Below are positions 1-64,000 of a stretch of 64,000 nt of DNA, in pieces. The notes beneath the pieces are model-generated. The model was given only the letters and a program-made list of their open reading frames with translations. It did no database searches and was not told the origin of the DNA. The DNA comes from Anaerolineales bacterium (lineage in GTDB: Bacteria; Chloroflexota; Anaerolineae; Anaerolineales; UBA4823), in assembly GCA_016929095.1 (NCBI GenBank), contig JAFGJM010000054.1:1-64000 (forward strand), read 5' to 3'. How positions within the stretch are numbered: position 1 is the first letter of the stretch; the number at the start of each line of letters is the position of its first letter. The position numbers were made by a program, and so were the translations under genes.

Positions 1-87
1 GTGGCCTTGGAGCAAGGGTCGAAGTTTGCTATTAGAGAAGGCGGTCTGACGGTTGGCGCCGGCGTGATCTCCAAGATATTGGATTAA
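1..87 (+). CDS. tuf: Elongation factor Tu, C-terminal end (partial)
   Basis: The window opens inside a reading frame of 29 codons ending in TAA. It encodes [20 protein letters not shown], the last beta-barrel strand of EF-Tu (family form RFAIREGGRTVGAGVV.KI). EF-Tu delivers aminoacyl-tRNA to the ribosome. The rpsJ start lies only 7 bases downstream, so tuf heads the S10 operon here, the usual str-S10 junction. The rest of the gene lies outside the window. Confidence 0.93.
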
Positions 88-94
88 GAAAATG

Positions 95-403
95 ATGGCT
101 AAGCAAAAAATACGCATTCGACTAAAAGCATATGATCATCGCGTTTTGGATCAATCAGCCAAACGGATCGTTGAGACTGCTGAGCGCACTGGTGCAAGAG
201 TAATTGGTCCCGTACCCTTGCCAACTCGTATCGAAAGGTTTACAATACGACGCTCGACATTTATCGATAAAGATTCACACGAGCACTTTGAAATTCGTAC
301 CCACAACCGGTTGATCGATGTTCTTGATCCCGATTCGAAAACTATCGATATGCTGATGAGGCTGAACCTTCCAGCTGGCGTGGATATAGAAATCAAGATC
401 TAG
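95..403 (+). CDS. rpsJ: 30S ribosomal protein S10
   Basis: This is the small-subunit head protein S10, also known as the antitermination factor NusE. The frame contains the family motifs [15 protein letters not shown] near the N terminus, GPVPLPT and the loop [14 protein letters not shown]. Two adjacent ATGs occur at 92 and 95. The second gives [10 protein letters not shown] and 102 residues, the usual S10 length, so it is chosen. The upstream ribosome binding site is weak, which fits coupling to tuf. Confidence 0.98.
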
Positions 404-644
404 CGAGTAGTAAGTTGTGAAACCGTGTCGTGTTAAAGACATGACACATGCTCACTTGAAATCATAAAAGCATTTATGCTGGCAATGCAAGAGCAACCTT
501 GTACGCGGACATAACCATTCGATCAGTTGCGCGGCAGATTGTCTTACTGTATTGCGAACAGGGATGATGCAACCAAGCCCTGGTTGACAGTCCCATGGGT
601 AAGTTTAGCTTGCCCAACTAATTTTGATAAAGGAGAAAATTGAG
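404..644 (+). promoter_or_regulatory. Folded rpsJ-rplC spacer, candidate r-protein leader
   Basis: This is the longest gene-free gap inside the S10-spc part of the cluster and it is rich in inverted repeats. GTGTCGTG (425-432) pairs with CATGACAC (440-447). GGGA (561-564) and AACC (571-574) pair with GGTT (582-585) and TCCC (591-594). GGGTAAG (597-603) pairs with CTTGCCC (609-615), directly before the rplC AGGAG at 631-635. S10 operons in other bacteria use L4-responsive leaders, so an autoregulatory leader is a reasonable inference, but none of the folds matches a family I know. No convincing promoter was seen. Confidence 0.4.
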
Positions 645-1277
645 ATGTTAAAAGGGCTGATCGGCAAGAAAGTCGGCATGACCCAGATTTTCGACGAAAC
701 CGGTTTGGCAATTCCGGTCACTATCATCGAAGCTGGGCCGTGTTATGTAACCCAGGTACGCTCCCCCGAAAAAGACGGGTACTCAGCAGTGCAATTGGGT
801 TTTGATGAGATCAAAGCCAAACGGTTAACCTCCGGACAATTAGGGCATCTTAAGCGCAATAATATGAACCCGTTGCGCTTTTTGCGTGAATTTCGCGAAA
901 AGAACCCTGATGTCAGTGAAGGGCAAAAACTCACCGTTGGAGAAGTGTTTTCTCTGGGTGAATATGTTGATGTTGTAGGGACCAGTAAAGGCAAAGGCTT
1001 CCAGGGCGGCGTGAAACGGTACCATTTTAGAGGTGGACCGAAAACCCATGGACAGTCCGACCGAAACCGTGCTCCCGGCTCGCGAGGTTCGGGTACAACC
1101 CCGGGTAGAGTTTTTAAAGGCGCTCGTGGTCCAGGTCATATGGGGATGGATCGGGTTACAGCTCAAAACTTAAAAGTTGAACTGGTGGATATCGAACGCA
1201 ATCTTCTTGGCGTGAGAGGTGCCGTGCCAGGCCCTAAAGGCGGCGTTGTGGTGATTAAAGGAGCGCGGAAGCAATAG
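645..1277 (+). CDS. rplC: 50S ribosomal protein L3
   Basis: L3 is an early-assembly large-subunit protein whose loop reaches the peptidyl transferase centre. The start [18 protein letters not shown] is typical. The central loop runs [11 protein letters not shown], then [17 protein letters not shown], and the C-terminal part has GARGPGHMG. The length is 210 residues, normal for the family. ATG 645 has AGGAG nine bases upstream; an in-frame TTG at 624 would add an untypical extension and was rejected. rplD follows after 42 bases. Confidence 0.98.
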
Positions 1278-1319
1278 CCCGAAACATGCAGGCTATTCCC
1301 CAGAATGGAGTTATGAAAC

Positions 1320-1949
1320 ATGAATGTTGATGTTTTGAATATGGATGGGCAAAAAGTCCGCGAGATAGAGTTGCCGGGAGTCGTATTCGAAGCCCCCATC
1401 TCGGTTGACTTGATGCATCAAGCTTATGTACGTCAGATGGCAAATGCACGCCTTGGCACCCACAAGACAAAAGGTCGCAGCGAAGTGTCGGGCGGAGGCC
1501 GAAAACCATGGCGTCAAAAAGGAACGGGACGCGCCCGACAGGGTTCCATACGGTCCGCCCAATTTGTCGGCGGCGGTAAGGTACATACACCCAAACCACG
1601 CGATTATTCTCAAAAGATGCCGCAGAAAATGCGACAAGCCGCGTTACGGTCTGCACTTTCCAGTAAAGCCGCTGACAAGGATATTGTTGTCCTGGATGAA
1701 TTGGTTGTATCTGAACCGAAAACCCGGATTATGGCGCAAGCATTAGACCGATTAGTTGGCAAATCAAGCGCTCTCATTCTCATCCCGGAAAAAAGTGAAA
1801 ACACTGAAATGGTGATGAGGACAACCAACAATATACCTGATGCAAAAATCCTTGATGCAAATTATCTGAATATCCGTGATTTATTGGGATTTGATAAAGT
1901 GGTCATTCCCCTGAAGGCACTGGATGTTCTGGTGGCTTATTTAGGGTAG
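1320..1949 (+). CDS. rplD: 50S ribosomal protein L4
   Basis: L4 binds 23S rRNA and lines the exit tunnel; in some bacteria it also represses its own operon. The frame has the tunnel-loop hallmark GGGRKPWRQKGTGRARQGS at about residues 59-77, followed by GGGKVHTPKPRDYSQKMP. It has 209 residues. The start MNVDVLNMDGQKVREIELP is typical. The folded spacer before rplC makes autoregulation by L4 worth considering. Confidence 0.97.
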   Translation: MNVDVLNMDGQKVREIELPGVVFEAPISVDLMHQAYVRQMANARLGTHKTKGRSEVSGGGRKPWRQKGTGRARQGSIRSAQFVGGGKVHTPKPRDYSQKMPQKMRQAALRSALSSKAADKDIVVLDELVVSEPKTRIMAQALDRLVGKSSALILIPEKSENTEMVMRTTNNIPDAKILDANYLNIRDLLGFDKVVIPLKALDVLVAYLG

Positions 1950-1963
1950 ATCAGGAGATAGAA

Positions 1964-2266
1964 ATGACGACGATTTATGATGTGCTTCGCCGCCCGATAG
2001 TTACGGAAAAAACGAATTATATGAATAGCGATCTTCATCAATATGTTTTTGAGGTTACGAATGACTCAACCAAAGGGATGGTAAAAGACGCTGTAGAAAC
2101 GATTTTTAAAGTGAATGTCGTGCGTGTAAACATGATTGTTGTCCCTGCCAAGCGGACTCGCCGGGCACGCAGCCGGCAAGTGAAAATCCGCCGCAGCGGG
2201 TATAAAAAAGCTGTAGTCACCCTGGCTCCAGGTGATACCATAGCAATATTTGAAGGGGTGAAGTAA
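1964..2266 (+). CDS. rplW: 50S ribosomal protein L23
   Basis: L23 sits at the tunnel exit and docks trigger factor and SRP. The motif [15 protein letters not shown] near the start and the C-terminal block [13 protein letters not shown] identify it. It is 100 residues long. A GGAGATAG ribosome site precedes the ATG. The stop codon shares one base with the rplB start (TAATG), so translation is probably coupled. Confidence 0.97.
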
Positions 2267-3102
2267 TGGCTGTAAAGAAATATAAACCCACCACCCCTGG
2301 TCAAAGGGGAATGACCGGTTACACATTCGATGAAATTACGAAAGTGAAACCTGAAAAATCATTGATCACTGCGGTTAAAAAACATGGCGGGCGAAATTGC
2401 TATGGGCGAGTGACAGTTCGCCATCGCGGCGGAGGAAGCCGAAAATATATCCGCATTGTTGATTATAAGCGTGAGAAACGAAATATCCCGGCTGTAGTCG
2501 CTGCCATTGAATATGATCCAAACCGCACAGCCCGATTAGCGCTCTTGAATTACGTGGATGGCGAAAAACGATACATAATCGCCCCCCTGGATTTAAAAGT
2601 AGGCGATACAGTGATCTCAGGTTCAAATTGTGAGATTCGCACCGGCAACAGCTTGCCTATATCCAATATCCCCGTTGGGACATTAGTTCATAATGTGGAA
2701 TTAAAAGTGGGGCGGGGAGGTCAATTAGTACGGGCAGCGGGCGGCGCAGCGCAATTGCTTGCAAAAGAAGGTGATTACGCACAATTACGCATGCCTTCCG
2801 GCGAAGTGCGCTTAATTTTACAAAACTGTTACGCGACGATTGGTCAGGTAGGCAACATCGACCACGGTAATATCAAACTTGGCAAAGCAGGACGCAAGCG
2901 TCATATGGGTATTCGTCCCACTGTGCGTGGCTCAGCCATGAGCCCGCGTGATCATCCCCATGGGGGTGGTGAAGGGCGCCAACCGATCGGTATGCCAAGT
3001 CCGAAAAGCCCGTGGGGTAAACCCACTTTGGGTGCAAAAACTCGTCGCAACAAAAAGACGGATCAATACATCGTCCGACGGCGTGGCAAGAAACGACGTT
3101 AA
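2266..3102 (+). CDS. rplB: 50S ribosomal protein L2
   Basis: L2 is required for subunit joining and peptidyl transferase activity. The frame shows [17 protein letters not shown] at the start and the highly conserved [14 protein letters not shown] block near residue 225, which contains the functionally important His. The C terminus is basic (RRRGKKRR). Its 278 residues are standard. It follows rplW with a one-base overlap. Confidence 0.99.
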
Positions 3103-3161
3103 AATAATCGGATATCGATGTCAAAATGTAGTGAAGTTAGAAAATAGTTGGAGTAAGTACT

Positions 3162-3440
3162 ATGGGACGTTCGCTGAAAAAGGGACCATTTGTAGAACCG
3201 AAACTGATCAATAGGATCCATGCCATGAATGAGCGTGGAGAGAAAAAGGTGATTCGCACCTGGAGTCGCGCCAGTATGATTTTCCCTGAAATGGTGGGAC
3301 ATACCATTGCTGTTCATGACGGCAGACGGCATGTTCCAATATATATCACAGAGAATATGGTGGGTCACCGCCTGGGTGAATTTGCACCAACACGCACATT
3401 CCGAGGGCATCTTGCTGAAAAGAAAGTAAAGAAAGGCTAG
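3162..3440 (+). CDS. rpsS: 30S ribosomal protein S19
   Basis: S19 is a head protein that contacts S13 and the A-site tRNA region. [15 protein letters not shown], the [24 protein letters not shown] core and the [12 protein letters not shown] end are family signatures. It is 92 residues long. The gap to rplV is only 6 bases. Confidence 0.98.
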
Positions 3441-3446
3441 TAGGCG

Positions 3447-3788
3447 ATGGAAACAAATATTCAAGCCAATGCCCAATTTGTCCCGCAATCGGCACAAAAA
3501 GTACGCATGGTTGCAGACATGATTCGAGGCAAACACGTGATTGAAGCCCAAAACCTTTTAAAATTTACACCCAATAGTGCAGCCAGGCCGGTGTTGAAGG
3601 TGTTGAATTCGGCAATGGCCAATGCTGAAGAAAATTTTGGTGTAAGCCGCGATGATTTGTATATTTTCCGAATAATGGCGGATGAAGCGCCGACGCGTAA
3701 ATGGCGCAAGTTTGGTGCTCGCGGGCGATTTAAACCCTGGTTACGGCGTTCAAGCCACATCACCGTGATCCTTCGTGAGGTGGAGTAG
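3447..3788 (+). CDS. rplV: 50S ribosomal protein L22
   Basis: L22 lines the nascent peptide tunnel and is a macrolide-resistance hotspot in other bacteria. The frame has SAQKVRMVADMIRGK at residues 15-29 and the extended hairpin region APTRKWRKFGARGRF near residues 80-95, ending in HITVILREVE. It has 113 residues. Confidence 0.97.
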   Translation: METNIQANAQFVPQSAQKVRMVADMIRGKHVIEAQNLLKFTPNSAARPVLKVLNSAMANAEENFGVSRDDLYIFRIMADEAPTRKWRKFGARGRFKPWLRRSSHITVILREVE

Positions 3789-3802
3789 TCCAAGGAGATA
3801 TT

Positions 3803-4480
3803 ATGGGTCGTAAAGTACATCCAATTGGTTTTCGATTGAAAATAAACAAAACCTGGGAAGGGCGTTGGTTTGCCGAAGGCGGCGAATACGTCGACCAGTT
3901 ACACCAAGATTTTGCTGTCCGCAATCTGGTTAGAGAACAATCGCCCCGGGCGGGTGTTTCTCGAATTGAAATTGAGCGTTTTCCGGGTAAAGTAAAAGTT
4001 GTTGTGCATACAGCCAAACCCGGAATTTTAATCGGACGCAAAGGTGAAAACGTAAAGAAAATCCGCGCCGACCTGGAAACCCTGGTTGGTAAGAAAATTG
4101 ATCTGGAAATAAAAGAGATAAAAATGCCGGATCTGGACGCCTTGTTGGTGGCAAATAATATTGCCGAACAACTCGAACGGCGTATTTCATACCAGAGAGC
4201 TATGAAGCGAGCTATTCAACAATGTATTCGCCAGGGCGGGCAGGGAATTCGCTTAGAAGTCTCTGGTCGGTTAAGTGGTGCTGAAATGGCGCGTTCGGTG
4301 AACATGCGTGAAGGGCAGGTACCCCGCCAAACGCTGCGCGCCGATATTGATTATGCCAAAGCTGAAGCCTTGACCACTTATGGTCGAATTGGCGTCAAAG
4401 TTTGGATCTATAAAGGCGAAGTTATCCCTGAATTGGAAGAAGAAGTTGAAGCCACGTCGGGAGTTTATGTAAGTGAATAG
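3803..4480 (+). CDS. rpsC: 30S ribosomal protein S3
   Basis: S3 forms the mRNA entry channel. MGRKVHPIGFRLKI opens the protein. The KH RNA-binding loop ILIGRKGENVKKIRADLE lies near residues 75-92, and GRLSGAEMARS with DIDYAKAEALTTYGRIGVKVW marks the C-terminal domain. Length 225 is usual. AAGGAG lies 6-7 bases before the ATG. Confidence 0.98.
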   Translation: MGRKVHPIGFRLKINKTWEGRWFAEGGEYVDQLHQDFAVRNLVREQSPRAGVSRIEIERFPGKVKVVVHTAKPGILIGRKGENVKKIRADLETLVGKKIDLEIKEIKMPDLDALLVANNIAEQLERRISYQRAMKRAIQQCIRQGGQGIRLEVSGRLSGAEMARSVNMREGQVPRQTLRADIDYAKAEALTTYGRIGVKVWIYKGEVIPELEEEVEATSGVYVSE

Positions 4481-4521
4481 TGGTCCGAGGTCGGCGATCA
4501 CAATGAAGTGAGGTAAAACTT

Positions 4522-4953
4522 ATGTTGATGCCAAAGCGTGTTAAATGGCGCAAGCAAATGCGCGGAAGAATGAAAGGAAAAGCCTATCGCGGGGCAGAAG
4601 TTACCTTTGGCGATTTTGGGTTGAAAGCGATGGAACCAGGCTGGGTTACCGCCCGGCAATTAGAAGCGGCTCGCCGTGCTATCGTGCGCACGATGAAACG
4701 ACGCGGAAAAGTCTGGATACGTGTTTTTCCCGATAAACCGGTAACTCAAAAACCTGCTGAAACGCGTATGGGTAAAGGAAAAGGCAATGTAGAGTTCTGG
4801 GTTGCCGTAGTGAAGCCTGGCAGGATTATGTTCGAGATTGGCGGCGGCTTACCCGATGATGTTTGCATCGAAGCCTTGCGCCTTGCGCAATATAAATTTT
4901 CAATCAAGACAAAAATCATCAGTCGCGCTGAGGTATCAGGAGGCGAAGGATGA
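4522..4953 (+). CDS. rplP: 50S ribosomal protein L16
   Basis: L16 organises the A-site region of the large subunit. The frame reads [19 protein letters not shown], then [25 protein letters not shown], then [22 protein letters not shown], all strongly conserved. There are two in-frame ATGs (4522 and 4528); the first is kept because GAGGT lies about 8 bases upstream. Its end overlaps the rpmC start by 4 bases (ATGA). Confidence 0.98.
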
Positions 4954-5162
4954 AAGCGTCACAAATTCGTGAATTAAGTGATACTGAAATTCAGTCGCGT
5001 TTAAACGATGCGCGTGAAGAATATATGAATTTACGTTTTCAAATGGCAACGGGTGGTCTTACCGATTTCACACGCTTACGCCAAACACGGCGTAACATTG
5101 CCCGGTTGATGACGATATTACGCGAGCGCGAAAATGCGGCTATTAGTGAAGGTGAAGCATGA
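4950..5162 (+). CDS. rpmC: 50S ribosomal protein L29
   Basis: L29 is a small helical hairpin protein at the tunnel exit. [18 protein letters not shown] at the start and [10 protein letters not shown]-like [11 protein letters not shown] with [15 protein letters not shown] at the end identify it. It has 70 residues. It overlaps rplP upstream and rpsQ downstream, each by 4 bases (ATGA), so it sits in a translationally coupled chain. Confidence 0.97.
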
Positions 5163-5446
5163 ACAAACGCCGTCGATTAACCGGAGTAGTAACCAGCGAT
5201 AAAATGGAAAAAACGGTCATAGTGGAAATTAACCGTACATATATCCATCGCTTATATAAAAAAGTAGTCAGCAGCCGAAAAAAGGTCATGGCTCATGATG
5301 ATTTGGATTGCCAGGTTGGGGACACGGTGCGGATTGTGGAGAGCAAGCCGATTTCACGAAATAAACGCTGGGTTGTGGAAGAAATCATTCGACATGATAT
5401 CCGCAGTGGTGCACCTGAAATATCCCAGGTGGAGAGCGAGCAATGA
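5159..5446 (+). CDS. rpsQ: 30S ribosomal protein S17
   Basis: S17 is a primary 16S rRNA-binding OB-fold protein. The family block [20 protein letters not shown] comes first, followed by the [25 protein letters not shown] region. The length is 95 residues. It is joined by ATGA overlaps to rpmC before it and rplN after it. Confidence 0.97.
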
Positions 5447-5814
5447 TCCAACAAGAAACTCGGTTGAAAGTTGCGGATAACACGGGCGCTCGTGAACTGC
5501 TGGTGATCCACGTCATGGGTGGGTCAACCCGCCGGTATGGGTATGTTGGCGATGTAGTGGTTGCAACTGTGAAATCAGCCACACCACAAGGCGCGGTTAA
5601 AAAGAGCGAAATCGTGCGGGCAGTGATCGTGCGCTGCGCTAAAGAATGGCGTCGTGATGATGGTTCGTATATTCGATTTGATGATAATGCAGCCGTTATT
5701 CTTGATCTTGATGGAAAGAATCCCAAAGGTACCCGCATTTTTGGCCCGGTAGCACGAGAACTTCGTGAAAAAGGATTCATGAAGATCGTATCGCTGGCTC
5801 CAGAAGTGCTATAG
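5443..5814 (+). CDS. rplN: 50S ribosomal protein L14
   Basis: L14 helps form intersubunit bridge B8. [33 protein letters not shown] and the C-terminal [25 protein letters not shown] segment are conserved. The length is 123 residues. It overlaps rpsQ by 4 bases. Confidence 0.98.
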
Positions 5815-5845
5815 GAATTATTAGACGATAACAGGAGCGAAAGCT

Positions 5846-6175
5846 GTGAAAGTAAAGATTCGTAAAGGTGATATTGTTGAAGTCATCAGTGGTCGTCTGG
5901 AAGACCGGGGTAAACGTGGAGAGGTTATCAAGGTCTTGCCGGATGATTCGAGGATTGTTGTGCAGGGTGTTAATATGCGTAAAAAGCATCAAAAACAGGT
6001 TCAAACTCAAGGTCGAACTTTATCGCCTGGAATTATTGAATTCGAAGGTTCGATGCACATTTCCAATGTGATGCTGGTTTGTCCAAAATGTAATGAAACT
6101 ACCCGAGTGAGCATCCAACGTGACGAAGGAGTATCTCATCGGATATGTAAACATTGCCAGGCGACAATAGATTAA
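5846..6175 (+). CDS. rplX: 50S ribosomal protein L24
   Basis: L24 initiates large-subunit assembly. The KOW motif [22 protein letters not shown] lies at residues 4-25. The C-terminal part carries two CxxC pairs (CPKC and CKHC), a likely zinc-binding pair seen in many L24 proteins. The GTG start at 5846 follows AGGAG. The length is 109 residues. Confidence 0.97.
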
Positions 6176-6194
6176 GCGGATTGGGAGCTGAAAA

Positions 6195-6743
6195 ATGAGT
6201 CATATTTTACAAGAACGATATAGAAATGAAATTGCTCCTGCCTTGATGAAGTCACTTAATTTAGACAACAAGATGCAAGTACCGCGTATTAATAAGGTCA
6301 TCGTAAACATCGGAGTGGGTGAAGCTCTGGATAACGCAAAAGCATTGGATGCTGCGGTGGAAGATCTAACGCAGATCACCGGACAAAAGCCGGTCATTAC
6401 CAAGGCGCGTAAAAGCATTGCTAATTTTAAACTTCGTGAAGGCCGGGCGATCGGTGTAAAAGTATCCTTGCGCGGCGAGCGGATGTGGTCTTTCCTGGAC
6501 CGGTTGGTGAATGTTGCCTTACCCCGAGTGAGAGATTTTCGCGGAGTAAGCCCGGATGCTTTTGACGGTCGTGGTAATTACACGCTTGGCTTACGTGAAC
6601 AGTTGGTATTTCCGGAGATCTCCTACGATAAAATTGACAAATTACGAGGCTTGGAGATCAGCATCGTGACAACAGCACGAACGGATGATGAAGGCAGACA
6701 ATTATTACGCCTGCTGGGAATGCCGTTCAAGAAGGAAGGATAG
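6195..6743 (+). CDS. rplE: 50S ribosomal protein L5
   Basis: L5 binds 5S rRNA in the central protuberance. The frame has [16 protein letters not shown], the [21 protein letters not shown] loop and the [19 protein letters not shown] segment. It has 182 residues. The rpsN gene begins 3 bases after its stop. Confidence 0.98.
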
Positions 6744-6746
6744 ACC

Positions 6747-6929
6747 ATGGCCAAGAAAAGTATGGTAATTAGAGAATCACGGCGAAAATATCCCACCCGG
6801 GTACGCAACCGATGTAAGGTTTGTGGGCGCCCGCGTGGTTATATACGCCGCTTCGGGTTGTGCCGGATTTGTTTTCGTGAATTGGCGCTCGAAGGAAAAA
6901 TCCCTGGCGTAGTGAAATCTTCCTGGTAG
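6747..6929 (+). CDS. rpsZ: 30S ribosomal protein S14, zinc (type Z) form
   Basis: S14 is a head assembly protein. This is the short 60-residue form with a zinc ribbon, shown by [21 protein letters not shown] (two CxxC pairs around residues 23-42). Zinc-free S14 proteins are longer and lack the cysteines. The position between rplE and rpsH is canonical. Confidence 0.97.
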
Positions 6930-6947
6930 CTGGGTGGAGGTCTTAGA

Positions 6948-7361
6948 ATGAGTGTTACTGATCCTATTGCAGATATGTTGACTCGCATTCGAAATGCAGT
7001 GATCGCTGGTCATCCACTGGTCGCAATGCCGAGTTCAAAAATGAAAATTGCCATTGCCAAAATCCTAAAGGAAGAAGGCTATATAGCGGCGTACGAAGTG
7101 GCGGATGGAAAATCCGTAGATCAAAAAATTCTACGCGTTCGCTTGAAATATGTTGGTGAACGCCGAGAAAGAAAATCGGTGATTACCGGATTGCAGCGCA
7201 TAAGCCGACCGGGGCGTCGTGTTTATACTGGTAAAAAAGAAATCCCCTGGGTTCTATCGGGAATGGGCGTAGCAATACTTTCCACCCCTAAAGGGGTTAT
7301 GACCGGTCAACGCGCCCGCCAATTGGGGGTTGGCGGTGAAGTAATTTGTAAGATATGGTAA
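6948..7361 (+). CDS. rpsH: 30S ribosomal protein S8
   Basis: S8 binds the central domain of 16S rRNA and represses the spc operon in E. coli. [13 protein letters not shown] at the start, [16 protein letters not shown], and the end [22 protein letters not shown] are diagnostic. It has 137 residues. Confidence 0.98.
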
Positions 7362-7420
7362 TCGAGTGATATCGAGATGAATAGATTGTTATCTCATATC
7401 AATTTTGAGGAGGTTGTACT

Positions 7421-7963
7421 GTGTCGAGGATAGGACGCATGCCAGTGGTAATACCCAAGGGCGTGGACGTGGAAATCAAAGGAACATACATCCGGGTTAA
7501 AGGTCCTAAAGGCGTTATGGAACGGACATTCCCGCAAAGTATGATCATCTCCAATAAAGATGGAGAAATTGTTGTCGAACGTCCATCAGATGAACGCACG
7601 CATCGATCGCTGCACGGGATGACGCGTGCCTTAATCAACAACATGGTTGTGGGTGTAAGCACCGGCTTTGAAAAAGTATTAGAGATAAACGGCGTGGGTT
7701 ATCGGGCAGATATGGATGGGAAAAACCTGGTTTTATATGTTGGTTATTCACACCCTGTTCCGATGACGCCCCCCGAAGGTATCTCGTTTGAAGTGGATGC
7801 GAAAGCGCGCCAAATTAAAGTATCGGGATTTGACAAGCAATTAGTTGGCCAGGTGGCAGCAGATATTCGAAAGGTACGCCCCCCCGAGCCTTATAAGGGC
7901 AAAGGGATAAAGTACCTTGAGGAGAGAATTCGCCGAAAAGCCGGGAAAGCTGGAAAGGTATAG
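7421..7963 (+). CDS. rplF: 50S ribosomal protein L6
   Basis: L6 lies near the factor-binding site of the large subunit. [38 protein letters not shown] and the C-terminal [20 protein letters not shown] are family motifs. The start is GTG, supported by GAGGAGGT eight bases upstream. The length is 180 residues. Confidence 0.98.
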
Positions 7964-7970
7964 TAGAAAT

Positions 7971-8339
7971 ATGGGTAAAATTAAATCTCGATCAGAGGCA
8001 CGCCTACGCCGGCATGCTCGCGTTCGAAAGCAGGTTGCAGGTACACCCGAGCGGCCGCGTTTGAATGTGTTTCGCAGTACGGCGGAAATATACGCCCAGA
8101 TCATTGATGATGAGAATGGCAACACATTAACATCAGCTTCTACCATTGATGGAGAACTTCGCACAAAAGTTGCCGGGATGAAAAAAGCCGAACAGGCTCA
8201 TCTGGTTGGCAAAGCCATTGCCGAACGCGCCAAAGCCAAGGGCATAGAAAAAGTCGTTTTTGACCGGGGCGGTTATCGCTATATCGGTCGTGTCAAAGCG
8301 CTGGCAGATGGCGCACGCGAAGGCGGTCTTGTTTTTTAG
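7971..8339 (+). CDS. rplR: 50S ribosomal protein L18
   Basis: L18 binds 5S rRNA together with L5. The sequence has [19 protein letters not shown], then [14 protein letters not shown], and a C terminus with [23 protein letters not shown] longer frame opening at TTG 7917 would overlap rplF by 47 bases; ATG 7971, just after the rplF stop, gives 122 residues, the usual length. Confidence 0.97.
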
Positions 8340-8374
8340 TAAGGTTAGATAATTTCTCCTTACGGGAGTGAATA

Positions 8375-8902
8375 ATGTCGGATTATATTGAATACGTAGA
8401 ACCAGAATTTGACGAGCGTGTGGTAGAGATTGCCAGAGTGGCTAAAGTGGTCAAAGGTGGACGGCGTTTCTCGTTTCGAGTAACGGTAGTAGCCGGAGAT
8501 AACAAAGGAAGTGTAGGCATTGGTATTGGCAAAGCGAATGCTGTTCCAGATGCTATGCGAAAGGCTTCTGAACGCGCCCGAAAAAATATGCAAAAAATCT
8601 TTCTCTTTGGGACAACCATCCCTCATGAGGTCATAGGCTCAATAGGCGGAGCAAGGGTATTGTTGAAACCCGCCTCACGCGGTACCGGTGTTATTGCCGG
8701 AGGCGGTGTGCGCGCCGTATTGGAATCGGCCGGGATTTCTGATATATTGACGAAATCATTGGGCAGCAGCAATCTTTTGAATGTGGTTTTCGCCACAATG
8801 AATGCGCTTGAGCAATTAAAATCGCCACAAGAAGAGGCTGCCCGACGAGGAAAATCCCCCAAAGATGTAACGCCTTTCTGGGAGCGAAAGAAAAATGGCT
8901 AA
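8375..8902 (+). CDS. rpsE: 30S ribosomal protein S5
   Basis: S5 acts in decoding fidelity and mRNA unwinding. The double-stranded-RNA-binding-like domain holds [19 protein letters not shown] and [16 protein letters not shown]; the C-terminal domain has [19 protein letters not shown] and KSLGSSN. It has 175 residues. Its last 8 bases overlap the rpmD start. Confidence 0.98.
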
Positions 8903-9095
8903 GAAACAAAAGAATACCGAAAAAGTGTTGCGTATCACCCTGGTGCGCAGTCCGATTGGGTATCCTGTTCGCCAGAAAGCAACTGTGCGGGCTTTAGGAT
9001 TAAATCGCATAAATCAAACTGTGGAACAAATAGATTCACCAACATTGCGTGGGATGATTGCAAAAGTATCTCATTTGGTTGCAGTGGAAGAGTAG
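8895..9095 (+). CDS. rpmD: 50S ribosomal protein L30
   Basis: L30 is a small large-subunit protein. The core [29 protein letters not shown] and the end [14 protein letters not shown] match the family. It is 66 residues, slightly longer at the N terminus than the common 60. It overlaps rpsE by 8 bases. Confidence 0.96.
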
Positions 9096-9103
9096 GTACT
9101 GAC

Positions 9104-9559
9104 ATGAAATTGCACGAATTAAAGCCGAATGAAGGCGCAAAAAAGAATAAAAAACGGGTAGGGCGAGGTATTTCTGCCGGGCAAGGTAAAACTGCAGGCA
9201 GAGGTACAAAAGGCCAAGGCGCTCGCGCAGGCGGCGGTACCAGACTCTATCATCAAGGTGGAAATCTGCCGTTTTTCCGGCGCTTACCCTTTATCCGTGG
9301 TAAAGGTTTTACGCCGATTAACCGAGTTGAATATAACGAGGTCAATCTCGATCAATTGGTATCTTTTCCAGCCGGAAGTGAAATCACACCTGATTCTTTA
9401 GCTGAAGCGCGGTTATTGCGTAAAGCCAATAATCCTGTGGTGATCCTTGGCAGAGGTGAAATCGATGTGGCGCTTAAAGTGAGGGTACATCGGATCACTA
9501 AAGGCGCCAAAGCTAAAATCGAGGCAGCCGGTGGCAGCGTATCGATTATTGAGGCATAG
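9104..9559 (+). CDS. rplO: 50S ribosomal protein L15
   Basis: L15 is a late-assembly large-subunit protein. The start MKLHELKPNEGAKKNKKRVG is followed by a long Gly-rich basic tail region (GRGTKGQGARAGGGTRLYHQ) that threads into rRNA, then a globular C-terminal domain ending GAKAKIEAAGGSVSIIEA. It has 151 residues. Confidence 0.97.
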   Translation: MKLHELKPNEGAKKNKKRVGRGISAGQGKTAGRGTKGQGARAGGGTRLYHQGGNLPFFRRLPFIRGKGFTPINRVEYNEVNLDQLVSFPAGSEITPDSLAEARLLRKANNPVVILGRGEIDVALKVRVHRITKGAKAKIEAAGGSVSIIEA

Positions 9560-9620
9560 GAACGATATCATAAAAGTTTGATATGAGCTATTATTTTCTT
9601 CTTGCAAAAGGAGCAGAGAA

Positions 9621-10964
9621 ATGAAGCAGCGGTCAGCCTGGCGCTACCTTTGGGCAGCGCAAGATATACGCCGAAAATTACTCATCACCTTAGGGCTGTT
9701 GGCAATCTTTCGCTTTGCCGCCCACATTCCCGTCCCGGGTGTGAATCGGGAAGCCATTGCAAATATCATGGCAAGTGGTGGTGTTGGTGGAACAGTCATG
9801 AATATTTTGGATATGCTTTCCGGTGGGACAATATCTCACTTTTCAGTATTGGCGATGGGTGTTTATCCATACATTACTGCACAGATTATCCTCCAATTGC
9901 TTGTTCCGATCGTTCCTGCATTGCAAAGGCGCATGGAAGAAGATCCACGTGAAGGCCAAAAATGGATGGAAAAGTGGACGTATTTTTTGGCAGTGCCGAT
10001 GGCTGCTTTACAGGCAATTGGGCAAATCAATTTATTCAGTAATTATGCTGGCGGGCAACAAATTTTAAATAACTTTGGCTTCTCAGGAGATGCCTTATTG
10101 CCTTCCATTGCGGTTATTATAAGTATGACTGCCGGCACGATGTTTGCCATCTGGTTGGGTGAATTGATATCCGAGTTTGGTATCCGTAACCAGGGTTTAT
10201 CCTTGATCATTTTTTCCGGAATTGTGTCTCAAATTCCCAACAATTTCCGAACCATTCTGGCAGATGAACAATATCGTTGGATCAGCTTATTTTCCATGGT
10301 GCTTATCACCGTTGGCATCGTGTTTGCCATTGTGTTCGTTCAACAAGGACGCCGCAATGTTCCGGTGATGTACCCTGGGCGAAGAGTGGGAAACCGCATG
10401 TCGATGCCCGTTAAAGGGACCTTGCCATTGATGGTCAATATGGCGGGTATGATCCCACTCATTTTCGCACAATCGCTGCTCTCCTTTCCGGCAATCATCG
10501 CCAGTTTTTTCCAGAATTCACAAACGGCATGGGTTGCTGAATTATCAATAAATATGCAAAAATGGTTTGGCGGCGGCAGTTCATCATATTGGATCATGTA
10601 TTTCATCATGGTGGTTGGCTTTACTTTCTTCTATACAGATGTTCTGTTCACTCAGCAAAACTATGGTGAGAATTTGAAAAAGGTCGGTGCACAAATTCCC
10701 GGTGTCAGCCGCGGAGCCCCAACTCAGAAATATCTTACTCGTGTTCTACGCCGTATCACTTTCCCGGGAGCATTTTTCCTGGGTTTAGTGGCTATTCTTC
10801 CCTGGTTGTTGGGATTAATATTTCCCTTTGGAAAGAACCAAAACTTGCTGCTGGTTTCTTCAGCCGGGTTGTTGATCGTGGTAGGCGTTGTTCGGGATAC
10901 TTTCTTCAACATCGAAGCGGAGTTGAAAGTACATGGATACGACGATACCTTGTTGATCCGTTGA
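9621..10964 (+). CDS. secY: Preprotein translocase subunit SecY
   Basis: SecY is the channel of the SecYEG translocon in the cytoplasmic membrane. The 447-residue frame begins after AAGGAG and encodes about ten hydrophobic helices. Visible family blocks are FRFAAHIPVPGVNREA near residue 30 and MGVYPYITAQIILQLL in the second and third helix region. The fifth cytosolic loop ends QQNYGENLKKVGAQIPGV. Its place between rplO and adk is canonical. Confidence 0.98.
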   Translation: MKQRSAWRYLWAAQDIRRKLLITLGLLAIFRFAAHIPVPGVNREAIANIMASGGVGGTVMNILDMLSGGTISHFSVLAMGVYPYITAQIILQLLVPIVPALQRRMEEDPREGQKWMEKWTYFLAVPMAALQAIGQINLFSNYAGGQQILNNFGFSGDALLPSIAVIISMTAGTMFAIWLGELISEFGIRNQGLSLIIFSGIVSQIPNNFRTILADEQYRWISLFSMVLITVGIVFAIVFVQQGRRNVPVMYPGRRVGNRMSMPVKGTLPLMVNMAGMIPLIFAQSLLSFPAIIASFFQNSQTAWVAELSINMQKWFGGGSSSYWIMYFIMVVGFTFFYTDVLFTQQNYGENLKKVGAQIPGVSRGAPTQKYLTRVLRRITFPGAFFLGLVAILPWLLGLIFPFGKNQNLLLVSSAGLLIVVGVVRDTFFNIEAELKVHGYDDTLLIR

Positions 10965-10980
10965 GAAGGATGTTTGCGTA

Positions 10981-11637
10981 ATGCCGATATTTATTGTTCT
11001 GTTAGGCCCTCCGGGCGCGGGAAAGGGCACACAAGCCCAACGTGTCGCAAAAGCGTTGGATATCCCGCACATATCCTCCGGGGACATATTTCGAGAGAAC
11101 ATTAAAAAACAAACCGACCTGGGAAAAGAGGCTAACCGGTTTATCACGAAAGGCGAATTGGTTCCGGACGATTTGACTATTGCGATGATCAAAGAACGCT
11201 TATCCAGAACCGATTGTGAATCAGGAGCGTTGTTGGATGGTTTTCCACGCACTCCGGCACAGGCAGAAGCCCTTTCGAAAATACTGAGCGAATTCGATGG
11301 GAAAGTGAATGCAGTACCTTACATTAATGTTGCGGAGCATGAACTCATTGAACGCCTGACCGGACGGTGGACTTGCCGGGCTCAGGGACATGTGTTCCAT
11401 GAAAAATTCAATCCCCCGAAACGAGCCGGGGTGTGCGATTTTGATGGATCTGAACTTTACCAAAGAGATGACGATAAAGTCGAAACAGTGACTCGACGGA
11501 TTAAGGTATATTTGGAACAAACGATGCCTTTGATCGAGTATTATAAAAAATTGGGTATTTTGATCGATATCAACGGCGAACAAACAATCGATCAGGTTAC
11601 AGCAAATTTGTTGAAAGCATTAGAAAAGGTTAAATAA
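10981..11637 (+). CDS. adk: Adenylate kinase
   Basis: This enzyme catalyses ATP + AMP to 2 ADP. The P-loop GPPGAGKGTQAQ starts near residue 9, with DGFPRTPAQAEAL for AMP binding. The 218-residue length means the long LID is present. The LID shows a C-x4-H pair (CRAQGH) and a C-x2-D pair (CDFD) instead of the standard four-cysteine set, so it may bind zinc with mixed ligands; this is inference. The gene follows secY by 16 bases and precedes map by 2. Confidence 0.97.
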   Translation: MPIFIVLLGPPGAGKGTQAQRVAKALDIPHISSGDIFRENIKKQTDLGKEANRFITKGELVPDDLTIAMIKERLSRTDCESGALLDGFPRTPAQAEALSKILSEFDGKVNAVPYINVAEHELIERLTGRWTCRAQGHVFHEKFNPPKRAGVCDFDGSELYQRDDDKVETVTRRIKVYLEQTMPLIEYYKKLGILIDINGEQTIDQVTANLLKALEKVK

Positions 11638-11639
11638 TC

Positions 11640-12410
11640 ATGGCTTGGGAACGCGGCATAATAATAAAAAGCCAGGCTGAATTGGAAGCGATGCGGGAAG
11701 CGGGTAGAGTGAATGCATTAGCTCTTGAAGCTACCCGACGAATGATCAAACCGGGCGTCACTACGCAGGAGGTTGACGAGGTGGCAACCGAGACCATTCG
11801 CGAACACGGCGCCAAACCAGCTTTTTTGGGAGTACCGGGCGCTTATCCATACCCTGCGACAGTAACGGTCAGTATCAATGATGAGCTGGTGCATGGTATT
11901 CCTGGAAAACGGAAAATTAAAGACGGCGATATAGTTTCGGTAGATTGTGGAACAATATTGGATGGCTTCGTAGGCGATTCTGCTTACAGCATGGGGGTAG
12001 GAGAGATCACCGACGAGGTAAAGAAATTGTTAGAAGTCACCGAAAAAGCGTTGTACATTGGCATTGAGAAATTACGCGTGGGGTATCGTGTGGGTGACGT
12101 GGGCGCGACGATCCAGCAATATGTTGAAAGTTTTGGGTATCACGTTCCGCGCGAATACACCGGGCATGGCATTGGTCGCTCGATGTGGGAAGGACCACAA
12201 GTGCCAAATTATGGCACTGCCGGGAGGGGCATACCGCTGCGAGCAGGCATGGCAATTGCCTTAGAACCTATGGTTTTAGTTGGCACACCGCAAACCCGCG
12301 TCATGGCAGATCAATGGACTGTCTCTTCGAAAGATGGTAGTCTGACCGCACATTTTGAGCACAGCGTGGCGATTACCCAAAATGGGCCAATGATATTAAC
12401 TGTACCTTGA
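11640..12410 (+). CDS. map: Methionine aminopeptidase, type I
   Basis: The enzyme removes the initiator methionine from nascent proteins. The five metal ligands are visible: two Asp in [16 protein letters not shown], His in [12 protein letters not shown], Glu in ALEPM and Glu in HFEHSVAI. Length 256 is typical of the short type I enzyme. map starts 2 bases after adk. In many bacteria infA follows; here it does not. Confidence 0.97.
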
Positions 12411-12414
12411 TTTC

Positions 12415-12443
12415 TGGACGAAGACAGCTAATAGAGGTATAAT
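12415..12443 (+). promoter_or_regulatory. Probable promoter for the rpmJ-rpsM segment
   Basis: A perfect -10 box TATAAT at 12438-12443 has TGGACG (12415-12420) 17 bases upstream as a partial -35 box, in the 67-base gap between map and rpmJ. It could start transcription of rpmJ, rpsM, rpsK, rpsD, rpoA and rplQ independently of the upstream operon. This is read from the sequence only. Confidence 0.5.
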
Positions 12444-12477
12444 TAACACTTTGGCTGTAATAAGAAGGAGTATTTTC

Positions 12478-12591
12478 ATGAAAGTATCATCTTCGATTAA
12501 AAAGCGCTGTTCGAAGTGCAAAATCGTGAAGCGCAAAGGTATATTGTACGTTATTTGTGAGAATCCAAAGCATAAACAAAGGCAGGGATGA
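12478..12591 (+). CDS. rpmJ: 50S ribosomal protein L36
   Basis: This 37-codon gene starts at ATG 12478 with AAGGAG nine bases before it. The product has the L36 zinc pattern: CSKC, then C and H in CENPKH, with a basic end KQRQG. It is the cysteine-containing form. It sits between map and rpsM, as in most alpha operons, 6 bases from rpsM. Confidence 0.96.
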
Positions 12592-12597
12592 TCTGAT

Positions 12598-12987
12598 ATG
12601 GCACGTATTGAAGGCGTTGACTTACCTCGCAATAAGCGTGTAGAAGTTGGCTTAACTTACATCTACGGGATTGGCTTACCCAGATCGAAAGACATTCTGG
12701 CTGCCACAAAAATCAATCCGGATACCCGGATAAAAGATTTAACTGAAAGCGAAGTTGCCCAATTACGCGAGGCTATCTCGCAGTCCTACAAGGTTGAGGG
12801 CGATTTACGGCGAGAAGTTCAGCTAAACATTAAGCGGCTTATTGAAATAGGCAGCTATCGCGGCCTAAGACATCGACGTAACCTCCCGGTTCGCGGGCAG
12901 AGAACAAGAACCAATTCGAGAACTCGAAAAGGTCCGAAGAAAACTGTGGCGGGTCGTGGTCGTCGTCGTGGCGCAAAGAAGAAATAA
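12598..12987 (+). CDS. rpsM: 30S ribosomal protein S13
   Basis: S13 contacts tRNA and forms head-to-50S bridges. [19 protein letters not shown], the YGIG segment and the C-terminal [19 protein letters not shown] block with a Lys/Arg-rich tail are conserved. The length is 129 residues. Confidence 0.98.
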
Positions 12988-13103
12988 TCTGTGCTTTGCA
13001 GGCATATGTGGATCGGGGACCTTCCACCCGGCGGCTATCCGGATATGCAGATTAACGCAGGTTTTGTATTGGAATTGATAGGATAAATAATAAGTGAGGT
13101 GTT

Positions 13104-13505
13104 ATGGCTCAAAGTGTACGTTCGACGCGACGTAAAGGAGCAAAGAAGGTAAAACGCACCCTTTCAACGGGGCAGGTGCATATTTTTGCATCGTTCAATA
13201 ATACGATTGTGACGATAACCGATTCAGAAGGTAACACAGTCACATGGGGTAGTGCAGGTTCGGCGGGTTTTAAAGGCTCTCGAAAATCCACACCCTTTGC
13301 CGCTCGTTTGGCGGCAGAACAAGCAATAAAAGCGGCTATGGCGATGGGAATTCAGGAAGTGCAACTGTTTGTGAAAGGACCTGGACCAGGTCGTGAATCG
13401 GCTATCCGTGCAGTTCAAGCCATGGGGCTAAAAGTTATCTCTATGTCAGATGTAACACCTGTGCCTCATAATGGTTGTCGTCCGCCCAAGAAGCGTCGTG
13501 TTTAA
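13104..13505 (+). CDS. rpsK: 30S ribosomal protein S11
   Basis: S11 forms part of the platform near the mRNA exit. [32 protein letters not shown] and [14 protein letters not shown] are family signatures, and the end is [13 protein letters not shown]. It has 133 residues. A 116-base gap from rpsM holds no gene. Confidence 0.98.
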
Positions 13506-13582
13506 TCAAACACATACGTTTTACATTGGAATTTCTTTGAAAATAAATCATTCATTATTTATGGAAGGATCAGGTACGAAGT

Positions 13583-14221
13583 ATGGCAAAATATCGTGGG
13601 CCAGTATGTAAGTTATGCCGGCGCGAAGGCGAAAAGCTATTTTTGAAGGGCAGTCGTTGCCTTTCACCAAAGTGTGCATTTGATCGACGGTCATACGCTC
13701 CCGGACAACACGGGAAAAGCTCTCAATTCAGGCGCAAACGAGAATCGGATTTCAACCGACAGTTACGCGCCAAACAAAAAGCACGTCGGATTTATAGCAT
13801 CTTCGAACGCCAATTTCGCCGGTACTATGAGGTTTCTCTTGGACGTCGTGGATTAACGGGTTTCAATCTATTACAGATTTTGGAATCGCGACTGGATAAT
13901 GTCGTTTATCGATTGGGCTATGCTGAAAGCCGCGCTCAAGCCCGCCTTTTAGTCACCCATGGACATTTCATGGTAAATGATCGCCGGACAGATGTCCCTT
14001 CTATGTTACTTTCTCCAGGGGATGTTGTGTCGGTGCGTGAGGGTTCGAAAACGAGGCAATATTTCAAAGACCTAGCGGCTGTGGCTGAAGATAGCACTGT
14101 TTTACCCTGGCTAAGCCGTGACCTTAACAAATTAGCGGGAACAGTGATCAGACTGCCCGAACGTTCTGAGATTGATGGTAATCTCCAAGAGCAATTGATC
14201 GTTGAATATTACTCACGCTAA
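13583..14221 (+). CDS. rpsD: 30S ribosomal protein S4, cysteine-containing form
   Basis: S4 nucleates assembly of the small subunit. The N terminus carries a four-cysteine zinc site (CKLC, then C and C in GSRCLSPKC), followed by RRSYAPGQHGK. The S4 RNA-binding domain is seen as LESRLDNVVYRLGYAESRAQ and GHFMVNDRR. The length is 212 residues. Confidence 0.98.
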   Translation: MAKYRGPVCKLCRREGEKLFLKGSRCLSPKCAFDRRSYAPGQHGKSSQFRRKRESDFNRQLRAKQKARRIYSIFERQFRRYYEVSLGRRGLTGFNLLQILESRLDNVVYRLGYAESRAQARLLVTHGHFMVNDRRTDVPSMLLSPGDVVSVREGSKTRQYFKDLAAVAEDSTVLPWLSRDLNKLAGTVIRLPERSEIDGNLQEQLIVEYYSR

Positions 14222-14317
14222 TTTGTGGCTATTTTTACCCAGACATATATCATTTACCGGGTAGTAATTTAATGACTGATAATCGAAGTGATCTATGCGA
14301 AGGGGATGAGGTGAACC

Positions 14318-15289
14318 GTGATTGGTTTAAGTAATATGGTAACGCCGAAGATTGAGCGTGAAGCAGAAGCGCGTAATTATGGCAAATTCGTCATCAGCCC
14401 ATTGGAACGCGGCTATGGCAATACGATGGGTAATGCTCTGCGGCGGGTTTTACTTTCATCATTGGAGGGCGCTGCTATCACATCCATCCGGATTGTTGAT
14501 GTTCAACATGAATTCAGTGATATTCCGGGCGTGCGTGAGGATGTCATTCGAGTAATGTTGCAAATTAAGCAATTACGGATGAAGATGCATGATGTCGATA
14601 CAGCCCGTCTGCATTTGGAAGTCCACGGGAGCGGGGTCGTTACAGCAGCCGACATCATTACGCCGCCCGAAGTGGAAATTGTCAATCCCGATCTTTATCT
14701 TTTTACCGTGGACGATAACAAGGCAAATCTTGAGATAGAGATGACAGTGGAACGCGGGCGAGGGTATTCTCCGGCAGATGATCGAACGGGTCATTTACCC
14801 ATCGGCGAATTACCGGTCGATGCCATCTATGGTCCAATAAAGCGCGTCAATTGGAATGTGGGTTATGCCAGAGTTGGGCAAAGCACAAATTACGATCGGC
14901 TCGTAATGGAAATTTGGACCGATGGAACAGTCGGACCAGAAGAAGCCCTGAGCAATAGCGCCAAAATTTTGATCGATCATCTGCGTAACCTGGCTGGGAT
15001 CAGCGAAGAATCATTGGCAGTTATGACAGAAGAAACCGTCGAAGGAAGCCATATCTCCAGTGAAATCATCGAAACCCCCATCGAAAATCTAGATCTCTCT
15101 GTGCGGGTGTTCAATTCGCTGAAACGAACTGGAATAACCACTGTTGGAGAGGTGATCGAACTTCTCGAAAAGGGTGATGAGGCGGTTATGTCGATCCGCA
15201 ATTTTGGGGAGAAAAGCCTTGATGAATTACGACAAAAAATGCGCGAAAAAGGCTACCTCAAAGACGATATTGATAATAATGTGGAGTAA
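14318..15289 (+). CDS. rpoA: RNA polymerase alpha subunit
   Basis: Alpha assembles RNA polymerase and contacts upstream promoter elements. The N-terminal domain shows FVISPLERGYGNTMGNALRRVLLSSLEGAA; the C-terminal domain after about residue 250 has LDLSVRVFNSLKRTGITTVG and NFGEKSLDELRQKM. There are 323 residues. GTG 14318 is preceded by GATGAGG; an ATG at 14336 is an alternative start. rplQ follows 6 bases after the stop. Confidence 0.98.
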   Translation: MIGLSNMVTPKIEREAEARNYGKFVISPLERGYGNTMGNALRRVLLSSLEGAAITSIRIVDVQHEFSDIPGVREDVIRVMLQIKQLRMKMHDVDTARLHLEVHGSGVVTAADIITPPEVEIVNPDLYLFTVDDNKANLEIEMTVERGRGYSPADDRTGHLPIGELPVDAIYGPIKRVNWNVGYARVGQSTNYDRLVMEIWTDGTVGPEEALSNSAKILIDHLRNLAGISEESLAVMTEETVEGSHISSEIIETPIENLDLSVRVFNSLKRTGITTVGEVIELLEKGDEAVMSIRNFGEKSLDELRQKMREKGYLKDDIDNNVE

Positions 15290-15295
15290 GTTGAA

Positions 15296-15673
15296 ATGCG
15301 ACATCGAATTGTAGGACGCAAATTAGGCCGGGCTACCGGGCCTCGCACTGCTTTGCGAAAAACCTTGATAAAACAATTATTTACTTATGAACGTATACAA
15401 ACGACGCGCGCAAAAGCGGAAGCCATCCGCAGCCAGGCAGAAGGATTGATCACCCTGGCGAAACGTGGCATTGCCGCCGGCGATTCGAGTGCAGTTCATG
15501 CACGGCGTCTGGCAGCCGCCAGGATGGGCGATGCAGAAACGGTGAAAAAACTGTTTGACGATATTGCCCCTCGTTATGAAAATCGAGCGGGCGGCTATAC
15601 CCGAATGGTGAAATTAGGCCCTCGTCTGGGTGATGCTGCTGAGATCGTTTTATTGGAATTGGTAGAAGGTTAG
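15296..15673 (+). CDS. rplQ: 50S ribosomal protein L17
   Basis: L17 lies near the tunnel exit. MRHRIVGRKLGRATGPRTAL, the LFTYERIQTTRAKAEAIRS segment and the C-terminal GGYTRMVKLGPRLGDAAEI are typical. It has 125 residues and follows rpoA directly, as in most bacteria. Confidence 0.98.
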   Translation: MRHRIVGRKLGRATGPRTALRKTLIKQLFTYERIQTTRAKAEAIRSQAEGLITLAKRGIAAGDSSAVHARRLAAARMGDAETVKKLFDDIAPRYENRAGGYTRMVKLGPRLGDAAEIVLLELVEG

Positions 15674-15753
15674 TTGTTTATTTGTACGGGAAGCAGAGAA
15701 GCGATATTTTTTCATCATTCGTTATAATATCTGATTCTTGATCAAATGACTTA

Positions 15754-16515
15754 ATGGCACGTTACAAAGTTACCCTTGCATACGATGGCACCGGGTATTA
15801 TGGATTTCAAAAACAACGTAATCCGAATACCCCCACCATACAAGGTTGCATAGAAAAAGCGTTGCGGGAGCTGGGCTGGAGTAAATCCAGCATTCTGGCG
15901 GCGGGACGCACGGATACCGGGGTGCATGCTCTGGGTCAGGTTATTGCCTTCGATTTGAATTGGCAACATCCTGCGTCGGATTTACTGGCGGCGATGAATG
16001 CTCATTTACCGGTAGACATTTCCCTGTGCAATATTGAGGAGGTCTGCCCGGACTTTCATCCTCGTTTCCAGGCGGTCTGTCGGCGCTACATGTATCACAT
16101 TTTTTGCCAATCCATCCGTAACCCATTGCGTGAGCGATATGCGTGGCGGGTTTGGCCTGAGATAGAGATTGCCCAAATGCAATACGCGGCGACATTAATC
16201 GAAGGGCTGCATGATTTCGCGGCGTTTGGTACCCCGCCGGGCAGCAAAGGAACCACCATCCGCTTTGTTGAGAAGGTTTCCTGGCAATGGTGGAAGGATG
16301 CGATGGATCAGAAATGGCTGGTATTTGATATCAGCGCAAATGCTTTTTTGTTCCACATGGTACGTCGCATGGTGAGCTTTTTTATCGGCATCGGGCAAGG
16401 GAAACACGAGGCAAAAGAATTGGGGCGTCTTTTGGAAAGACCACCTGTTCACCCCATACAGGGGCTGGCGCCTCCTCAAGGATTGGTCTTAGTTGAAGTA
16501 AATTATCCACCCTGA
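15754..16515 (+). CDS. truA: tRNA pseudouridine synthase A
   Basis: TruA isomerises uridines 38-40 of the tRNA anticodon arm. The start KVTLAYDGTGYYGFQKQ, the catalytic-Asp motif AAGRTDTGVHALGQV near residue 50, and FLFHMVRRMVSFFIGIGQG near the end are diagnostic. The length is 253 residues. TATAAT occurs at 15723-15728, 25 bases before the ATG, but no good -35 box was found. rplQ-truA-rplM-rpsI is a common gene order. Confidence 0.97.
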   Translation: MARYKVTLAYDGTGYYGFQKQRNPNTPTIQGCIEKALRELGWSKSSILAAGRTDTGVHALGQVIAFDLNWQHPASDLLAAMNAHLPVDISLCNIEEVCPDFHPRFQAVCRRYMYHIFCQSIRNPLRERYAWRVWPEIEIAQMQYAATLIEGLHDFAAFGTPPGSKGTTIRFVEKVSWQWWKDAMDQKWLVFDISANAFLFHMVRRMVSFFIGIGQGKHEAKELGRLLERPPVHPIQGLAPPQGLVLVEVNYPP

Positions 16516-16548
16516 TGTAACATTCAGGTTGTTATTGGAGACAGAAAC

Positions 16549-16977
16549 GTGGAAAAAACATATTATCCAAAAGCAGATGATATCAAACAGGAATGGGTGT
16601 TAGTGGATGCCAACAACCAAAACCTGGGACGATTGGCTACAAAAATCGCCAGTATATTATTAGGCAAAAATTGTCCTGAATTTACCCCTGGTGTTGACCT
16701 TGGAAAATTTGTTGTGGTTATCAATGCCGCAAAAATCCAGGTAACCGGTAAAAAACTGGACGAAAAAATATATTATCACCATTCAAATTATCCCAGCGGC
16801 TTGAAATCCATCAGCTTACGACAGCAGCTTGAGCGACATCCTGAGCGCGTCATCACGACGGCTGTGTGGGGAATGCTGCCGCATAACAAGATGGGACGAC
16901 AATTGATTAAAAAGTTGAAAGTATATCCTGGAATGGAACATCCTCACGCGGCTCAGACCCCCACGCCGCTTGAGTAG
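16549..16977 (+). CDS. rplM: 50S ribosomal protein L13
   Basis: L13 is an early-assembly large-subunit protein. The block EWVLVDANNQNLGRLATKIA, KFVVVINAAKIQVTGKK and AVWGMLPHNKMGRQLIKKL identify it. It starts with GTG at 16549 and has 142 residues. The rpsI start is 11 bases downstream, the usual rplM-rpsI pair. Confidence 0.97.
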   Translation: MEKTYYPKADDIKQEWVLVDANNQNLGRLATKIASILLGKNCPEFTPGVDLGKFVVVINAAKIQVTGKKLDEKIYYHHSNYPSGLKSISLRQQLERHPERVITTAVWGMLPHNKMGRQLIKKLKVYPGMEHPHAAQTPTPLE

Positions 16978-16988
16978 GAGTTGGAATT

Positions 16989-17384
16989 ATGAGTACACAG
17001 TATTATGAAGGAATAGGTCGACGCAAAGAAGCAACCGCCCGGGTACGAATCATGTCTGGGTCAGGACAGGTCGTTATCAATGAAAAAACCGGTGAGGAAT
17101 TTTTCTCTCGTATGGGCGATTTTGATATCGCGTTAGCACCTCTCGATGCGGCGGGAGAAAACCTTGCCAGTTTTGATATCTCTGTACGGGTATCTGGCGG
17201 TGGCGTGACCGGGCAGCGGGATTCGGTCCAATTAGGATTGGCTCGGGCATTGACGCTGATGAACCCCGATTTACGCCCTACGCTTCGCAAAGGAGGTTTC
17301 CTTTCGAGAGACCCTCGGGTTAAAGAACGCAAGAAACCCGGTTTGAAACGCGCTCGCAAAGCACCTACCTATACCAAACGTTAA
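16989..17384 (+). CDS. rpsI: 30S ribosomal protein S9
   Basis: S9 contacts P-site tRNA with its C-terminal tail. YYEGIGRRKEATARVRI, GGGVTGQRDSVQLGLARAL and the end RRARKAPTYTKR-like KRARKAPTYTKR are conserved. It has 131 residues and is the last gene before the terminator at 17434. Confidence 0.98.
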   Translation: MSTQYYEGIGRRKEATARVRIMSGSGQVVINEKTGEEFFSRMGDFDIALAPLDAAGENLASFDISVRVSGGGVTGQRDSVQLGLARALTLMNPDLRPTLRKGGFLSRDPRVKERKKPGLKRARKAPTYTKR

Positions 17385-17433
17385 TCTGTCGCAACCATCA
17401 GGCTGGTTTTCAGTCGAGATACAGCGTATTTAC

Positions 17434-17502
17434 GGAGACACGGAGCTCGCTTTGGGTTTTTCATGCCCTGGGTAAAAGCGAACCGTGTCTCTTTATTTTT
17501 CC
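17434..17502 (+). terminator. Intrinsic terminator closing the ribosomal superoperon
   Basis: GAGACACGG (17435-17443) pairs perfectly with CCGTGTCTC (17483-17491), with GCTTT/AAAGC inside the loop. The run TTTATTTTT follows immediately. This is a strong rho-independent terminator about 50 bases after rpsI. It also rules out the long mazG start at 17463, which lies in the loop. Confidence 0.85.
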
Positions 17503-17531
17503 TGATCAGCAACAAATATATGAGGTCATTT

Positions 17532-18995
17532 ATGACGGATGCTAAGGCCACTTCTTCTGAGATCACCATTTTGGGGCTTGGCCCCGGAAACCCTGAATTG
17601 CTTACCCGGCAGGCCTGGGAAATTTTGCAAAATTCCCCGGAAGTGTATTTACGAACAGTACAACATCCATTGGTTGCTGACCTGCCCACGGGGGTAACCA
17701 TTCATTCTTTCGATGAACTCTATACGCGATGTGAAAATTTCGATCAGGTTTATGAGGCCATCGTAGGTGAAATTATTCGCTTAGGCAAAAGACCTCAAGG
17801 TGTCGTGTATGCGGTACCCGGAAATCCCTGGGTAGCCGAAGCAACCACACCCGCAATTTTGCGCCGCGCCAGAGAAGAAGGCATCTCTGTACGTATCGCA
17901 GAGGGGTTAAGCTTTATCGAACCGGCATTGACAGCCATAGGCGTAGACCCTTTTCCGCAATTGGCTTTGGTGGACGCGTTGGATGTATCGTTGAAGCATG
18001 TGCCATTATTTCCGCCTCATATGCCGGCGTTGATTGCTCAGGTTTATTCGAAGCAAACTGCCTCGGATCTGAAATTAACCCTTACCACAGTTTACCCGGA
18101 TGAACATCCGGTGAAACTGGTGCATGCGGCCGGGACACAAAACCAAAAAGTGGAAGAATGCAGGCTATTTGAGATCGACCGAAGCGAAAGCATCGGGGTG
18201 TTAACATGTCTATATTTGCCGCCGCTTGACGATCGGTCTTCCTTTGAGGCGTTTCAGGAAGTGGTCGCACATCTGCGAGCTCCGGAAGGCTGTCCCTGGG
18301 ATAAAGAACAGACGCATCTATCCCTCCGTCCATACCTACTTGAAGAAACTTATGAGGTGTTATCTGCGCTGGACGCCAATAATCCCGTTGATTTGCGAGA
18401 AGAATTGGGCGATTTATTGTTGCAGATTTATTTGCATGCTCAAATTGCTTATGAAGAGGGCGAGTTTAGCATCGCAGATGTGCTGCGTACCGTCCACACC
18501 AAAATTGTAGGCCGTCACCCCCATGTTTTTGGCGATGTCACCATCGAAGATTCACAGGGTGTGCTGCGTAATTGGGAACGCTTGAAAGCCATAGAACGGG
18601 AAGATAACGGTAAAGCGGAAGGCGGTTTATTAGCAAGCGTCGCTTTGGCGCTGCCGGCGCTCAGCCAGGCGCAAGAAATCCAGCGCCGGGCAGCCCGAGT
18701 GGGTTTCGATTGGAAAGCTATTCAAGATGTCTGGAAAAAAGTGGACGAAGAATTAACTGAAGTTAACCAGGCGGGCACGGCAGATGAAATGACGCATGAA
18801 ATCGGGGATTTATTATTCACTGTGGTTAATCTGGCGCGGTGGCTGCAAGTGGATTCTGAAAGCGCCTTGAGAGAAGCAAATGCGCGTTTCAGACAACGAT
18901 TCGCAAAAATCGAGGCTGTTGCCAGAGAGAAGAAGTGTTCAGTTGCCGATCTTACTATGGAAGAGATGGATGCGTTATGGGAGGCGGCTAAATAA
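17532..18995 (+). CDS. mazG: Tetrapyrrole methylase-like / MazG pyrophosphohydrolase fusion (YabN type)
   Basis: The N-terminal ~220 residues form a SAM-dependent tetrapyrrole methylase fold (ITILGLGPGNPELLTRQA, YAVPGNPWVAE). The rest is a double MazG nucleotide pyrophosphohydrolase with CPWDKEQTH, metal-binding LLEETYEVLSALD and REELGDLLLQ, then a second copy ending EIGDLLFTVVNLARW. Family knowledge: such proteins hydrolyse NTPs and may clean nucleotide pools; the methylase substrate is unknown. ATG 17532 has TGAGG upstream and follows the terminator, giving 487 residues; the more distal ATG at 17463 was rejected. Confidence 0.93.
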   Translation: MTDAKATSSEITILGLGPGNPELLTRQAWEILQNSPEVYLRTVQHPLVADLPTGVTIHSFDELYTRCENFDQVYEAIVGEIIRLGKRPQGVVYAVPGNPWVAEATTPAILRRAREEGISVRIAEGLSFIEPALTAIGVDPFPQLALVDALDVSLKHVPLFPPHMPALIAQVYSKQTASDLKLTLTTVYPDEHPVKLVHAAGTQNQKVEECRLFEIDRSESIGVLTCLYLPPLDDRSSFEAFQEVVAHLRAPEGCPWDKEQTHLSLRPYLLEETYEVLSALDANNPVDLREELGDLLLQIYLHAQIAYEEGEFSIADVLRTVHTKIVGRHPHVFGDVTIEDSQGVLRNWERLKAIEREDNGKAEGGLLASVALALPALSQAQEIQRRAARVGFDWKAIQDVWKKVDEELTEVNQAGTADEMTHEIGDLLFTVVNLARWLQVDSESALREANARFRQRFAKIEAVAREKKCSVADLTMEEMDALWEAAK

Positions 18996-18997
18996 GC

Positions 18998-19900
18998 TTA
19001 TTCGTTCCAGCGGGCATAGATTGCCATGGATAACAACCTGCCGGCGCTTTTTTCCCGGATCGCCAATTCTCCCGCGGAGACAGTTCCGCCTTTATGTGCC
19101 AGTGCTTGATCCAGGGTGTAGTACAGGCTTAATGCCGACGCCTGGATGGCATAGGCTGTGACCACCAGGAAAAGGGGGCGATCGCTTAGCACATCGATGC
19201 AATCCCTCAAAAGACTGGCAAATAAATCGAAAAATTCCCAAACTTCCCCTTTTGGACCGCGTCCAAATTTTGGAGGGTCCAAAATAATGCCCTCATAACG
19301 ATTACCGCGGCGTATTTCTCGACGCAGGAATTTCGTGGCATCGTCCACAATCCAGCGGATAGGGCGGTCGCTTAATCCGGATAATTCCTGATTGGCGTGG
19401 GCTTGGGTAACGGATTTTTTCGATGCGTCTACATGGGTAACGTGCGCGCCGGCATGGGCTGCTGCTAACGTCGCCAGACCGGTATAACCGAATAAATTGA
19501 GCACATGGGCAGGTTTCTTATTTGTGGAGAGGATATGTTGTATCCAATCCCAATGCACTGCCTGCTCGGGGAATACACCCATGTGGCGTGACCTGCTGGC
19601 GTATGCCTGGAATGTTAATGGCTTATAGGTCATAATCCACGGATTTTCGCGTAACGGTTGGTTGAATTTCCAGACTCCGCCGCTTTCTTGCCCCGTTGGC
19701 TGAAACACCGCATGGACGTTTTGCCAGGCTTTTTCTTCCAAGGCAGGCTTCCATATCGCCTGAACCGCCGGACGTTTAAAACGGTAAGGACCATAACGCT
19801 CGAGTTTCTGTCCATTACCGCTATCCAGTAACTCATAATCTTCCCAATCGAGCGGGTGTAAAACTTCAATTTCAGGAGTATCAGAAGAGTTGGGAGTCAT
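18998..19900 (-). CDS. SAM-dependent methyltransferase, RlmI/RlmK-like
   Basis: This 300-residue protein has the class I methyltransferase motif NLFGYTGLATLAAAHAGA near residue 143, VTHVDASKKSV as the acidic-loop strand, and catalytic LDPPKFGRGPKGE near residue 218. These are hallmarks of the 23S rRNA m5C1962 methyltransferase group. The PUA domain found at the N terminus of RlmI is not recognisable; the first ~120 residues are a different region. It converges on mazG with a 2-base gap. The target, probably rRNA, is inferred. Confidence 0.85.
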   Translation of the reverse strand: MTPNSSDTPEIEVLHPLDWEDYELLDSGNGQKLERYGPYRFKRPAVQAIWKPALEEKAWQNVHAVFQPTGQESGGVWKFNQPLRENPWIMTYKPLTFQAYASRSRHMGVFPEQAVHWDWIQHILSTNKKPAHVLNLFGYTGLATLAAAHAGAHVTHVDASKKSVTQAHANQELSGLSDRPIRWIVDDATKFLRREIRRGNRYEGIILDPPKFGRGPKGEVWEFFDLFASLLRDCIDVLSDRPLFLVVTAYAIQASALSLYYTLDQALAHKGGTVSAGELAIREKSAGRLLSMAIYARWNE

Positions 19901-19921
19901 TTAGAAGATGATCTTAGAGTG

Positions 19922-19982
19922 CACAGGATAGGTAGGATTTGCAGGATAATTATTATTATCCTGTTTATCCCCCCATCCTGTG
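19922..19982. repeat. Nested ATCCTGT inverted repeat
   Basis: CACAGGAT (19922-19929) pairs with ATCCTGTG (19975-19982). Inside, CAGGATAA (19942-19949) pairs with TTATCCTG (19956-19963). A T-run follows on the + strand (ATTATTTTTTT). The 16-mer GGGATAAACAGGATAA, on the - strand at 19956-19971, recurs on + at 56707-56722. The element could end + transcripts or be a dispersed repeat; both readings are inference. Confidence 0.6.
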
Positions 19983-19991
19983 ATTATTTTT

Positions 19992-21368
19992 TTATATAGG
20001 CGCAAAGCGGGCGGTGAAGTGCCGCAACATGGGTGGGGCGTAGATGAATTTATACCCTTTCACCTTTTCCTTTTGTTTGGCAATTTTTGCGAAAACTCCG
20101 CCAATGTAATCCATATGGCTTTGCGTATAGACACGGCGAGGAATAGCCAGCCGCACCAATTCTAGTTTGGGGAACATCATATCTCCGGTATCCGGATCGG
20201 GGTAGGCGAACATGACCGAACCGATTTCGCACGCCCGAATACCGCCCTCGATGTATAACTCAACCGATAAAGCCTGACCTGGGAATTGGGATTGGGGGAT
20301 GTGAGGAAGGAATTTTCCGGCGTCAACATAGACCGCGTGCCCGCCAGGAGGTTCGATGATGGGGATCCTGTTATCCAAAAGCAGATTTGCCAGGTAAGCT
20401 GTTTGACCAAGGCGATATGCCAGGTAATCTTCATCCACACCTTCGCGTAAACCGGCGGCTATGGCATCCAGGTCCCGCCCTGCCAGACCGCCATAGGTGG
20501 GAAACCCCTCGCGTAAGATCAACTCGTTGCAGGCTGCCTGGTAAAGCGTCTCATCATTCATGGTAAAGAAACCGCCGATATTCACAATGGCATCTTTTTT
20601 GGCGCTCATGGTGGCGCCATCAGCGAAAGAGAAAATTTCTCGAGCAATTTCAAGGGTCGATTTCTCACCATACCCCGGCTCGCGCATTTTAATGAAATAG
20701 GCATTCTCTGCAAAGCGGCACGCATCGATAAAGAAAGGAATACCAAATTCCCGATACGTTTCGGATACTTTACGAATATTCTCCATGGAAACGGGCTGAC
20801 CACCGCCGGCGTTGTTGGTGATGGTGATCATGCCAAAGGGGATATTCTCAACACCCGTTTCTGTAATGAAACGGCGCAGCTTTTGAATGTCCATATTCCC
20901 TTTGAAAGGATGCCTATTGGTGGGGTCAAACGCTTCTTCAATAACCAGGTTGGCGGGGCTGCCACCCCGGGCACGGATATTGGCGTCGGTGGTATCGAAG
21001 TGCATGTTGGAGGGGATATATTGCCCGGGTTTTACGAGTAATGCCGCCAAAATATTTTCGGCGGCGCGCCCCTGATGGGTAGGCACAAAAAACCTGAACC
21101 CAAAGATCTCATTTACAGCTTCTTTCAATCGAAAGAAAGAGCGTGCACCTGCATACGATTCATCCCCTTCCATGATCGCTGACCACTGGTTTTGCGACAT
21201 GGCACCGGTGCCAGAATCTGTCAATAAGTCGATAAATACATCGTCCGAATGTAACCCGAACAGATTGTAGCCGGCATCTTGGAGTGCAATTTGACGGGCT
21301 GGGCGGTCAATCAAGCGGATTGGTTCTACCATTTTGATTCGGAATGGTTCGGGTGGGTAAAACGACAT
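19992..21368 (-). CDS. tnaA: Tryptophanase / tyrosine phenol-lyase family beta-eliminating lyase
   Basis: This PLP enzyme family cleaves tryptophan (to indole, pyruvate and ammonia) or tyrosine (to phenol, pyruvate and ammonia). The 458-residue frame has YNLFGLHSDDVFIDLLTDSGTGAMS, the cofactor region FVPTHQGRAAE, NNAGGGQPVSM, FFIDACRFAENA and the PLP-lysine motif TMSAKKDAIVNIGG. The C terminus RHFTARF is shared by both enzymes, so the substrate cannot be fixed by eye. AGGAGGCATGC precedes the ATG. No tnaB permease or tnaC leader is visible. Confidence 0.88.
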   Translation of the reverse strand: MSFYPPEPFRIKMVEPIRLIDRPARQIALQDAGYNLFGLHSDDVFIDLLTDSGTGAMSQNQWSAIMEGDESYAGARSFFRLKEAVNEIFGFRFFVPTHQGRAAENILAALLVKPGQYIPSNMHFDTTDANIRARGGSPANLVIEEAFDPTNRHPFKGNMDIQKLRRFITETGVENIPFGMITITNNAGGGQPVSMENIRKVSETYREFGIPFFIDACRFAENAYFIKMREPGYGEKSTLEIAREIFSFADGATMSAKKDAIVNIGGFFTMNDETLYQAACNELILREGFPTYGGLAGRDLDAIAAGLREGVDEDYLAYRLGQTAYLANLLLDNRIPIIEPPGGHAVYVDAGKFLPHIPQSQFPGQALSVELYIEGGIRACEIGSVMFAYPDPDTGDMMFPKLELVRLAIPRRVYTQSHMDYIGGVFAKIAKQKEKVKGYKFIYAPPMLRHFTARFAPI

Positions 21369-21549
21369 GCATGCCTCCTGATCAATGTGTCATAATTGGA
21401 TAAGTTTTGGAGTCGCTCTTATATTCCTGGCGACGCCTTTGAGTTTAGCACGGATTGCCATGATTACCAAGAGTAAATAACACAAATTCAATGGATTTTG
21501 AAATAGACAAATCGCAACAACGAAGTAAAAGCCGCATCTAGGTTTAGCG

Positions 21550-21555
21550 TATAAT
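21550..21555 (+). promoter_or_regulatory. TATAAT -10 box immediately before the 21563 gene
   Basis: TATAAT ends 7 bases before ATG 21563, so transcription would begin at or next to the start codon. No ribosome binding site fits in between. This predicts a leaderless mRNA. No good -35 box was seen. Confidence 0.5.
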
Positions 21556-21562
21556 ATTCAGA

Positions 21563-22336
21563 ATGTTGATCAACATCCGTCGGATTGCCGGTGTATTTAT
21601 TATCATGAGTGCAATTTTCATGCTCATTTGGGGTGATTGGCATTTTTCTCGCCAAATAAAAACCTTAAAAATCAACCCGGCAGAAATCCAATTCTTCTCT
21701 GCTATGAACGAGACCTTCCACATAGAGAATAAATTTTCAAAAGAGTCCGCCACAACTCAACTAATCGAATATACAGTTTCACCCGGGGAACATTCCGGAT
21801 CATCCACGCATCTGTTGGTGGTGGATATGCCGGGCAAGATTCGAGTGGGCGATGCGGATTTTATTCACCTGAGCATTTCACCCGATGAATCGGCATATGA
21901 AAATAATACCTCACCCGAGAGTGAAGATGATGGTTCAAATCCAGGTGCAGCGCTGCCCGCCATATACTCGACACATAACCTGCTGACAGAAACCCGATTA
22001 GAAATGGACGGGATGTTGTTTGAACCAACCGGGGATGTGATTGTGCCCTTTCAGCCAGAGAGAACGTTGAGTGTTTATTTCACCGTTCAACCCCAGGAAG
22101 CCGGCGCGTATCATGGTGTTCTTTGGCTGCATTTTCAATATGTGGCAAAAGATGGCAGTGAAACCCTGCGCAGGTTGATCTCCAGGCAATCCATCGAGCT
22201 GGAAGCGGTCAGTTTGGGTGGTTTACGGGGAGATACGGCGCGTTTTTTGGGGGTTATTCTCATTTTTATTGGGCTGGCTCTGGATATCGATTTCATTATC
22301 ATGATTTTCCAAAAATTCAAAAGGCAACCGAGGTAA
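21563..22336 (+). CDS. Hypothetical two-helix membrane-anchored protein
   Basis: I do not recognise the family. The 257-residue product has an N-terminal hydrophobic helix (about residues 5-23), a soluble beta-rich segment of about 200 residues containing QPEAGAYHGVLWLHF-like text, and a C-terminal helix at about 225-250 followed by a basic end (KFKRQPR). The middle probably lies outside the cytoplasm, possibly with an Ig-like fold; that is inference. The start follows a -10 box so closely that the message is likely leaderless. The downstream hydrolase begins 7 bases after its stop, so the two may be co-transcribed. Confidence 0.75.
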   Translation: MLINIRRIAGVFIIMSAIFMLIWGDWHFSRQIKTLKINPAEIQFFSAMNETFHIENKFSKESATTQLIEYTVSPGEHSGSSTHLLVVDMPGKIRVGDADFIHLSISPDESAYENNTSPESEDDGSNPGAALPAIYSTHNLLTETRLEMDGMLFEPTGDVIVPFQPERTLSVYFTVQPQEAGAYHGVLWLHFQYVAKDGSETLRRLISRQSIELEAVSLGGLRGDTARFLGVILIFIGLALDIDFIIMIFQKFKRQPR

Positions 22337-22343
22337 TGATCCC

Positions 22344-22976
22344 ATGTTAAATATCAAAACCCTGACACTTGGACCGGTTCAAACGAACTGTTATTTGTTA
22401 TCCGATTCACTCTCCAAATCGGCGGTGGTGGTTGACCCTGCCTGGCACGGGCTGTCAATCATCGAAGCGGCAAAGCAGGAAAATCTGTCCATCGAAGCCA
22501 TTTGGCTCACCCATGCACATTTTGATCACCTGGGAGGGGTGGCTGAAATTTGCGTTCAGCTTTCAGCGCAGCCCAAGATACTACTGCATAAAGATGATTT
22601 CCCTTTGTGGCAGGCGCAGGGCGGGGCGCCGTTTTTCGGCATGCATGTGGACACCGGTCCGCAACCCGACACATGGGTCAGTCATGGGCAAAAAATACAT
22701 TTGGGGGAATACGAATTCGAAGTGCGCCATGCCCCCGGTCATACACCCGGGCACGTGATTTTTTATTGCGCAACTGAATCGATTGTATTCTGCGGGGATG
22801 TGATTTTCCAGGGCAGCATCGGGCGCACGGATTTACCCGGCGGGGACTATCAAACCTTGATGGAAAGCATTAAAACGCAGATCATGGTGCTGCCTGATGA
22901 AACCCGCCTATTATCCGGGCATGGACCGGAGACCACGGTGGGGGAGGAAAGGCAGTTTAATCCGTTTTTATTCTAG
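22344..22976 (+). CDS. Metallo-beta-lactamase-fold hydrolase, glyoxalase II-like
   Basis: The 210-residue frame has the metal motif THAHFDHLGG near residue 55, a second His in HAPGHTPGHVIFY, and the later Asp in VFCGDVIFQGSIGRTDLPGG, with a final His in SGHGPETTVGEE. This is the compact YcbL-type hydroxyacylglutathione-hydrolase-like group that binds two metal ions. The natural substrate is not determinable from sequence. It follows the membrane protein gene by 7 bases. Confidence 0.92.
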   Translation: MLNIKTLTLGPVQTNCYLLSDSLSKSAVVVDPAWHGLSIIEAAKQENLSIEAIWLTHAHFDHLGGVAEICVQLSAQPKILLHKDDFPLWQAQGGAPFFGMHVDTGPQPDTWVSHGQKIHLGEYEFEVRHAPGHTPGHVIFYCATESIVFCGDVIFQGSIGRTDLPGGDYQTLMESIKTQIMVLPDETRLLSGHGPETTVGEERQFNPFLF

Positions 22977-23060
22977 GGGATTGTTAAGTATGATTTTATT
23001 TTTTTGCTCTGATAATTTGCATGAGAGATCAAAGGATAATATAATTAGTATCAGTAGACA

Positions 23061-23090
23061 TTGATTATTTAGGATAATTCTGAATATAAC
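23061..23090 (+). promoter_or_regulatory. Putative promoter of the HEPN gene
   Basis: TTGATT (23061-23066) and TATAAC (23085-23090) are separated by 18 bases in a very AT-rich stretch, 63 bases before the ATG. AT-rich DNA gives chance matches, so confidence is modest. Confidence 0.35.
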
Positions 23091-23153
23091 AACAAAACGG
23101 CTATATGTATGGATGTTTTCTTTACATAATGTTGAGTTTTGAAAGGGGTAAAT

Positions 23154-23735
23154 ATGACAATAAAAGTAGATGAATCATTACTCCATTGGAATTATTTTAT
23201 TGCCTTATCCGATGATTTGGAAGATGTTTCAAGATATATAGAATTTTGTGAAAAAAATTTTTCTACTTATTCAATAGAATTAACTCATTTGCTTTTATCA
23301 GCTTCTTCCGAGGTAGATGTTGTAATAAAAGAGTTATGTAAATTTATAAACCCGAGAAAGGTTGAAAATATTGATGAATATAAAGCCATTATTGTTCCTG
23401 CAATTCCTGAATTTCCTAGCGAGGAAGTTTTTATTCCAAGGTATAGTATTACTCTTAATCCTTGGAAGAATTGGTTAGGCGCCACAAATCCTTTGTGGTG
23501 GAGATGCTATAACCATGTTAAGCATGAAAGAGATAAAAAGTATCCTGAAGCAAATCTTAATAATGTGTTAAATGCTATGGGCGGATTGTTAATAACTAAC
23601 TTTTACTTTTATAAATATAAGTTTCACGTAGAGGGAATAAATGAAGTAAAAGAATTTACAATTAGATTACAACCGGAATCTATTTTTCTACGAATGAAAC
23701 CAGATTATTTTTATCGTCATGCATATTTACCATAA
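23154..23735 (+). CDS. HEPN-like domain protein, putative RNase
   Basis: The 193-residue product carries R117-x6-H124 in WRCYNHVKHERDKKY, the RX4-6H active-site pattern of HEPN ribonucleases, followed by the helix NLNNVLNAMGGLLI that is usual for this fold. The N-terminal half is helical (HWNYFIALSDDLEDVSRYIE). Family knowledge: HEPN proteins are metal-independent RNases found in toxin-antitoxin and defence systems; activity here is inferred. ATG 23154 is chosen because GAAAGGGG sits 5-12 bases upstream. The gene is visibly more AT-rich than its neighbours, a sign of transfer, and an attC-like element begins 10 bases after its stop. Confidence 0.72.
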   Translation: MTIKVDESLLHWNYFIALSDDLEDVSRYIEFCEKNFSTYSIELTHLLLSASSEVDVVIKELCKFINPRKVENIDEYKAIIVPAIPEFPSEEVFIPRYSITLNPWKNWLGATNPLWWRCYNHVKHERDKKYPEANLNNVLNAMGGLLITNFYFYKYKFHVEGINEVKEFTIRLQPESIFLRMKPDYFYRHAYLP

Positions 23736-23744
23736 ATATTCGAA

Positions 23745-23875
23745 GCCCAACAAGTGCATACAGCCGTCCCCGCCTTTGGTGATGGATAAGCAGCGAGATT
23801 TGTCCCGTTTGATTACGGGCAAAGATTGATTTAATTTTACTCCTACCTACCCGCTGGAAATGCAAACCGTCAGGC
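23745..23875 (+). repeat. attC-like element 1 (131 bp)
   Basis: The left end GCCCAAC fits the attC R'' consensus RYYYAAC and the right end GTCAGGC nearly fits R' GTTRRRY, followed by TGC. The centre holds a hairpin, CCCG (23804-23807) with CGGG (23816-23819). The block GCGAGATTTGTCCCGTTTGA, then TTACGGGCAAA, is shared in altered form with the elements at 25378 and 26245. It begins 10 bases after the HEPN gene, as attC sites do after cassette genes. Confidence 0.6.
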
Positions 23876-23945
23876 TGCAAGAGATTGTGATCCGATCATA
23901 AAATGGGTGTTTTTCGCTATCAGGAGGTTCCAAAGGGAAAAAATC

Positions 23946-24347
23946 ATGAGACCAGATGTTTACAATCTTTTTGCCCTCTATGAGCCGCAATTTCAATACA
24001 AATGGAACCGGATCATTGCCTCAGGATTCGATGACTTTGCCGCAGAATTGGCCAGGCTTGCCGGAGAGTTGGATCTCCATCAAAGTGTAGATGGAAGGAA
24101 AGTATTCTGGGTGGATGCCCAGGGTTGCCTTGAAGCTCTATTTTGTTATATCATCGATCCTCAAGACCTGGAAAGCATCCTATCGATGTATCAAGATATC
24201 AAGGAAAAGCAAGTGCCTGTATCCTATGCCATCATCGAACAACGGGAAGATGGTTTAAGGCAGTATGATATTTTTCGCATATCTGAGAAAAGCTACCTTG
24301 AGCATTGCAACCGGGCGTGGGTACCAGGCACTTCTGCCGACGAATAA
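23946..24347 (+). CDS. Hypothetical protein, 133 residues
   Basis: I do not recognise this gene. The product is soluble, mixed alpha/beta and acidic, with no signal peptide or membrane helix. The start ATG 23946 is supported by AAAGGGA upstream; a TTG further up was rejected. Features to note are FALYEPQFQYKWNRII at the start and a repeated Tyr/Asp pattern near the end (GLRQYDIFRISEKSYLEH). It lies just after attC-like element 1, so it could be a cassette gene. Confidence 0.65.
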   Translation: MRPDVYNLFALYEPQFQYKWNRIIASGFDDFAAELARLAGELDLHQSVDGRKVFWVDAQGCLEALFCYIIDPQDLESILSMYQDIKEKQVPVSYAIIEQREDGLRQYDIFRISEKSYLEHCNRAWVPGTSADE

Positions 24348-24475
24348 GAAAAATTGCACTCAAAAAAGCAGCCAACATATCCGATAAACACTTTACAATA
24401 ATTCAATAGTCTCATCGATCTACGTAGAAAGTGTAGTGTATTTTTCATAGAGAGATATTTATTTACAGCCCAATC

Positions 24476-24583
24476 CCGCAGAAACCTAACCTGGCTGTCG
24501 CTGCGATACAGCCTTGGTGAGGTGCGGCTAATAAAACTTACCTGCAGGGTGCAGGATTTTATCTCCGGTCAGGTAAGCTATTT
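24476..24583 (+). ncRNA. Candidate structured leader: compound hairpin plus terminator
   Basis: This fills most of the gene-free stretch 24348-24654. CCGC (24476) and ACCT (24484) pair with AGGT (24520) and GCGG (24524). Inside, GGCTGT (24493-24498) pairs with ACAGCC (24508-24513), leaving an asymmetric internal loop. Next, CTTACCTG (24537-24544) pairs with CAGGTAAG (24570-24577), followed by CTATTTTTT. A folded domain followed by a terminator 70 bases before a gene is the layout of a transcriptional attenuator or riboswitch. I could not match it to a known class. The remainder of the gap shows nothing. Confidence 0.4.
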
Positions 24584-24654
24584 TTTAGTGTTGAGAAAAA
24601 TAAATCCTATTCGTATAGAAAAAAAATCACAAATCATTCTAAGGAGAGTACATT

Positions 24655-25305
24655 ATGGAAACAACGCAAAAGAGAAGGTTATTCTGGTCATTTTATAAAG
24701 GTCTATTTCTAAGGCCAACAAAAACTTTCCAAGAATTATTACTCGATGATCGTCGTGTGAAATTCGGTTTCTTTGCTATTTTGATTCCTGCCATTGGATA
24801 TACCCTTTTTTATTTCATGGCATGGCAAGGAGGAGGCGCACCTTCCACATTCAAGCCCTGGCTTGCATTACCCATTGAAGATTATTATTACTATGATATC
24901 TTTCTGGTAGCTCCCAGCATGTTGCTGTGCTGGATATCCACTTCAGGTGTTGTACATCTTTTATCTCGCCTGTTCTCTGGAGAAGGTACATATGAAGATA
25001 CAATCACAGTAATTGGCTTTGGAATTAGTGTTGCTACGTGGAGTACACTAATTCATGATTTTACGGATGCGTTTTTAGGCTTTATTGGTGTCATAGACCT
25101 GAAAGCCTATGAAATGGCACTCAATGCGCCAACATTCTGGAGGGCACTCTTGCTAACCCTATTCGCAATATACTTTATCTGGTTTCTTGTCCTATTTACG
25201 AAAGGAATAAGAACAGCCCACTCTTTGCCATTATGGAAGTCATTTCTTCTAGCCTTCATAGGATTGGTAACCTATCAAGTTCTTTTTTTGGTCTTCAATC
25301 GTTAG
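24655..25305 (+). CDS. Yip1-like integral membrane protein
   Basis: The 216-residue protein has about five hydrophobic helices. The cytoplasmic N terminus, FYKGLFLRPTKTFQELL, resembles the start of bacterial Yip1-domain proteins, in which a short pre-helix carrying an RPTxTF-type motif precedes the membrane domain. Further support is LLSRLFSGEGTYEDTITVIGFG, another typical Yip1 region. Function in bacteria is poorly known. AAGGAG precedes the ATG. The candidate attenuator at 24476-24583 lies just upstream, and attC-like element 2 begins 73 bases downstream. Confidence 0.7.
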   Translation: METTQKRRLFWSFYKGLFLRPTKTFQELLLDDRRVKFGFFAILIPAIGYTLFYFMAWQGGGAPSTFKPWLALPIEDYYYYDIFLVAPSMLLCWISTSGVVHLLSRLFSGEGTYEDTITVIGFGISVATWSTLIHDFTDAFLGFIGVIDLKAYEMALNAPTFWRALLLTLFAIYFIWFLVLFTKGIRTAHSLPLWKSFLLAFIGLVTYQVLFLVFNR

Positions 25306-25377
25306 GTAGAGTAAAATCTCATCAGGCAACGGATGAGTAGCTTTTTTCAATCAGTGAGGCTTGCATAGCGTAAAAAT

Positions 25378-25502
25378 GCCTAACAAAGCTTGCACCTGAA
25401 CGGCTACTGTCCGGAGGGTATGAAGCGTGATTTTTCCAGTTTGGTTACGGGCATATACGTGTCAGGGTCAAACCTGCCCGGCATGTGATGCCCACATTGG
25501 GT
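25378..25502 (+). repeat. attC-like element 2 (125 bp)
   Basis: The left end GCCTAAC is a perfect attC R'' match (RYYYAAC); the right end ATTGGGT deviates from GTTRRRY at one base. Inside it shares GCTTGCAC, TGA, GCGTGATTT, GTTACGGGCA, CAGGGTC and TGATGCCCA with element 3 in the same order and spacing. It separates the Yip1-like gene from the mntA-hepT pair. Confidence 0.65.
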
Positions 25503-25515
25503 TGCCGTTGCTGAG

Positions 25516-25546
25516 TTGCTGAGAAAGCATTTCAATAGAGTATAAT
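25516..25546 (+). promoter_or_regulatory. Promoter of the mntA-hepT pair, probably leaderless
   Basis: TATAAT (25541-25546) ends 6 bases before ATG 25553. TTGCTG (25516-25521) lies 19 bases upstream as a weak -35 box. The message would have almost no 5' leader. The promoter lies between attC-like element 2 and the gene, inside the putative cassette. Confidence 0.5.
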
Positions 25547-25552
25547 TTCAGT

Positions 25553-25858
25553 ATGACCCATCAAGAGAAAAATCTTTCGTCTTTGCTTGAACACTTGCGC
25601 CAAGACCTTCCAAAGCTTAAAGAAGAATATTCGATTGAAACCTTGGAAGTGTTTGGTTCGTATGTTCGCGGCGAAGAACAAACCACCAGCGATTTAGATC
25701 TATTGATAACGTTTTCTGAATTACCAAGTCTGTTCAAATATATTGAGATCGAAAACCGCTTATCGGATTTGTTGGGGGTTAAAGTAGATTTAGTTATGAA
25801 AGATGCTCTCAAGCCAGCGATCGGTAAAAGGGTCCTCAACGAGGCTGTGGAGATATGA
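25553..25858 (+). CDS. mntA: MntA-type minimal nucleotidyltransferase (antitoxin)
   Basis: The 101-residue protein has the nucleotidyltransferase signature G35-S36-x10-D47-x-D49 ([15 protein letters not shown]). In characterised MntA/HepT modules this enzyme silences the HEPN toxin by adding AMP to a tyrosine of the toxin. The pair is tightly linked here: the mntA stop overlaps the hepT start (ATGA). The catalytic residues are intact, so the antitoxin may still work although its partner is frameshifted. Confidence 0.9.
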
Positions 25859-26209
25859 ATCGAGAACAACTCTACATTGATTATCTCCAAGATATTTTTG
25901 AGTATGCGGAGAAAGTTCAAAACTTCGTTGCTGGTATGTTAGAGGATGATTTTTTACAAGATGAGAAAACCGTGTTTGCGGTAATAAGAGCGTTAGAAGT
26001 TTTAGGGGAAGCGTCCAAGAAAATTCCACAAGAAGTAAGAGAGAAATATCCCAATGTTCCATGGCGGGAAATGGCTGGAACACGGGATAAGTTAATCCAT
26101 GATTACTTTGGTGTAAATTTTGGGCGTTATATGGAAAACAGCTATTGAAGATATTCCTCAACTGATCCCCATGATTCGTCAGATTTTCAAGAACGAAACT
26201 TCAACGTAA
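25855..26209 (+). pseudogene. hepT: HepT HEPN toxin, frameshifted near the 3' end
   Basis: The first 90 codons give a normal HepT: R77-x4-H82-D-Y84 ([10 protein letters not shown]) is the RX4HXY motif with the catalytic R/H and the tyrosine modified by MntA. The frame then hits TGA at 26148. Removing one G from the run at 26122-26124 restores [20 protein letters not shown] and a stop at 26209, the normal HepT end. So one base was inserted, or the assembly has a homopolymer error. A 97-residue truncated protein that keeps the active site is still possible. Confidence 0.85.
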
Positions 26210-26244
26210 GTTATTGGTCCGAAAAACTGTTTCACTGGGCGGCG

Positions 26245-26370
26245 GCCCAATCCTGCTTGCACTTGATTTGGCTAGCGCCCTGTGGGTAAGCTGCGCGATT
26301 TATCACAATTAATAACGGGCAAAGCAGCGCCAGGGTCGCAACCGCCCAGCCTTTGATGCCCATGTTGGGC
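26245..26370 (+). repeat. attC-like element 3 (126 bp)
   Basis: The ends are GCCCAAT, one base off R'', and GTTGGGC, a perfect R' followed by TGC. The ends can pair along all seven bases with one wobble. Shared internal blocks with element 2 are GCTTGCAC, GCGCGATTT, AACGGGCA, CAGGGTC and TGATGCCCA. It begins 36 bases after the restored hepT stop. Confidence 0.65.
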
Positions 26371-26463
26371 TGCTTGCGCTGGAAGTGAGAAAATAAATTG
26401 CGACTACAAAAACAAGAATAAGGAACGCTTTGGAAGATGTTAAGCGCTCGGAAGAACAAAGCG

Positions 26464-26952
26464 ATGAATCAACCCTATCACCTTGAAAAACAAGAAGATA
26501 TAAAAAGCCTCAAAGCCTTTGCATTAGATGAGCTTAAACGCCAGCGTAAAACCAGCGATATAATCGAGCATCTTTGCCAACGAACGGGGTGGCATTGGGT
26601 AGAAGCAGAACAATTTCTGGAGTCGGTCCGAGTTGATAACTCTTCCCAATTGGAAGCGCATAAAAACCGCCTTTTTATTCTTGCAAGTCTTGTCATGATT
26701 GTTGGCGGGATGCTAAACATAGCTATCTTCTGTTTTTGGATTTTCTACAATTCGCGTTCCGGCGAATTTCTTATTCCCAATGATGTAGAAGGCGGGATAT
26801 TGCTCCTGATCAATCAATTGGTTTGGATGTTTGTCAAATCCCCATTTGCCTACATTTTTTACTTTGCCGCTTTAACTGGGATAGGGATGATAATTGGTGG
26901 CATGATCGGTTTTGTGATTGCTTTTTGGCGTGCATTTATTTTGCGGAAGTGA
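26464..26952 (+). CDS. Hypothetical membrane protein with helical N-terminal domain
   Basis: I do not recognise a named family. The 163-residue protein starts with a soluble helical segment of about 65 residues (DELKRQRKTSDIIEHLCQRT, then HWVEAEQFLESV). Two or three hydrophobic helices follow (about residues 70-95, 105-125 and 130-158), the last one Gly/Ile rich. ATG 26464 has GGAAG nine bases upstream; an ATG at 26437 would add nine residues and is less well supported. It lies between attC-like element 3 and an R'-like site at 27052, so it is a putative cassette gene. Confidence 0.6.
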   Translation: MNQPYHLEKQEDIKSLKAFALDELKRQRKTSDIIEHLCQRTGWHWVEAEQFLESVRVDNSSQLEAHKNRLFILASLVMIVGGMLNIAIFCFWIFYNSRSGEFLIPNDVEGGILLLINQLVWMFVKSPFAYIFYFAALTGIGMIIGGMIGFVIAFWRAFILRK

Positions 26953-27051
26953 TGGAATTGTGATCGTTACTATCCTGATAAAAGCAGCCTTGATGAAATG
27001 CATTCTGATAACCACGCAATACAGAAAATACAAAAGCCGCTCAACCAGGGC

Positions 27052-27058
27052 GTTAGGC
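27052..27058 (+). repeat. Isolated attC R'-like core
   Basis: GTTAGGC, followed by AGC, matches the attC R' consensus and sits 45 bases before the GNAT gene start. A convincing R'' partner was not found; TGATAAC at 27006-27012 is the nearest approximation. Supported mainly by position, so weak alone. Confidence 0.25.
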
Positions 27059-27102
27059 AGCATTCCTGAACGGCTTTGAGCCTGTCCAAGGGAAGATGAT
27101 CA

Positions 27103-27990
27103 ATGCAGAAGTATGTTGTTAGAGACTATCAAAAGGGATTCGAAGAAGACCAAGTCAGAATCGGTCTTGAAGTTGCACGGGACTGGATCTGGCCGTATGC
27201 CTACAATCTCACCGACCTGCTGCAGCTCCATGCTCAACCCGATTTCGACCCCACAACCCGGCACTATTGTTTCCTGGGCGGGGAGATGGTTGGCTACATG
27301 TTCTCTGCGGTGATGCCATTAGAGGACGGTGATGTCTCCACGGCGATTCTGGATTTCCCTCGCATGATGCCAGGCCATGAAGAGGCTGCTGAACGGCTAA
27401 TTGAAAGGGCATTTGAGACACTCAAGAGAAGAAATGTTTCCCGAGTCGTGGGTAGAGTCACAACAATGTGCCCTGGCGACATCCAATTAGCCGAAAGAGC
27501 AGGATTCTCCGTCAGCGATTGGGGCTGCAAAGTCTACTACTCCTACGAGATGGAATGGGGGAGACTCAACATTCCTGGTGGTGCAGTTGAGGAAGTGGAT
27601 GCTCAAGCAGACCTGGGTGAATACGCCTAAATCGCTGCACGTTGGTACAGACGTTCACCAGAATGGTGCCGCTCTCTTCTGGCAGAATGGCATGAAGCAG
27701 GCCTCATCACCCATTTGGGTGTGCGGGAAGGTGGAAGACTGATTGCCGCGTGCATGGCTGCTCCCAACACTGTGCGGCCATCAACAGCAGCAGTATATTA
27801 CATCTATACACCCGATGAGCACAACCTGAGACTGATGCTGGCGAGAGTGGTGGACAAATGCGTCGATTGTGGCGTTCACAATGTCATCGCTGATCTTGTC
27901 AATGAGCATCGGCAGTACGAATCCGTCTACCAGGAACTGGGCTTCAAGAAGGTTGCCGAATGGGCACGTTGCGAAAAGGTTCTCGCCTGA
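27103..27990 (+). pseudogene. Tandem GNAT-type acetyltransferase split by an in-frame stop
   Basis: The first 175 codons encode a GNAT-like half (GGEMVGYMFS, then MMPGHEEAAERLIERAFETL and LAERAGFSV). TAA at 27628-27630 ends it. Reading through in the same frame continues IAARWYRRSPEWCRSLLAEW into a second GNAT-like half with HNLRLMLARVVDKCVDCGV and YESVYQELGFKKVAEWARCE, ending at 27990. Continuity in one frame with no gap points to a single substitution that created a stop in a ~295-codon gene. If the second half is translated separately, it lacks an obvious start. Substrate unknown. Confidence 0.7.
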
Positions 27991-28046
27991 GGCATCGCTG
28001 TTGAAATTCCGTTGAGTCAACATGGCAAGAGCGGCCACCGTTGGGC
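27985..28046 (+). repeat. attC-like element 4 (short form)
   Basis: GTTGGGC (28040-28046), followed by TGC, is a perfect R' core. The left boundary GCCTGAG is a degenerate R''. Between them AGCGGCC (28030-28036) can pair with GGCATCGCT near the left end, and TCAAC with GTTGA, in the manner of L' and L''. It abuts the stop of the GNAT gene, the normal attC position. Much shorter than elements 1-3. Confidence 0.4.
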
Positions 28047-28178
28047 TGCAAAAGGTAATTCAGTATGACTGAATCCTAATAACAATGTGGGATAATTGGG
28101 GAAAGACGGTTAGACTTTCATTCCAAGCCGATAATATGTTTGGAATTTCGATAATTCTTGTGGGTAATAAGGAAAAAG

Positions 28179-28457
28179 ATGATGAGCCAGAAACAACAAG
28201 ACGAAATGGAGCAAAGAATAAAAGAGCAGCGGGAGATAGAGAAACAACAGGAACATGATCGAAAAGTACGCCAAGAAGAAAGAAAACAGCTAGAGCAGCA
28301 GCAGGAGCAGAAACAAAAACGCCAACGCGGAGAACAGCTCATACTGGAACAGCAACAGGAAGAACAACGAAAGCAGCAACAACAGGATCAGCAGAAACTG
28401 GAGGTACAACAAGAACGAAAACGGAAGTTGCGACAAGAAGAGCAAAATAAGAAATAA
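28179..28457 (+). CDS. Gln/Glu/Lys-rich coiled-coil protein
   Basis: The 92-residue product is almost entirely charged and Gln residues (runs such as EQQQEEQRKQQQQDQQK), predicted as one long coiled coil with no hydrophobic core. ATG 28179 (or 28182) follows AAGGA by 5 bases; a TTG at 28158 is less likely. The low complexity means the frame could be open by composition alone, since CAG/GAA/AAA repeats rarely form stops. Position between two attC-like cores suggests a cassette gene. Function unknown. Confidence 0.45.
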   Translation: MMSQKQQDEMEQRIKEQREIEKQQEHDRKVRQEERKQLEQQQEQKQKRQRGEQLILEQQQEEQRKQQQQDQQKLEVQQERKRKLRQEEQNKK

Positions 28458-28518
28458 TGGGAGTGTTGGGAACATCGTCCATGCACATTCCCGACGCCAT
28501 GCTTCTCGAAAGCAAACT

Positions 28519-28525
28519 GTTAGGC
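28519..28525 (+). repeat. attC R'-like core after the coiled-coil gene
   Basis: GTTAGGC followed by TGC is the same R'-plus-TGC signature seen at 26364 and 28040. It lies 62 bases after the coiled-coil gene and 31 before the next gene. A matching R'' was not identified, so only the core is annotated. Confidence 0.3.
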
Positions 28526-28555
28526 TGCCTGGTAAGACGCTGCTGAGGTGAAAAC

Positions 28556-29119
28556 TTGAGTCAGAAAAAGCATGTCTATCAATGGTCTAAAAAAGATCGA
28601 TTACTGCATTTGATATCTGCTGCGCCTCTGATAACCTTTTACATAGGCTCAATTTATCTGCTGGCAAGAGAGTCTATCTATTTAGCTGGGATCTTCTTGT
28701 TGCTGTGGGTGGGGGTCAACCTCTGCGTGGCCAGTATCTGTGCCGGATGTCCCTATCGGGGTGGGTATTGTCCTGGTGTATGCCAATTATACTTTGCGCC
28801 ATTCCTGTCGATGTTGATGTATAAAGACACAGAGAAGAGGCTCAGTCATTGGTCGTTCAAAGTCAATTTAGCCTTGCTGGGAATCTTCGGGATTGGCAGC
28901 TACGTATTTGCCTTCTATTGGCTATTTCGTTTGCACTGGCAGGAGCATCCCCTGGTCGTTCTCGGTCTTCTGGTTCTCTTGCTCCTGCATATGCCCTTGT
29001 CTTTCTTCATGCTGTGTCCGAAGTGCGGCTACAATAACATCTGCCCGATGGCGAATGTGCATAGAGTATTCAAGAAAGATAGTGATTTCGACGGTGGGGG
29101 AGATGCATCGTCAGATTGA
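28556..29119 (+). CDS. Membrane protein with two cysteine clusters
   Basis: I do not recognise the family. The 187-residue protein has about four membrane helices. A first Cys cluster lies between helices (CAGCPYRGGYCPGVC, near residues 62-76) and a second after the last helix (CPKCGYNNICPMA, near residues 154-166). Such C-x2-C patterns could bind zinc or an iron-sulfur cluster; this is inference. The TTG start at 28556 has GAGGTG at 28546-28551, about five bases upstream. It follows an attC R'-like core. Confidence 0.65.
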   Translation: MSQKKHVYQWSKKDRLLHLISAAPLITFYIGSIYLLARESIYLAGIFLLLWVGVNLCVASICAGCPYRGGYCPGVCQLYFAPFLSMLMYKDTEKRLSHWSFKVNLALLGIFGIGSYVFAFYWLFRLHWQEHPLVVLGLLVLLLLHMPLSFFMLCPKCGYNNICPMANVHRVFKKDSDFDGGGDASSD

Positions 29120-29215
29120 GGCTACCAAACCGATATTGTCGCTGACCGGGGTTGTGCCCCGTGTGCGAGTGGCGTGATTTATGCATTGACTGTTGACGGA
29201 AAGGAGTTACGAGTG

Positions 29216-29938
29216 ATGAAACCTGCGTCCATTCCTGCTTCGCTGACCGAGAATCCAATCGATCCGCAATGGAAAACGCTGTTCTACCTTGCAGCTTTCG
29301 CAGCGATCTACGTGATCATATTGATCCCAATCCAGGGGATCATTTTCATTGTCTCACCACCCCCCAGCACAGTGCTCGGTTTTTTCCGGCTTTTCCACGA
29401 AAACGTAATGATAGGGTTGATTAACCTCGACCTGCTACTGACAATTGATTACATTCTTGTGCTCTTCATTTACTTCGTATTGTTTATTGTACTAAGCCGA
29501 AAAGAGAAATCCTTGAGCCTCATTGCCACCATATTGGGTTGCCTCAGTATCACCCTCTACATTGTCTCCCGAGAAGCAACGTTCAGTATGATTGCTCTTA
29601 GCCATGAGTACTTCGCTGCAACGACCGAGATGGAGAAAGCAGCTACACTCGCTGCCGGCAAGACACTTCTTACTGTGTACAATGGCTCATCCTTTAGTAT
29701 CAGCTATGTGCTTGGTGGATTCACTATGCTGCTCTTCTCGATAGCTATGCTGAGAGACGCGTTGTTCGAGAAAAGCGTTCCCATCACTGGCTTGATTATG
29801 GGTGTCCTGATGCTTGTGCCACCAACGGTGGGGGAGGCTGGGGTTTGGATATCCATGATCTCGCTGGTTCCCACGTTGATATGGATGATTCTTATGTCGC
29901 GTTGGTTGTTCAGGAGTGCCAGGACGCTAGCTCAGTAG
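29216..29938 (+). CDS. DUF4386-like multi-helix membrane protein
   Basis: The 240-residue product has six to seven hydrophobic helices with short polar loops. Its overall layout resembles DUF4386 membrane proteins of unknown function; the match is from memory and tentative. AAGGAG at 29201-29206 supports a start at GTG 29213 or ATG 29216, not at the distal GTG 29174. No attC-like site was seen after it, so it may mark the end of the cassette-like region. Confidence 0.6.
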   Translation: MKPASIPASLTENPIDPQWKTLFYLAAFAAIYVIILIPIQGIIFIVSPPPSTVLGFFRLFHENVMIGLINLDLLLTIDYILVLFIYFVLFIVLSRKEKSLSLIATILGCLSITLYIVSREATFSMIALSHEYFAATTEMEKAATLAAGKTLLTVYNGSSFSISYVLGGFTMLLFSIAMLRDALFEKSVPITGLIMGVLMLVPPTVGEAGVWISMISLVPTLIWMILMSRWLFRSARTLAQ

Positions 29939-30039
29939 CGGGTATGAAGGGAGACATTCGGGATAGTACCGCACAAGGGGTTGGCGTTTGGCAGGCGGTG
30001 GGATCGGAGATCCAGCCGCGCATCATTCCGGGCTGATTA

Positions 30040-30066
30040 TTGGCATTGCACTGAAAATGTTATAAT
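30040..30066 (+). promoter_or_regulatory. Probable promoter of the FG-GAP gene
   Basis: TATAAT at 30061-30066 has TTGGCA at 30040-30045, a 15-base spacing that is shorter than ideal. The implied leader is about 130 bases and holds no other gene. Confidence 0.4.
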
Positions 30067-30200
30067 ATTATTGAGAGGGGATATCCTGGGTGGTGGATCG
30101 ATGAGTGGAAATAGGGGTGGTTGCTCGCTTATTGATCCCGTTCCTATGGATCATTGAAGTTATCATCATTGGGACAGTCTCAATTCGGCGGAGGTGAGAA

Positions 30201-31880
30201 ATGAAACCATTGAGGACTGCATCAGTAATATTATCGTTCTTAATATTGACCGGCGTTGTGTCGACCGCGAGCGCGGAAAACCATCACGCTATTCAAAACT
30301 TGGCTCCAACAACGGGATACACAGGCAATGCTTTCGCCGATCTGATTGTGGGAGTCCCGTGCGAAGATATCCCGGATGGGATGTCTCAAATCAGTGATGC
30401 GGGTTTGATTCACGTGTTATATGGTTACCCTTCAGGATTGGGTCCCGGGGAAAATGCGATCTTTCATCAAAATGTAGATGGGGCTGAAGACGAAGCGGAA
30501 ACCGATGACGATTTTGGCAGCGCTCTGGCGAGCGGAGATTTCAATGGTGATGGCAACTACGATATTGCCATTGGGGTGCCGTATGAAGATATCGGTACAG
30601 TGGTCAGTGCAGGCGCCGTACATGTGATATATGGTTCCAATTTGGGCGGTCTTTCTATTGATGGAGATCTATTCCTGAATCAAGACACTTCATACGTGAA
30701 TGATGTAGCAGAAGTGAGCGATCATTTTGGGTATGCCCTGGCGGTCGGAAATTTTAACGGGGATGCTTATGACGATCTGGCAATTGGCGTCCCCCTTGAA
30801 GATTTCGAAAATGGCACAACGGTTACAAACGCCGGGAGCGTCAACGTGATCTATGGCTCCTCAGCCGGATTGAATCCCAACGGGGTTTTGCCCGACCAAT
30901 ATTGGCACCAGAACAGCGCAGACATCGCAGATAATGTAGAAGACCATGATTGGTTTGGCTATGCCCTGGCTGCCGGGGATTTCGATAGTGACAATTATGA
31001 TGACCTGGCGATCGGCGCGCCGGGTGAAGATTCGGAGGCTGCCAGTAAAGATGATATCGGCGTGGTGCATGTTATATATGGCACGTCGAGTGGGCTTTCG
31101 GCGATCGGAGACCAGCAGTGGGAGCAGTATGACTGGGGCGGTAGTGCGGAATCTGAAGCCTACGACCACTTTGGAAAATCCTTAGCCGTAGGCAAGTTCA
31201 AATGGCTGACCTATGATGCGCTGGCAATAGGGGTGCCAGATGAGGATATTGGCAGCATTCAAGACGCCGGAGCGGTCAATATCCTTTTCGGTTCATCCGG
31301 CGGACTGAATGACGATAACGTGGTATTCCTGTACCAGGATGGTGGCTACATCGAGGAAACAGCCGAGGCTTATGACCAGTTTGGGTTTACTCTGGCGGCG
31401 GTCGATTTCAGCGGTTATGGGACGCATAACCTGGTTGTTGGCGTACCCTATGAAAATCTTGGGGATCCCTTAGTTAACGATACGGGTGGTGTTCATGTGC
31501 TAACCATATCGGGTGGAAATTTCACAGGAGCAAGTTTGAGATACTTCCACCAGGATCGGACCGGCATCCCGGGTGACCTTGGGGCGTATCATACGTTCGG
31601 TCTCTCTTTGGCGCCGGGTGATTATAACGGAGATGGCAAGGAAGATTTGGCAATTGGCGTGCCGGGGGATAGCATTACAGCCCATGCGGATGGTTCTGTG
31701 GTTGTGATTTACGATGATGTCTGGGGGGGACTGGCTGATTATGAGCCGCAATATTGGCATCAGGGGGGCAATCTAGACGGCGAGGGTGAGGCGGATGACC
31801 GTTTTGGCCAGGAATTGGCTGCCCTGCCCAGCACAGGAGCTCAACCTTCCAGGGTCTATTTACCCGTGAGCATACGGTAA
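30201..31880 (+). CDS. Secreted FG-GAP repeat protein (integrin-alpha-like beta-propeller)
   Basis: A signal peptide (MKPLRTASVILSFLILTGVV, cleavage likely after ASA) precedes seven repeats of about 60-75 residues. Each contains an FG start, a calcium-binding-like loop such as DFNGDGNYDIAIGVPYED, and VHVIYG. Repeats 2-4 and 7 keep the Asp-rich loop; 5 and 6 are degenerate. The first repeat lacks its FG strand, while an extra DDRFGQELA strand occurs at the C terminus, so the ends can close one seven-bladed propeller. The tail VYLPVSIR resembles endings I recall from Anaerolineae secreted proteins. Ligand unknown. Confidence 0.88.
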   Translation: MKPLRTASVILSFLILTGVVSTASAENHHAIQNLAPTTGYTGNAFADLIVGVPCEDIPDGMSQISDAGLIHVLYGYPSGLGPGENAIFHQNVDGAEDEAETDDDFGSALASGDFNGDGNYDIAIGVPYEDIGTVVSAGAVHVIYGSNLGGLSIDGDLFLNQDTSYVNDVAEVSDHFGYALAVGNFNGDAYDDLAIGVPLEDFENGTTVTNAGSVNVIYGSSAGLNPNGVLPDQYWHQNSADIADNVEDHDWFGYALAAGDFDSDNYDDLAIGAPGEDSEAASKDDIGVVHVIYGTSSGLSAIGDQQWEQYDWGGSAESEAYDHFGKSLAVGKFKWLTYDALAIGVPDEDIGSIQDAGAVNILFGSSGGLNDDNVVFLYQDGGYIEETAEAYDQFGFTLAAVDFSGYGTHNLVVGVPYENLGDPLVNDTGGVHVLTISGGNFTGASLRYFHQDRTGIPGDLGAYHTFGLSLAPGDYNGDGKEDLAIGVPGDSITAHADGSVVVIYDDVWGGLADYEPQYWHQGGNLDGEGEADDRFGQELAALPSTGAQPSRVYLPVSIR

Positions 31881-31940
31881 AATCGAGCCGCGGGGTGTGA
31901 ATAGGGGGCAGCCAATCTAAACAATGAGAATTGCTAACGA

Positions 31941-33470
31941 TTATTTCGCGTAATCCACCGCCCGGGTTTCCCGGATCACGGTAACCTTAATCTGCCCGGG
32001 ATATTGCATGGTCTCTTCGACTTTTTTGGCAATATCCCTCGCCAGGCGAATGGCGTCCAGGTCGTCGATATCTTCGGGTTGCACAAAGATACGGATTTCG
32101 CGTCCGGCTTGCAGGGCATAGCTCTGGTTGACCCCTTTGTAGGAGTCGGCGATCTCTTCCAGGGCGCGCACCCGTTTAAGATATTGTTCAAGACTCTCGC
32201 GTCGAGCGCCCGGCCGGGCGCCAGAAATTGCATCGGCGGCTTCAATAATGGCGGCTTCGAGTGTATCCTGGTCGACTTCATGATGGTGAGAGGCGATGGC
32301 ATTGACGACTTTGGCGTTCACTCCCAGGCGGCGGACAAACTCTGCGCCAATTTGCGCGTGTGTGCCTTCGACATTATAATCCATGGCTTTGCCCAAGTCA
32401 TGCAACAATGCCCCGACTTTACATACTTCCACATCGGCGCCTAATTCGGAGCCAATGACCGCGGCGAGTTTGGCTGTTTCGACCGCATGCGATAATTGAT
32501 TTTGACCATAGGAAGTGCGGAATTTCAATCGCCCCAGGACTTTGATGATCTCGGGGTGTAAACCAGGGACGCCGGCATTAAAGGCAGCTTCTTCACCGGC
32601 TTCAACAATAACTCGATCGACTTCTTTTTGCTCGGTTTTCAGGATTTTTTCGATATGAGCCGGATGAATACGGCCGTCCAAGACCAATTTTTCCAATGAC
32701 CGTCGGGCAACTTCACGTCGTACCGGGTCGAAGCAAGAGATCGTGACTGCTTCAGGCGTATCATCTACGATCACATCTACTCCGGCAGCCTGTTCGAAGG
32801 CATGGATATTTCGACCGTTCCGCCCAATGATGCGCCCTTTCATCTCGTCTGAGGGAAGGGGAACGACGGAAGTCGTTATTTCTGAAACATGCTCGGAGGC
32901 AACGCGCTGAATGGCAGTGGTGATAATGGCGCGTGCTTTACGGTCTCCTTCTTCCTTGGCTTCGGCTTCGATTTGGCGGATAATCCGAGCCATATCGGTG
33001 CGCGTATCCTTTTCCACTTCATCCAATAATTGCTGCCGCGCTTCTTCGGTGTTCATAGCAGAGATGCGTTGCAGTTCCTCCATTTGTTGGATATGTAATT
33101 TTTCCACATCGTTGGCGCGTTTATCAATCACGCTCTGGCGTTTATTGATGGCTTGTTCACGCTTTTCCAAACGGTCGGCGCGGATATCCAACTCTTCACG
33201 GCGTTTTTGTAAACGATCTTCTTCCCGGCTGAATTCATTTCTGCGGCGGACAACTTCTGCTTCAGCTGTCTGGCGCATTTCGAGCGCCTTATTTTTAGCA
33301 TCCAGTTCGATATCTTGTGCTTTTTGGGTTGCTTCCGTAACAATTCTGTCGGCGTTGGCGCGTTCTTTTTCCAATGTTTTTTCAACAATTGCCTGTTTAA
33401 TGAAAAACCCAACCACTCCTCCAGCGATAACGGCGACAATAATAATGATGACCCACATCCATATATCCAT
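31941..33470 (-). CDS. rny: Ribonuclease Y
   Basis: RNase Y is a membrane-anchored endoribonuclease that starts mRNA decay. The 509-residue protein has an N-terminal helix (residues about 3-25), a long charged coiled coil, a KH domain (IIGRNGRNIHAFEQAAGVDV) and an HD domain (HAVETAKLAAVIG, LLHDLGKAMDYN, HAQIGAEFVRR, ASHHHEVD). All catalytic His/Asp pairs are visible. It lies 4 bases downstream of recX, so the two form an operon. Confidence 0.97.
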   Translation of the reverse strand: MDIWMWVIIIIVAVIAGGVVGFFIKQAIVEKTLEKERANADRIVTEATQKAQDIELDAKNKALEMRQTAEAEVVRRRNEFSREEDRLQKRREELDIRADRLEKREQAINKRQSVIDKRANDVEKLHIQQMEELQRISAMNTEEARQQLLDEVEKDTRTDMARIIRQIEAEAKEEGDRKARAIITTAIQRVASEHVSEITTSVVPLPSDEMKGRIIGRNGRNIHAFEQAAGVDVIVDDTPEAVTISCFDPVRREVARRSLEKLVLDGRIHPAHIEKILKTEQKEVDRVIVEAGEEAAFNAGVPGLHPEIIKVLGRLKFRTSYGQNQLSHAVETAKLAAVIGSELGADVEVCKVGALLHDLGKAMDYNVEGTHAQIGAEFVRRLGVNAKVVNAIASHHHEVDQDTLEAAIIEAADAISGARPGARRESLEQYLKRVRALEEIADSYKGVNQSYALQAGREIRIFVQPEDIDDLDAIRLARDIAKKVEETMQYPGQIKVTVIRETRAVDYAK

Positions 33471-33474
33471 AAAT

Positions 33475-34137
33475 CTACCTCTTTATATAATTCATTGCTG
33501 ATGACGAAATCTCTAATGCGTGTAATTCTTCCCATGTTTGCGCTACAGCGGTTGATGATAATTCATAGTTGAAACCGCGGCGGGCTAAATGACCGAGCAT
33601 TTTTTTACGAAATTCTATCCAATCCAGGTTTGCCAATTTCCGCCCATGCTTCATAGCCGTTTTCAGAGCCAGCTTGTTATCATCGATATTTTCTAAAGCC
33701 TGATCGATGATTTCATCTGAAACCCCTTTTTGACGTAATTCAATCGAAAGAGCGCGGCGGCTGCGAGGCTTGAACTCGGTACGGTTTTCAACCCATGCCT
33801 GGGCAAACATCTCGTCGTTGATTAAATGATTGTTTTGTAAACGGGAGATCGTTTCTTCGATCAATTCGGGCGGGGTTTTATGTTTGGTAAGCTGCGCCCG
33901 TAATTCTGATGAAGAACGTTGACGGATGGCAATAAATCTCAAAGCCCGCTGGTAGGCAATTTCGCGTTCATCGGCGGCGATTAACGATTCGATTTTTTCA
34001 TCGGTAAGCGATTGTCCGATTTTCAACCAGGCGGCAACGATCCGAGATAATCCAAAAGCAAATTGCCCATCCAGGAATACATTGATCCGATCTTGGTTCT
34101 TTGTTTGCGCTTGTAAAGCTGTAATTATCTTTGCCAT
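33475..34137 (-). CDS. recX: Regulatory protein RecX
   Basis: RecX modulates RecA filaments. The 220-residue frame shows RALRFIAIRQRSSSELRAQL, LINDEMFAQAWVENR, the conserved KPRSRRALSIELRQKGVS block and a C-terminal KMLGHLARRGFNYE segment. recA is not adjacent; the partner gene is rny, 4 bases downstream. A perfect 9-bp hairpin lies 25 bases upstream of the start. Confidence 0.92.
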   Translation of the reverse strand: MAKIITALQAQTKNQDRINVFLDGQFAFGLSRIVAAWLKIGQSLTDEKIESLIAADEREIAYQRALRFIAIRQRSSSELRAQLTKHKTPPELIEETISRLQNNHLINDEMFAQAWVENRTEFKPRSRRALSIELRQKGVSDEIIDQALENIDDNKLALKTAMKHGRKLANLDWIEFRKKMLGHLARRGFNYELSSTAVAQTWEELHALEISSSAMNYIKR

Positions 34138-34161
34138 CCAAAATACCTGTTAAAACAAACA

Positions 34162-34189
34162 GCCGTGATCCTGCCAAAATGATCACGGC
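34162..34189 (-). terminator. Hairpin upstream of recX, possible attenuator
   Basis: GCCGTGATC (34162-34170) pairs perfectly with GATCACGGC (34181-34189). Read on the - strand the stem is followed by TGTTTGTTTT, a terminator-like tail, before the recX ATG. It may cut readthrough from the spacer or act in the recX leader. Confidence 0.5.
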
Positions 34190-34733
34190 CAAATGCTAAT
34201 TTAAAACTGATCTCGTTATCTTAATTACAGATAGGCAATACTTTTATTTATGTATCAATAATATCAAGTCGAACATATACGAAGACTTTATCAATACCAC
34301 AACATAATCCTATCTGATGATTGGTACAGGCGAGTAAGTTTAATAAAAATTCACTAACCTGGTATTTAGATGATTACTCAACAGAAGCAAGATTCTGAGA
34401 GATGAAGCAACCAAAACGCGCTATAACAATCATTAATTGAGATCAAATATTTCAAATCAAGCAAAAGGCCGCAAAAAAGATACAAAAACGAATGCGGCAG
34501 GTTTTTAGTGAACTCCAAAAAGTGAAGAATAAATGAGAATTGATGAATTTATTGGTGTTCACTCAATCATAAAAGTATTAACTTCATAACGTACAAAAAA
34601 CACCCAATTATAAAAAAGCAAAAAGCAGGTGTTTTATTATACATGAAAAATAGAATATATGTATGAAAAAAAGATGAAAAACAAAGCTGAATTGAAAAGA
34701 TAAGTGATACAGAAAAGAAATTTAAGAAAAGGC
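34190..34733. other. AT-rich spacer between divergent recX and mraZ
   Basis: No gene was found in this gene-free stretch. It holds three further inverted repeats. GCCGCA (34468-34473) with TGCGGC (34493-34498), then AGGTTTTT, looks like a + strand terminator. AGTGAAC (34507-34513) pairs with GTTCACT (34557-34563). AAAACACC (34597-34604) pairs with GGTGTTTT (34628-34635), with T-rich flanks on both strands. Terminators in a spacer between divergent genes imply a short transcript of its own or protection against readthrough. Confidence 0.5.
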
Positions 34734-34762
34734 TTGCATTCCGGAAAAAAATAGTATATACT
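34734..34762 (+). promoter_or_regulatory. mraZ (dcw cluster) promoter
   Basis: TTGCAT (34734-34739) and TATACT (34757-34762) are spaced by exactly 17 bases, a strong sigma-70-type promoter for the whole dcw cluster. The surrounding GCTTGCATTCC also occurs at the nrdR promoter. Confidence 0.8.
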
Positions 34763-34797
34763 GTGGGTAATTGTGGTATAAAGTGGGAGGGAGTGGA
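34763..34797 (+). promoter_or_regulatory. MraZ operator: four GTGGN repeats at 10-bp steps
   Basis: GTGGG (34763), GTGGT (34773), GTGGG (34783) and GTGGA (34793) lie at exact 10-bp intervals directly after the -10 box. MraZ is known to bind direct TGGGN-type repeats spaced by one helical turn in its own promoter. Position over the transcription start predicts autorepression of the cluster. Confidence 0.82.
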
Positions 34798-34798
34798 G

Positions 34799-34815
34799 CG
34801 CCGGTAATTCCGGCG
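34799..34815 (+). promoter_or_regulatory. Perfect GC hairpin in the mraZ leader
   Basis: CGCCGG (34799-34804) pairs perfectly with CCGGCG (34810-34815) around a TAATT loop. With no T-run after it, it is more likely an mRNA 5'-end stabilising or leader element than a terminator. Confidence 0.5.
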
Positions 34816-34843
34816 TTCACCCTTTAAAAACGAGGTAGAACAT

Positions 34844-35281
34844 ATGTTCCTGGGTCAATATCACCACACCCTCGATGGTAAATACAGATTAATTATACCA
34901 GCTCGCTTTAGAGAGCTGCTTACAGATGGCGCCTATATTATTCATGGATTAGACAAAAATTTAATGGTGATGACAAAAGAAAAATACGAATCGATCAATA
35001 AATGCATCGATGAGCAGAGTTTTACTAATCCAAAAATCCGCGATTTAAGAAGGAGGCTGTTTGCCGGAGGAGATATCCAAAAAGTGGATAGTGCAGGAAG
35101 GATATTGCTGCCCCAATTTCTTAGGGAAGAAGCCGGTATAGTCTCTGATGTGATGCTTGTAGGCGCAGGGAATTACTTCGAAATCTGGGCGCCTGAAAAA
35201 TGGCGCTTAAAGATGGAAAAGATCCAGGATACAGAGGCGAACGAGCAAATGTTCGCGGAGTTCAATATACCCATTGGTTAA
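34844..35281 (+). CDS. mraZ: Transcriptional regulator MraZ
   Basis: MraZ is a double AbrB/SpoVT-fold DNA-binding protein heading the dcw cluster. The 145-residue frame starts MFLGQYHHTLDGKYRLIIPA and has a second copy QKVDSAGRILLPQFLRE. Each copy supplies a DxxGR-type DNA-binding loop (DGKYR, SAGR). The promoter just upstream carries its expected binding repeats. GAGGT precedes the ATG. Confidence 0.97.
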   Translation: MFLGQYHHTLDGKYRLIIPARFRELLTDGAYIIHGLDKNLMVMTKEKYESINKCIDEQSFTNPKIRDLRRRLFAGGDIQKVDSAGRILLPQFLREEAGIVSDVMLVGAGNYFEIWAPEKWRLKMEKIQDTEANEQMFAEFNIPIG

Positions 35282-35288
35282 TCCATTG

Positions 35289-36200
35289 GTGCATTTACCA
35301 GTACTTTACCAAGAAATATTGACTGCATTGCAGCCACGGAGTGGCGGAAGATATATCGATTGCACCCTGGGAGCAGGGGGGCATGCTTTTGGGATTTTGG
35401 AATCCAGTTGCCCGGATGGGCAATTATTGGGGCTGGATGTCGATCCCATCGCATTGGAATTGGCTCAGCAGCGGTTAGGTGATTTCGGGAACCGGGCAAT
35501 CCTTATCAGGGCATCGTATGCCTCGCTAAAAAACCAGTTGGCAATAATAAACTGGCCAAAGGTAGATGGAATCTTGCTAGACCTGGGCGTTTCATCAATG
35601 CAACTGGACGAAGGTAAACGAGGGTTTTCGTTTATGGGCGATGCTCCTTTAGACATGCGCTTTGATCCGCAAAACCCCTTATCGGCACGTGATATCGTCA
35701 ATGATTATTCCGAACAAGAGCTGGCAGACATCATCTACCGATATGGGGAAGAAAAGCGCTCCAGGCAGATTGCCCAAAGGATTGTACGGAGCCGCCCAAT
35801 CAACACCACCGGTGAACTCGCCCATATCATCGCCGGGGTTGCAGGAGGGCGACGTATGAAAATCCACCCTGCCACTCGAACTTTCCAGGCTCTGCGTATT
35901 GCAGTCAACCAAGAGTTAGAAACCCTTCAGAAAACGCTTCCTCAAGCACTTGATGTTCTTGAGTCTGGAGGGCGCATGGCAGTTATCTCTTTCCACTCGT
36001 TGGAAGATCGCATTGTGAAACATTTTTTCCGACAAGAAAGCCGAGATTGCATATGCCCGCCGCATACACCGATTTGCATTTGTGGGCATCATGCTTCCAT
36101 ACGAGAGATGACACGCCAACCGGTAAAACCGCAACCTTCTGAAATAGAAAACAACCCACGTTCACGCAGCGCACGTTTGCGTGTGGCACAAAAAATCTAA
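35289..36200 (+). CDS. rsmH: 16S rRNA m4C1402 methyltransferase RsmH
   Basis: RsmH N4-methylates C1402 of 16S rRNA. The SAM motif is DCTLGAGGHAFGIL near residue 26; DLGVSSMQLDEGKRGFSF and NPLSARDIVNDYSE follow, with ISFHSLEDRIVK near residue 245. GTG 35289 gives MHLPVLYQEIL, matching the family start; a TTG at 35274 would overlap mraZ. It begins 7 bases after the mraZ stop, so reinitiation is likely. 303 residues. Confidence 0.96.
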   Translation: MHLPVLYQEILTALQPRSGGRYIDCTLGAGGHAFGILESSCPDGQLLGLDVDPIALELAQQRLGDFGNRAILIRASYASLKNQLAIINWPKVDGILLDLGVSSMQLDEGKRGFSFMGDAPLDMRFDPQNPLSARDIVNDYSEQELADIIYRYGEEKRSRQIAQRIVRSRPINTTGELAHIIAGVAGGRRMKIHPATRTFQALRIAVNQELETLQKTLPQALDVLESGGRMAVISFHSLEDRIVKHFFRQESRDCICPPHTPICICGHHASIREMTRQPVKPQPSEIENNPRSRSARLRVAQKI

Positions 36201-36301
36201 TATTAATCTTTACTGAGTTCTAATGGCATGACACTTGCAAGCTTGTTGAGTAGATATCGTACCTTCTGATATTTATATTATTACACCTGCAGGAGGAAAC
36301 G

Positions 36302-36781
36302 ATGAAAAACATCAAAGAATTTAGACAGGCATATTTGCAAACTCCATGGCGAAAACAAATGCAGGTCGTTGGAGTATTTTTGCTTTGTTTATTAATTCCA
36401 ACGCTGGTAACCAGCATTTATTTGAACGTCACGGTGCGAGCAGCCGCAAGTGGACGAGAAATATTGCTTATGCAAGATGAAATTGAAACCTATGAACTGG
36501 AAAATGCTGACTTGCAAACGCAATTAGGCATTGTTACCTCCGCCGCGGAAATGGAAAAGAAAGCGGAGGATTTAGGTTTTCAGCGTATACAACAAGGGGA
36601 TGCCTTGTATCTGGTTGTTCCGGGATATACCCCCAGACAATCGGTGACCATAGCGCCGCCACCTAAATCTATTAAAACCATTACGATAGCCATGCCGCCC
36701 GATTTTTCTCAATCTTTGATTGACCTGGTCAAACAAAAAATTCAAATTGAGGCTCTATCAACGAAGGGGACGGCGCGATGA
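36302..36781 (+). CDS. ftsL: FtsL-like cell division membrane protein
   Basis: The position between rsmH and the division transpeptidase is that of ftsL. The 159-residue product has a short cytoplasmic start, one membrane helix (about residues 22-42), a coiled coil (EIETYELENADLQTQL) and an extended C-terminal tail. FtsL proteins diverge strongly and are assigned by topology and context, which fits here. AGGAGGAAACG precedes the ATG. Its stop overlaps the ftsI start (ATGA). Confidence 0.78.
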   Translation: MKNIKEFRQAYLQTPWRKQMQVVGVFLLCLLIPTLVTSIYLNVTVRAAASGREILLMQDEIETYELENADLQTQLGIVTSAAEMEKKAEDLGFQRIQQGDALYLVVPGYTPRQSVTIAPPPKSIKTITIAMPPDFSQSLIDLVKQKIQIEALSTKGTAR

Positions 36782-38550
36782 ACAACGAAAATGTCTGGCG
36801 GTATACATTGTTAGGCGCCATTTTTTCTTTGTTAGGTTTTTTAGTTTTAGGAAAGTTGGTGAGTTTTCAACTCGATCCTGAGAGTAAAAAACAATTCGTT
36901 GAGGAGCAAGATAAATACAGCGGGGGATGGCATACGGTTTATCCTGCTCGAGGGCAGATCACCGATCGTTGGGGGCATTTAATGGCTGGCAATGTAACCA
37001 TGTATGAAGTGGGCGTTAATTTGGAACATGTTAAGAACCCCCACACAATTGCTCTTACATTAAATGTGATATTGGGTTTGGATTATGCCGAAATCATGAA
37101 ATCGATTGAGAATCCTCCCCAGGGATTGGTTTATCTGGTTTTGGATGATTATGTATCAAAAGCAGATCTTGAACGGCTTCAAAAATATAAGGATGAAATC
37201 GGAAATACTTACGGCGCCATAACGGGCAAAGACGCCCCGAGTTTGGATGGTTTGACATGGGTGCCCAAGCTTCAACGCATATATCCCGAAAAATCTTTAG
37301 CATCCAATCTTTTAGGATTTGTGGGGCGCGATGATTCCGGGAAGATAAAAGGGTATTTTGGTGTAGAAGCCAATTACGACGATCTACTCGCAGGGGTTCC
37401 GGTGACGGTTTGGATTCCCAATGATCCCAATCGCGTGGAAAAATTACCCACTGTTCCGGAGGGAACCAGCCTGGTGCTGACAATTGATCGTGAAATTCAA
37501 CGCTCTATGGAAGATATTGTGGACGCGTCGCTTGATGAGACGGGTGCGAAATCGGCAACCATTGTGGTGCTCGACCCAAAAACCGGTGAGATTTTAGCCA
37601 TGGCTACCACGCCCCGTCTGGATTTAAATAAATATTGGAATTATGTGGAAATTTTCAGGGACAGCACACCTTTCAACCGGGGGGTAAGCGAAGCCTATGA
37701 ACCCGGCTCGGTGTATAAGGTTTTAACGATGGCGGCGGCTTTGGATAAAGGGGTGGTGAAACCACAAACCGAATTTATCGATACCGGAAAAATCGAAGTC
37801 GGTGGGGCAGAAATCTACAACTGGAACTCCGGTGTTTGGGGTCCTCAAACCATGATTGGTTGTATGCAACACTCGTTGAATGTGTGTTTAGCATGGATCG
37901 CCACCCAGGTAGGAGCAAAAGATTTTTACAGCTATATGAAAGCTTTTGGAATTGGACACCTTACAGGTGTAGATTTAGCTGGCGAAGTCGCCGGGCGGTT
38001 GAAAATCCCCGGAGATACCGATTGGTACGACGCAGAATTGGGTACGAATTCTTTTGGACAAGGCGTTTCAACCACACCATTGCAAATGGCTACCGCGGTT
38101 TCGGCAATTGCCAATAAAGGCAAGATGATGTACCCGCATATTGTACGCTCGATCATCAGCAACGGTCACCAATATGATACGGAGCCGCGTGTATTAAGTA
38201 TCCCCCTCTCAGAAGAAACAGCGGTCACTTTAACAGATATGCTGGCTGAATCCTTAGAGAAAGAAGCCTCCGATGCGTTAGTGGAAGGTTATCGGGTAGC
38301 GGGGAAGACCGGTACAGGGGAAATCCCCACACCATATGGGTATACCAGCGATGTCACCAATACTTCGTTTGTGGGTTGGGGACCGGTGGATGATCCCAGC
38401 TTTGTGGTTTATATATGGTTGGAAAAACCACTCACGTCCATCTGGGGTTCTGAAGTCGCCGCGCCGATATTCCCCAGGATTGTTAACAAACTGGTGGTTT
38501 TAATGAATATTCCGCCAGATGATGTGAGATATGAACTTTATGGGCAATAA
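36778..38550 (+). CDS. ftsI: Septal peptidoglycan transpeptidase (FtsI/PBP3 type)
   Basis: This penicillin-binding protein cross-links septal peptidoglycan. After one N-terminal helix (residues about 9-29) come the dimerisation domain (RGQITDRWGHLMA) and the transpeptidase domain with SVYK as the SxxK active-site motif (PGSVYKVLTM), SLN as SxN (HSLNVCLAW) and KTGTGE as KTG. The length is 590 residues. It overlaps ftsL by 4 bases, and murF starts 3 bases after its stop. Confidence 0.95.
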   Translation: MNNENVWRYTLLGAIFSLLGFLVLGKLVSFQLDPESKKQFVEEQDKYSGGWHTVYPARGQITDRWGHLMAGNVTMYEVGVNLEHVKNPHTIALTLNVILGLDYAEIMKSIENPPQGLVYLVLDDYVSKADLERLQKYKDEIGNTYGAITGKDAPSLDGLTWVPKLQRIYPEKSLASNLLGFVGRDDSGKIKGYFGVEANYDDLLAGVPVTVWIPNDPNRVEKLPTVPEGTSLVLTIDREIQRSMEDIVDASLDETGAKSATIVVLDPKTGEILAMATTPRLDLNKYWNYVEIFRDSTPFNRGVSEAYEPGSVYKVLTMAAALDKGVVKPQTEFIDTGKIEVGGAEIYNWNSGVWGPQTMIGCMQHSLNVCLAWIATQVGAKDFYSYMKAFGIGHLTGVDLAGEVAGRLKIPGDTDWYDAELGTNSFGQGVSTTPLQMATAVSAIANKGKMMYPHIVRSIISNGHQYDTEPRVLSIPLSEETAVTLTDMLAESLEKEASDALVEGYRVAGKTGTGEIPTPYGYTSDVTNTSFVGWGPVDDPSFVVYIWLEKPLTSIWGSEVAAPIFPRIVNKLVVLMNIPPDDVRYELYGQ

Positions 38551-38553
38551 TCT

Positions 38554-39975
38554 ATGCTAACCCTGGCTGATGTAATCGAAGCTCTCACCGGTCAACGACC
38601 GCTTCACGCCTCTCAGGGTATTACGGGAGCCGTGATCGATTCGCGGGAGGTTGTTCCCGGGGCTATGTTTATCGCTCTTTCCGGTGAGCGAGTAGATGGT
38701 CATGACTTCATCGGCGAAGTTTTCAAGAATGGGGCTTGCCTGGCTTTAGTTCAAAAAGACCTTTCGGCGGCTTTTCCAACGATTGATCTGCGGATTTCTG
38801 GGCGTTCACTCATCGATCAGTCATTTGAGTTGCCGCTGTGTTTGTTGGTGGAAGACAGTCTATCGGCATTACAAAAAATCGCCGCATTTTGGCGTAGGAA
38901 GCTATCCCTGCGAGTGATTGGCATCACCGGCAGTGTGGGAAAATCGACCACAAAAGAGTTGACAACGGAAGTTTTAAAACGGAGATTTCGAACGCATAAG
39001 AATCCCGGCAATTTGAATAACGAAATTGGATTGCCCTTGACTTTGTTACACCTGACAGAAAATCATCAATGCGCAGTTTTGGAGATGGGGTTTTATGTGC
39101 CGGGAGAAATTGCCCTTTTATGTGATCTGGCGCTGCCTCAAGTTGGTGTGGTGACCAATATCGGAACAGTGCACGCTGAAAGAGCCGGGACACAGATAGA
39201 TATCGCGCGTGGAAAAGCCGAACTGGTCCAGGCATTACCTGCGGCGCCCGATGGTGTGGCGATATTAAATTATGACGATCCTCTGGTGCGCGCCATGGCA
39301 GAACTAACCGAAGCCAGGATTTTTTATTATGGATTGGATTCCAACGCCGATTTGTGGGCAGATCAGGTTGAAGGATTGGGGCTGGATGGTATTAAATTCC
39401 AGTTGCACTTCAGGAACGAGACTTTACATTTGCGGGTGCCTTTAATTGGCCGGCATTCCGTTCATACGGTTTTGCGCGCTTCGGCTGTTGGGTTAGTTGA
39501 GGGATTGACCTGGCAGGAAATTGTCAATGGATTGCGCACTGAGCAAACCCAGCTCCGTTTATTTGCTGTACGGGGTATGCGGGGCGCTTTATTGCTGGAT
39601 GATACTTATAATGCATCCCCGGAATCGACGCTGGCCGCCTTGAATCTGTTAGAAGAATTGGATGGGAAGCATCTGGCTGTGCTGGGCGATATGCTTGAAT
39701 TGGGCATTTATGAACGTAAAGGGCATGAAATGGTTGGTGTGCGCGCCGCAGAAATCGTGGACGAATTGATCACGGTTGGCAAACGTGGACACATGATCGC
39801 TGAGGCAGCCAGGAGGGCAGGTTTAAGGGCAGATGTGATTACTGAGTTGGATGACAGCGATGCGGCTGTTGTATATCTAACCGACCGCTTATGTGAAAAT
39901 GATGTGGTATTGATCAAAGGTTCACATAGCATGCAAATGGATCGGATTGTAGCAGCATTGGAGCAAAGAGAATGA
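38554..39975 (+). CDS. murF: UDP-MurNAc-tripeptide-D-Ala-D-Ala ligase MurF
   Basis: MurF adds D-Ala-D-Ala to complete the peptidoglycan precursor peptide. ATP-binding GITGSVGKSTTKELT lies near residue 127, KNPGNLNNEIGLPLTLL follows, and LLLDDTYNASPEST is the C-terminal ligase motif. It has 473 residues. It overlaps mraY by 4 bases. Confidence 0.96.
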   Translation: MLTLADVIEALTGQRPLHASQGITGAVIDSREVVPGAMFIALSGERVDGHDFIGEVFKNGACLALVQKDLSAAFPTIDLRISGRSLIDQSFELPLCLLVEDSLSALQKIAAFWRRKLSLRVIGITGSVGKSTTKELTTEVLKRRFRTHKNPGNLNNEIGLPLTLLHLTENHQCAVLEMGFYVPGEIALLCDLALPQVGVVTNIGTVHAERAGTQIDIARGKAELVQALPAAPDGVAILNYDDPLVRAMAELTEARIFYYGLDSNADLWADQVEGLGLDGIKFQLHFRNETLHLRVPLIGRHSVHTVLRASAVGLVEGLTWQEIVNGLRTEQTQLRLFAVRGMRGALLLDDTYNASPESTLAALNLLEELDGKHLAVLGDMLELGIYERKGHEMVGVRAAEIVDELITVGKRGHMIAEAARRAGLRADVITELDDSDAAVVYLTDRLCENDVVLIKGSHSMQMDRIVAALEQRE

Positions 39976-40979
39976 GTCAGACAACGATGACGCTGTCTCT
40001 GGCAGGTTTTGCCTTCATGTTGACCATAATATGGGGTACGCCCTTATTGCGGGTTTTGCGTCATTACAAGTTAGGGAAGTCGATCCGAATTGAAGGACCG
40101 CAGCGCCATTTTACAAAAATGGGTACGCCCACCATGGGCGGGGTCTTGATCGTTTTGCCGGTGTTGTTGATCACCATTCTATTGAACGCTGCCTCGTTAG
40201 CTGGATTCACGGTTTTGGGACGCTCGGTCTTATTGCCAATGGGTGTGATGGTTATCTACGCACTTCTGGGGGCTGTTGACGATTGGGCTGGAATAAAGGG
40301 CAAGGCTAAAGGTGTTGGTCTCAGCGCACGCACCAAATTTCTTGTCCAGATTGCATTTGCATTGATTACTGCAGTGGGCTTGAAGTATTTTCTCGATGTA
40401 CCCGATCTCTATCTGCCTGGCGTAAAAGGAAAGGTGGGCTTGGGTGTTTTTTATATTCCGATTGCCATGTTTTTTATTGTGGGCTTTTCAAACGCCATCA
40501 ATTTGACTGACGGGCTGGATGGATTGGCGGGTTTAATATCAGCGACGGCTTTCGCCAGCTATGGAGGGATTGCTCTTCTCCAGCACCAGGTCTTCCTGGC
40601 AAGGTTTTGTTTTGCTTTGGTAGGCGCCATTTTTGGTTTCTTGTGGTTCAATGTGCACCCGGCGGAATTGTTTATGGGTGATACGGGTTCATTGTCATTG
40701 GGAGCGACACTGGCTGTTGTGGCTTTAATGACCGGGCAATGGATCCTTTTGCCGATCATTGCAATCATTCCGGTAAGTATTACCTTAAGTGATATTATTC
40801 AGGTTTCTTATTTTCGGTATACAAAACGAAAGTATGGAGAGGGGAGGCGGGTGTTTAAAATGGCGCCTCTCCAGCATCATTTTGAATTATCCGGTTGGAG
40901 CGAAACACAGGTTGTCCAACGATTTTGGTTAATCAGTTTATTATCAGCCATGATTGGTGTAGCGCTGGCATTAGTTTGA
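39972..40979 (+). CDS. mraY: Phospho-MurNAc-pentapeptide translocase MraY
   Basis: MraY transfers phospho-MurNAc-pentapeptide to undecaprenyl phosphate, making lipid I in the membrane. Motifs: TPTMGGVLI, the Asp pair in GAVDDWAGIKGKAKG, NLTDGLDGLAG, HPAELFMGDTGSLSLG and the late KMAPLQHHFELSGWSE. The 335 residues form about ten helices. ATGA overlap with murF. Confidence 0.97.
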   Translation: MSQTTMTLSLAGFAFMLTIIWGTPLLRVLRHYKLGKSIRIEGPQRHFTKMGTPTMGGVLIVLPVLLITILLNAASLAGFTVLGRSVLLPMGVMVIYALLGAVDDWAGIKGKAKGVGLSARTKFLVQIAFALITAVGLKYFLDVPDLYLPGVKGKVGLGVFYIPIAMFFIVGFSNAINLTDGLDGLAGLISATAFASYGGIALLQHQVFLARFCFALVGAIFGFLWFNVHPAELFMGDTGSLSLGATLAVVALMTGQWILLPIIAIIPVSITLSDIIQVSYFRYTKRKYGEGRRVFKMAPLQHHFELSGWSETQVVQRFWLISLLSAMIGVALALV

Positions 40980-40996
40980 TCGATGAGGTTTGCGTT

Positions 40997-42412
40997 TTGA
41001 AGAATTCGAGTCAATCCGGTTTTTGGAATAACAAACGAGTTTTGGTTATTGGCGCAGCTCGTCAGGGCATCGCTTTGGCTCGATTTCTCGAAGGGCGCGG
41101 CGCGCATGTGATCCTAAACGATCGTAAACCGGAAGCAGAATTGATTTCTGCTCGAGATATGCTAGCGGATACAACAGTTGAATGGGTGTGTGGCGATCAC
41201 CCGTTAAGTTTGTTGAATCGGGCGGAGATTATTTGCATTTCGGGCGGCGTTCCATTAACCTTGCCTTTGGTTGCTGAAGGTATAAAACGCGGCATTTTTC
41301 TCTCCAATGATTCGCAAATATTCCTGGAAACAGCGCAATGCAAAACGGTTGGCATCACCGGTTCAGCCGGAAAAACAACCACCACTACCCTGGTGGGTCG
41401 CATAGCTGAAGCAGCCGTGAATATGCCAAATGCATCCTATCGCAAGGCTTGGGTTGGCGGGAATATTGGCAACCCTTTGATCGCGCATGTTGATGATATG
41501 TCCGTAGACGATTTGGCTGTTCTAGAATTATCCAGTTTCCAATTGGAAATCATGACCAAATCACCTCATGTGGCAGCCATTCTTAATATCACCCCCAACC
41601 ACCTGGACCGTCATGGGAATATGGCAGCTTATACCGCCGCCAAAGTGCGAATTTTGCAAAATCAAAATCGGGAAGATATCGCCATTATCGGACAAGATGA
41701 CCCAGGCGCCTGGAATCAGGTGGATAAGGTGCGCGGCAAACTAATAACCTTTGGTTTTGATGATCCGGGGATCGGAGAGATTGGGGTCTTTTCACAGGAT
41801 GGCTCGGTTTATTTACGTAAAGGAGAAAAAATCCACCTGCTGGTGAAAAGAGAGTTGGTTGGATTACGAGGCAAACACAATTTGATGAATGTGATTGCAG
41901 CCTGTGCAATCGCCTGGGGTGCGGGGCTGCCGGAAGCCTGTATGCCAATTGGTGTGGAAGGCTTCAAGGGCGTCGCCCACCGTCTGGAATTTGTGCGCAC
42001 GGTGAGAGGGGCGTTCTGGTACAACGATTCGATTGCCACCGCACCAGAAAGATCCATAGCAGCCATTCGCTCATTTGATGAGCCATTAATTCTTCTCTCT
42101 GGCGGACGGGATAAGGATTTACCCTGGCAAGATTTCGTTAGAGTGGTCAAAGACAGGGTAAGACATTTAATCGTATTTGGTGAAGCGGCAGAAAAAATCT
42201 TGCGAAGTATGAATTCCGATTCAGAGAAACGAATCACGATTACAAGGTGCCAAGGTCTGAAAGAAGCCGTGTTTACCGCTGCGAGATTAGCCCAACCTGG
42301 TGATGTGATTTTGTTGTCTCCAGGCGGTACAAGTTTTGACGAATTTCGCGATTTTGAGGAGCGTGGAGAATGTTTTCGCCGATGGGTGATGCAGCTACCA
42401 GACGGGGAATGA
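40997..42412 (+). CDS. murD: UDP-MurNAc-L-Ala:D-Glu ligase MurD
   Basis: MurD adds D-glutamate. It shows VLVIGAARQGIALARFLEGRG at the start, ATP-binding GITGSAGKTTTTTLVG near residue 120, NITPNHLDRHGN and WYNDSIATAPERSIAAI. The start is TTG 40997, chosen because GATGAGG precedes it and an upstream extension would run inside mraY. 471 residues. Its stop overlaps the ftsW ATG. Confidence 0.95.
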   Translation: MKNSSQSGFWNNKRVLVIGAARQGIALARFLEGRGAHVILNDRKPEAELISARDMLADTTVEWVCGDHPLSLLNRAEIICISGGVPLTLPLVAEGIKRGIFLSNDSQIFLETAQCKTVGITGSAGKTTTTTLVGRIAEAAVNMPNASYRKAWVGGNIGNPLIAHVDDMSVDDLAVLELSSFQLEIMTKSPHVAAILNITPNHLDRHGNMAAYTAAKVRILQNQNREDIAIIGQDDPGAWNQVDKVRGKLITFGFDDPGIGEIGVFSQDGSVYLRKGEKIHLLVKRELVGLRGKHNLMNVIAACAIAWGAGLPEACMPIGVEGFKGVAHRLEFVRTVRGAFWYNDSIATAPERSIAAIRSFDEPLILLSGGRDKDLPWQDFVRVVKDRVRHLIVFGEAAEKILRSMNSDSEKRITITRCQGLKEAVFTAARLAQPGDVILLSPGGTSFDEFRDFEERGECFRRWVMQLPDGE

Positions 42413-43644
42413 ACCCTACCAAACCCTTGCCAACCAAACCACAGCGAAAGCATATTTACCTGGGTTTGGATGCACCTATGTTGTTGGTGACTATTACATT
42501 GGTGATCTTTGGCATGGTGATGGTTTATTCCGCCAGTACAGATTATTCTTTATTACTATACGGTGAAGCCAATCGGATATTTATGCGCCAGTTGCAGGTG
42601 TTTGGATTAAGCATCATAGCCGTGATCTTATTGACATTTTTTGATTATCGTTGGTGGCTAAAATTAGCGCTGCCCGCCTTAGGTGTCACGATACTCGCCC
42701 TTTTTGCCGTATTGGTGATCAATGAAGAACGTCACGGAGCTGTGCGAACCTTGTGGGAAGGGTCTATTCAGCCGTCGGAACTGGCGAAATTGGTAATGGT
42801 CATTTATCTTTCGGTTTGGTTATATTCCAAGCGAGAAATTCTCAAAGATGTGAAATTTGGGTTAATCCCCATGGCTGGCATTATGGGTATTGTGGGCGGT
42901 TTAATCATCGTCCAACCGGATATCAGCGCCTTTATCACCATATTTATCCTGGGAGGCACTTTATTCTTCCTGGCAGGTGGTGATTTGAAGCAGATTTTCA
43001 TCCTGATCGTGATAGCAACGTTGGTTGGATCACTGATTGTTTTATGGAGTGACACAGGCAGCCAGCGCATCAACAGTTTCCTGCCCGGCTTGGTGGACCC
43101 TATGCAAGCGCCATATCATGTCCGGCGGTCGATGGAAGCCATGGTGAGTGGAGGCTGGTTTGGTGTGGGTATTGGGAAAGCATTGACCAAATATACCGGA
43201 TTGCCTGTGCCGCCAACCGATAGTATTTTTGCTGTGGTGAGTGAAGAAACCGGTGTTATTGGAGCCATGATATTGATCGCATTATATATGGTGTTCTTGT
43301 GGCGAGGATTAACCATTGCCCGTCGTGCTCCGGACGGATTGGGTTCGCTTTTAGCAGCCGGATTATCGTTGTGGATTGTCATGGAAGCATTGATCAATAT
43401 GGCGGTTATGGTAAACTTGCTGCCCTTCGCCGGGAATGCCCTTCCGTTTATTAGCTACGGCGGCTCCAACTTGTTTGTTTCATTATGTGCGGTAGGAATC
43501 TTGTTAAATATATCGCGTTTGTCAACTAAGACCAAGGAAGACGAAGGGAGATTTTTCGGTGAGGTTATTGATTTGCGCTGGCGGAACAGGCGGCGGCGTG
43601 TACCCGGCACTCGCCGTGTGGGAAGCTTTAAACCAAAGGCATGA
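42409..43644 (+). CDS. ftsW: SEDS peptidoglycan glycosyltransferase FtsW
   Basis: FtsW polymerises septal glycan from lipid II. The 411-residue protein has about ten helices and SEDS motifs VMVYSAS near the first helix, GSIQPSELAKLVMVIYL, and at the end GNALPFISYGGSNLFVSL. Context between murD and murG favours FtsW over RodA. The ATG at 42409 overlaps the murD stop (ATGA); an upstream ATG at 42370 is possible. The basic tail (RWRNRRRRVPGTRR) overlaps murG by 86 bases. Confidence 0.94.
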   Translation: MNPTKPLPTKPQRKHIYLGLDAPMLLVTITLVIFGMVMVYSASTDYSLLLYGEANRIFMRQLQVFGLSIIAVILLTFFDYRWWLKLALPALGVTILALFAVLVINEERHGAVRTLWEGSIQPSELAKLVMVIYLSVWLYSKREILKDVKFGLIPMAGIMGIVGGLIIVQPDISAFITIFILGGTLFFLAGGDLKQIFILIVIATLVGSLIVLWSDTGSQRINSFLPGLVDPMQAPYHVRRSMEAMVSGGWFGVGIGKALTKYTGLPVPPTDSIFAVVSEETGVIGAMILIALYMVFLWRGLTIARRAPDGLGSLLAAGLSLWIVMEALINMAVMVNLLPFAGNALPFISYGGSNLFVSLCAVGILLNISRLSTKTKEDEGRFFGEVIDLRWRNRRRRVPGTRRVGSFKPKA

Positions 43645-44713
43645 TCAAGAAGGGCTGCATGTACTTTGGGTTGGGAGTATTGGCGGTATGGAAGCTGATT
43701 TGGTAATGCGCAAAGGGTTAGCCTACAAAGCGGTGCCTGCTGCAGGCGTGCATGGCGTTGGTATTAAGAACTTGCCTCGAAATATTTGGCAGGTGGGGCG
43801 CGGTATGCTTGCTTCTCGACGGATATTGAAATCTTTCCAGCCGGATGTTATGTTTTTCACCGGCGGATATGTCGCCGTCCCCATGGCATTATCATCACGC
43901 ACCTTTATGGCTAAAGCGCAAAGACCTGCCAGCCTTCTATATGTGCCGGATATCGAACCCGGCTTAGCCCTTAAAACCCTGGCAAAATTCTCCGATGAAA
44001 TTGCCTTGACGGTAGATGATACGAACCAATATCTTCCTGCCAAAAGCCGAACCATGACTTGCGGATATCCCATTCGTCCGGGATTATCTTCCTGGGCTCA
44101 CAATGAAACGAAAAAACAAGAAGCGCTGCGTATGTTTGGGCTATCCGCTGAATTGCCCACGCTATTGGTTTTTGGGGGCAGTAAGGGCGCCCGCTCAATT
44201 AATCGTGCCTTATTCGCGGCTTTACCTGAACTGCTCAACATTTGTCAGGTAGTACATATCAGCGGTCAATTGGATTGGAATGAGGTAGTGGAAGCGCAAA
44301 ATTCACTGGTTGAGAAAACTTCTTCGGAATTAGCCAATCGCTATAAGGCATTTCCATACCTTCATGAAGAGATGGGACCGGCGCTGGCAATTGCCGATCT
44401 GGTTGTATCGCGCGCAGGGGCATCGATATTAGGTGAATTCCCTTGTTTTGGCCTACCGGCAATCCTGTTTCCATATCCATTTGCCTGGCGTTATCAATAT
44501 ATCAATGCCAGTTACCTTGAGAGTAGAGGCGCGGCGGTATTGATCAAAGATAGCGATTTAAATCAAAAATTACTTTCCAGCGTTCGACAATTACTCGATG
44601 ACCCAATCCGCCTCGAGGCGATGAGAATAGGTATGGGCAGGCTTGCCAAACCTGACGCGGCCGAATCAATTGCCGATATATTGGAACGCATGGCGATGGG
44701 AGGTTCCAAATGA
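43559..44713 (+). CDS. murG: UDP-GlcNAc:lipid I N-acetylglucosaminyltransferase MurG
   Basis: MurG makes lipid II. The N-terminal Gly-rich loop CAGGTGGGVYPALAVWE, FFTGGYVAVPMALS and the UDP-binding VVSRAGASILGEFPCFGLPAIL are diagnostic. GTG 43559 has GGGAG nine bases upstream inside ftsW, so the 86-base overlap is real. 384 residues. The product is a peripheral membrane GT-B enzyme. Confidence 0.96.
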   Translation: MRLLICAGGTGGGVYPALAVWEALNQRHDQEGLHVLWVGSIGGMEADLVMRKGLAYKAVPAAGVHGVGIKNLPRNIWQVGRGMLASRRILKSFQPDVMFFTGGYVAVPMALSSRTFMAKAQRPASLLYVPDIEPGLALKTLAKFSDEIALTVDDTNQYLPAKSRTMTCGYPIRPGLSSWAHNETKKQEALRMFGLSAELPTLLVFGGSKGARSINRALFAALPELLNICQVVHISGQLDWNEVVEAQNSLVEKTSSELANRYKAFPYLHEEMGPALAIADLVVSRAGASILGEFPCFGLPAILFPYPFAWRYQYINASYLESRGAAVLIKDSDLNQKLLSSVRQLLDDPIRLEAMRIGMGRLAKPDAAESIADILERMAMGGSK

Positions 44714-45249
44714 TGACATTAACTTTTGCGTTCTGGTTGTTTGTAGCGTTGTTCGCAGTGATTGGCGCCATGCGAGGCTGGGCAAAAGAATTATTAGTTA
44801 CAGCCAGCGTTGTTCTTTCTATATTTGTTTTGTCGGTTTTGGAACGATATGTTCCCCCGGTGCGTGATTTCCTGGCGACACCCAATGAGGGGCCGGAATT
44901 TTGGTTGCGCGCCGGTGTGATGGCCGTGTTGGTTTTCTTCGGGTACCAGACACCGAACATCCAAAAGATTGCCGGCGGAAGATTTATCCGTGAAAAATTA
45001 TCTGATTCGTTATTGGGTTTATTCCTGGGCGCTTTGAATGGATTTTTGATCGTTGGCACGGTTTGGTATTTCATGGATCAATCTGGCTATCCTTTTGATA
45101 AATATATAATCGCTCCCGATGCCGAAAATGCATTTAGCGCCTCTGCCTTACGTCTACTTCCATACCTGGCACCCCATTGGCTTGGGATACCGGTAATTTA
45201 CTTTGCTGTAGCGATATCGTTTATCTTTCTATTGGTCATTTTTATTTGA
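44710..45249 (+). CDS. CvpA-like membrane protein
   Basis: The 179-residue protein has about four helices. FWLFVALFAVIGAMRGWAKE at the start, with the RGW motif, and DSLLGLFLGALNGFLIVGTV in the middle resemble the CvpA/colicin V production family. Function in the dcw context is unknown. It overlaps murG by 4 bases and precedes murC by 5, so it is embedded in the operon. Assignment by pattern only. Confidence 0.7.
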   Translation: MMTLTFAFWLFVALFAVIGAMRGWAKELLVTASVVLSIFVLSVLERYVPPVRDFLATPNEGPEFWLRAGVMAVLVFFGYQTPNIQKIAGGRFIREKLSDSLLGLFLGALNGFLIVGTVWYFMDQSGYPFDKYIIAPDAENAFSASALRLLPYLAPHWLGIPVIYFAVAISFIFLLVIFI

Positions 45250-45254
45250 AAATT

Positions 45255-46652
45255 ATGGAAAAGAAATCTATTCATTTCATCGGAATTGGCGGCACGGGTC
45301 TATCTGCCATTGCGCGCGTGTTGTTGGAGAGCGGTTATCTCGTCAGCGGCTCCGACCGGCAGATGTCACACCTTTTCCATGAATTGCAAATGGCAGGGGC
45401 GCGTGTGGTGATTGGTCATTATCCGGAAAATATCGCAGGCGCCGAGCTCGTTATTCGCTCATCAGCCATACCCGATGACCATGTTGAAGTTCAGGCAGCA
45501 ATGAATGCCGGTATACCGGTTATAAAGCGATCAGAATTCCTACCGCAATTATTAGCAGGCAAGCAAGCCATTGCGGTGGCTGGCACCCACGGAAAGACCA
45601 CTACTACAGGCATGCTGGCGTGGATCTTGTCTGCCATGGGATTAGATCCATCATTTATTGTCGGCGGTAGTGTTGAAAATCTGGGTGTTAATGCCCGTGC
45701 CGGCAAAGGTGTGTTTTTTGTAATCGAGGCGGATGAATACGATCACATGTTCTTAGGGATAAACCCTCAAGTGGCTTTGGTGACTAACGTTGAATACGAT
45801 CACCCAGACTGCTTTCCATGCCCGGATATTTTTTACCAGGCATTTGTGGATTTTTGCCGGGGAATCCAACCGCAAGGATTTTTAATTGCTTGTGGTGAAA
45901 ATGAGGGATCGATGCGGTTGGCAACTGAGATGATGACAGAATGTACCACATATACTTATGGACTGAATCATATCAACCAAAAAAGGTTTTTGAATTATCA
46001 GGGTGTGAATATCACCAAGAATTCGGTTGGTTGTTATTCTTATAAAGTATTGAAAAATGGAGAAGAACTCACAGAAATCCAATTAGCCGTTCCAGGACGG
46101 CATAATGCATTGAATGCTTTGGGTGCACTAGCCGTAATCGATGTCCTTGATTTGCCTGTGAGTGAGGCTGCCCAATATATCAGTCAATATCGAGGCGTTG
46201 GTCGGCGCTTTGAAATTCAGGGCGAAGCCGATGGGGTGATCTTCATCGATGATTATGCTCATCATCCCACGGAAATAAAAGTGACCCTGGCTGCAGCCCG
46301 AGGACGGTTCACGGAAAATCGGATCATTGCTGTATGGCAGCCCCATACTTACTCTCGGGTGCAAGCATTGTGGGACGGATTTTCCACAGCATTTGCAGAT
46401 GCCGATCTGGTCATTGTCACCGATATTTTTGCTGCCCGCGAGCAAACGCCACAGGATTTTTTAATGGCGCAAATGGTAAGGCAAATTCAACACCCGCGGG
46501 TAGAGTTTCAGGAAACTTTACTGGATGCCAGTAATTATTTACTGAAAGAAGTAAATCCCGGAGATGTTGTGTTAGTCCTTTCTGCTGGTGACGCGAATAA
46601 AATCAGTCAAACTGTCATCAGAGGATTGAGGATAAAAGGAAAAATCGCATGA
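45255..46652 (+). CDS. murC: UDP-MurNAc:L-alanine ligase MurC
   Basis: MurC adds the first peptide residue. HFIGIGGTGLSAIARVLLESG is the N-terminal UDP-binding loop; AVAGTHGKTTTTGMLAWIL binds ATP; DDYAHHPTEIKVTL is the C-terminal motif. ATG 45255 gives MEKKSIHFIGIGG, the family start; the longer frame would run inside the previous gene. 465 residues. Confidence 0.96.
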   Translation: MEKKSIHFIGIGGTGLSAIARVLLESGYLVSGSDRQMSHLFHELQMAGARVVIGHYPENIAGAELVIRSSAIPDDHVEVQAAMNAGIPVIKRSEFLPQLLAGKQAIAVAGTHGKTTTTGMLAWILSAMGLDPSFIVGGSVENLGVNARAGKGVFFVIEADEYDHMFLGINPQVALVTNVEYDHPDCFPCPDIFYQAFVDFCRGIQPQGFLIACGENEGSMRLATEMMTECTTYTYGLNHINQKRFLNYQGVNITKNSVGCYSYKVLKNGEELTEIQLAVPGRHNALNALGALAVIDVLDLPVSEAAQYISQYRGVGRRFEIQGEADGVIFIDDYAHHPTEIKVTLAAARGRFTENRIIAVWQPHTYSRVQALWDGFSTAFADADLVIVTDIFAAREQTPQDFLMAQMVRQIQHPRVEFQETLLDASNYLLKEVNPGDVVLVLSAGDANKISQTVIRGLRIKGKIA

Positions 46653-46831
46653 CAAACCTTCAAAGAACAAAAACGAAATCGAATATTCCTCAAGCTATTA
46701 AGCAAATGCAATCTGAAAGGATATCTGAAGAAAGCGGCGTCATTGAAATTGGCACATACATCCATGAATATTCGTTTCCTTGTACGCGCGAGGTTGTTGT
46801 CAAAATCATCGATAAGATCAAAAAAATGTGA
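46649..46831 (+). CDS. Small ORF between murC and murB
   Basis: A 60-codon frame opens at an ATGA overlap with the murC stop and ends 11 bases before murB. The product is charged, Ile/Lys rich and has no motif I recognise (GVIEIGTYIHEYSFPCTREV in the middle). Coupling to murC and filling of an otherwise empty 190-base gap favour a real gene, but chance cannot be excluded. Confidence 0.4.
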   Translation: MTNLQRTKTKSNIPQAIKQMQSERISEESGVIEIGTYIHEYSFPCTREVVVKIIDKIKKM

Positions 46832-46841
46832 AAAGGTATTA

Positions 46842-47822
46842 ATGTTGAACACTTGCCTAAACATTCTCCAATCTTTTCCCCAGGAAATCTCTGCACTACG
46901 AGGTGAATTTGCACAGGCGGTAAAGATTGACGCGCCGATGGCGAAATATTCGACTGCTCGGGTTGGCGGTAAAGCCGATGTATTGATCGTCACTTCCAAC
47001 GCCGATGAACTGACACAGGTCGTCCGACGCTTATGGGATTTTGATCTGCCCTTTATTATCCTTGGTGGATGTTCGAATGTATTGGTGAGTGATGGCGGTA
47101 TAAGGGAAGTTGTGGTATTGAATCGAGCGCGGGGATTGAGTGCTGCCAGTTTCGACCTTAATAGCGATCCCCCGTTAGTTCACGCGGATGCAGCGGTGAG
47201 TATAAGTCTTTTGGCGCGTGAAGCGGTCCAAAAGAATTTATCCGGGTTGGAATGGGCCATGGGCATTCCGGGCACTTTGGGAGGCGCTATTGTGGGTAAT
47301 GCCGGCGCCTATGGGAGTAGCATTGCCAACTCCCTGGTGATGGCAGATATCTTGCAACGTAACCCGAACAAGCAATCAATATTGCCCGTGATTACAACAT
47401 GGTCAAACCAACAATTTGAATTTGATTATCGTTCGAGCATTCTCAAAAAAATGAGAGGTGAAACAGTTGTTTTAAGAGCTGATTTGCAGGTAACAAACGA
47501 ATCTCCGGATATCATTCAAGAAAGAATTCAGGGTTTGAAAGCGTATCGCCGAAAGAACCAACCATCTGGCGCCAGCCTTGGTTCGATGTTCAAGAATCCA
47601 ACCGGTGATTATGCTGGTCGGTTAATTGAACAAGCAGGTTTAAAAGGCTTCCGGGTAGGTGGGGCGCAGATCAGTCCAACTCATGCTAATTTCATTATCA
47701 ATACAAAAGATGCCAGTGCAATGGATATCTATGAACTTGTTTGTATAGCCCAAAATAGAGTGGCTGAGAAATTTGGCATCGATTTGGAATTAGAAATTCA
47801 GCTTATTGGTGAATGGGATTGA
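46842..47822 (+). CDS. murB: UDP-N-acetylenolpyruvoylglucosamine reductase MurB
   Basis: MurB reduces the enolpyruvyl group with NADPH and FAD. MAKYSTARVGGKADVLIV, LGGCSNVLVSDGG, GIPGTLGGAIVGNAGAYG and the C-terminal SLGSMFKNP, AGLKGFRVGGAQIS are conserved. ATG 46842 gives 326 residues; the open frame upstream overlaps the small ORF and was not used. Confidence 0.96.
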   Translation: MLNTCLNILQSFPQEISALRGEFAQAVKIDAPMAKYSTARVGGKADVLIVTSNADELTQVVRRLWDFDLPFIILGGCSNVLVSDGGIREVVVLNRARGLSAASFDLNSDPPLVHADAAVSISLLAREAVQKNLSGLEWAMGIPGTLGGAIVGNAGAYGSSIANSLVMADILQRNPNKQSILPVITTWSNQQFEFDYRSSILKKMRGETVVLRADLQVTNESPDIIQERIQGLKAYRRKNQPSGASLGSMFKNPTGDYAGRLIEQAGLKGFRVGGAQISPTHANFIINTKDASAMDIYELVCIAQNRVAEKFGIDLELEIQLIGEWD

Positions 47823-47869
47823 TGCGTGATGGTTGACAATGCTGAGTATTTACTAGAGGAGCGAAATTC

Positions 47870-48988
47870 GTGGCAGTTATCGAAAAGTTAAAGATTGGCG
47901 TCATATTTGGCGGTCGTTCGGGAGAACACGAAGTTTCTCTTATGTCGGCGCGTTCGATACTGGCGGCGTTAAATCCTGAAAAATACACCATCACACAAAT
48001 AGGCATTACTCACGAGGGTGCCTGGCTGGTTGGAGATGGCGTATTGGAGGCTTTTGAAAAAAATACCTGGAAATCGCTCTATTCTGGGGCAATGTTCCCT
48101 GACCCCACCAGGCGCGGCATATATATGGTTCAATCCAGAGATAAGGGTGAATTGCTTGAATTTATCAGTGATTTGGATGTCATATTCCCGGTTTTGCATG
48201 GAACTTTTGGAGAAGATGGTACAATTCAGGGGTTTTTGGAATTGCTTTCTGTCGCTTATGTCGGTGCGGGGGTTCTAGGATCAGCCCTGGGTATGGATAA
48301 AGCGGTATTCAAAGATGTGATGCGAGCGGTGGGTGTACCAGTGGTCGAATCAATTACAGTTAATCGCAGGGAAATTCAAGAAAACTTGGATGGTGTTCTT
48401 TCACACGGCGAAAGTTTTGCACCTTATCCGCTATTCGTAAAACCGGTCAATTTAGGTTCATCAGTGGGAATCACAAAATGCCATAATCGATCTGATTTGT
48501 TGGAGGGCATCATGGACGCGGCGCGATATGATCGCCGTATTTTGATCGAACGCGGCGTGGAGGCGAGAGAAATTGAAGTCAGCGTCCTTGGAAACGATGA
48601 CCCTAAAGCGTCTATACCAGGGGAGATCATCCCGGCTGACGAATTTTATTCTTATGAGGCGAAATATTATAATGATCGCTCTCAATTGCTAATACCTGCG
48701 CCGATATCTGATGAAACAGTAAAGAAAATCCAATCCATCGCCATTAAAGCATATATGGCGGTTGACTGTGCAGGGATGGCAAGGGCAGATTTTTTACTGG
48801 ATAAGGTCACAAACGAAGTTTACTTGAATGAAATTAACACCATTCCCGGATTTACGCGAATTAGCATGTACCCCAAATTGTGGGATGCCAGTGGTTTGTC
48901 TTATCCAGAGTTGGTTGACAGGTTGGTAGAACTGGCGCTTGAAAGGAAGAGAGAGCGCGATCAAAATGAATACCGGTACAGCAGATAA
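47870..48988 (+). CDS. ddl: D-alanine:D-alanine ligase
   Basis: Ddl makes D-Ala-D-Ala for MurF. The ATP-grasp protein shows GVIFGGRSGEHEVSLMSA, VLHGTFGEDGTIQGFLEL, PLFVKPVNLGSSVGITK and the metal site YLNEINTIPGFT. The GTG start follows GAGGAGCG. 372 residues. Placement between murB and ftsQ is common. Confidence 0.96.
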   Translation: MAVIEKLKIGVIFGGRSGEHEVSLMSARSILAALNPEKYTITQIGITHEGAWLVGDGVLEAFEKNTWKSLYSGAMFPDPTRRGIYMVQSRDKGELLEFISDLDVIFPVLHGTFGEDGTIQGFLELLSVAYVGAGVLGSALGMDKAVFKDVMRAVGVPVVESITVNRREIQENLDGVLSHGESFAPYPLFVKPVNLGSSVGITKCHNRSDLLEGIMDAARYDRRILIERGVEAREIEVSVLGNDDPKASIPGEIIPADEFYSYEAKYYNDRSQLLIPAPISDETVKKIQSIAIKAYMAVDCAGMARADFLLDKVTNEVYLNEINTIPGFTRISMYPKLWDASGLSYPELVDRLVELALERKRERDQNEYRYSR

Positions 48989-49000
48989 TAGAGGTTGATT

Positions 49001-49999
49001 ATGCTTGAAATTACCGACCGATTTTTAAAAACCATCACGAAGTCACGCCCAACGCAGAGAAGAACTCGTTCGATTAAAAATCCCCTTAAGTCGGATCGGA
49101 CGACAAAGAAACGTTTGCAGCATAAAACGATGAACAATTCTGTGCCGGTTATGGTACGTGGTGATGTTATCGGTATGTCTTCTCCGGTAAAGCGCCAAAA
49201 AAAGGTTCGGCGTCGATACAATTTTGCATTAAACGCCCCAGGCGCTGAGGTGAGTATTCCGGCTTTACCGCGTGTTCAATTTGGCTGGCGGTTAGCCTCG
49301 GGATTATTGATCGCAGCTTTGTCTGTCGCTATATATTATCTTTGGACTTTGCCCATGTTTCAGGTGGACAATGTAGAGGTCTCGGGTTTATCTCGACTAA
49401 GCGCCCGCGATGTATATACAGTTATGAATGTGTCTAATCAACCCATATTTACCTTGGATGAAAACAAGATAGAACAAAAAATCGCCAGCGCATTTCCGGA
49501 ATTCTCCGATGTAGAGGTCAAGCTGGGATTACCAAACGTGGTTCAAGTTGATGTGGTTGAGAGGCTGCCCTTACTTAAATGGCATCAAGAGGATAAAACA
49601 ACCCTGGTAGATGCCAATGGTTTTGCTTTTCCGGAGAGGGCGCTGGAGGAAAAAGGGCCATCCGTAGTGGTGGAAGCTTTAAGTGCGCCACCGCCTATTC
49701 CAATCGGAGAAATTACTGAAGTTTCGATGCAATTTTTATCAATCGATATGGTTTCAGCCATTCTTTCCATGAGTGCACAGGTGCCAGCTGGCGCAACTTT
49801 AATTTATGATGCGCAACATGGGTTGGGATGGCAGGAAAACCAGGGCTGGTCGGTTTATTTTGGTGATGCGCGTGATGTGGATATGAAATTGAATGTTTAT
49901 AAAACCCTTTTGAAAAAATTAAAAAGGAAAGGGATCAGCCCAGCCTTGATCAGCGTTGAATACGTCCACGCGCCATATTATCGATTGGAGCAAAGATAA
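49001..49999 (+). CDS. ftsQ: Cell division protein FtsQ/DivIB
   Basis: This bitopic divisome protein has an unusually long basic cytoplasmic N terminus (about 95 residues, rich in Arg/Lys/Thr), one helix (about residues 98-118), a POTRA domain (MFQVDNVEVSGLSRLSARDV) and a beta domain (PNVVQVDVVERLPLLKWHQ). GAGG precedes ATG 49001. 332 residues. It sits just before ftsA, as expected. Confidence 0.92.
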   Translation: MLEITDRFLKTITKSRPTQRRTRSIKNPLKSDRTTKKRLQHKTMNNSVPVMVRGDVIGMSSPVKRQKKVRRRYNFALNAPGAEVSIPALPRVQFGWRLASGLLIAALSVAIYYLWTLPMFQVDNVEVSGLSRLSARDVYTVMNVSNQPIFTLDENKIEQKIASAFPEFSDVEVKLGLPNVVQVDVVERLPLLKWHQEDKTTLVDANGFAFPERALEEKGPSVVVEALSAPPPIPIGEITEVSMQFLSIDMVSAILSMSAQVPAGATLIYDAQHGLGWQENQGWSVYFGDARDVDMKLNVYKTLLKKLKRKGISPALISVEYVHAPYYRLEQR

Positions 50000-50000
50000 G

Positions 50001-51245
50001 ATGGAACAGCCAATCGTTGTAGGGATAGATGTAGGAACGACTAAAATCTGTACGCTGGTAGGTAGAGAAGAGACCCCTGGGCAAATTCGAATTGTCGGTG
50101 TGGGCATTGAGCCGTCTTCCGGGATTCGCAAAGGTGTTGTTGTGGATCTGGCAGCTGCTTCGCAAGCGGTTTCTCGTTCGATCGAGAAAGCCGAACACAC
50201 TTCGGGGCTGGAAATTACATCTGCTTTGGTAAGTCTGGCAGGATCGCAGGTCTCCTCGGTTAACAGCCGTGGTGTGGTGGGTGTGACCGGCAGGGTAATC
50301 GATCAGGATGATGTAGCGCGAGCGGTAGAAGCTGCCCGAGCGGTTGCCATTCCTCATAATCGTGAAATTATCCATGTTATCCAGCGCGGTTTTAATGTGG
50401 ACGGGCAGGAAGGCATCCGTATGCCGGTAGGGATGCACGGATATCGTCTGGAAGTTGAAACGCATATAATCACCGCCTCGGCAGCATCGGTGGAGAATTT
50501 GCGCCAATGTGTCGGCGCTTCGGGCGTAGAAATTTCGCAATTTGTACTCAACCCTTTGGCTTCTGCAGAAGTGGTATTAAGTGAAACTGAGCGTCAGATG
50601 GGTGTTGTGGTGTGTGATATCGGAGGCGGTACTTCAGATATGGCGATCTATATTGACGGTGATGTGTGGCATACCTCGGTATTAGCCGTGGGCGGCAATC
50701 ATGTCACATCGGATATCGCCCATGGGTTAAGACTGCCCATGTCACAAGCAGAAGAGATAAAAATCCAACACGGTCACGCCATCCAATCTGAGGTTGAAAG
50801 CGAAGAATTCTTTAATGTACGACCCTTTGGAGAGGAACAATCGATCCAGGTCAGCCGGCAAGAGTTGGCGATGATTATCGAAGCCCGCGTCGAAGAAATC
50901 ATTGGCATGGTACTCCAGGAAATAAAGCGTTCGGGGTATGACGGATTGTTACCGGCAGGCATGGTATTGACGGGTGGTTCGAGCGCTTTACCCAGTATCC
51001 GCACTCTGGCAAGCCGTGTGTTAGGGGTGCCGGTGCGTATAGCCCAACCCGAACAATTAATTGGCATGACAGATAAATTATTTTCACCGGCATTTTCAAC
51101 CAGCGTTGGCCTTTTGAAATGGGCAATATTAATGAGTGAATTTACTCCCCAGGGTGGTCGACGCCGTTCCGGAGTTTCTGTTCAGGGACCTTCGGTGATC
51201 AATTGGGAAAGTATTAAGAGTTTTCTCAAGCGCATGTTGCCTTGA
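50001..51245 (+). CDS. ftsA: Cell division protein FtsA
   Basis: FtsA is the actin-like membrane anchor of FtsZ. VVGIDVGTTKICTLVG and CDIGGGTSDMAIY are the nucleotide-binding motifs; the SHS2 (1C) region includes GFNVDGQEGIRMPVGMHG; LTGGSSALPSIRTLA is the adenosine motif. The C-terminal IKSFLKRMLP can form the amphipathic membrane-targeting helix. ATG 50001 lies 1 base after the ftsQ stop. 414 residues. Confidence 0.97.
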   Translation: MEQPIVVGIDVGTTKICTLVGREETPGQIRIVGVGIEPSSGIRKGVVVDLAAASQAVSRSIEKAEHTSGLEITSALVSLAGSQVSSVNSRGVVGVTGRVIDQDDVARAVEAARAVAIPHNREIIHVIQRGFNVDGQEGIRMPVGMHGYRLEVETHIITASAASVENLRQCVGASGVEISQFVLNPLASAEVVLSETERQMGVVVCDIGGGTSDMAIYIDGDVWHTSVLAVGGNHVTSDIAHGLRLPMSQAEEIKIQHGHAIQSEVESEEFFNVRPFGEEQSIQVSRQELAMIIEARVEEIIGMVLQEIKRSGYDGLLPAGMVLTGGSSALPSIRTLASRVLGVPVRIAQPEQLIGMTDKLFSPAFSTSVGLLKWAILMSEFTPQGGRRRSGVSVQGPSVINWESIKSFLKRMLP

Positions 51246-51339
51246 GCGTTAGTTTTATTGGAATGCATCACGATTGGCGAGATAAAAAGATAAAGCTTCA
51301 ATGTACAAGAAGGAATATATTTTTGAGGAGGATTTTTCA

Positions 51340-52464
51340 ATGAATAATACGATGAACCAACCAAACCAGCTTGAGTCTTTCGCACGCATTAAAGTCGTAG
51401 GTGTGGGCGGCGGCGGGTGTAACGCCGTCGATCGGATGATAGAAGAAGGATTGCAAGGTGTTGAATTCATGGCAATAAACACCGATGCACAAGCTCTGTT
51501 ATCGTCCAAAGCCACCACCCGGGTTCGTATTGGAGAGAAATTGACCCGTGGATTAGGCTCCGGCGGCGATCCGGAAGTTGGGCGGAAAGCAGCCGAAGAA
51601 TCTCAGGAAGAATTGTATTCTGTGTTCAAAGGTTCCGATATGGTGTTTATCACTGCCGGTATGGGCGGCGGCACCGGTACGGGCGGGGCAGCAGTCGTTG
51701 CCCAAATCGCCAGGGAAGTTGGCGCCTTGACGATTGGCGTCGTAACCCGCCCCTTTACCTTTGAAGGAACACGCCGCATTCAGACTGCGGAATCGGGTAT
51801 TTCCAAATTAAAAGAACAAGCCGATACTTTAATTGTTATCCCCAACGACCGTTTATTACAAATTGTTGATAAACGCGCCAACCTGCAGCAGGCGTTTCGT
51901 AAAGCCGATGATGTTTTACGCCAGGGTGTACAGGGAATATCGGAATTGATCACTGTCCCTGGCCTCATTAACCTGGACTTTGCTGATGTGCGTACGATCA
52001 TGTCGGAAGGCGGGGCAGCATTGATGGCGGTGGGCAGTGGTAAAGGTGAAGAAGGCGCACGAATAGCGGCAGAAGCAGCCGTTTCCAGTGAGCTGCTGGA
52101 TATCACCATTGATGGCGCACGCGGTATCTTATTCAACGTGACCGGTGGTTCGGAATTGACCCTGTTTGATGTGAACCAGGCAGCCGCCATAATCAAGGAA
52201 ACCGCTCACCCCGAAGTCAACCTGATTTTCGGCGCTGTGATTGATCCTGCTATGAAGGATGAGGTACGGATAACCGTTATCGCTACGGGTTTTGAGCGAA
52301 CGGGTATGCCGCGGCGGGTTGTCGAAAATCCCGTTTATGACAGCAAAGACAAACCCACTCCGGTGAATCTTAACCTGAATCAGACGGTTAAGGAATTTCA
52401 ACCCAGAGCCTTCAATACAGAAGACCTGGATATCCCGACTTTCTTACGCAACCGAAATCATTAG
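51340..52464 (+). CDS. ftsZ: Cell division protein FtsZ
   Basis: FtsZ is the tubulin-like GTPase of the division ring. Motifs: [15 protein letters not shown], tubulin signature [16 protein letters not shown], and the synergy-loop region [11 protein letters not shown]. The C-terminal peptide [13 protein letters not shown] is the conserved FtsA-binding tail. ATG 51340 has GAGGAGGA upstream; the longer frame from 51301 was rejected. 374 residues. Confidence 0.98.
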
Positions 52465-52544
52465 CAAAGGGTAATCATAATACAAGCGTATCATTTTTGA
52501 TTTGTGTTGCAGAAGGTGCACATTGAGAGGCAAACTATGTTGTC

Positions 52545-52740
52545 GGGTTGCCACTCCTTGGCAACCACTAAAAAAGTTTATTGTTGAGTGTATGAGCGAC
52601 CACAGGCTTCCTCCTCCCTGGCGGTGTTCTATACTCACCCGTCCTTGTTCCCTTTCCGTAGACTGCCTTCGCATGGAGAGGTAAGGACAATGAATGTGCG
52701 GCGTGAAAATACTGGTTTCAGGGAAACGCCGCACATTCAT
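52545..52740 (+). ncRNA. Candidate structured RNA between ftsZ and nrdR
   Basis: Four hairpins follow one another in the 458-base gene-free gap. GGTTGCC (52546-52552) pairs with GGCAACC (52560-52566). TGAGTGTA (52585-52592) pairs with TATACTCA (52630-52637) and continues inward. GTCCTT (52641-52646) pairs with AAGGAC (52683-52688), with CCTTTCC/GGAGAGG inside. A perfect 15-bp stem joins 52690-52704 to 52726-52740. It could be a 3'-UTR structure of ftsZ or a separate RNA. It does not match RNase P, tmRNA, SRP or B12-riboswitch motifs that I know. Open frames here look random. Confidence 0.45.
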
Positions 52741-52818
52741 ATTTTAAAATATAGATTTTTAAGATTCTCTTTAAGCTACCCTTCAATAAATTTTAATCTT
52801 AATTATTTGATAAAAAGC

Positions 52819-52847
52819 TTGCATTCCTGGAGTACTTATGCTAGAAT
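52819..52847 (+). promoter_or_regulatory. nrdR promoter
   Basis: TTGCAT (52819-52824) and TAGAAT (52842-52847) are separated by 17 bases, about 70 bases before the nrdR ATG. The 11-mer GCTTGCATTCC around the -35 box is identical to that at the mraZ promoter. Confidence 0.75.
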
Positions 52848-52894
52848 TCGGTCGTAACACCTCCCATATTTGTGCAATATCAATAATAATACCG

Positions 52895-52916
52895 CCACCT
52901 ATGGTGGAACATAGGT
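52895..52916 (+). promoter_or_regulatory. Alternative hairpins at the nrdR ribosome binding site
   Basis: CCACC (52895-52899) can pair with GGTGG (52903-52907). Alternatively ACCTAT (52897-52902) can pair with ATAGGT (52911-52916), which covers the AGGT ribosome site 6 bases before ATG 52923. The two folds share bases and exclude each other. Confidence 0.45.
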
Positions 52917-52922
52917 TCTATT

Positions 52923-53372
52923 ATGCGTTGTCCTTATTGTAAACATTTTGATTCAAGAGTTGTCGATACATCCCATGATGTAAAGGGAGGTATACGTCGC
53001 CGTCGGCAATGTGAACATTGCGGTCAACGTTTTAGCACCTATGAACGGCCAATATTAACAGCGCCAATGATCATAAAACAAGACGGCACACGTGAAGAAT
53101 TTGACCGTGAAAAATTGTTGCATGGCATTTGGATTGCCTGCGCTAAGCGTCCGGTGCCTGCCGTTGAGGTTGATCGGTTGGTGGGTGAAATTGAATCAAC
53201 ATTACAGGGGATGAGCAAAGCAGAAATTTCATCAAGAGTGGTAGGCGATATGGTCATTGCTGGTTTAAAAGAATTAGACCTGGTAGCTTACATTCGATAT
53301 GCGATTGTCTATTTAGGGTTGGATGATCTACAGGCAATCCGTCAGGAAATTGATCGCCTTCTAGAAGGTTGA
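52923..53372 (+). CDS. nrdR: Transcriptional repressor NrdR
   Basis: NrdR senses ATP/dATP and represses ribonucleotide reductase genes. The N-terminal zinc ribbon has MRCPYCKHFDSRVVDT and RRRRQCEHCGQRFSTYER; the ATP-cone domain follows (FDREKLLHGIWIACAKRPV). 149 residues. It lies just upstream of nrdJ, a likely target, but no clear palindromic NrdR box was seen in the 80-base gap. Confidence 0.97.
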   Translation: MRCPYCKHFDSRVVDTSHDVKGGIRRRRQCEHCGQRFSTYERPILTAPMIIKQDGTREEFDREKLLHGIWIACAKRPVPAVEVDRLVGEIESTLQGMSKAEISSRVVGDMVIAGLKELDLVAYIRYAIVYLGLDDLQAIRQEIDRLLEG

Positions 53373-53452
53373 TTATCGGTAAAAAATAATCAGTATCACA
53401 ATTACATTTGGAATATTCATGACAAGCAGTTTATTTGGTTTAGGAGAATATC

Positions 53453-56041
53453 ATGAAGCGAGAGACAGCCGAGCGAATCATTAAGAATGAATTCTTATCC
53501 ACGCCTCCTATACCAGGCGATTTACCACCGGTAGAATTGTCGGATAATGCTCGTCAGGTATTATTTCGGCGTTATGTTCGGCGAGGGAAAGAAGGGGAAT
53601 CCGTAGAGACAGTTGAAGAAATGTTTTGGCGAGTGGCTTACCAGATTGCCATAGTGGAAGAAACCTGGGAAGAGGATGTCATTCAACTGGCGCGCGGTTA
53701 TTATGAATTATTGACTGAAAAGCGGTTTTTTCCGAATTCGCCTACTTTCACGGGTGCAGGTACACCTTTGGGTCAATTAGCCGCTTGTTTTGTTCTGCCC
53801 ATCACTGATGATATGGGGCGCGATTCGGCAGGCATATTTCAGACCTTAAGAGACGCAGCTCTTATTCAACAAACCGGTGGCGGGAATGGTTTTTCATTTT
53901 CGCAGTTACGCCCAAAGGGTACGCTGGTTAAATCTTCCGCCGGTGAAGCCACCGGTCCGGTAGGATTTTTGCGGGTATATGATCGGGCTTTCGGTGAAAT
54001 TGCTCAGGGCGGCACAAGGCGGGGCGCTAACATGGCTGTGTTGCGCGTCGATCACCCGGATATCGAAGAATTCGTCACCTGCAAAACGGATGAAAACGCC
54101 ATCACTAATTTTAATATTTCGGTTGGCATTACCGATGCATTCATGGAATCGGTTCAAAGGGATGATTTATGGGAGCTGCGCTTCCCTGATGTTACATCAA
54201 TAGAGTACCACGGATTTCACGGTACACTCGAACAAGCGGAAAAAGCCGGTATACCGATCCGGGTATATAAAACTATCCGAGCGCAGGAGTTATTCGATAA
54301 AATTGTTCAACAATCACATCATAATGGCGAACCCGGTTTATTATTTTTAGATGCTGCCAATCGCGATAACCCCGTACCGCATCTTTACCAATTGGAAGCC
54401 ACCAATCCATGCGGCGAACAATGGCTGGGTCCTTATGAAAATTGCTGTTTAGGGTCTATTAATTTAGCGCAGCATTGCGCGCCGAATGGTTGTGTAGATT
54501 GGGAATTATTGCGGCAAAGTGTGGTACTTTCCACACGGTTTCTGGACGATGTCATCGAAGCCAATGCGTATGTCCCTGCGGTACCGCAATTAAGAGAAGC
54601 AGCCATGCGCAACCGCCGCATTGGATTAGGCATTATGGGGTTAGGGGATTTAATGTACCATGTCGGTATACGTTACAGTTCACAAGAAGGAGAAGAGTTC
54701 GGCGCGCAGGTGATGGAATACGTACGATTTCACTCGATGCAAACCAGCATCGAACTGGCAAAAGTCCGCGGTCCGTTTCCTGAAATACGCGGCAGCCTGT
54801 ACGATTCACGTAATATAACCTGGCAGCCGCCCAAACCGATTTCGCCTTATAGCAGGGATTGGAAACGTCCGGTGCTTGACTGGAAGCAAATCATTCGGGG
54901 GATCAAGGAATATGGCATTCGCAATGCTGCGCAAACAACCATTGCCCCTACTGGCACAATCGCCACGGTAGCCGGATGTGAAGGTTATGGTTGTGAACCG
55001 GTATTTGCCCTGGCATATGTGCGGCACGTTAACGATAATGGCAAAGACCTGCAATTAACTTACGCTAGCCCGCTTTTCGAGCAGGCTTTGGAGGAAGCGG
55101 GGATCGAGGGTGAAATACGGGCTTCAATTCTGGCAGCGATCATGGAAAATGGTACCTGCCAGGGAATTTCTGAGCTGCCAGAAGCCATCCGACATACCTT
55201 TGTCGTTTCCAGCGATATCAGCGCCGAGGAACATGTCCGTATGCAGGGCGCTTTACAGGCTTTTGTAGATAACAGCCTTAGCAAGACGATCAATTTTCCG
55301 CCTCATGCCACAGAAGAGGATGTTGCAACGGCATATAAATTGGCCTGGGAATTGAATTGCAAAGGGATCACGGTATATGTCACCGGTTCGCGAAATAAAG
55401 TGGTGCTGGAGACGAATGCTACCGTCAAACAAAAGGCGATGCCGGGGGCGATGGATCAAATGGTGCTTTGGCCGGATAAAAAGAAACCCCGCCCGCGCTA
55501 TTTACACGGCTACACCTACAATATCGATACACCCTTAGGTAAAGCATTTGTGACCATCAATCAGAATGGGGATGAGCAGCCATTTGAGATTTTCATTAAC
55601 ACAGCCAAAGCCGGCTCGGATACGGCGGCGGTTTCCGAAGCGATTGGGCGTTTGATATCCTATATTTTGCGCCTGGTATCACCGGTGGCGCCAAGGGAAC
55701 GGTTACGCGAGGTATACCGCCAGCTATCGGGTATCGGAGGCGGCAGGTCGCTGGGCTTTGGCCCCAACCGGGTGCGATCCTTGCCGGATGGCGTGGCGCG
55801 GGTGATCGCCGATTACCTGGAAAGCGATATTTCGAAAGCGCATTTTCCCGTACACGATCTGGTGAGTGATAACGGCAGCCATCCAACCGATGAAAATGCC
55901 TTAATGATGCCGTTGGTGGAAGAATTGCCTGAAGAAAAACCTCAACGCATTGGCGACCTGTGCCCTGAATGCGGCCAGGCTGCGGTTGTCAATGAAGAGG
56001 GCTGCCGTAAGTGTTATGCTTGCGGGTATAGCGAGTGTTGA
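53453..56041 (+). CDS. nrdJ: Adenosylcobalamin-dependent (class II) ribonucleotide reductase
   Basis: This enzyme makes deoxyribonucleotides with vitamin B12. The 862-residue frame has [20 protein letters not shown] (first redox Cys), [15 protein letters not shown], the NPCGEQ catalytic motif with the radical-forming Cys, and [19 protein letters not shown]. The C-terminal tail has a zinc-ribbon-like set of cysteines, CPECGQ and [12 protein letters not shown], typical of long NrdJ proteins and used for redox recycling. RBS AGGAGAATATC. No cobalamin riboswitch was found upstream. Confidence 0.96.
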
Positions 56042-56062
56042 TTTTTGATTTGAGAAACTTCT

Positions 56063-56713
56063 ATGACGAAACGATTGATCCTTGTAGCCGGTAATATTGG
56101 CGCCGGAAAGACTTCTCTCACCGAGCGCATCGGGGAACGCCTGGGTTATAAGACGGCTTATGAATCGGTAGCCGATAATCCATACCTGGCAGATTTTTAT
56201 AATGACATGCAAGCCTGGGCTTTCCAACTGCAGATTTTCTTCCTGGGGCACCGGGCGCAGTTGCATCTGGATATGGCCAATTCACCACAATCGGCTATTC
56301 TGGATCGCAGTATATATGAAGATGCATTTATCTTCTCACGCGCTTTGCATCATATGGGAAATCTAAGCGAACGGGATTATTTATCTTACAAGCGTGTGTT
56401 TGATATGGTAGTCTCGAAATTACCGGCACCCGATTTACTGATCTATCTTAAATGTCCGGTTGCGGTGCTTATGGAGCGTATCCAGCGCCGCGCCCGCAAT
56501 ATGGAAACGGGCATCTCGGAAAATTATATGAATTTATTGGATTCGTTCTATGATGACTGGTTGGGGTCATTTGACCTTTGCCCGGTACTTACCATACGCA
56601 CCGATGACTTGGATTTCGTGCACAAAACTAAACATTTAAGTATTGTTGTGGATCGCATTGAAGATATCCTTTCCGGGAAAGAGGAAGTGGTGTTTCCAGA
56701 GAATTCGGGATAA
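56063..56713 (+). CDS. Deoxynucleoside kinase (dGK/dCK family)
   Basis: The enzyme phosphorylates deoxynucleosides for salvage. P-loop VAGNIGAGKTSLTERIG is at residues 7-23; ESVADNPYLADFYND, DRSIYEDAFIFSRAL (the conserved DRS) and the LID-like RIQRRARNMETGI with catalytic arginines follow. 216 residues. It lies 21 bases after nrdJ, linking salvage with de novo dNTP supply. The exact substrate, purine or pyrimidine, is unclear. Confidence 0.92.
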   Translation: MTKRLILVAGNIGAGKTSLTERIGERLGYKTAYESVADNPYLADFYNDMQAWAFQLQIFFLGHRAQLHLDMANSPQSAILDRSIYEDAFIFSRALHHMGNLSERDYLSYKRVFDMVVSKLPAPDLLIYLKCPVAVLMERIQRRARNMETGISENYMNLLDSFYDDWLGSFDLCPVLTIRTDDLDFVHKTKHLSIVVDRIEDILSGKEEVVFPENSG

Positions 56714-56722
56714 ACAGGATAA
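56707..56722 (+). repeat. Second copy of the GGGATAAACAGGATAA repeat
   Basis: This 16-mer is identical to the - strand sequence at 19956-19971. It overlaps the last codons and stop of the deoxynucleoside kinase gene. Two copies 37 kb apart suggest a dispersed short repeat. Confidence 0.5.
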
Positions 56723-56805
56723 AAATTTATAAGGAAACCAGAAAACAAGAAATGGAGGGAATTCTTCAATCCGGTCTGGCAATAGACCACAGATAACCTT
56801 TAACT

Positions 56806-57924
56806 TTACTTCTCCGGCCAAACCGTTCCCGCCCGCACGATCCCCGAATCGGGCACATTACTTTTCAATGTAGCGCCGTTGCCGATGCGCACCCCATTAC
56901 CGATTTTTACCTGCAAATTAATCGTAGCGCCCATGCCAATTAATGTGGCTTCGCCTACCGTCACTTCGCCTGCCAGCATAGCGCCGGGCGAGATATTGGC
57001 ATAATCGGCGATCTGACAATCGTGGGAAACGACAGCGCCGGTATTCACGATGACGCCCATCCCTATCTTCGCTTCACTGCCCACATAAGCATGGGCGAAT
57101 ATTTGAACGCCGGGGGAGAGCCGGGCGCTGGGTTCGACAAAGGCAGTGGGGTGCACCAGAATAGGGAATGTAAATCCAGCCAAAGATAAACGTTCGAACA
57201 CCTGGATGCGGCTTTGAATATTGCCGATGCCTCCCACAGCGTTAACCGCCTGGCGTATTCCCTGGGACGCCAGTTCGGGGAGTACCTCCACGCCGCCCAA
57301 AACGGGAATTTCCATTACCGTCTCGCCTTTGTGCCGGTTATCATCGATGAAGCCGGCGATGCGATAATTATCAGTCTGGCGTATGAGATCGACCAGTGTT
57401 TTGCCATGCCCTCCACTTCCATAAATGATTACGGCATGAGGGTCGGATGGTACGACCATATCTTTAGTTTTAACCAGAATTGCTTCAACGATAGCTGCTT
57501 GCACCACAGCTTCGGTCACCAAAGGTCCTATGGGGAATTGTGTCAAATCGAGCTGGTTTTCTTTTGCCAGGTTGAGCGCCGGATGGGTGATGCGTAAGCC
57601 CGAGGGAAGCCCTTCGATAGCATCACTCGTGGGTTGCTTTGGAGGTTTTACCAATGTCTCTGGTTTCACATCGGGAGAAGGTGCAATAAAACATAAGTCG
57701 TTTCCCGCGCCTACGTTTTCACCCGCATTAACGGTCAATCCGACGATATATCCCGCCCTCTCTGCGACCATATCCAGAACGGATTTAGTGGTCTCCAAAG
57801 TGCAAAGCACATCTCCCTTGGATATTTTTTGACCGTTACTGACATGCAGAGAAGCCAATAGGGCAACCGGTTCATTGGGATTAACCAGGGGTACTTTCAC
57901 TGCATAGATGGATTGGTTTTCCAT
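56806..57924 (-). CDS. Lipoyl domain / subunit-binding segment / PglD-NeuD-type sugar acyltransferase fusion
   Basis: Three parts are visible in 372 residues. Residues 1-80 form a lipoyl/biotinyl domain with K47 in CTLETTKSVLDM as the likely lipoylated lysine. Residues about 109-145 (GLRITHPALNLAKENQLDL, then GPLVTEAVVQAAI) resemble the peripheral subunit-binding domain of E2 proteins. Residues about 162-372 are a full PglD/NeuD-like acyltransferase: nucleotide-sugar loop IIYGSGGHGKTLVDL, then left-handed helix repeats with the catalytic His of VVSHDCQIADYANISPGA (H301). The E2 catalytic domain is absent. The gene follows E1-beta by 6 bases. Inference: acyl transfer from lipoamide to a nucleotide amino sugar. 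Confidence 0.88.
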   Translation of the reverse strand: MENQSIYAVKVPLVNPNEPVALLASLHVSNGQKISKGDVLCTLETTKSVLDMVAERAGYIVGLTVNAGENVGAGNDLCFIAPSPDVKPETLVKPPKQPTSDAIEGLPSGLRITHPALNLAKENQLDLTQFPIGPLVTEAVVQAAIVEAILVKTKDMVVPSDPHAVIIYGSGGHGKTLVDLIRQTDNYRIAGFIDDNRHKGETVMEIPVLGGVEVLPELASQGIRQAVNAVGGIGNIQSRIQVFERLSLAGFTFPILVHPTAFVEPSARLSPGVQIFAHAYVGSEAKIGMGVIVNTGAVVSHDCQIADYANISPGAMLAGEVTVGEATLIGMGATINLQVKIGNGVRIGNGATLKSNVPDSGIVRAGTVWPEK

Positions 57925-57930
57925 GAGGTT

Positions 57931-58947
57931 CTATTCCTTTTGTTTGCCAGTCAATTGCAAGCCAGCCCGGATAATATCTTGTTCACCAGGGAATAAAGCT
58001 GTCTCTAAGAGTGAAGAAGCCGGAACAGAGTAATCTTTGGCAGCCAGGCGTCGGGCTTGGATGGATTTAGAACCAGATGCTTCTGCTATTCGAGCGATCA
58101 CCTCTGCACCCCAACCCATGGTCAGATTGCCTTCCTCCATCACGATCAACCGTCCGGTGTGGGAAGCTGACTCTAACACCGATGATAGGTTAAACGGCGC
58201 CAGTTGGGTCAATACGATCAATTCCGCGAAGACCTCATATTCATAAGCCAGCCGGTACATCGCCTTTTGCGCCAACTCCGCCATGTAACCATAGGTTGCC
58301 AGGGTGATACTGGCAGATGGGGCACCATGTATTGAAACATAGTAAGATGGCGCTTCGTCCATTGTCGATATGATGTCAAAATCGGGATCGCCCAGCATAT
58401 TTTTAAGGGGCAATGGATACAACAATTTGTTCTCGATGAATAAAACCGGATCTTCCGTATTAATGATGGCATCGAATATCAAACCGCCCGGATCGCCAAA
58501 AGAAGTGGGCGCCATGATGCGTAATCCTGGCGTCCCCAGGAAAAATTTTTCCAGAGTCTGGCTGTGAGTTGGACCATATCCGCGCCGGCCGCCCATTGGT
58601 GTGCGGATGATCACAGGAACGCATACCTGATCGTTGTACATCCAGCGGAATTTTGAAAGATGGTTGATGATTTGATCGGCAGCCAGGGTGACGAAATCGC
58701 CGAACATGATCTCCACCACGGGGCGCAAGCCGCGTAATGCCATGCCTGTAGCAATGCCGACCATCCCGGCTTCCGAGATGGGGGAGGCGATAACACGATT
58801 TGGAAAAGCAGTTGAGCATCCGCGCGTGACTTTAAAAGCCCCGCCATAGGGATCGAGGATATCTTCACCCAACAGGTATACTTTATCATTGGCAGACAGC
58901 GCCTGGTGCAACGCAGAATTGAGGGAGGATAATACAGTGTCGGTCAT
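57931..58947 (-). CDS. 2-oxoacid dehydrogenase E1 component, beta subunit
   Basis: With the alpha subunit this forms a thiamine-diphosphate enzyme that decarboxylates a 2-oxoacid and acylates a lipoyl domain. The 338-residue frame shows YLLGEDILDPYGGAFKVTRG, ISEAGMVGIATGMALRGLRP with the catalytic Glu, EIMFGDFVTLAADQIINH, and RTPMGGRRGYGPTHSQTLE. The C-terminal transketolase-like domain has LIVMEEGNLTMGWGAEV. It lies 24 bases after E1-alpha. The substrate (pyruvate or another 2-oxoacid) cannot be read by eye. Confidence 0.93.
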   Translation of the reverse strand: MTDTVLSSLNSALHQALSANDKVYLLGEDILDPYGGAFKVTRGCSTAFPNRVIASPISEAGMVGIATGMALRGLRPVVEIMFGDFVTLAADQIINHLSKFRWMYNDQVCVPVIIRTPMGGRRGYGPTHSQTLEKFFLGTPGLRIMAPTSFGDPGGLIFDAIINTEDPVLFIENKLLYPLPLKNMLGDPDFDIISTMDEAPSYYVSIHGAPSASITLATYGYMAELAQKAMYRLAYEYEVFAELIVLTQLAPFNLSSVLESASHTGRLIVMEEGNLTMGWGAEVIARIAEASGSKSIQARRLAAKDYSVPASSLLETALFPGEQDIIRAGLQLTGKQKE

Positions 58948-58971
58948 TGATTCGCCATCATCTTGCGTATG

Positions 58972-59871
58972 TCACTCTTCAAACGCCTCCAGGGAAGGGA
59001 AGGGGTCGTTCACCGCTTTATGATAGGCAGCTTCCACTTCTTGGGTTACTTCTTGTTCCATTTTGTGCCGCGCTTCTTCCGGAAGGCGCTTCCCGTGAAT
59101 CATTATCGGATCGCGTGTGGATTTGATCTCAGCCAGGAATTCAGCGCTTCGCGTATCATCCCCTTTGGAATGGGGACTAAAACGGCAAGTATTGAGGATC
59201 AATGCCTGTGGTTTTTGTTGAGATCGGATATCGGCGGTGATCGATTTAGCAACAGGCATAATTTCCAGCACGTCACTGGTGTCCAGTTCGGTTGCTGTGA
59301 TGCCAAAGGCATTAAAACGGCCACGAATGTTCCCGGCGAGGGTCATTTCAACCGGTGTAGTTTGGGCAATATGGTTGTTTTCCACGACATAGAGGATAGG
59401 CACATGCCACAACGAAGCCATATTGAATGCTTCATATATAATACCTTCACCCAGTGTTCCATCGCCTAAAAAGGTGATCACTACATTCGAATTATTGAGT
59501 AATTTCTCTGCAAATGCCATACCTGTAGCGACGGGAACAATACCCCCTTGCACACCATTGGAATAAAAGTTCTTCCAATGCAAGTGCTGGGAACCGCCTC
59601 GTCCGGCGCATAAACCAGTTGCTTTGCCCATCAATTCCGCAAACAGTGCGCGCATATCGCCGCCGTAGGCTAAAAAATGTCCATGACAGCGATGATTGCT
59701 GAATACAATATCGCTTTCCTCAAGCTGACAAAGGACACCCACGGCATTCGCTTCCTGTCCGATATAAGTGTGGGTGGTACCGCTAAAGACACCACGCGCA
59801 AAATTATCTAAAACTGTCTCTTCAAAAAGCCGGATTTGATAAAGCGAGCGATAAACGGATATATTATCCAT
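58972..59871 (-). CDS. 2-oxoacid dehydrogenase E1 component, alpha subunit
   Basis: The thiamine-diphosphate motif is G136-D137-G138 followed by N165-N166 (GDGTLGEG ... VVENNH). Other family marks are HTYIGQEANAVG, SNHRCHGHFLAYG, GRGGSQHLHW, GGIVPVATGMA and RFSPHSKGDDTR. ATG 59871 gives 299 residues and overlaps the sugar-transferase stop by 8 bases (ATGGATAA), so translation is coupled. It is shorter than most E1-alpha proteins. Location between a PglC-type enzyme and a sugar acyltransferase is unlike ordinary pyruvate dehydrogenase operons. Confidence 0.93.
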   Translation of the reverse strand: MDNISVYRSLYQIRLFEETVLDNFARGVFSGTTHTYIGQEANAVGVLCQLEESDIVFSNHRCHGHFLAYGGDMRALFAELMGKATGLCAGRGGSQHLHWKNFYSNGVQGGIVPVATGMAFAEKLLNNSNVVITFLGDGTLGEGIIYEAFNMASLWHVPILYVVENNHIAQTTPVEMTLAGNIRGRFNAFGITATELDTSDVLEIMPVAKSITADIRSQQKPQALILNTCRFSPHSKGDDTRSAEFLAEIKSTRDPIMIHGKRLPEEARHKMEQEVTQEVEAAYHKAVNDPFPSLEAFEE

Positions 59872-60481
59872 GATCCTGATCCCCCATGAATTCCTCTGCA
59901 GTGGCATGTCCGGGCTGACTGATGCCTTCACGTTTCAACGCCTGGATGATGGTCATACCTATGATTTTAACATCTAATCGCATAGACCAGTTATCGACAT
60001 ACCAGACATCTAAACGAAATTTGTCTTCCCATGAAAGGGCATTCCTGCCATTGACTTGCGCCCAACCGGTAATCCCGGGTAAAACTTCATGACGACGAGC
60101 TTGTTCGGGATTGTAGCGATCCAGATATTGTACTAATAATGGTCTTGGCCCAACCACACTCATATCGCCTCGCAATACATTGAAGAATTCAGGTAACTCA
60201 TCGAGACTGGTGGAGCGCAGGAAATTGCCCAACCGGGTAATGCGTTGTTCATCGGGTAATAAATTGCCCTGGGTATCTCGGCGAATGGTCATGGTGCGGA
60301 ATTTGTAATTTTTAAACAGTCTGCCGTGGTAACCTGGTCTGGTCTGTTTGAACAATATCGGACGACCATCGACCAGCCATATTAAAACGGCGATAACCAA
60401 TATTATCGGGGAAATAACCACGATTAAAGGGATGGTAAAGGCAAGATCGAATACCCGTTTGGAACTCGGAATATCACGCAT
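59864..60481 (-). CDS. PglC-type phosphoglycosyl transferase
   Basis: These monotopic enzymes transfer a phospho-sugar from a UDP-sugar to undecaprenyl phosphate, starting glycan assembly. The 205-residue protein has an N-terminal membrane segment (about residues 11-38), KQTRPGYHGRLFKNYKFRTM, the catalytic D94-E95 in TSLDELPEFFNVLRGDMS, and VGPRPLL. It is the short form without extra membrane domains. It overlaps mfd by 8 bases (ATGCGTGA) and E1-alpha by 8 bases. Pairing with a PglD-like protein suggests a modified amino sugar such as a bacillosamine-type sugar. Confidence 0.93.
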   Translation of the reverse strand: MRDIPSSKRVFDLAFTIPLIVVISPIILVIAVLIWLVDGRPILFKQTRPGYHGRLFKNYKFRTMTIRRDTQGNLLPDEQRITRLGNFLRSTSLDELPEFFNVLRGDMSVVGPRPLLVQYLDRYNPEQARRHEVLPGITGWAQVNGRNALSWEDKFRLDVWYVDNWSMRLDVKIIGMTIIQALKREGISQPGHATAEEFMGDQDHG

Positions 60482-63400
60482 GGCGTTCTTTACTTAATGA
60501 TTGTAGCGTTTCATAGAGAATATCAGCCCAATCCGGGTTATTCTTTTGGGAAAGCCATAATGCGGTTTTCCCGACACGAATACCGGCATTGAGTTCGGGG
60601 AATTGGTCGGGTAATTTACTCTCCGGATATCTTAATACCAATTGGCCGTTTTCACTGGTCACGGAAGATAAACCAGCCCTCTCTCCCATTATTTTAACCT
60701 TTAATTGGAAAAATAGATTCTGAACCAGTTTCGGTAAACTGCCAAAACGGTCGCTGAATTCATCTTCCAAGTCTTTGAGTTCGCTGACGGATTGGGCGCC
60801 TGCCAACCGGCGATATAAACGCAAACGCATAGTCTTTTCGGGTACGTAATCTGAGGGAATGCTGACCTGCAAAGGTAAGTCCACATTCACCGGGATACCA
60901 TTTTCAATTTCTGAAATCAAGCGGGTATCCGGAAGGGGAATGGGGCTGTCTTTACGCAGGCGTTTAACGGCTGACGCCAACAAGCGGGTGTACAAATGAA
61001 AACCAATAGCGGTGATGTGACCATGCTGGCGGGTGCCCAGGATATCACCGGTGCCGCGGATTTCTAGATCACGCATGGCAACCGAAAAGCCCGCACCCAG
61101 ATCGGCGTTCTCGGCAATGGTATCCAGGCGTTGTTGACCCTCAAGCGTGGGAAGTTTCCGGGTATGGCGGAAGAAATAAGCATAGGCGCGCTGAGCGCCG
61201 CGTCCTACCCGCCCGCGTAATTGATAAAGCTGAGCCAGACCAAAGGTATCGGCCCGATCCACGATCAATGTATTGGCATTGGGAATATCCAGCCCCGATT
61301 CAATAATGGATGTGCTTAGCAGGATATCGACTTCGCCGCGGGTAAATTGCTTCATGCGTTCCGAGAGCTCATGCTCCGGCATTTGTCCATGTGCAACCGT
61401 GATGCGGGCTTCGGGTATCAATTGCTCTAAATGACAACGCATACTCTGGATGGTTTGCACCCGGTTATGCACAAAGAAAACCTGTCCGCCGCGTTCCAAT
61501 TCTCGCATAACTGCCCGACGCGCCAGGGAGGGGTGGTAAGGTCCAACGTAGGTGCTTATTGGCAGGCGTTCTTCAGGGGGTGTGTTTATTGTCGAAATAT
61601 CCCTGACTCCGGTCAAAGCCAGGTACAAAGTGCGCGGGATAGGGGTAGCGGTTAAGGTCAGGACATCCACCTCAGTACGCATCTGTTTTAGGGTTTCCTT
61701 ATGCGTCACACCAAAACGCTGCTCCTCATCGATGATCAATAGTCCCAGGTCTTTTAGTTTTACATCGGAGGACAGCAAACGATGCGTGCCAATGATGATA
61801 TCAATTTTGCCTTGTTCAAGTTTTTCGATGATGACTCGCTGTTCGGCGGGTGTCCTGAAACGGGAAAGCATTTCCACATTCACCGGAAAAGCCGTCAAGC
61901 GCTGGCAAAAAGTATCATAATGCTGTTGAGCAAGCACTGTAGTAGGGACCAACATCGCCACTTGCTTTCCATCCATCACAGCTTTGAACGCCGCCCGTAA
62001 AGCTACTTCGGTCTTGCCGTATCCTACATCACCGCAAATCAGGCGGTCCATGGGGCGGGTGGATTGCATATCGGCTTTGACTTCTTCCAATACACGCAAC
62101 TGATCTTCTGTTTCGATGTATGGGAAACTGGCTTCTAATTCTTCCTGCCAGTTATTATCGGGAGAAAACTCATAACCCTGGATGATATTACGTTTGGCGT
62201 ATAACTCCAGTAAATCTTCAGCTACTTCCACCACAGCTTCTTTAACGTGGTTTTTTACAGTGCGCCATTCCGCGCTGCCCAACCTGCTCAGAGCAGGTTG
62301 GCGGGTATCAGCTCCAACATACACAGAAAGCCGGTCTGCCTGGTGAACGGGCACAAAAAGCTGGGCTTCGTCGGCGTATTCGATGCACAAATATTCCCGT
62401 TCAGAGCCATCGATGGAGCGGTTGACCAGTCCGACGAAAACCCCGATGCCATGATCGACATGCACCACATAATCACCGGCTTGAAGGTCGGCATAAATCG
62501 CTTCAGGAGCTTTGGCGGCTTTACGAGGGCGTTGACGCGGTTCAGGACGTTTCCAGCCAAAGATCTCTCCATCGGTCAATAATTGTATGGGATTTCCCCA
62601 CGTGGGTGAAAACTTCCATCCTTCGGTTAGGCTGCCCTGGATGAATTGCACATTTAGATCAGTTGAAGGTTCTTGTTGGTTGACAGCAGGATGATCGTGA
62701 TTTTGCGGATCTGGTTGTATGGCACGTTCCTGCCATAATTCATCTAAACGCGATTTTTGGCGCGAAACGATGACCAATTGCTCTCCATTGGAGGCAGATT
62801 CAACTACATGATCCATGAAAGGCTTTAGCATACCGGCGAAGCGCGGGCAAACTGAAAATTGTCCCGCCAGGGGAGACTCGACCAGTTCTTCATACTGAAA
62901 ATCAGTAGTATACCCGAGGTCTAAATGCTGTTTTGAATGCAGAAAATCAGTAATCTCTGCGCGGGTTAAATATGGGATAGGGAAATTATTGTCTAAAGTA
63001 CCGTCTTGAAGATAATCCTGCCGTCGCTTAACCGATTGTTCTTCGATATCTTCGATGGTTTCTTGCACCGCTTGAAAATCATCAATTAGTATCAAGGTTT
63101 TGGAAGGAAGGTAATCTAAAACGCCAGCAGGGGATGGATGAAGTAGGGGAATATGAAATTCGGAATATTCTTCAGCCTCTTGTTGTGCGGTTTGCGGAAG
63201 GCTGGTGTCGCGTAAAAATTCCCGGGCAGGCGATATCAGGTATTTTTCCTGAGGAGGATTGTCGTTGGATTTAATGGTTCGCTGTGTAGAAGGTTCGAAA
63301 AAGCGGATCGATTCAATTTCGTCGCCAAATAATTCGATCCGGATGGGCAAGGAATATACCGGCGGCCATAAATCGAGAATTCCCCCACGTCGAGCGAATT

Positions 63401-63941
63401 GTCCTGGGTTGATTACCGTATTGACGGGGTCGTACCCGATGGATACCCAATAACGGATGGTTTCCTCAAGATGGATTGTCTGCCCGGTTTTTATGGAACG
63501 AGTGGCTTTGAGAAACTCACGGCGCAGCATGGTGCGTACCATAACCGCCCGGGCTGGCGCAATAATGACCGGTGGTACAGCCGGCTCATCTACAACAGGG
63601 ATATGATAAGAAGACAATAGCGTCAAAGTTTGCAGGCGCTCACGGCGGGTTGTGTCGCTCCAGGGTGCATTTTCATAAAAGAGGGGATTGGGCTCAGGGA
63701 AAAGCAAGCGAGGATAATTCGGCAGCCATAATGCCAGTTCGTCGAGCAGGGTCAGGGCACGATCGGAGCGGTCGGTTAAATAAAAAATCGGACAGTTTAA
63801 TGAGACTTGAAGAGCAGCCAACATTGGCAGCCGTGAAGCACGACGGAGACTTAAAGGGCGGATATTTTCCCCTGATTTCAGAGAGGCTAATAAATCGGTA
63901 ATGGAATCCGCCAGAGGGGTAATGAGTGTAGAAAGTAACAT
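60474..63941 (-). CDS. mfd: Transcription-repair coupling factor Mfd
   Basis: Mfd removes RNA polymerase stalled at DNA lesions and recruits UvrA. The 1155-residue protein has the UvrB-like N-terminal region ([20 protein letters not shown]), the polymerase-interaction domain ([17 protein letters not shown]), and RecG-like helicase motifs: [20 protein letters not shown] (Walker A), [13 protein letters not shown] (DEEQ box), TATPIPRTL, and [13 protein letters not shown]. A C-terminal TRCF domain follows. The ATG at 63941 lacks an obvious ribosome site. It is the first gene of the - strand operon visible in this window. Confidence 0.97.
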   Translation of the reverse strand: [1155 protein letters not shown]

Positions 63942-64000
63942 AATTTAAATAAGCTTTAATTTTCGTTGATACTGTTAAATTGATTCATGGCTGTTTCCAG

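Follow-up and report, generated by a model that had tools for sequence, protein, structure and literature searches.

A probable decayed CALIN between convergent chromosomal genes of an Anaerolineales bacterium

Does a run of small genes, trailed by elements with attC-like ends, represent a cassette array when no integrase accompanies it? The question is raised by a 64-kb stretch of an Anaerolineales genome (the window), which carries an inserted block of 8.96 kb (22977–31940) between the convergent genes of an MBL-fold hydrolase and RNase Y. The cargo of the insert comprises about ten small genes, all on the + strand. The host assembly consists of 3.9 Mb in 61 contigs and is estimated to be 87% complete; a protein encoded nearby has its closest named relatives in Anaerolineae. 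The initial annotation recognised attC-type elements behind these genes and proposed an integron-like cassette array which, lacking a visible integrase, would be a CALIN (attC cluster without integrase).

Three elements of one repeat family and their relation to attC

The three elements of 131, 125 and 126 nt, which we class as attC-derived, lie on the + strand at 23745–23875 (E1, the weakest of the three), 25378–25502 (E2) and 26245–26370 (E3), their ends as first described proving exact to the base. E1 lies 1633 bp before E2, E2 and E3 are 867 bp apart, and each element and each proposed core is found 3′ of a + strand gene end, as had been noted. The ordered internal blocks reported to be common to the three identify one repeat family beyond chance in nhmmer searches of the window. 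E2 and E3 match over their full length (E = 6e-12 to 1e-11), a model of E2 and E3 retrieves the central block of E1 at E = 4e-7, a model of E1 and E3 retrieves E2 at E = 2e-13, and no other window match to profiles of the elements falls below E = 0.05. A central block of 42 bases is common to all three at 76–79% identity.

As for the attC-type cores, outer boxes (left RYYYAAC, right GTTRRRY) can be placed in each element and TGC follows each, but every element has one box which has drifted from the consensus. R″ and R′ are GCCCAAC and GTCAGGC in E1, GCCTAAC and ATTGGGT in E2, and GCCCAAT and GTTGGGC in E3, the drifted boxes being the right one in E1 and E2 and the left one in E3, so that one good outer box is kept per element. 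The outer boxes pair at 5, 6 and 7 of 7 positions in E1, E2 and E3, respectively. Pairing of the inner L′/L″ arms is imperfect, as originally suspected.

Covariance models of attC were built here from arrays beside genuine IntI in other Anaerolineae genomes, in which clear attC sites of about 60–140 nt occur in the DNA around IntI. Model R1 comprises 23 attC sites beside IntI in other genomes and no sequence of the host genome; model R2 comprises 117 sites of other loci, including other sites of the host genome and no window sequence. With default filters, R1 detects just two matches in the window, E2 (15.3 bits, E = 0.0066) and E3 (9.7 bits, E = 0.27), both on the + strand, with ends exactly as first noted and the best two in the 64 kb; with filters off, E1 is matched at full length at 7.9 bits. 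R2 likewise ranks E2 first (27.5 bits, E = 2e-5) and E3 second (16.5 bits, E = 0.016). It also matches E1 at full length, at a score (8.6 bits, E = 1.8) which is not significant as attC taken alone. As a negative control, 737 kb of loci belonging to other phyla gave a best R2 score of 10.2 bits. The reading of the elements as gene-cassette attC, which the absence of any covariance match would have overturned, is thus borne out for E2 and E3 by independent models. A CALIN is expected to hold at least two close attC in one orientation; E2 and E3 supply these by covariance match, in sites which are themselves decayed. As far as sequence can tell, covariance match and layout fit both attC and a CALIN.

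Weaker candidates follow further + strand genes. At 27039–27061, after the ORF at 26437–26952, GCTCAAC...GTTAGGCAGC is matched by R2 at 12.4 bits (E = 0.19). Possible right ends of attC lie at 28015–28049, following the acetyltransferase-like frame which ends at 27990 and with a GTTGGGCTGC core at 28040, and at 28503–28528, after the ORF at 28158–28457 and with a GTTAGGCTGC core at 28519 (profile E = 0.8 to 2.6). At 29125–29199, starting 6 bp after the ORF at 28556–29119, lies what may be the left portion of another attC-like element, absent from the initial list (nhmmer E = 0.05 with the model of E2 and E3, weaker with others). All four are on the + strand. The two lone R′-TGC cores first reported are present as GTTAGGC at 27052 and GTTAGGCTGC at 28519, but the former is followed by AGC and not TGC. 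For the shorter element placed at 27985, R2 supports the right end (28015–28046, 10.0 bits, E = 0.8) but not the rest. These remnants are partial and near chance one by one, and would be weak remnants at best. The core 10-mer GTTRGGCNGC is not enriched in the window (11 found vs 7.4 expected), and was rejected as a marker by itself, with 67 genome matches, most of those viewed being without attC-like context. A palindrome at 24485–24528 was rejected as a further attC, being too short and scoring 4.2 bits.

Integrase and attC sites in the rest of the genome

In agreement with the initial description, no IntI is found in the window, nor in the rest of the assembled genome. A TIGR02249 search of the assembly, with stop codons read through, gave nothing over the cut-off (best 34.5 bits vs 265). 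Four other tyrosine recombinases are encoded in the assembly, all on other contigs. The locus therefore differs from a complete chromosomal integron, as conserved chromosomal genes flank the block and the assembly holds no intI, and it shares with CALINs the absence of a nearby integrase. At 87% completeness, an integrase could lie in the missing part of the genome.

The search for more copies in the rest of the genome, suggested at the outset, was made with R2, which matches attC on other host contigs: two sites on C13 (81 and 58 bits), one on C17 (42 bits), one on C30 (40 bits) and a weaker one on C61 (20 bits). R1 scores the C13, C17 and C30 sites at 66, 31, 38 and 21 bits. This list is a lower bound, as the genome-wide runs scored part of the first-look candidates. 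The C30 site alone, used as query, retrieves E2 at E = 1.7e-10 and E3 at 8e-5, indicating that the genome carries the attC type of E1–E3 outside the block as well. The congener (G396) carries an attC array of its own.

These matches bear on whether E1–E3 are a different dispersed repeat family, REP- or MITE-like or a small structured RNA, with attC-like ends by chance. Conservation of E1 against E2 and E3 is strongest in the central block and not in the arms, which barely pair, as such a family would allow. However, an Rfam search of the elements returned no match, the only other relative of their type found in the genome is the attC-model match on C30, and the elements agree with attC in ends, length and orientation and in lying behind + strand genes. 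No other clear copy of E3 was found in 38 genomes of the family, in which BLAST gave short matches only, those inspected not being attC. We consider this alternative extremely improbable.

Insertion site and cargo

The genes for the MBL-fold hydrolase (22344) and RNase Y (31941) are convergent neighbours in the congener and in most relatives among the 20 family genomes in which synteny was compared. Measured in eleven genomes, the two lie 57–194 bp apart; in the congener, with which homology resumes at 31942, the distance is about 140 bp. Five relatives carry other genes, 2–3 kb, at this junction, and no attC was found there in the fetched stretch of the 20 relatives. The simplest reading of these alignments would be that the array was acquired after the host lineage split from the congener. 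A match to GTTRRRY, GTTAAGT, occurs at 22983, 7 bp beyond the left flanking gene, and is possibly the left junction; it could also arise by chance.

The small, unrelated + strand genes described originally are found as stated, several of them without a known family and a MntA/HepT pair among them. The first two ORFs, at 23154–23735 (193 aa, E1 beginning 10 bp later) and 23907–24347 (146 aa, an ATG start being possible at 23946), belong to no known family. They are followed by a Yip1-domain membrane protein of 216 aa (24655–25305, Pfam Yip1 1.2e-11), which had no relatives among 300 further genomes of the order. Between E2 and E3 lie a MntA-like nucleotidyltransferase antitoxin gene (25553–25858, Pfam NTP_transf_2 4e-15, PADLOC PDC-S09 8e-28) and a HepT-like HEPN toxin gene (25855–26148, Pfam HepT-like 4e-23), frameshifted near its 3′ end: the match reaches profile position 100 of 120 and the C-terminal reading goes on in another frame. 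The ORF at 26437–26952 (171 aa) has no significant family match, and its hydrophobic stretches suggest a membrane protein. A GNAT acetyltransferase-like gene (27103–27990) contains one in-frame stop at 27628 and matches Acetyltransf_1 at 5e-4 on read-through; it is followed by a low-complexity ORF rich in Q, E, K and R (28158–28457, 99 aa). When the sampled array loci were searched by tblastn with the cargo proteins, the sole match was to the ORF at 28556–29119 (187 aa), which has a distant relative (24% identity) in the host genome, downstream of the C17 attC. The insert ends with a DUF4386 ORF (29174–29938, Pfam DUF4386 6e-9, a later ATG start being possible) and an FG-GAP repeat protein gene (30201–31880, Pfam FG-GAP 6e-43), the latter being the last gene and having no attC found around it. 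All are on the + strand. Since no convincing attC follows these last two genes, some of the insert may have come from a different source.

The clean insertion of the block, together with two terminal genes without attC remnants, would also be expected of a genomic island brought in by a transposon, phage or integrative element, with the attC-like matches coincidental. Against this, no transposase, phage or integrase domain was found among the larger ORFs of the insert, and a 27.5-bit match in E2 with E3 on the same strand 867 bp away is not chance. We give such an island hardly any credence as an explanation of the block.

Apparent decay and probable origin of the array

A functional attC forms a stable, imperfect bottom-strand hairpin. 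E1, E2 and E3 do not, their bottom-strand folds being no better than those of shuffles (z = −0.22, +0.92 and +1.28, respectively), and for this reason they are classed as attC-derived and not as functional attC. IntI-adjacent sites give z = −3.70 and −3.74 on the bottom strand, and the other attC sites of the host genome fold to an intermediate degree (z from −0.7 to −2.3). Set against the IntI-adjacent sites, the poor single-strand folding of E1–E3 is explained by decay. The elements thus look decayed, and recombination by IntI would probably have been lost. The cargo is broken as well, with the frameshift in HepT and the in-frame stop in the GNAT gene.

The same observations weigh on two readings in which the elements still move. 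In one, the integron system remains active, with an integrase which acts on E1–E3 in trans and whose gene lies in the 13% of the genome that was not assembled. The assembly, 87% complete in 61 contigs, leaves room for this, several contigs of relatives end within a few kb upstream of intI, so that assembly could lose the gene, and the C13 attC sites, at 81 and 58 bits, appear to be in good condition. However, the contig continues far beyond either end of the block into syntenic chromosome, so that no intI adjoins the array, and E1–E3 do not fold, the right core box of E2 lacks its G and cargo genes are broken. A system active in trans is accordingly very unlikely in our judgement. In the other reading, E1–E3 would make up, together with the C30 site, a divergent subfamily of attC which keeps the central block (GCGNGATTT...) and not the hairpin arms, and which is still moved by a recombinase that recognises it non-canonically; this we regard as highly improbable.

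Combined, the repeat family, the attC covariance match, the absence of IntI from the assembly, the other attC in the genome, the insertion relative to the congener, the poor folding and the broken cargo genes make a decayed CALIN, its attC sites left as worn sequence, the best account of the block, with a probability of roughly 0.88. The array is probably inactive at present.

Like described CALINs, the locus has two or more attC-like sites which point the same way and sit at the 3′ ends of genes with no IntI nearby, and its genes are small and unrelated and include a toxin-antitoxin pair. It differs in that its sites are more degenerate than those found next to integrases in relatives, and that attC were called by models built here. 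Chloroflexota is a phylum listed with integrons (PMC8618304, PMC9668308), and IntI-adjacent attC of ∼130 nt in related Anaerolineae have a left arm (GCCYAACAAAGCNTGCACCTGA) nearly that of E2, whereas the array here has no adjoining intI or attI. Xanthomonas has CALINs at a distance from its integron locus (PMC12444791), a source which cites Loot et al. 2024 for the insertion of cassettes at attG sites of a non-classical kind. Here, too, neither intI nor attI accompanies the cassettes at their chromosomal site; unlike the attG insertion described in that citation, IntI insertion at an attG is in this case something we infer.

Three origins of CALINs have been proposed, namely off-target insertion by an IntI located elsewhere, loss of a recognisable intI, and rearrangement (PMC8618304). 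Because no intI remnant lies beside the array and the chromosomal insertion is clean, off-target insertion by IntI is favoured here, on sequence grounds. An integron integrase, either once present in the lineage or provided from another replicon or cell, would have captured cassettes, each a small gene unit (the MntA/HepT toxin-antitoxin pair included) with an attC at its 3′ end. It would have placed them stepwise, one by one and in a single orientation, in the gap that separates the convergent genes of the MBL-hydrolase and RNase Y, once the host lineage had split from the congener. With the integrase lost or absent, recombination would have ceased, and attC sites and cargo would have drifted.

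Neither integrons in Chloroflexota nor CALINs as a class are new (PMC9668308, PMC8618304, PMC9024848), and the present case is an ordinary relic of gene capture; its empty-site comparison is unusually clear for a CALIN. It offers a resolved case of the coming and going of a cassette cluster without integrase, with the empty site in relatives and better-preserved attC elsewhere in the host, and recombination sites and cargo genes are both visibly decaying in one cluster. It also indicates that attC models trained on a lineage recover fossil arrays close to the detection limit. Within the class Anaerolineae integrons are common, full-scoring IntI (over the NCBIfam cut-off) being present in 98 of the 396 genomes sampled.

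attC sites elsewhere in the genome

Besides the decayed CALIN (an attC cluster without integrase) of the window, a second CALIN is present in the same genome (G000), consisting of three attC sites on the - strand of contig C13 (G000:C13:2441-4089; L103, L105 and L161) which score 81, 58 and 14 bits against attC covariance models. This cluster is located near the start of the contig, and the array may extend beyond the contig edge. Single attC sites are observed at G000:C30:1326-1452 (L106), followed by a GNAT-like gene, and at G000:C17:74957-75088 (L104), preceded by a gene for a methyltransferase-like membrane protein, both genes being identified by eye. An attC-model match of 20 bits at G000:C61:6854-6966 (L160), sharing a TTTTCAAGCATT...GCTTCGAGTTTTCTCT block with the attC sites adjacent to the integron integrase (IntI) in relatives, is probably a further fossil attC.

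Inverted repeats between cargo genes

A small, strong palindrome, CCTAACCTGGCTGT...ACAGCCTTGGTGAGG (window 24485-24528; fold z -3.2), with a cargo gene on either side, has attC-like ends but was rejected as an attC site, its length being too short. The inverted repeat ACTTACCTG...CAGGTAAGC and the T-run that follows it (window 24537-24595) look like an intrinsic terminator.

Insertion site and integrons in relatives

The junction of convergent MBL-fold hydrolase and RNase Y genes may tolerate insertions; 2-3 kb of other genes, including ORFs of ~590 and ~410 aa, occupy it in five relatives (L274, L275, L276, L281 and L284). Of 396 genomes sampled across the class, 98 encode an IntI that scores above the NCBIfam cut-off, and attC sites of 60-140 nt form arrays in the IntI genomes surveyed. 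Integrons look common in Anaerolineae.
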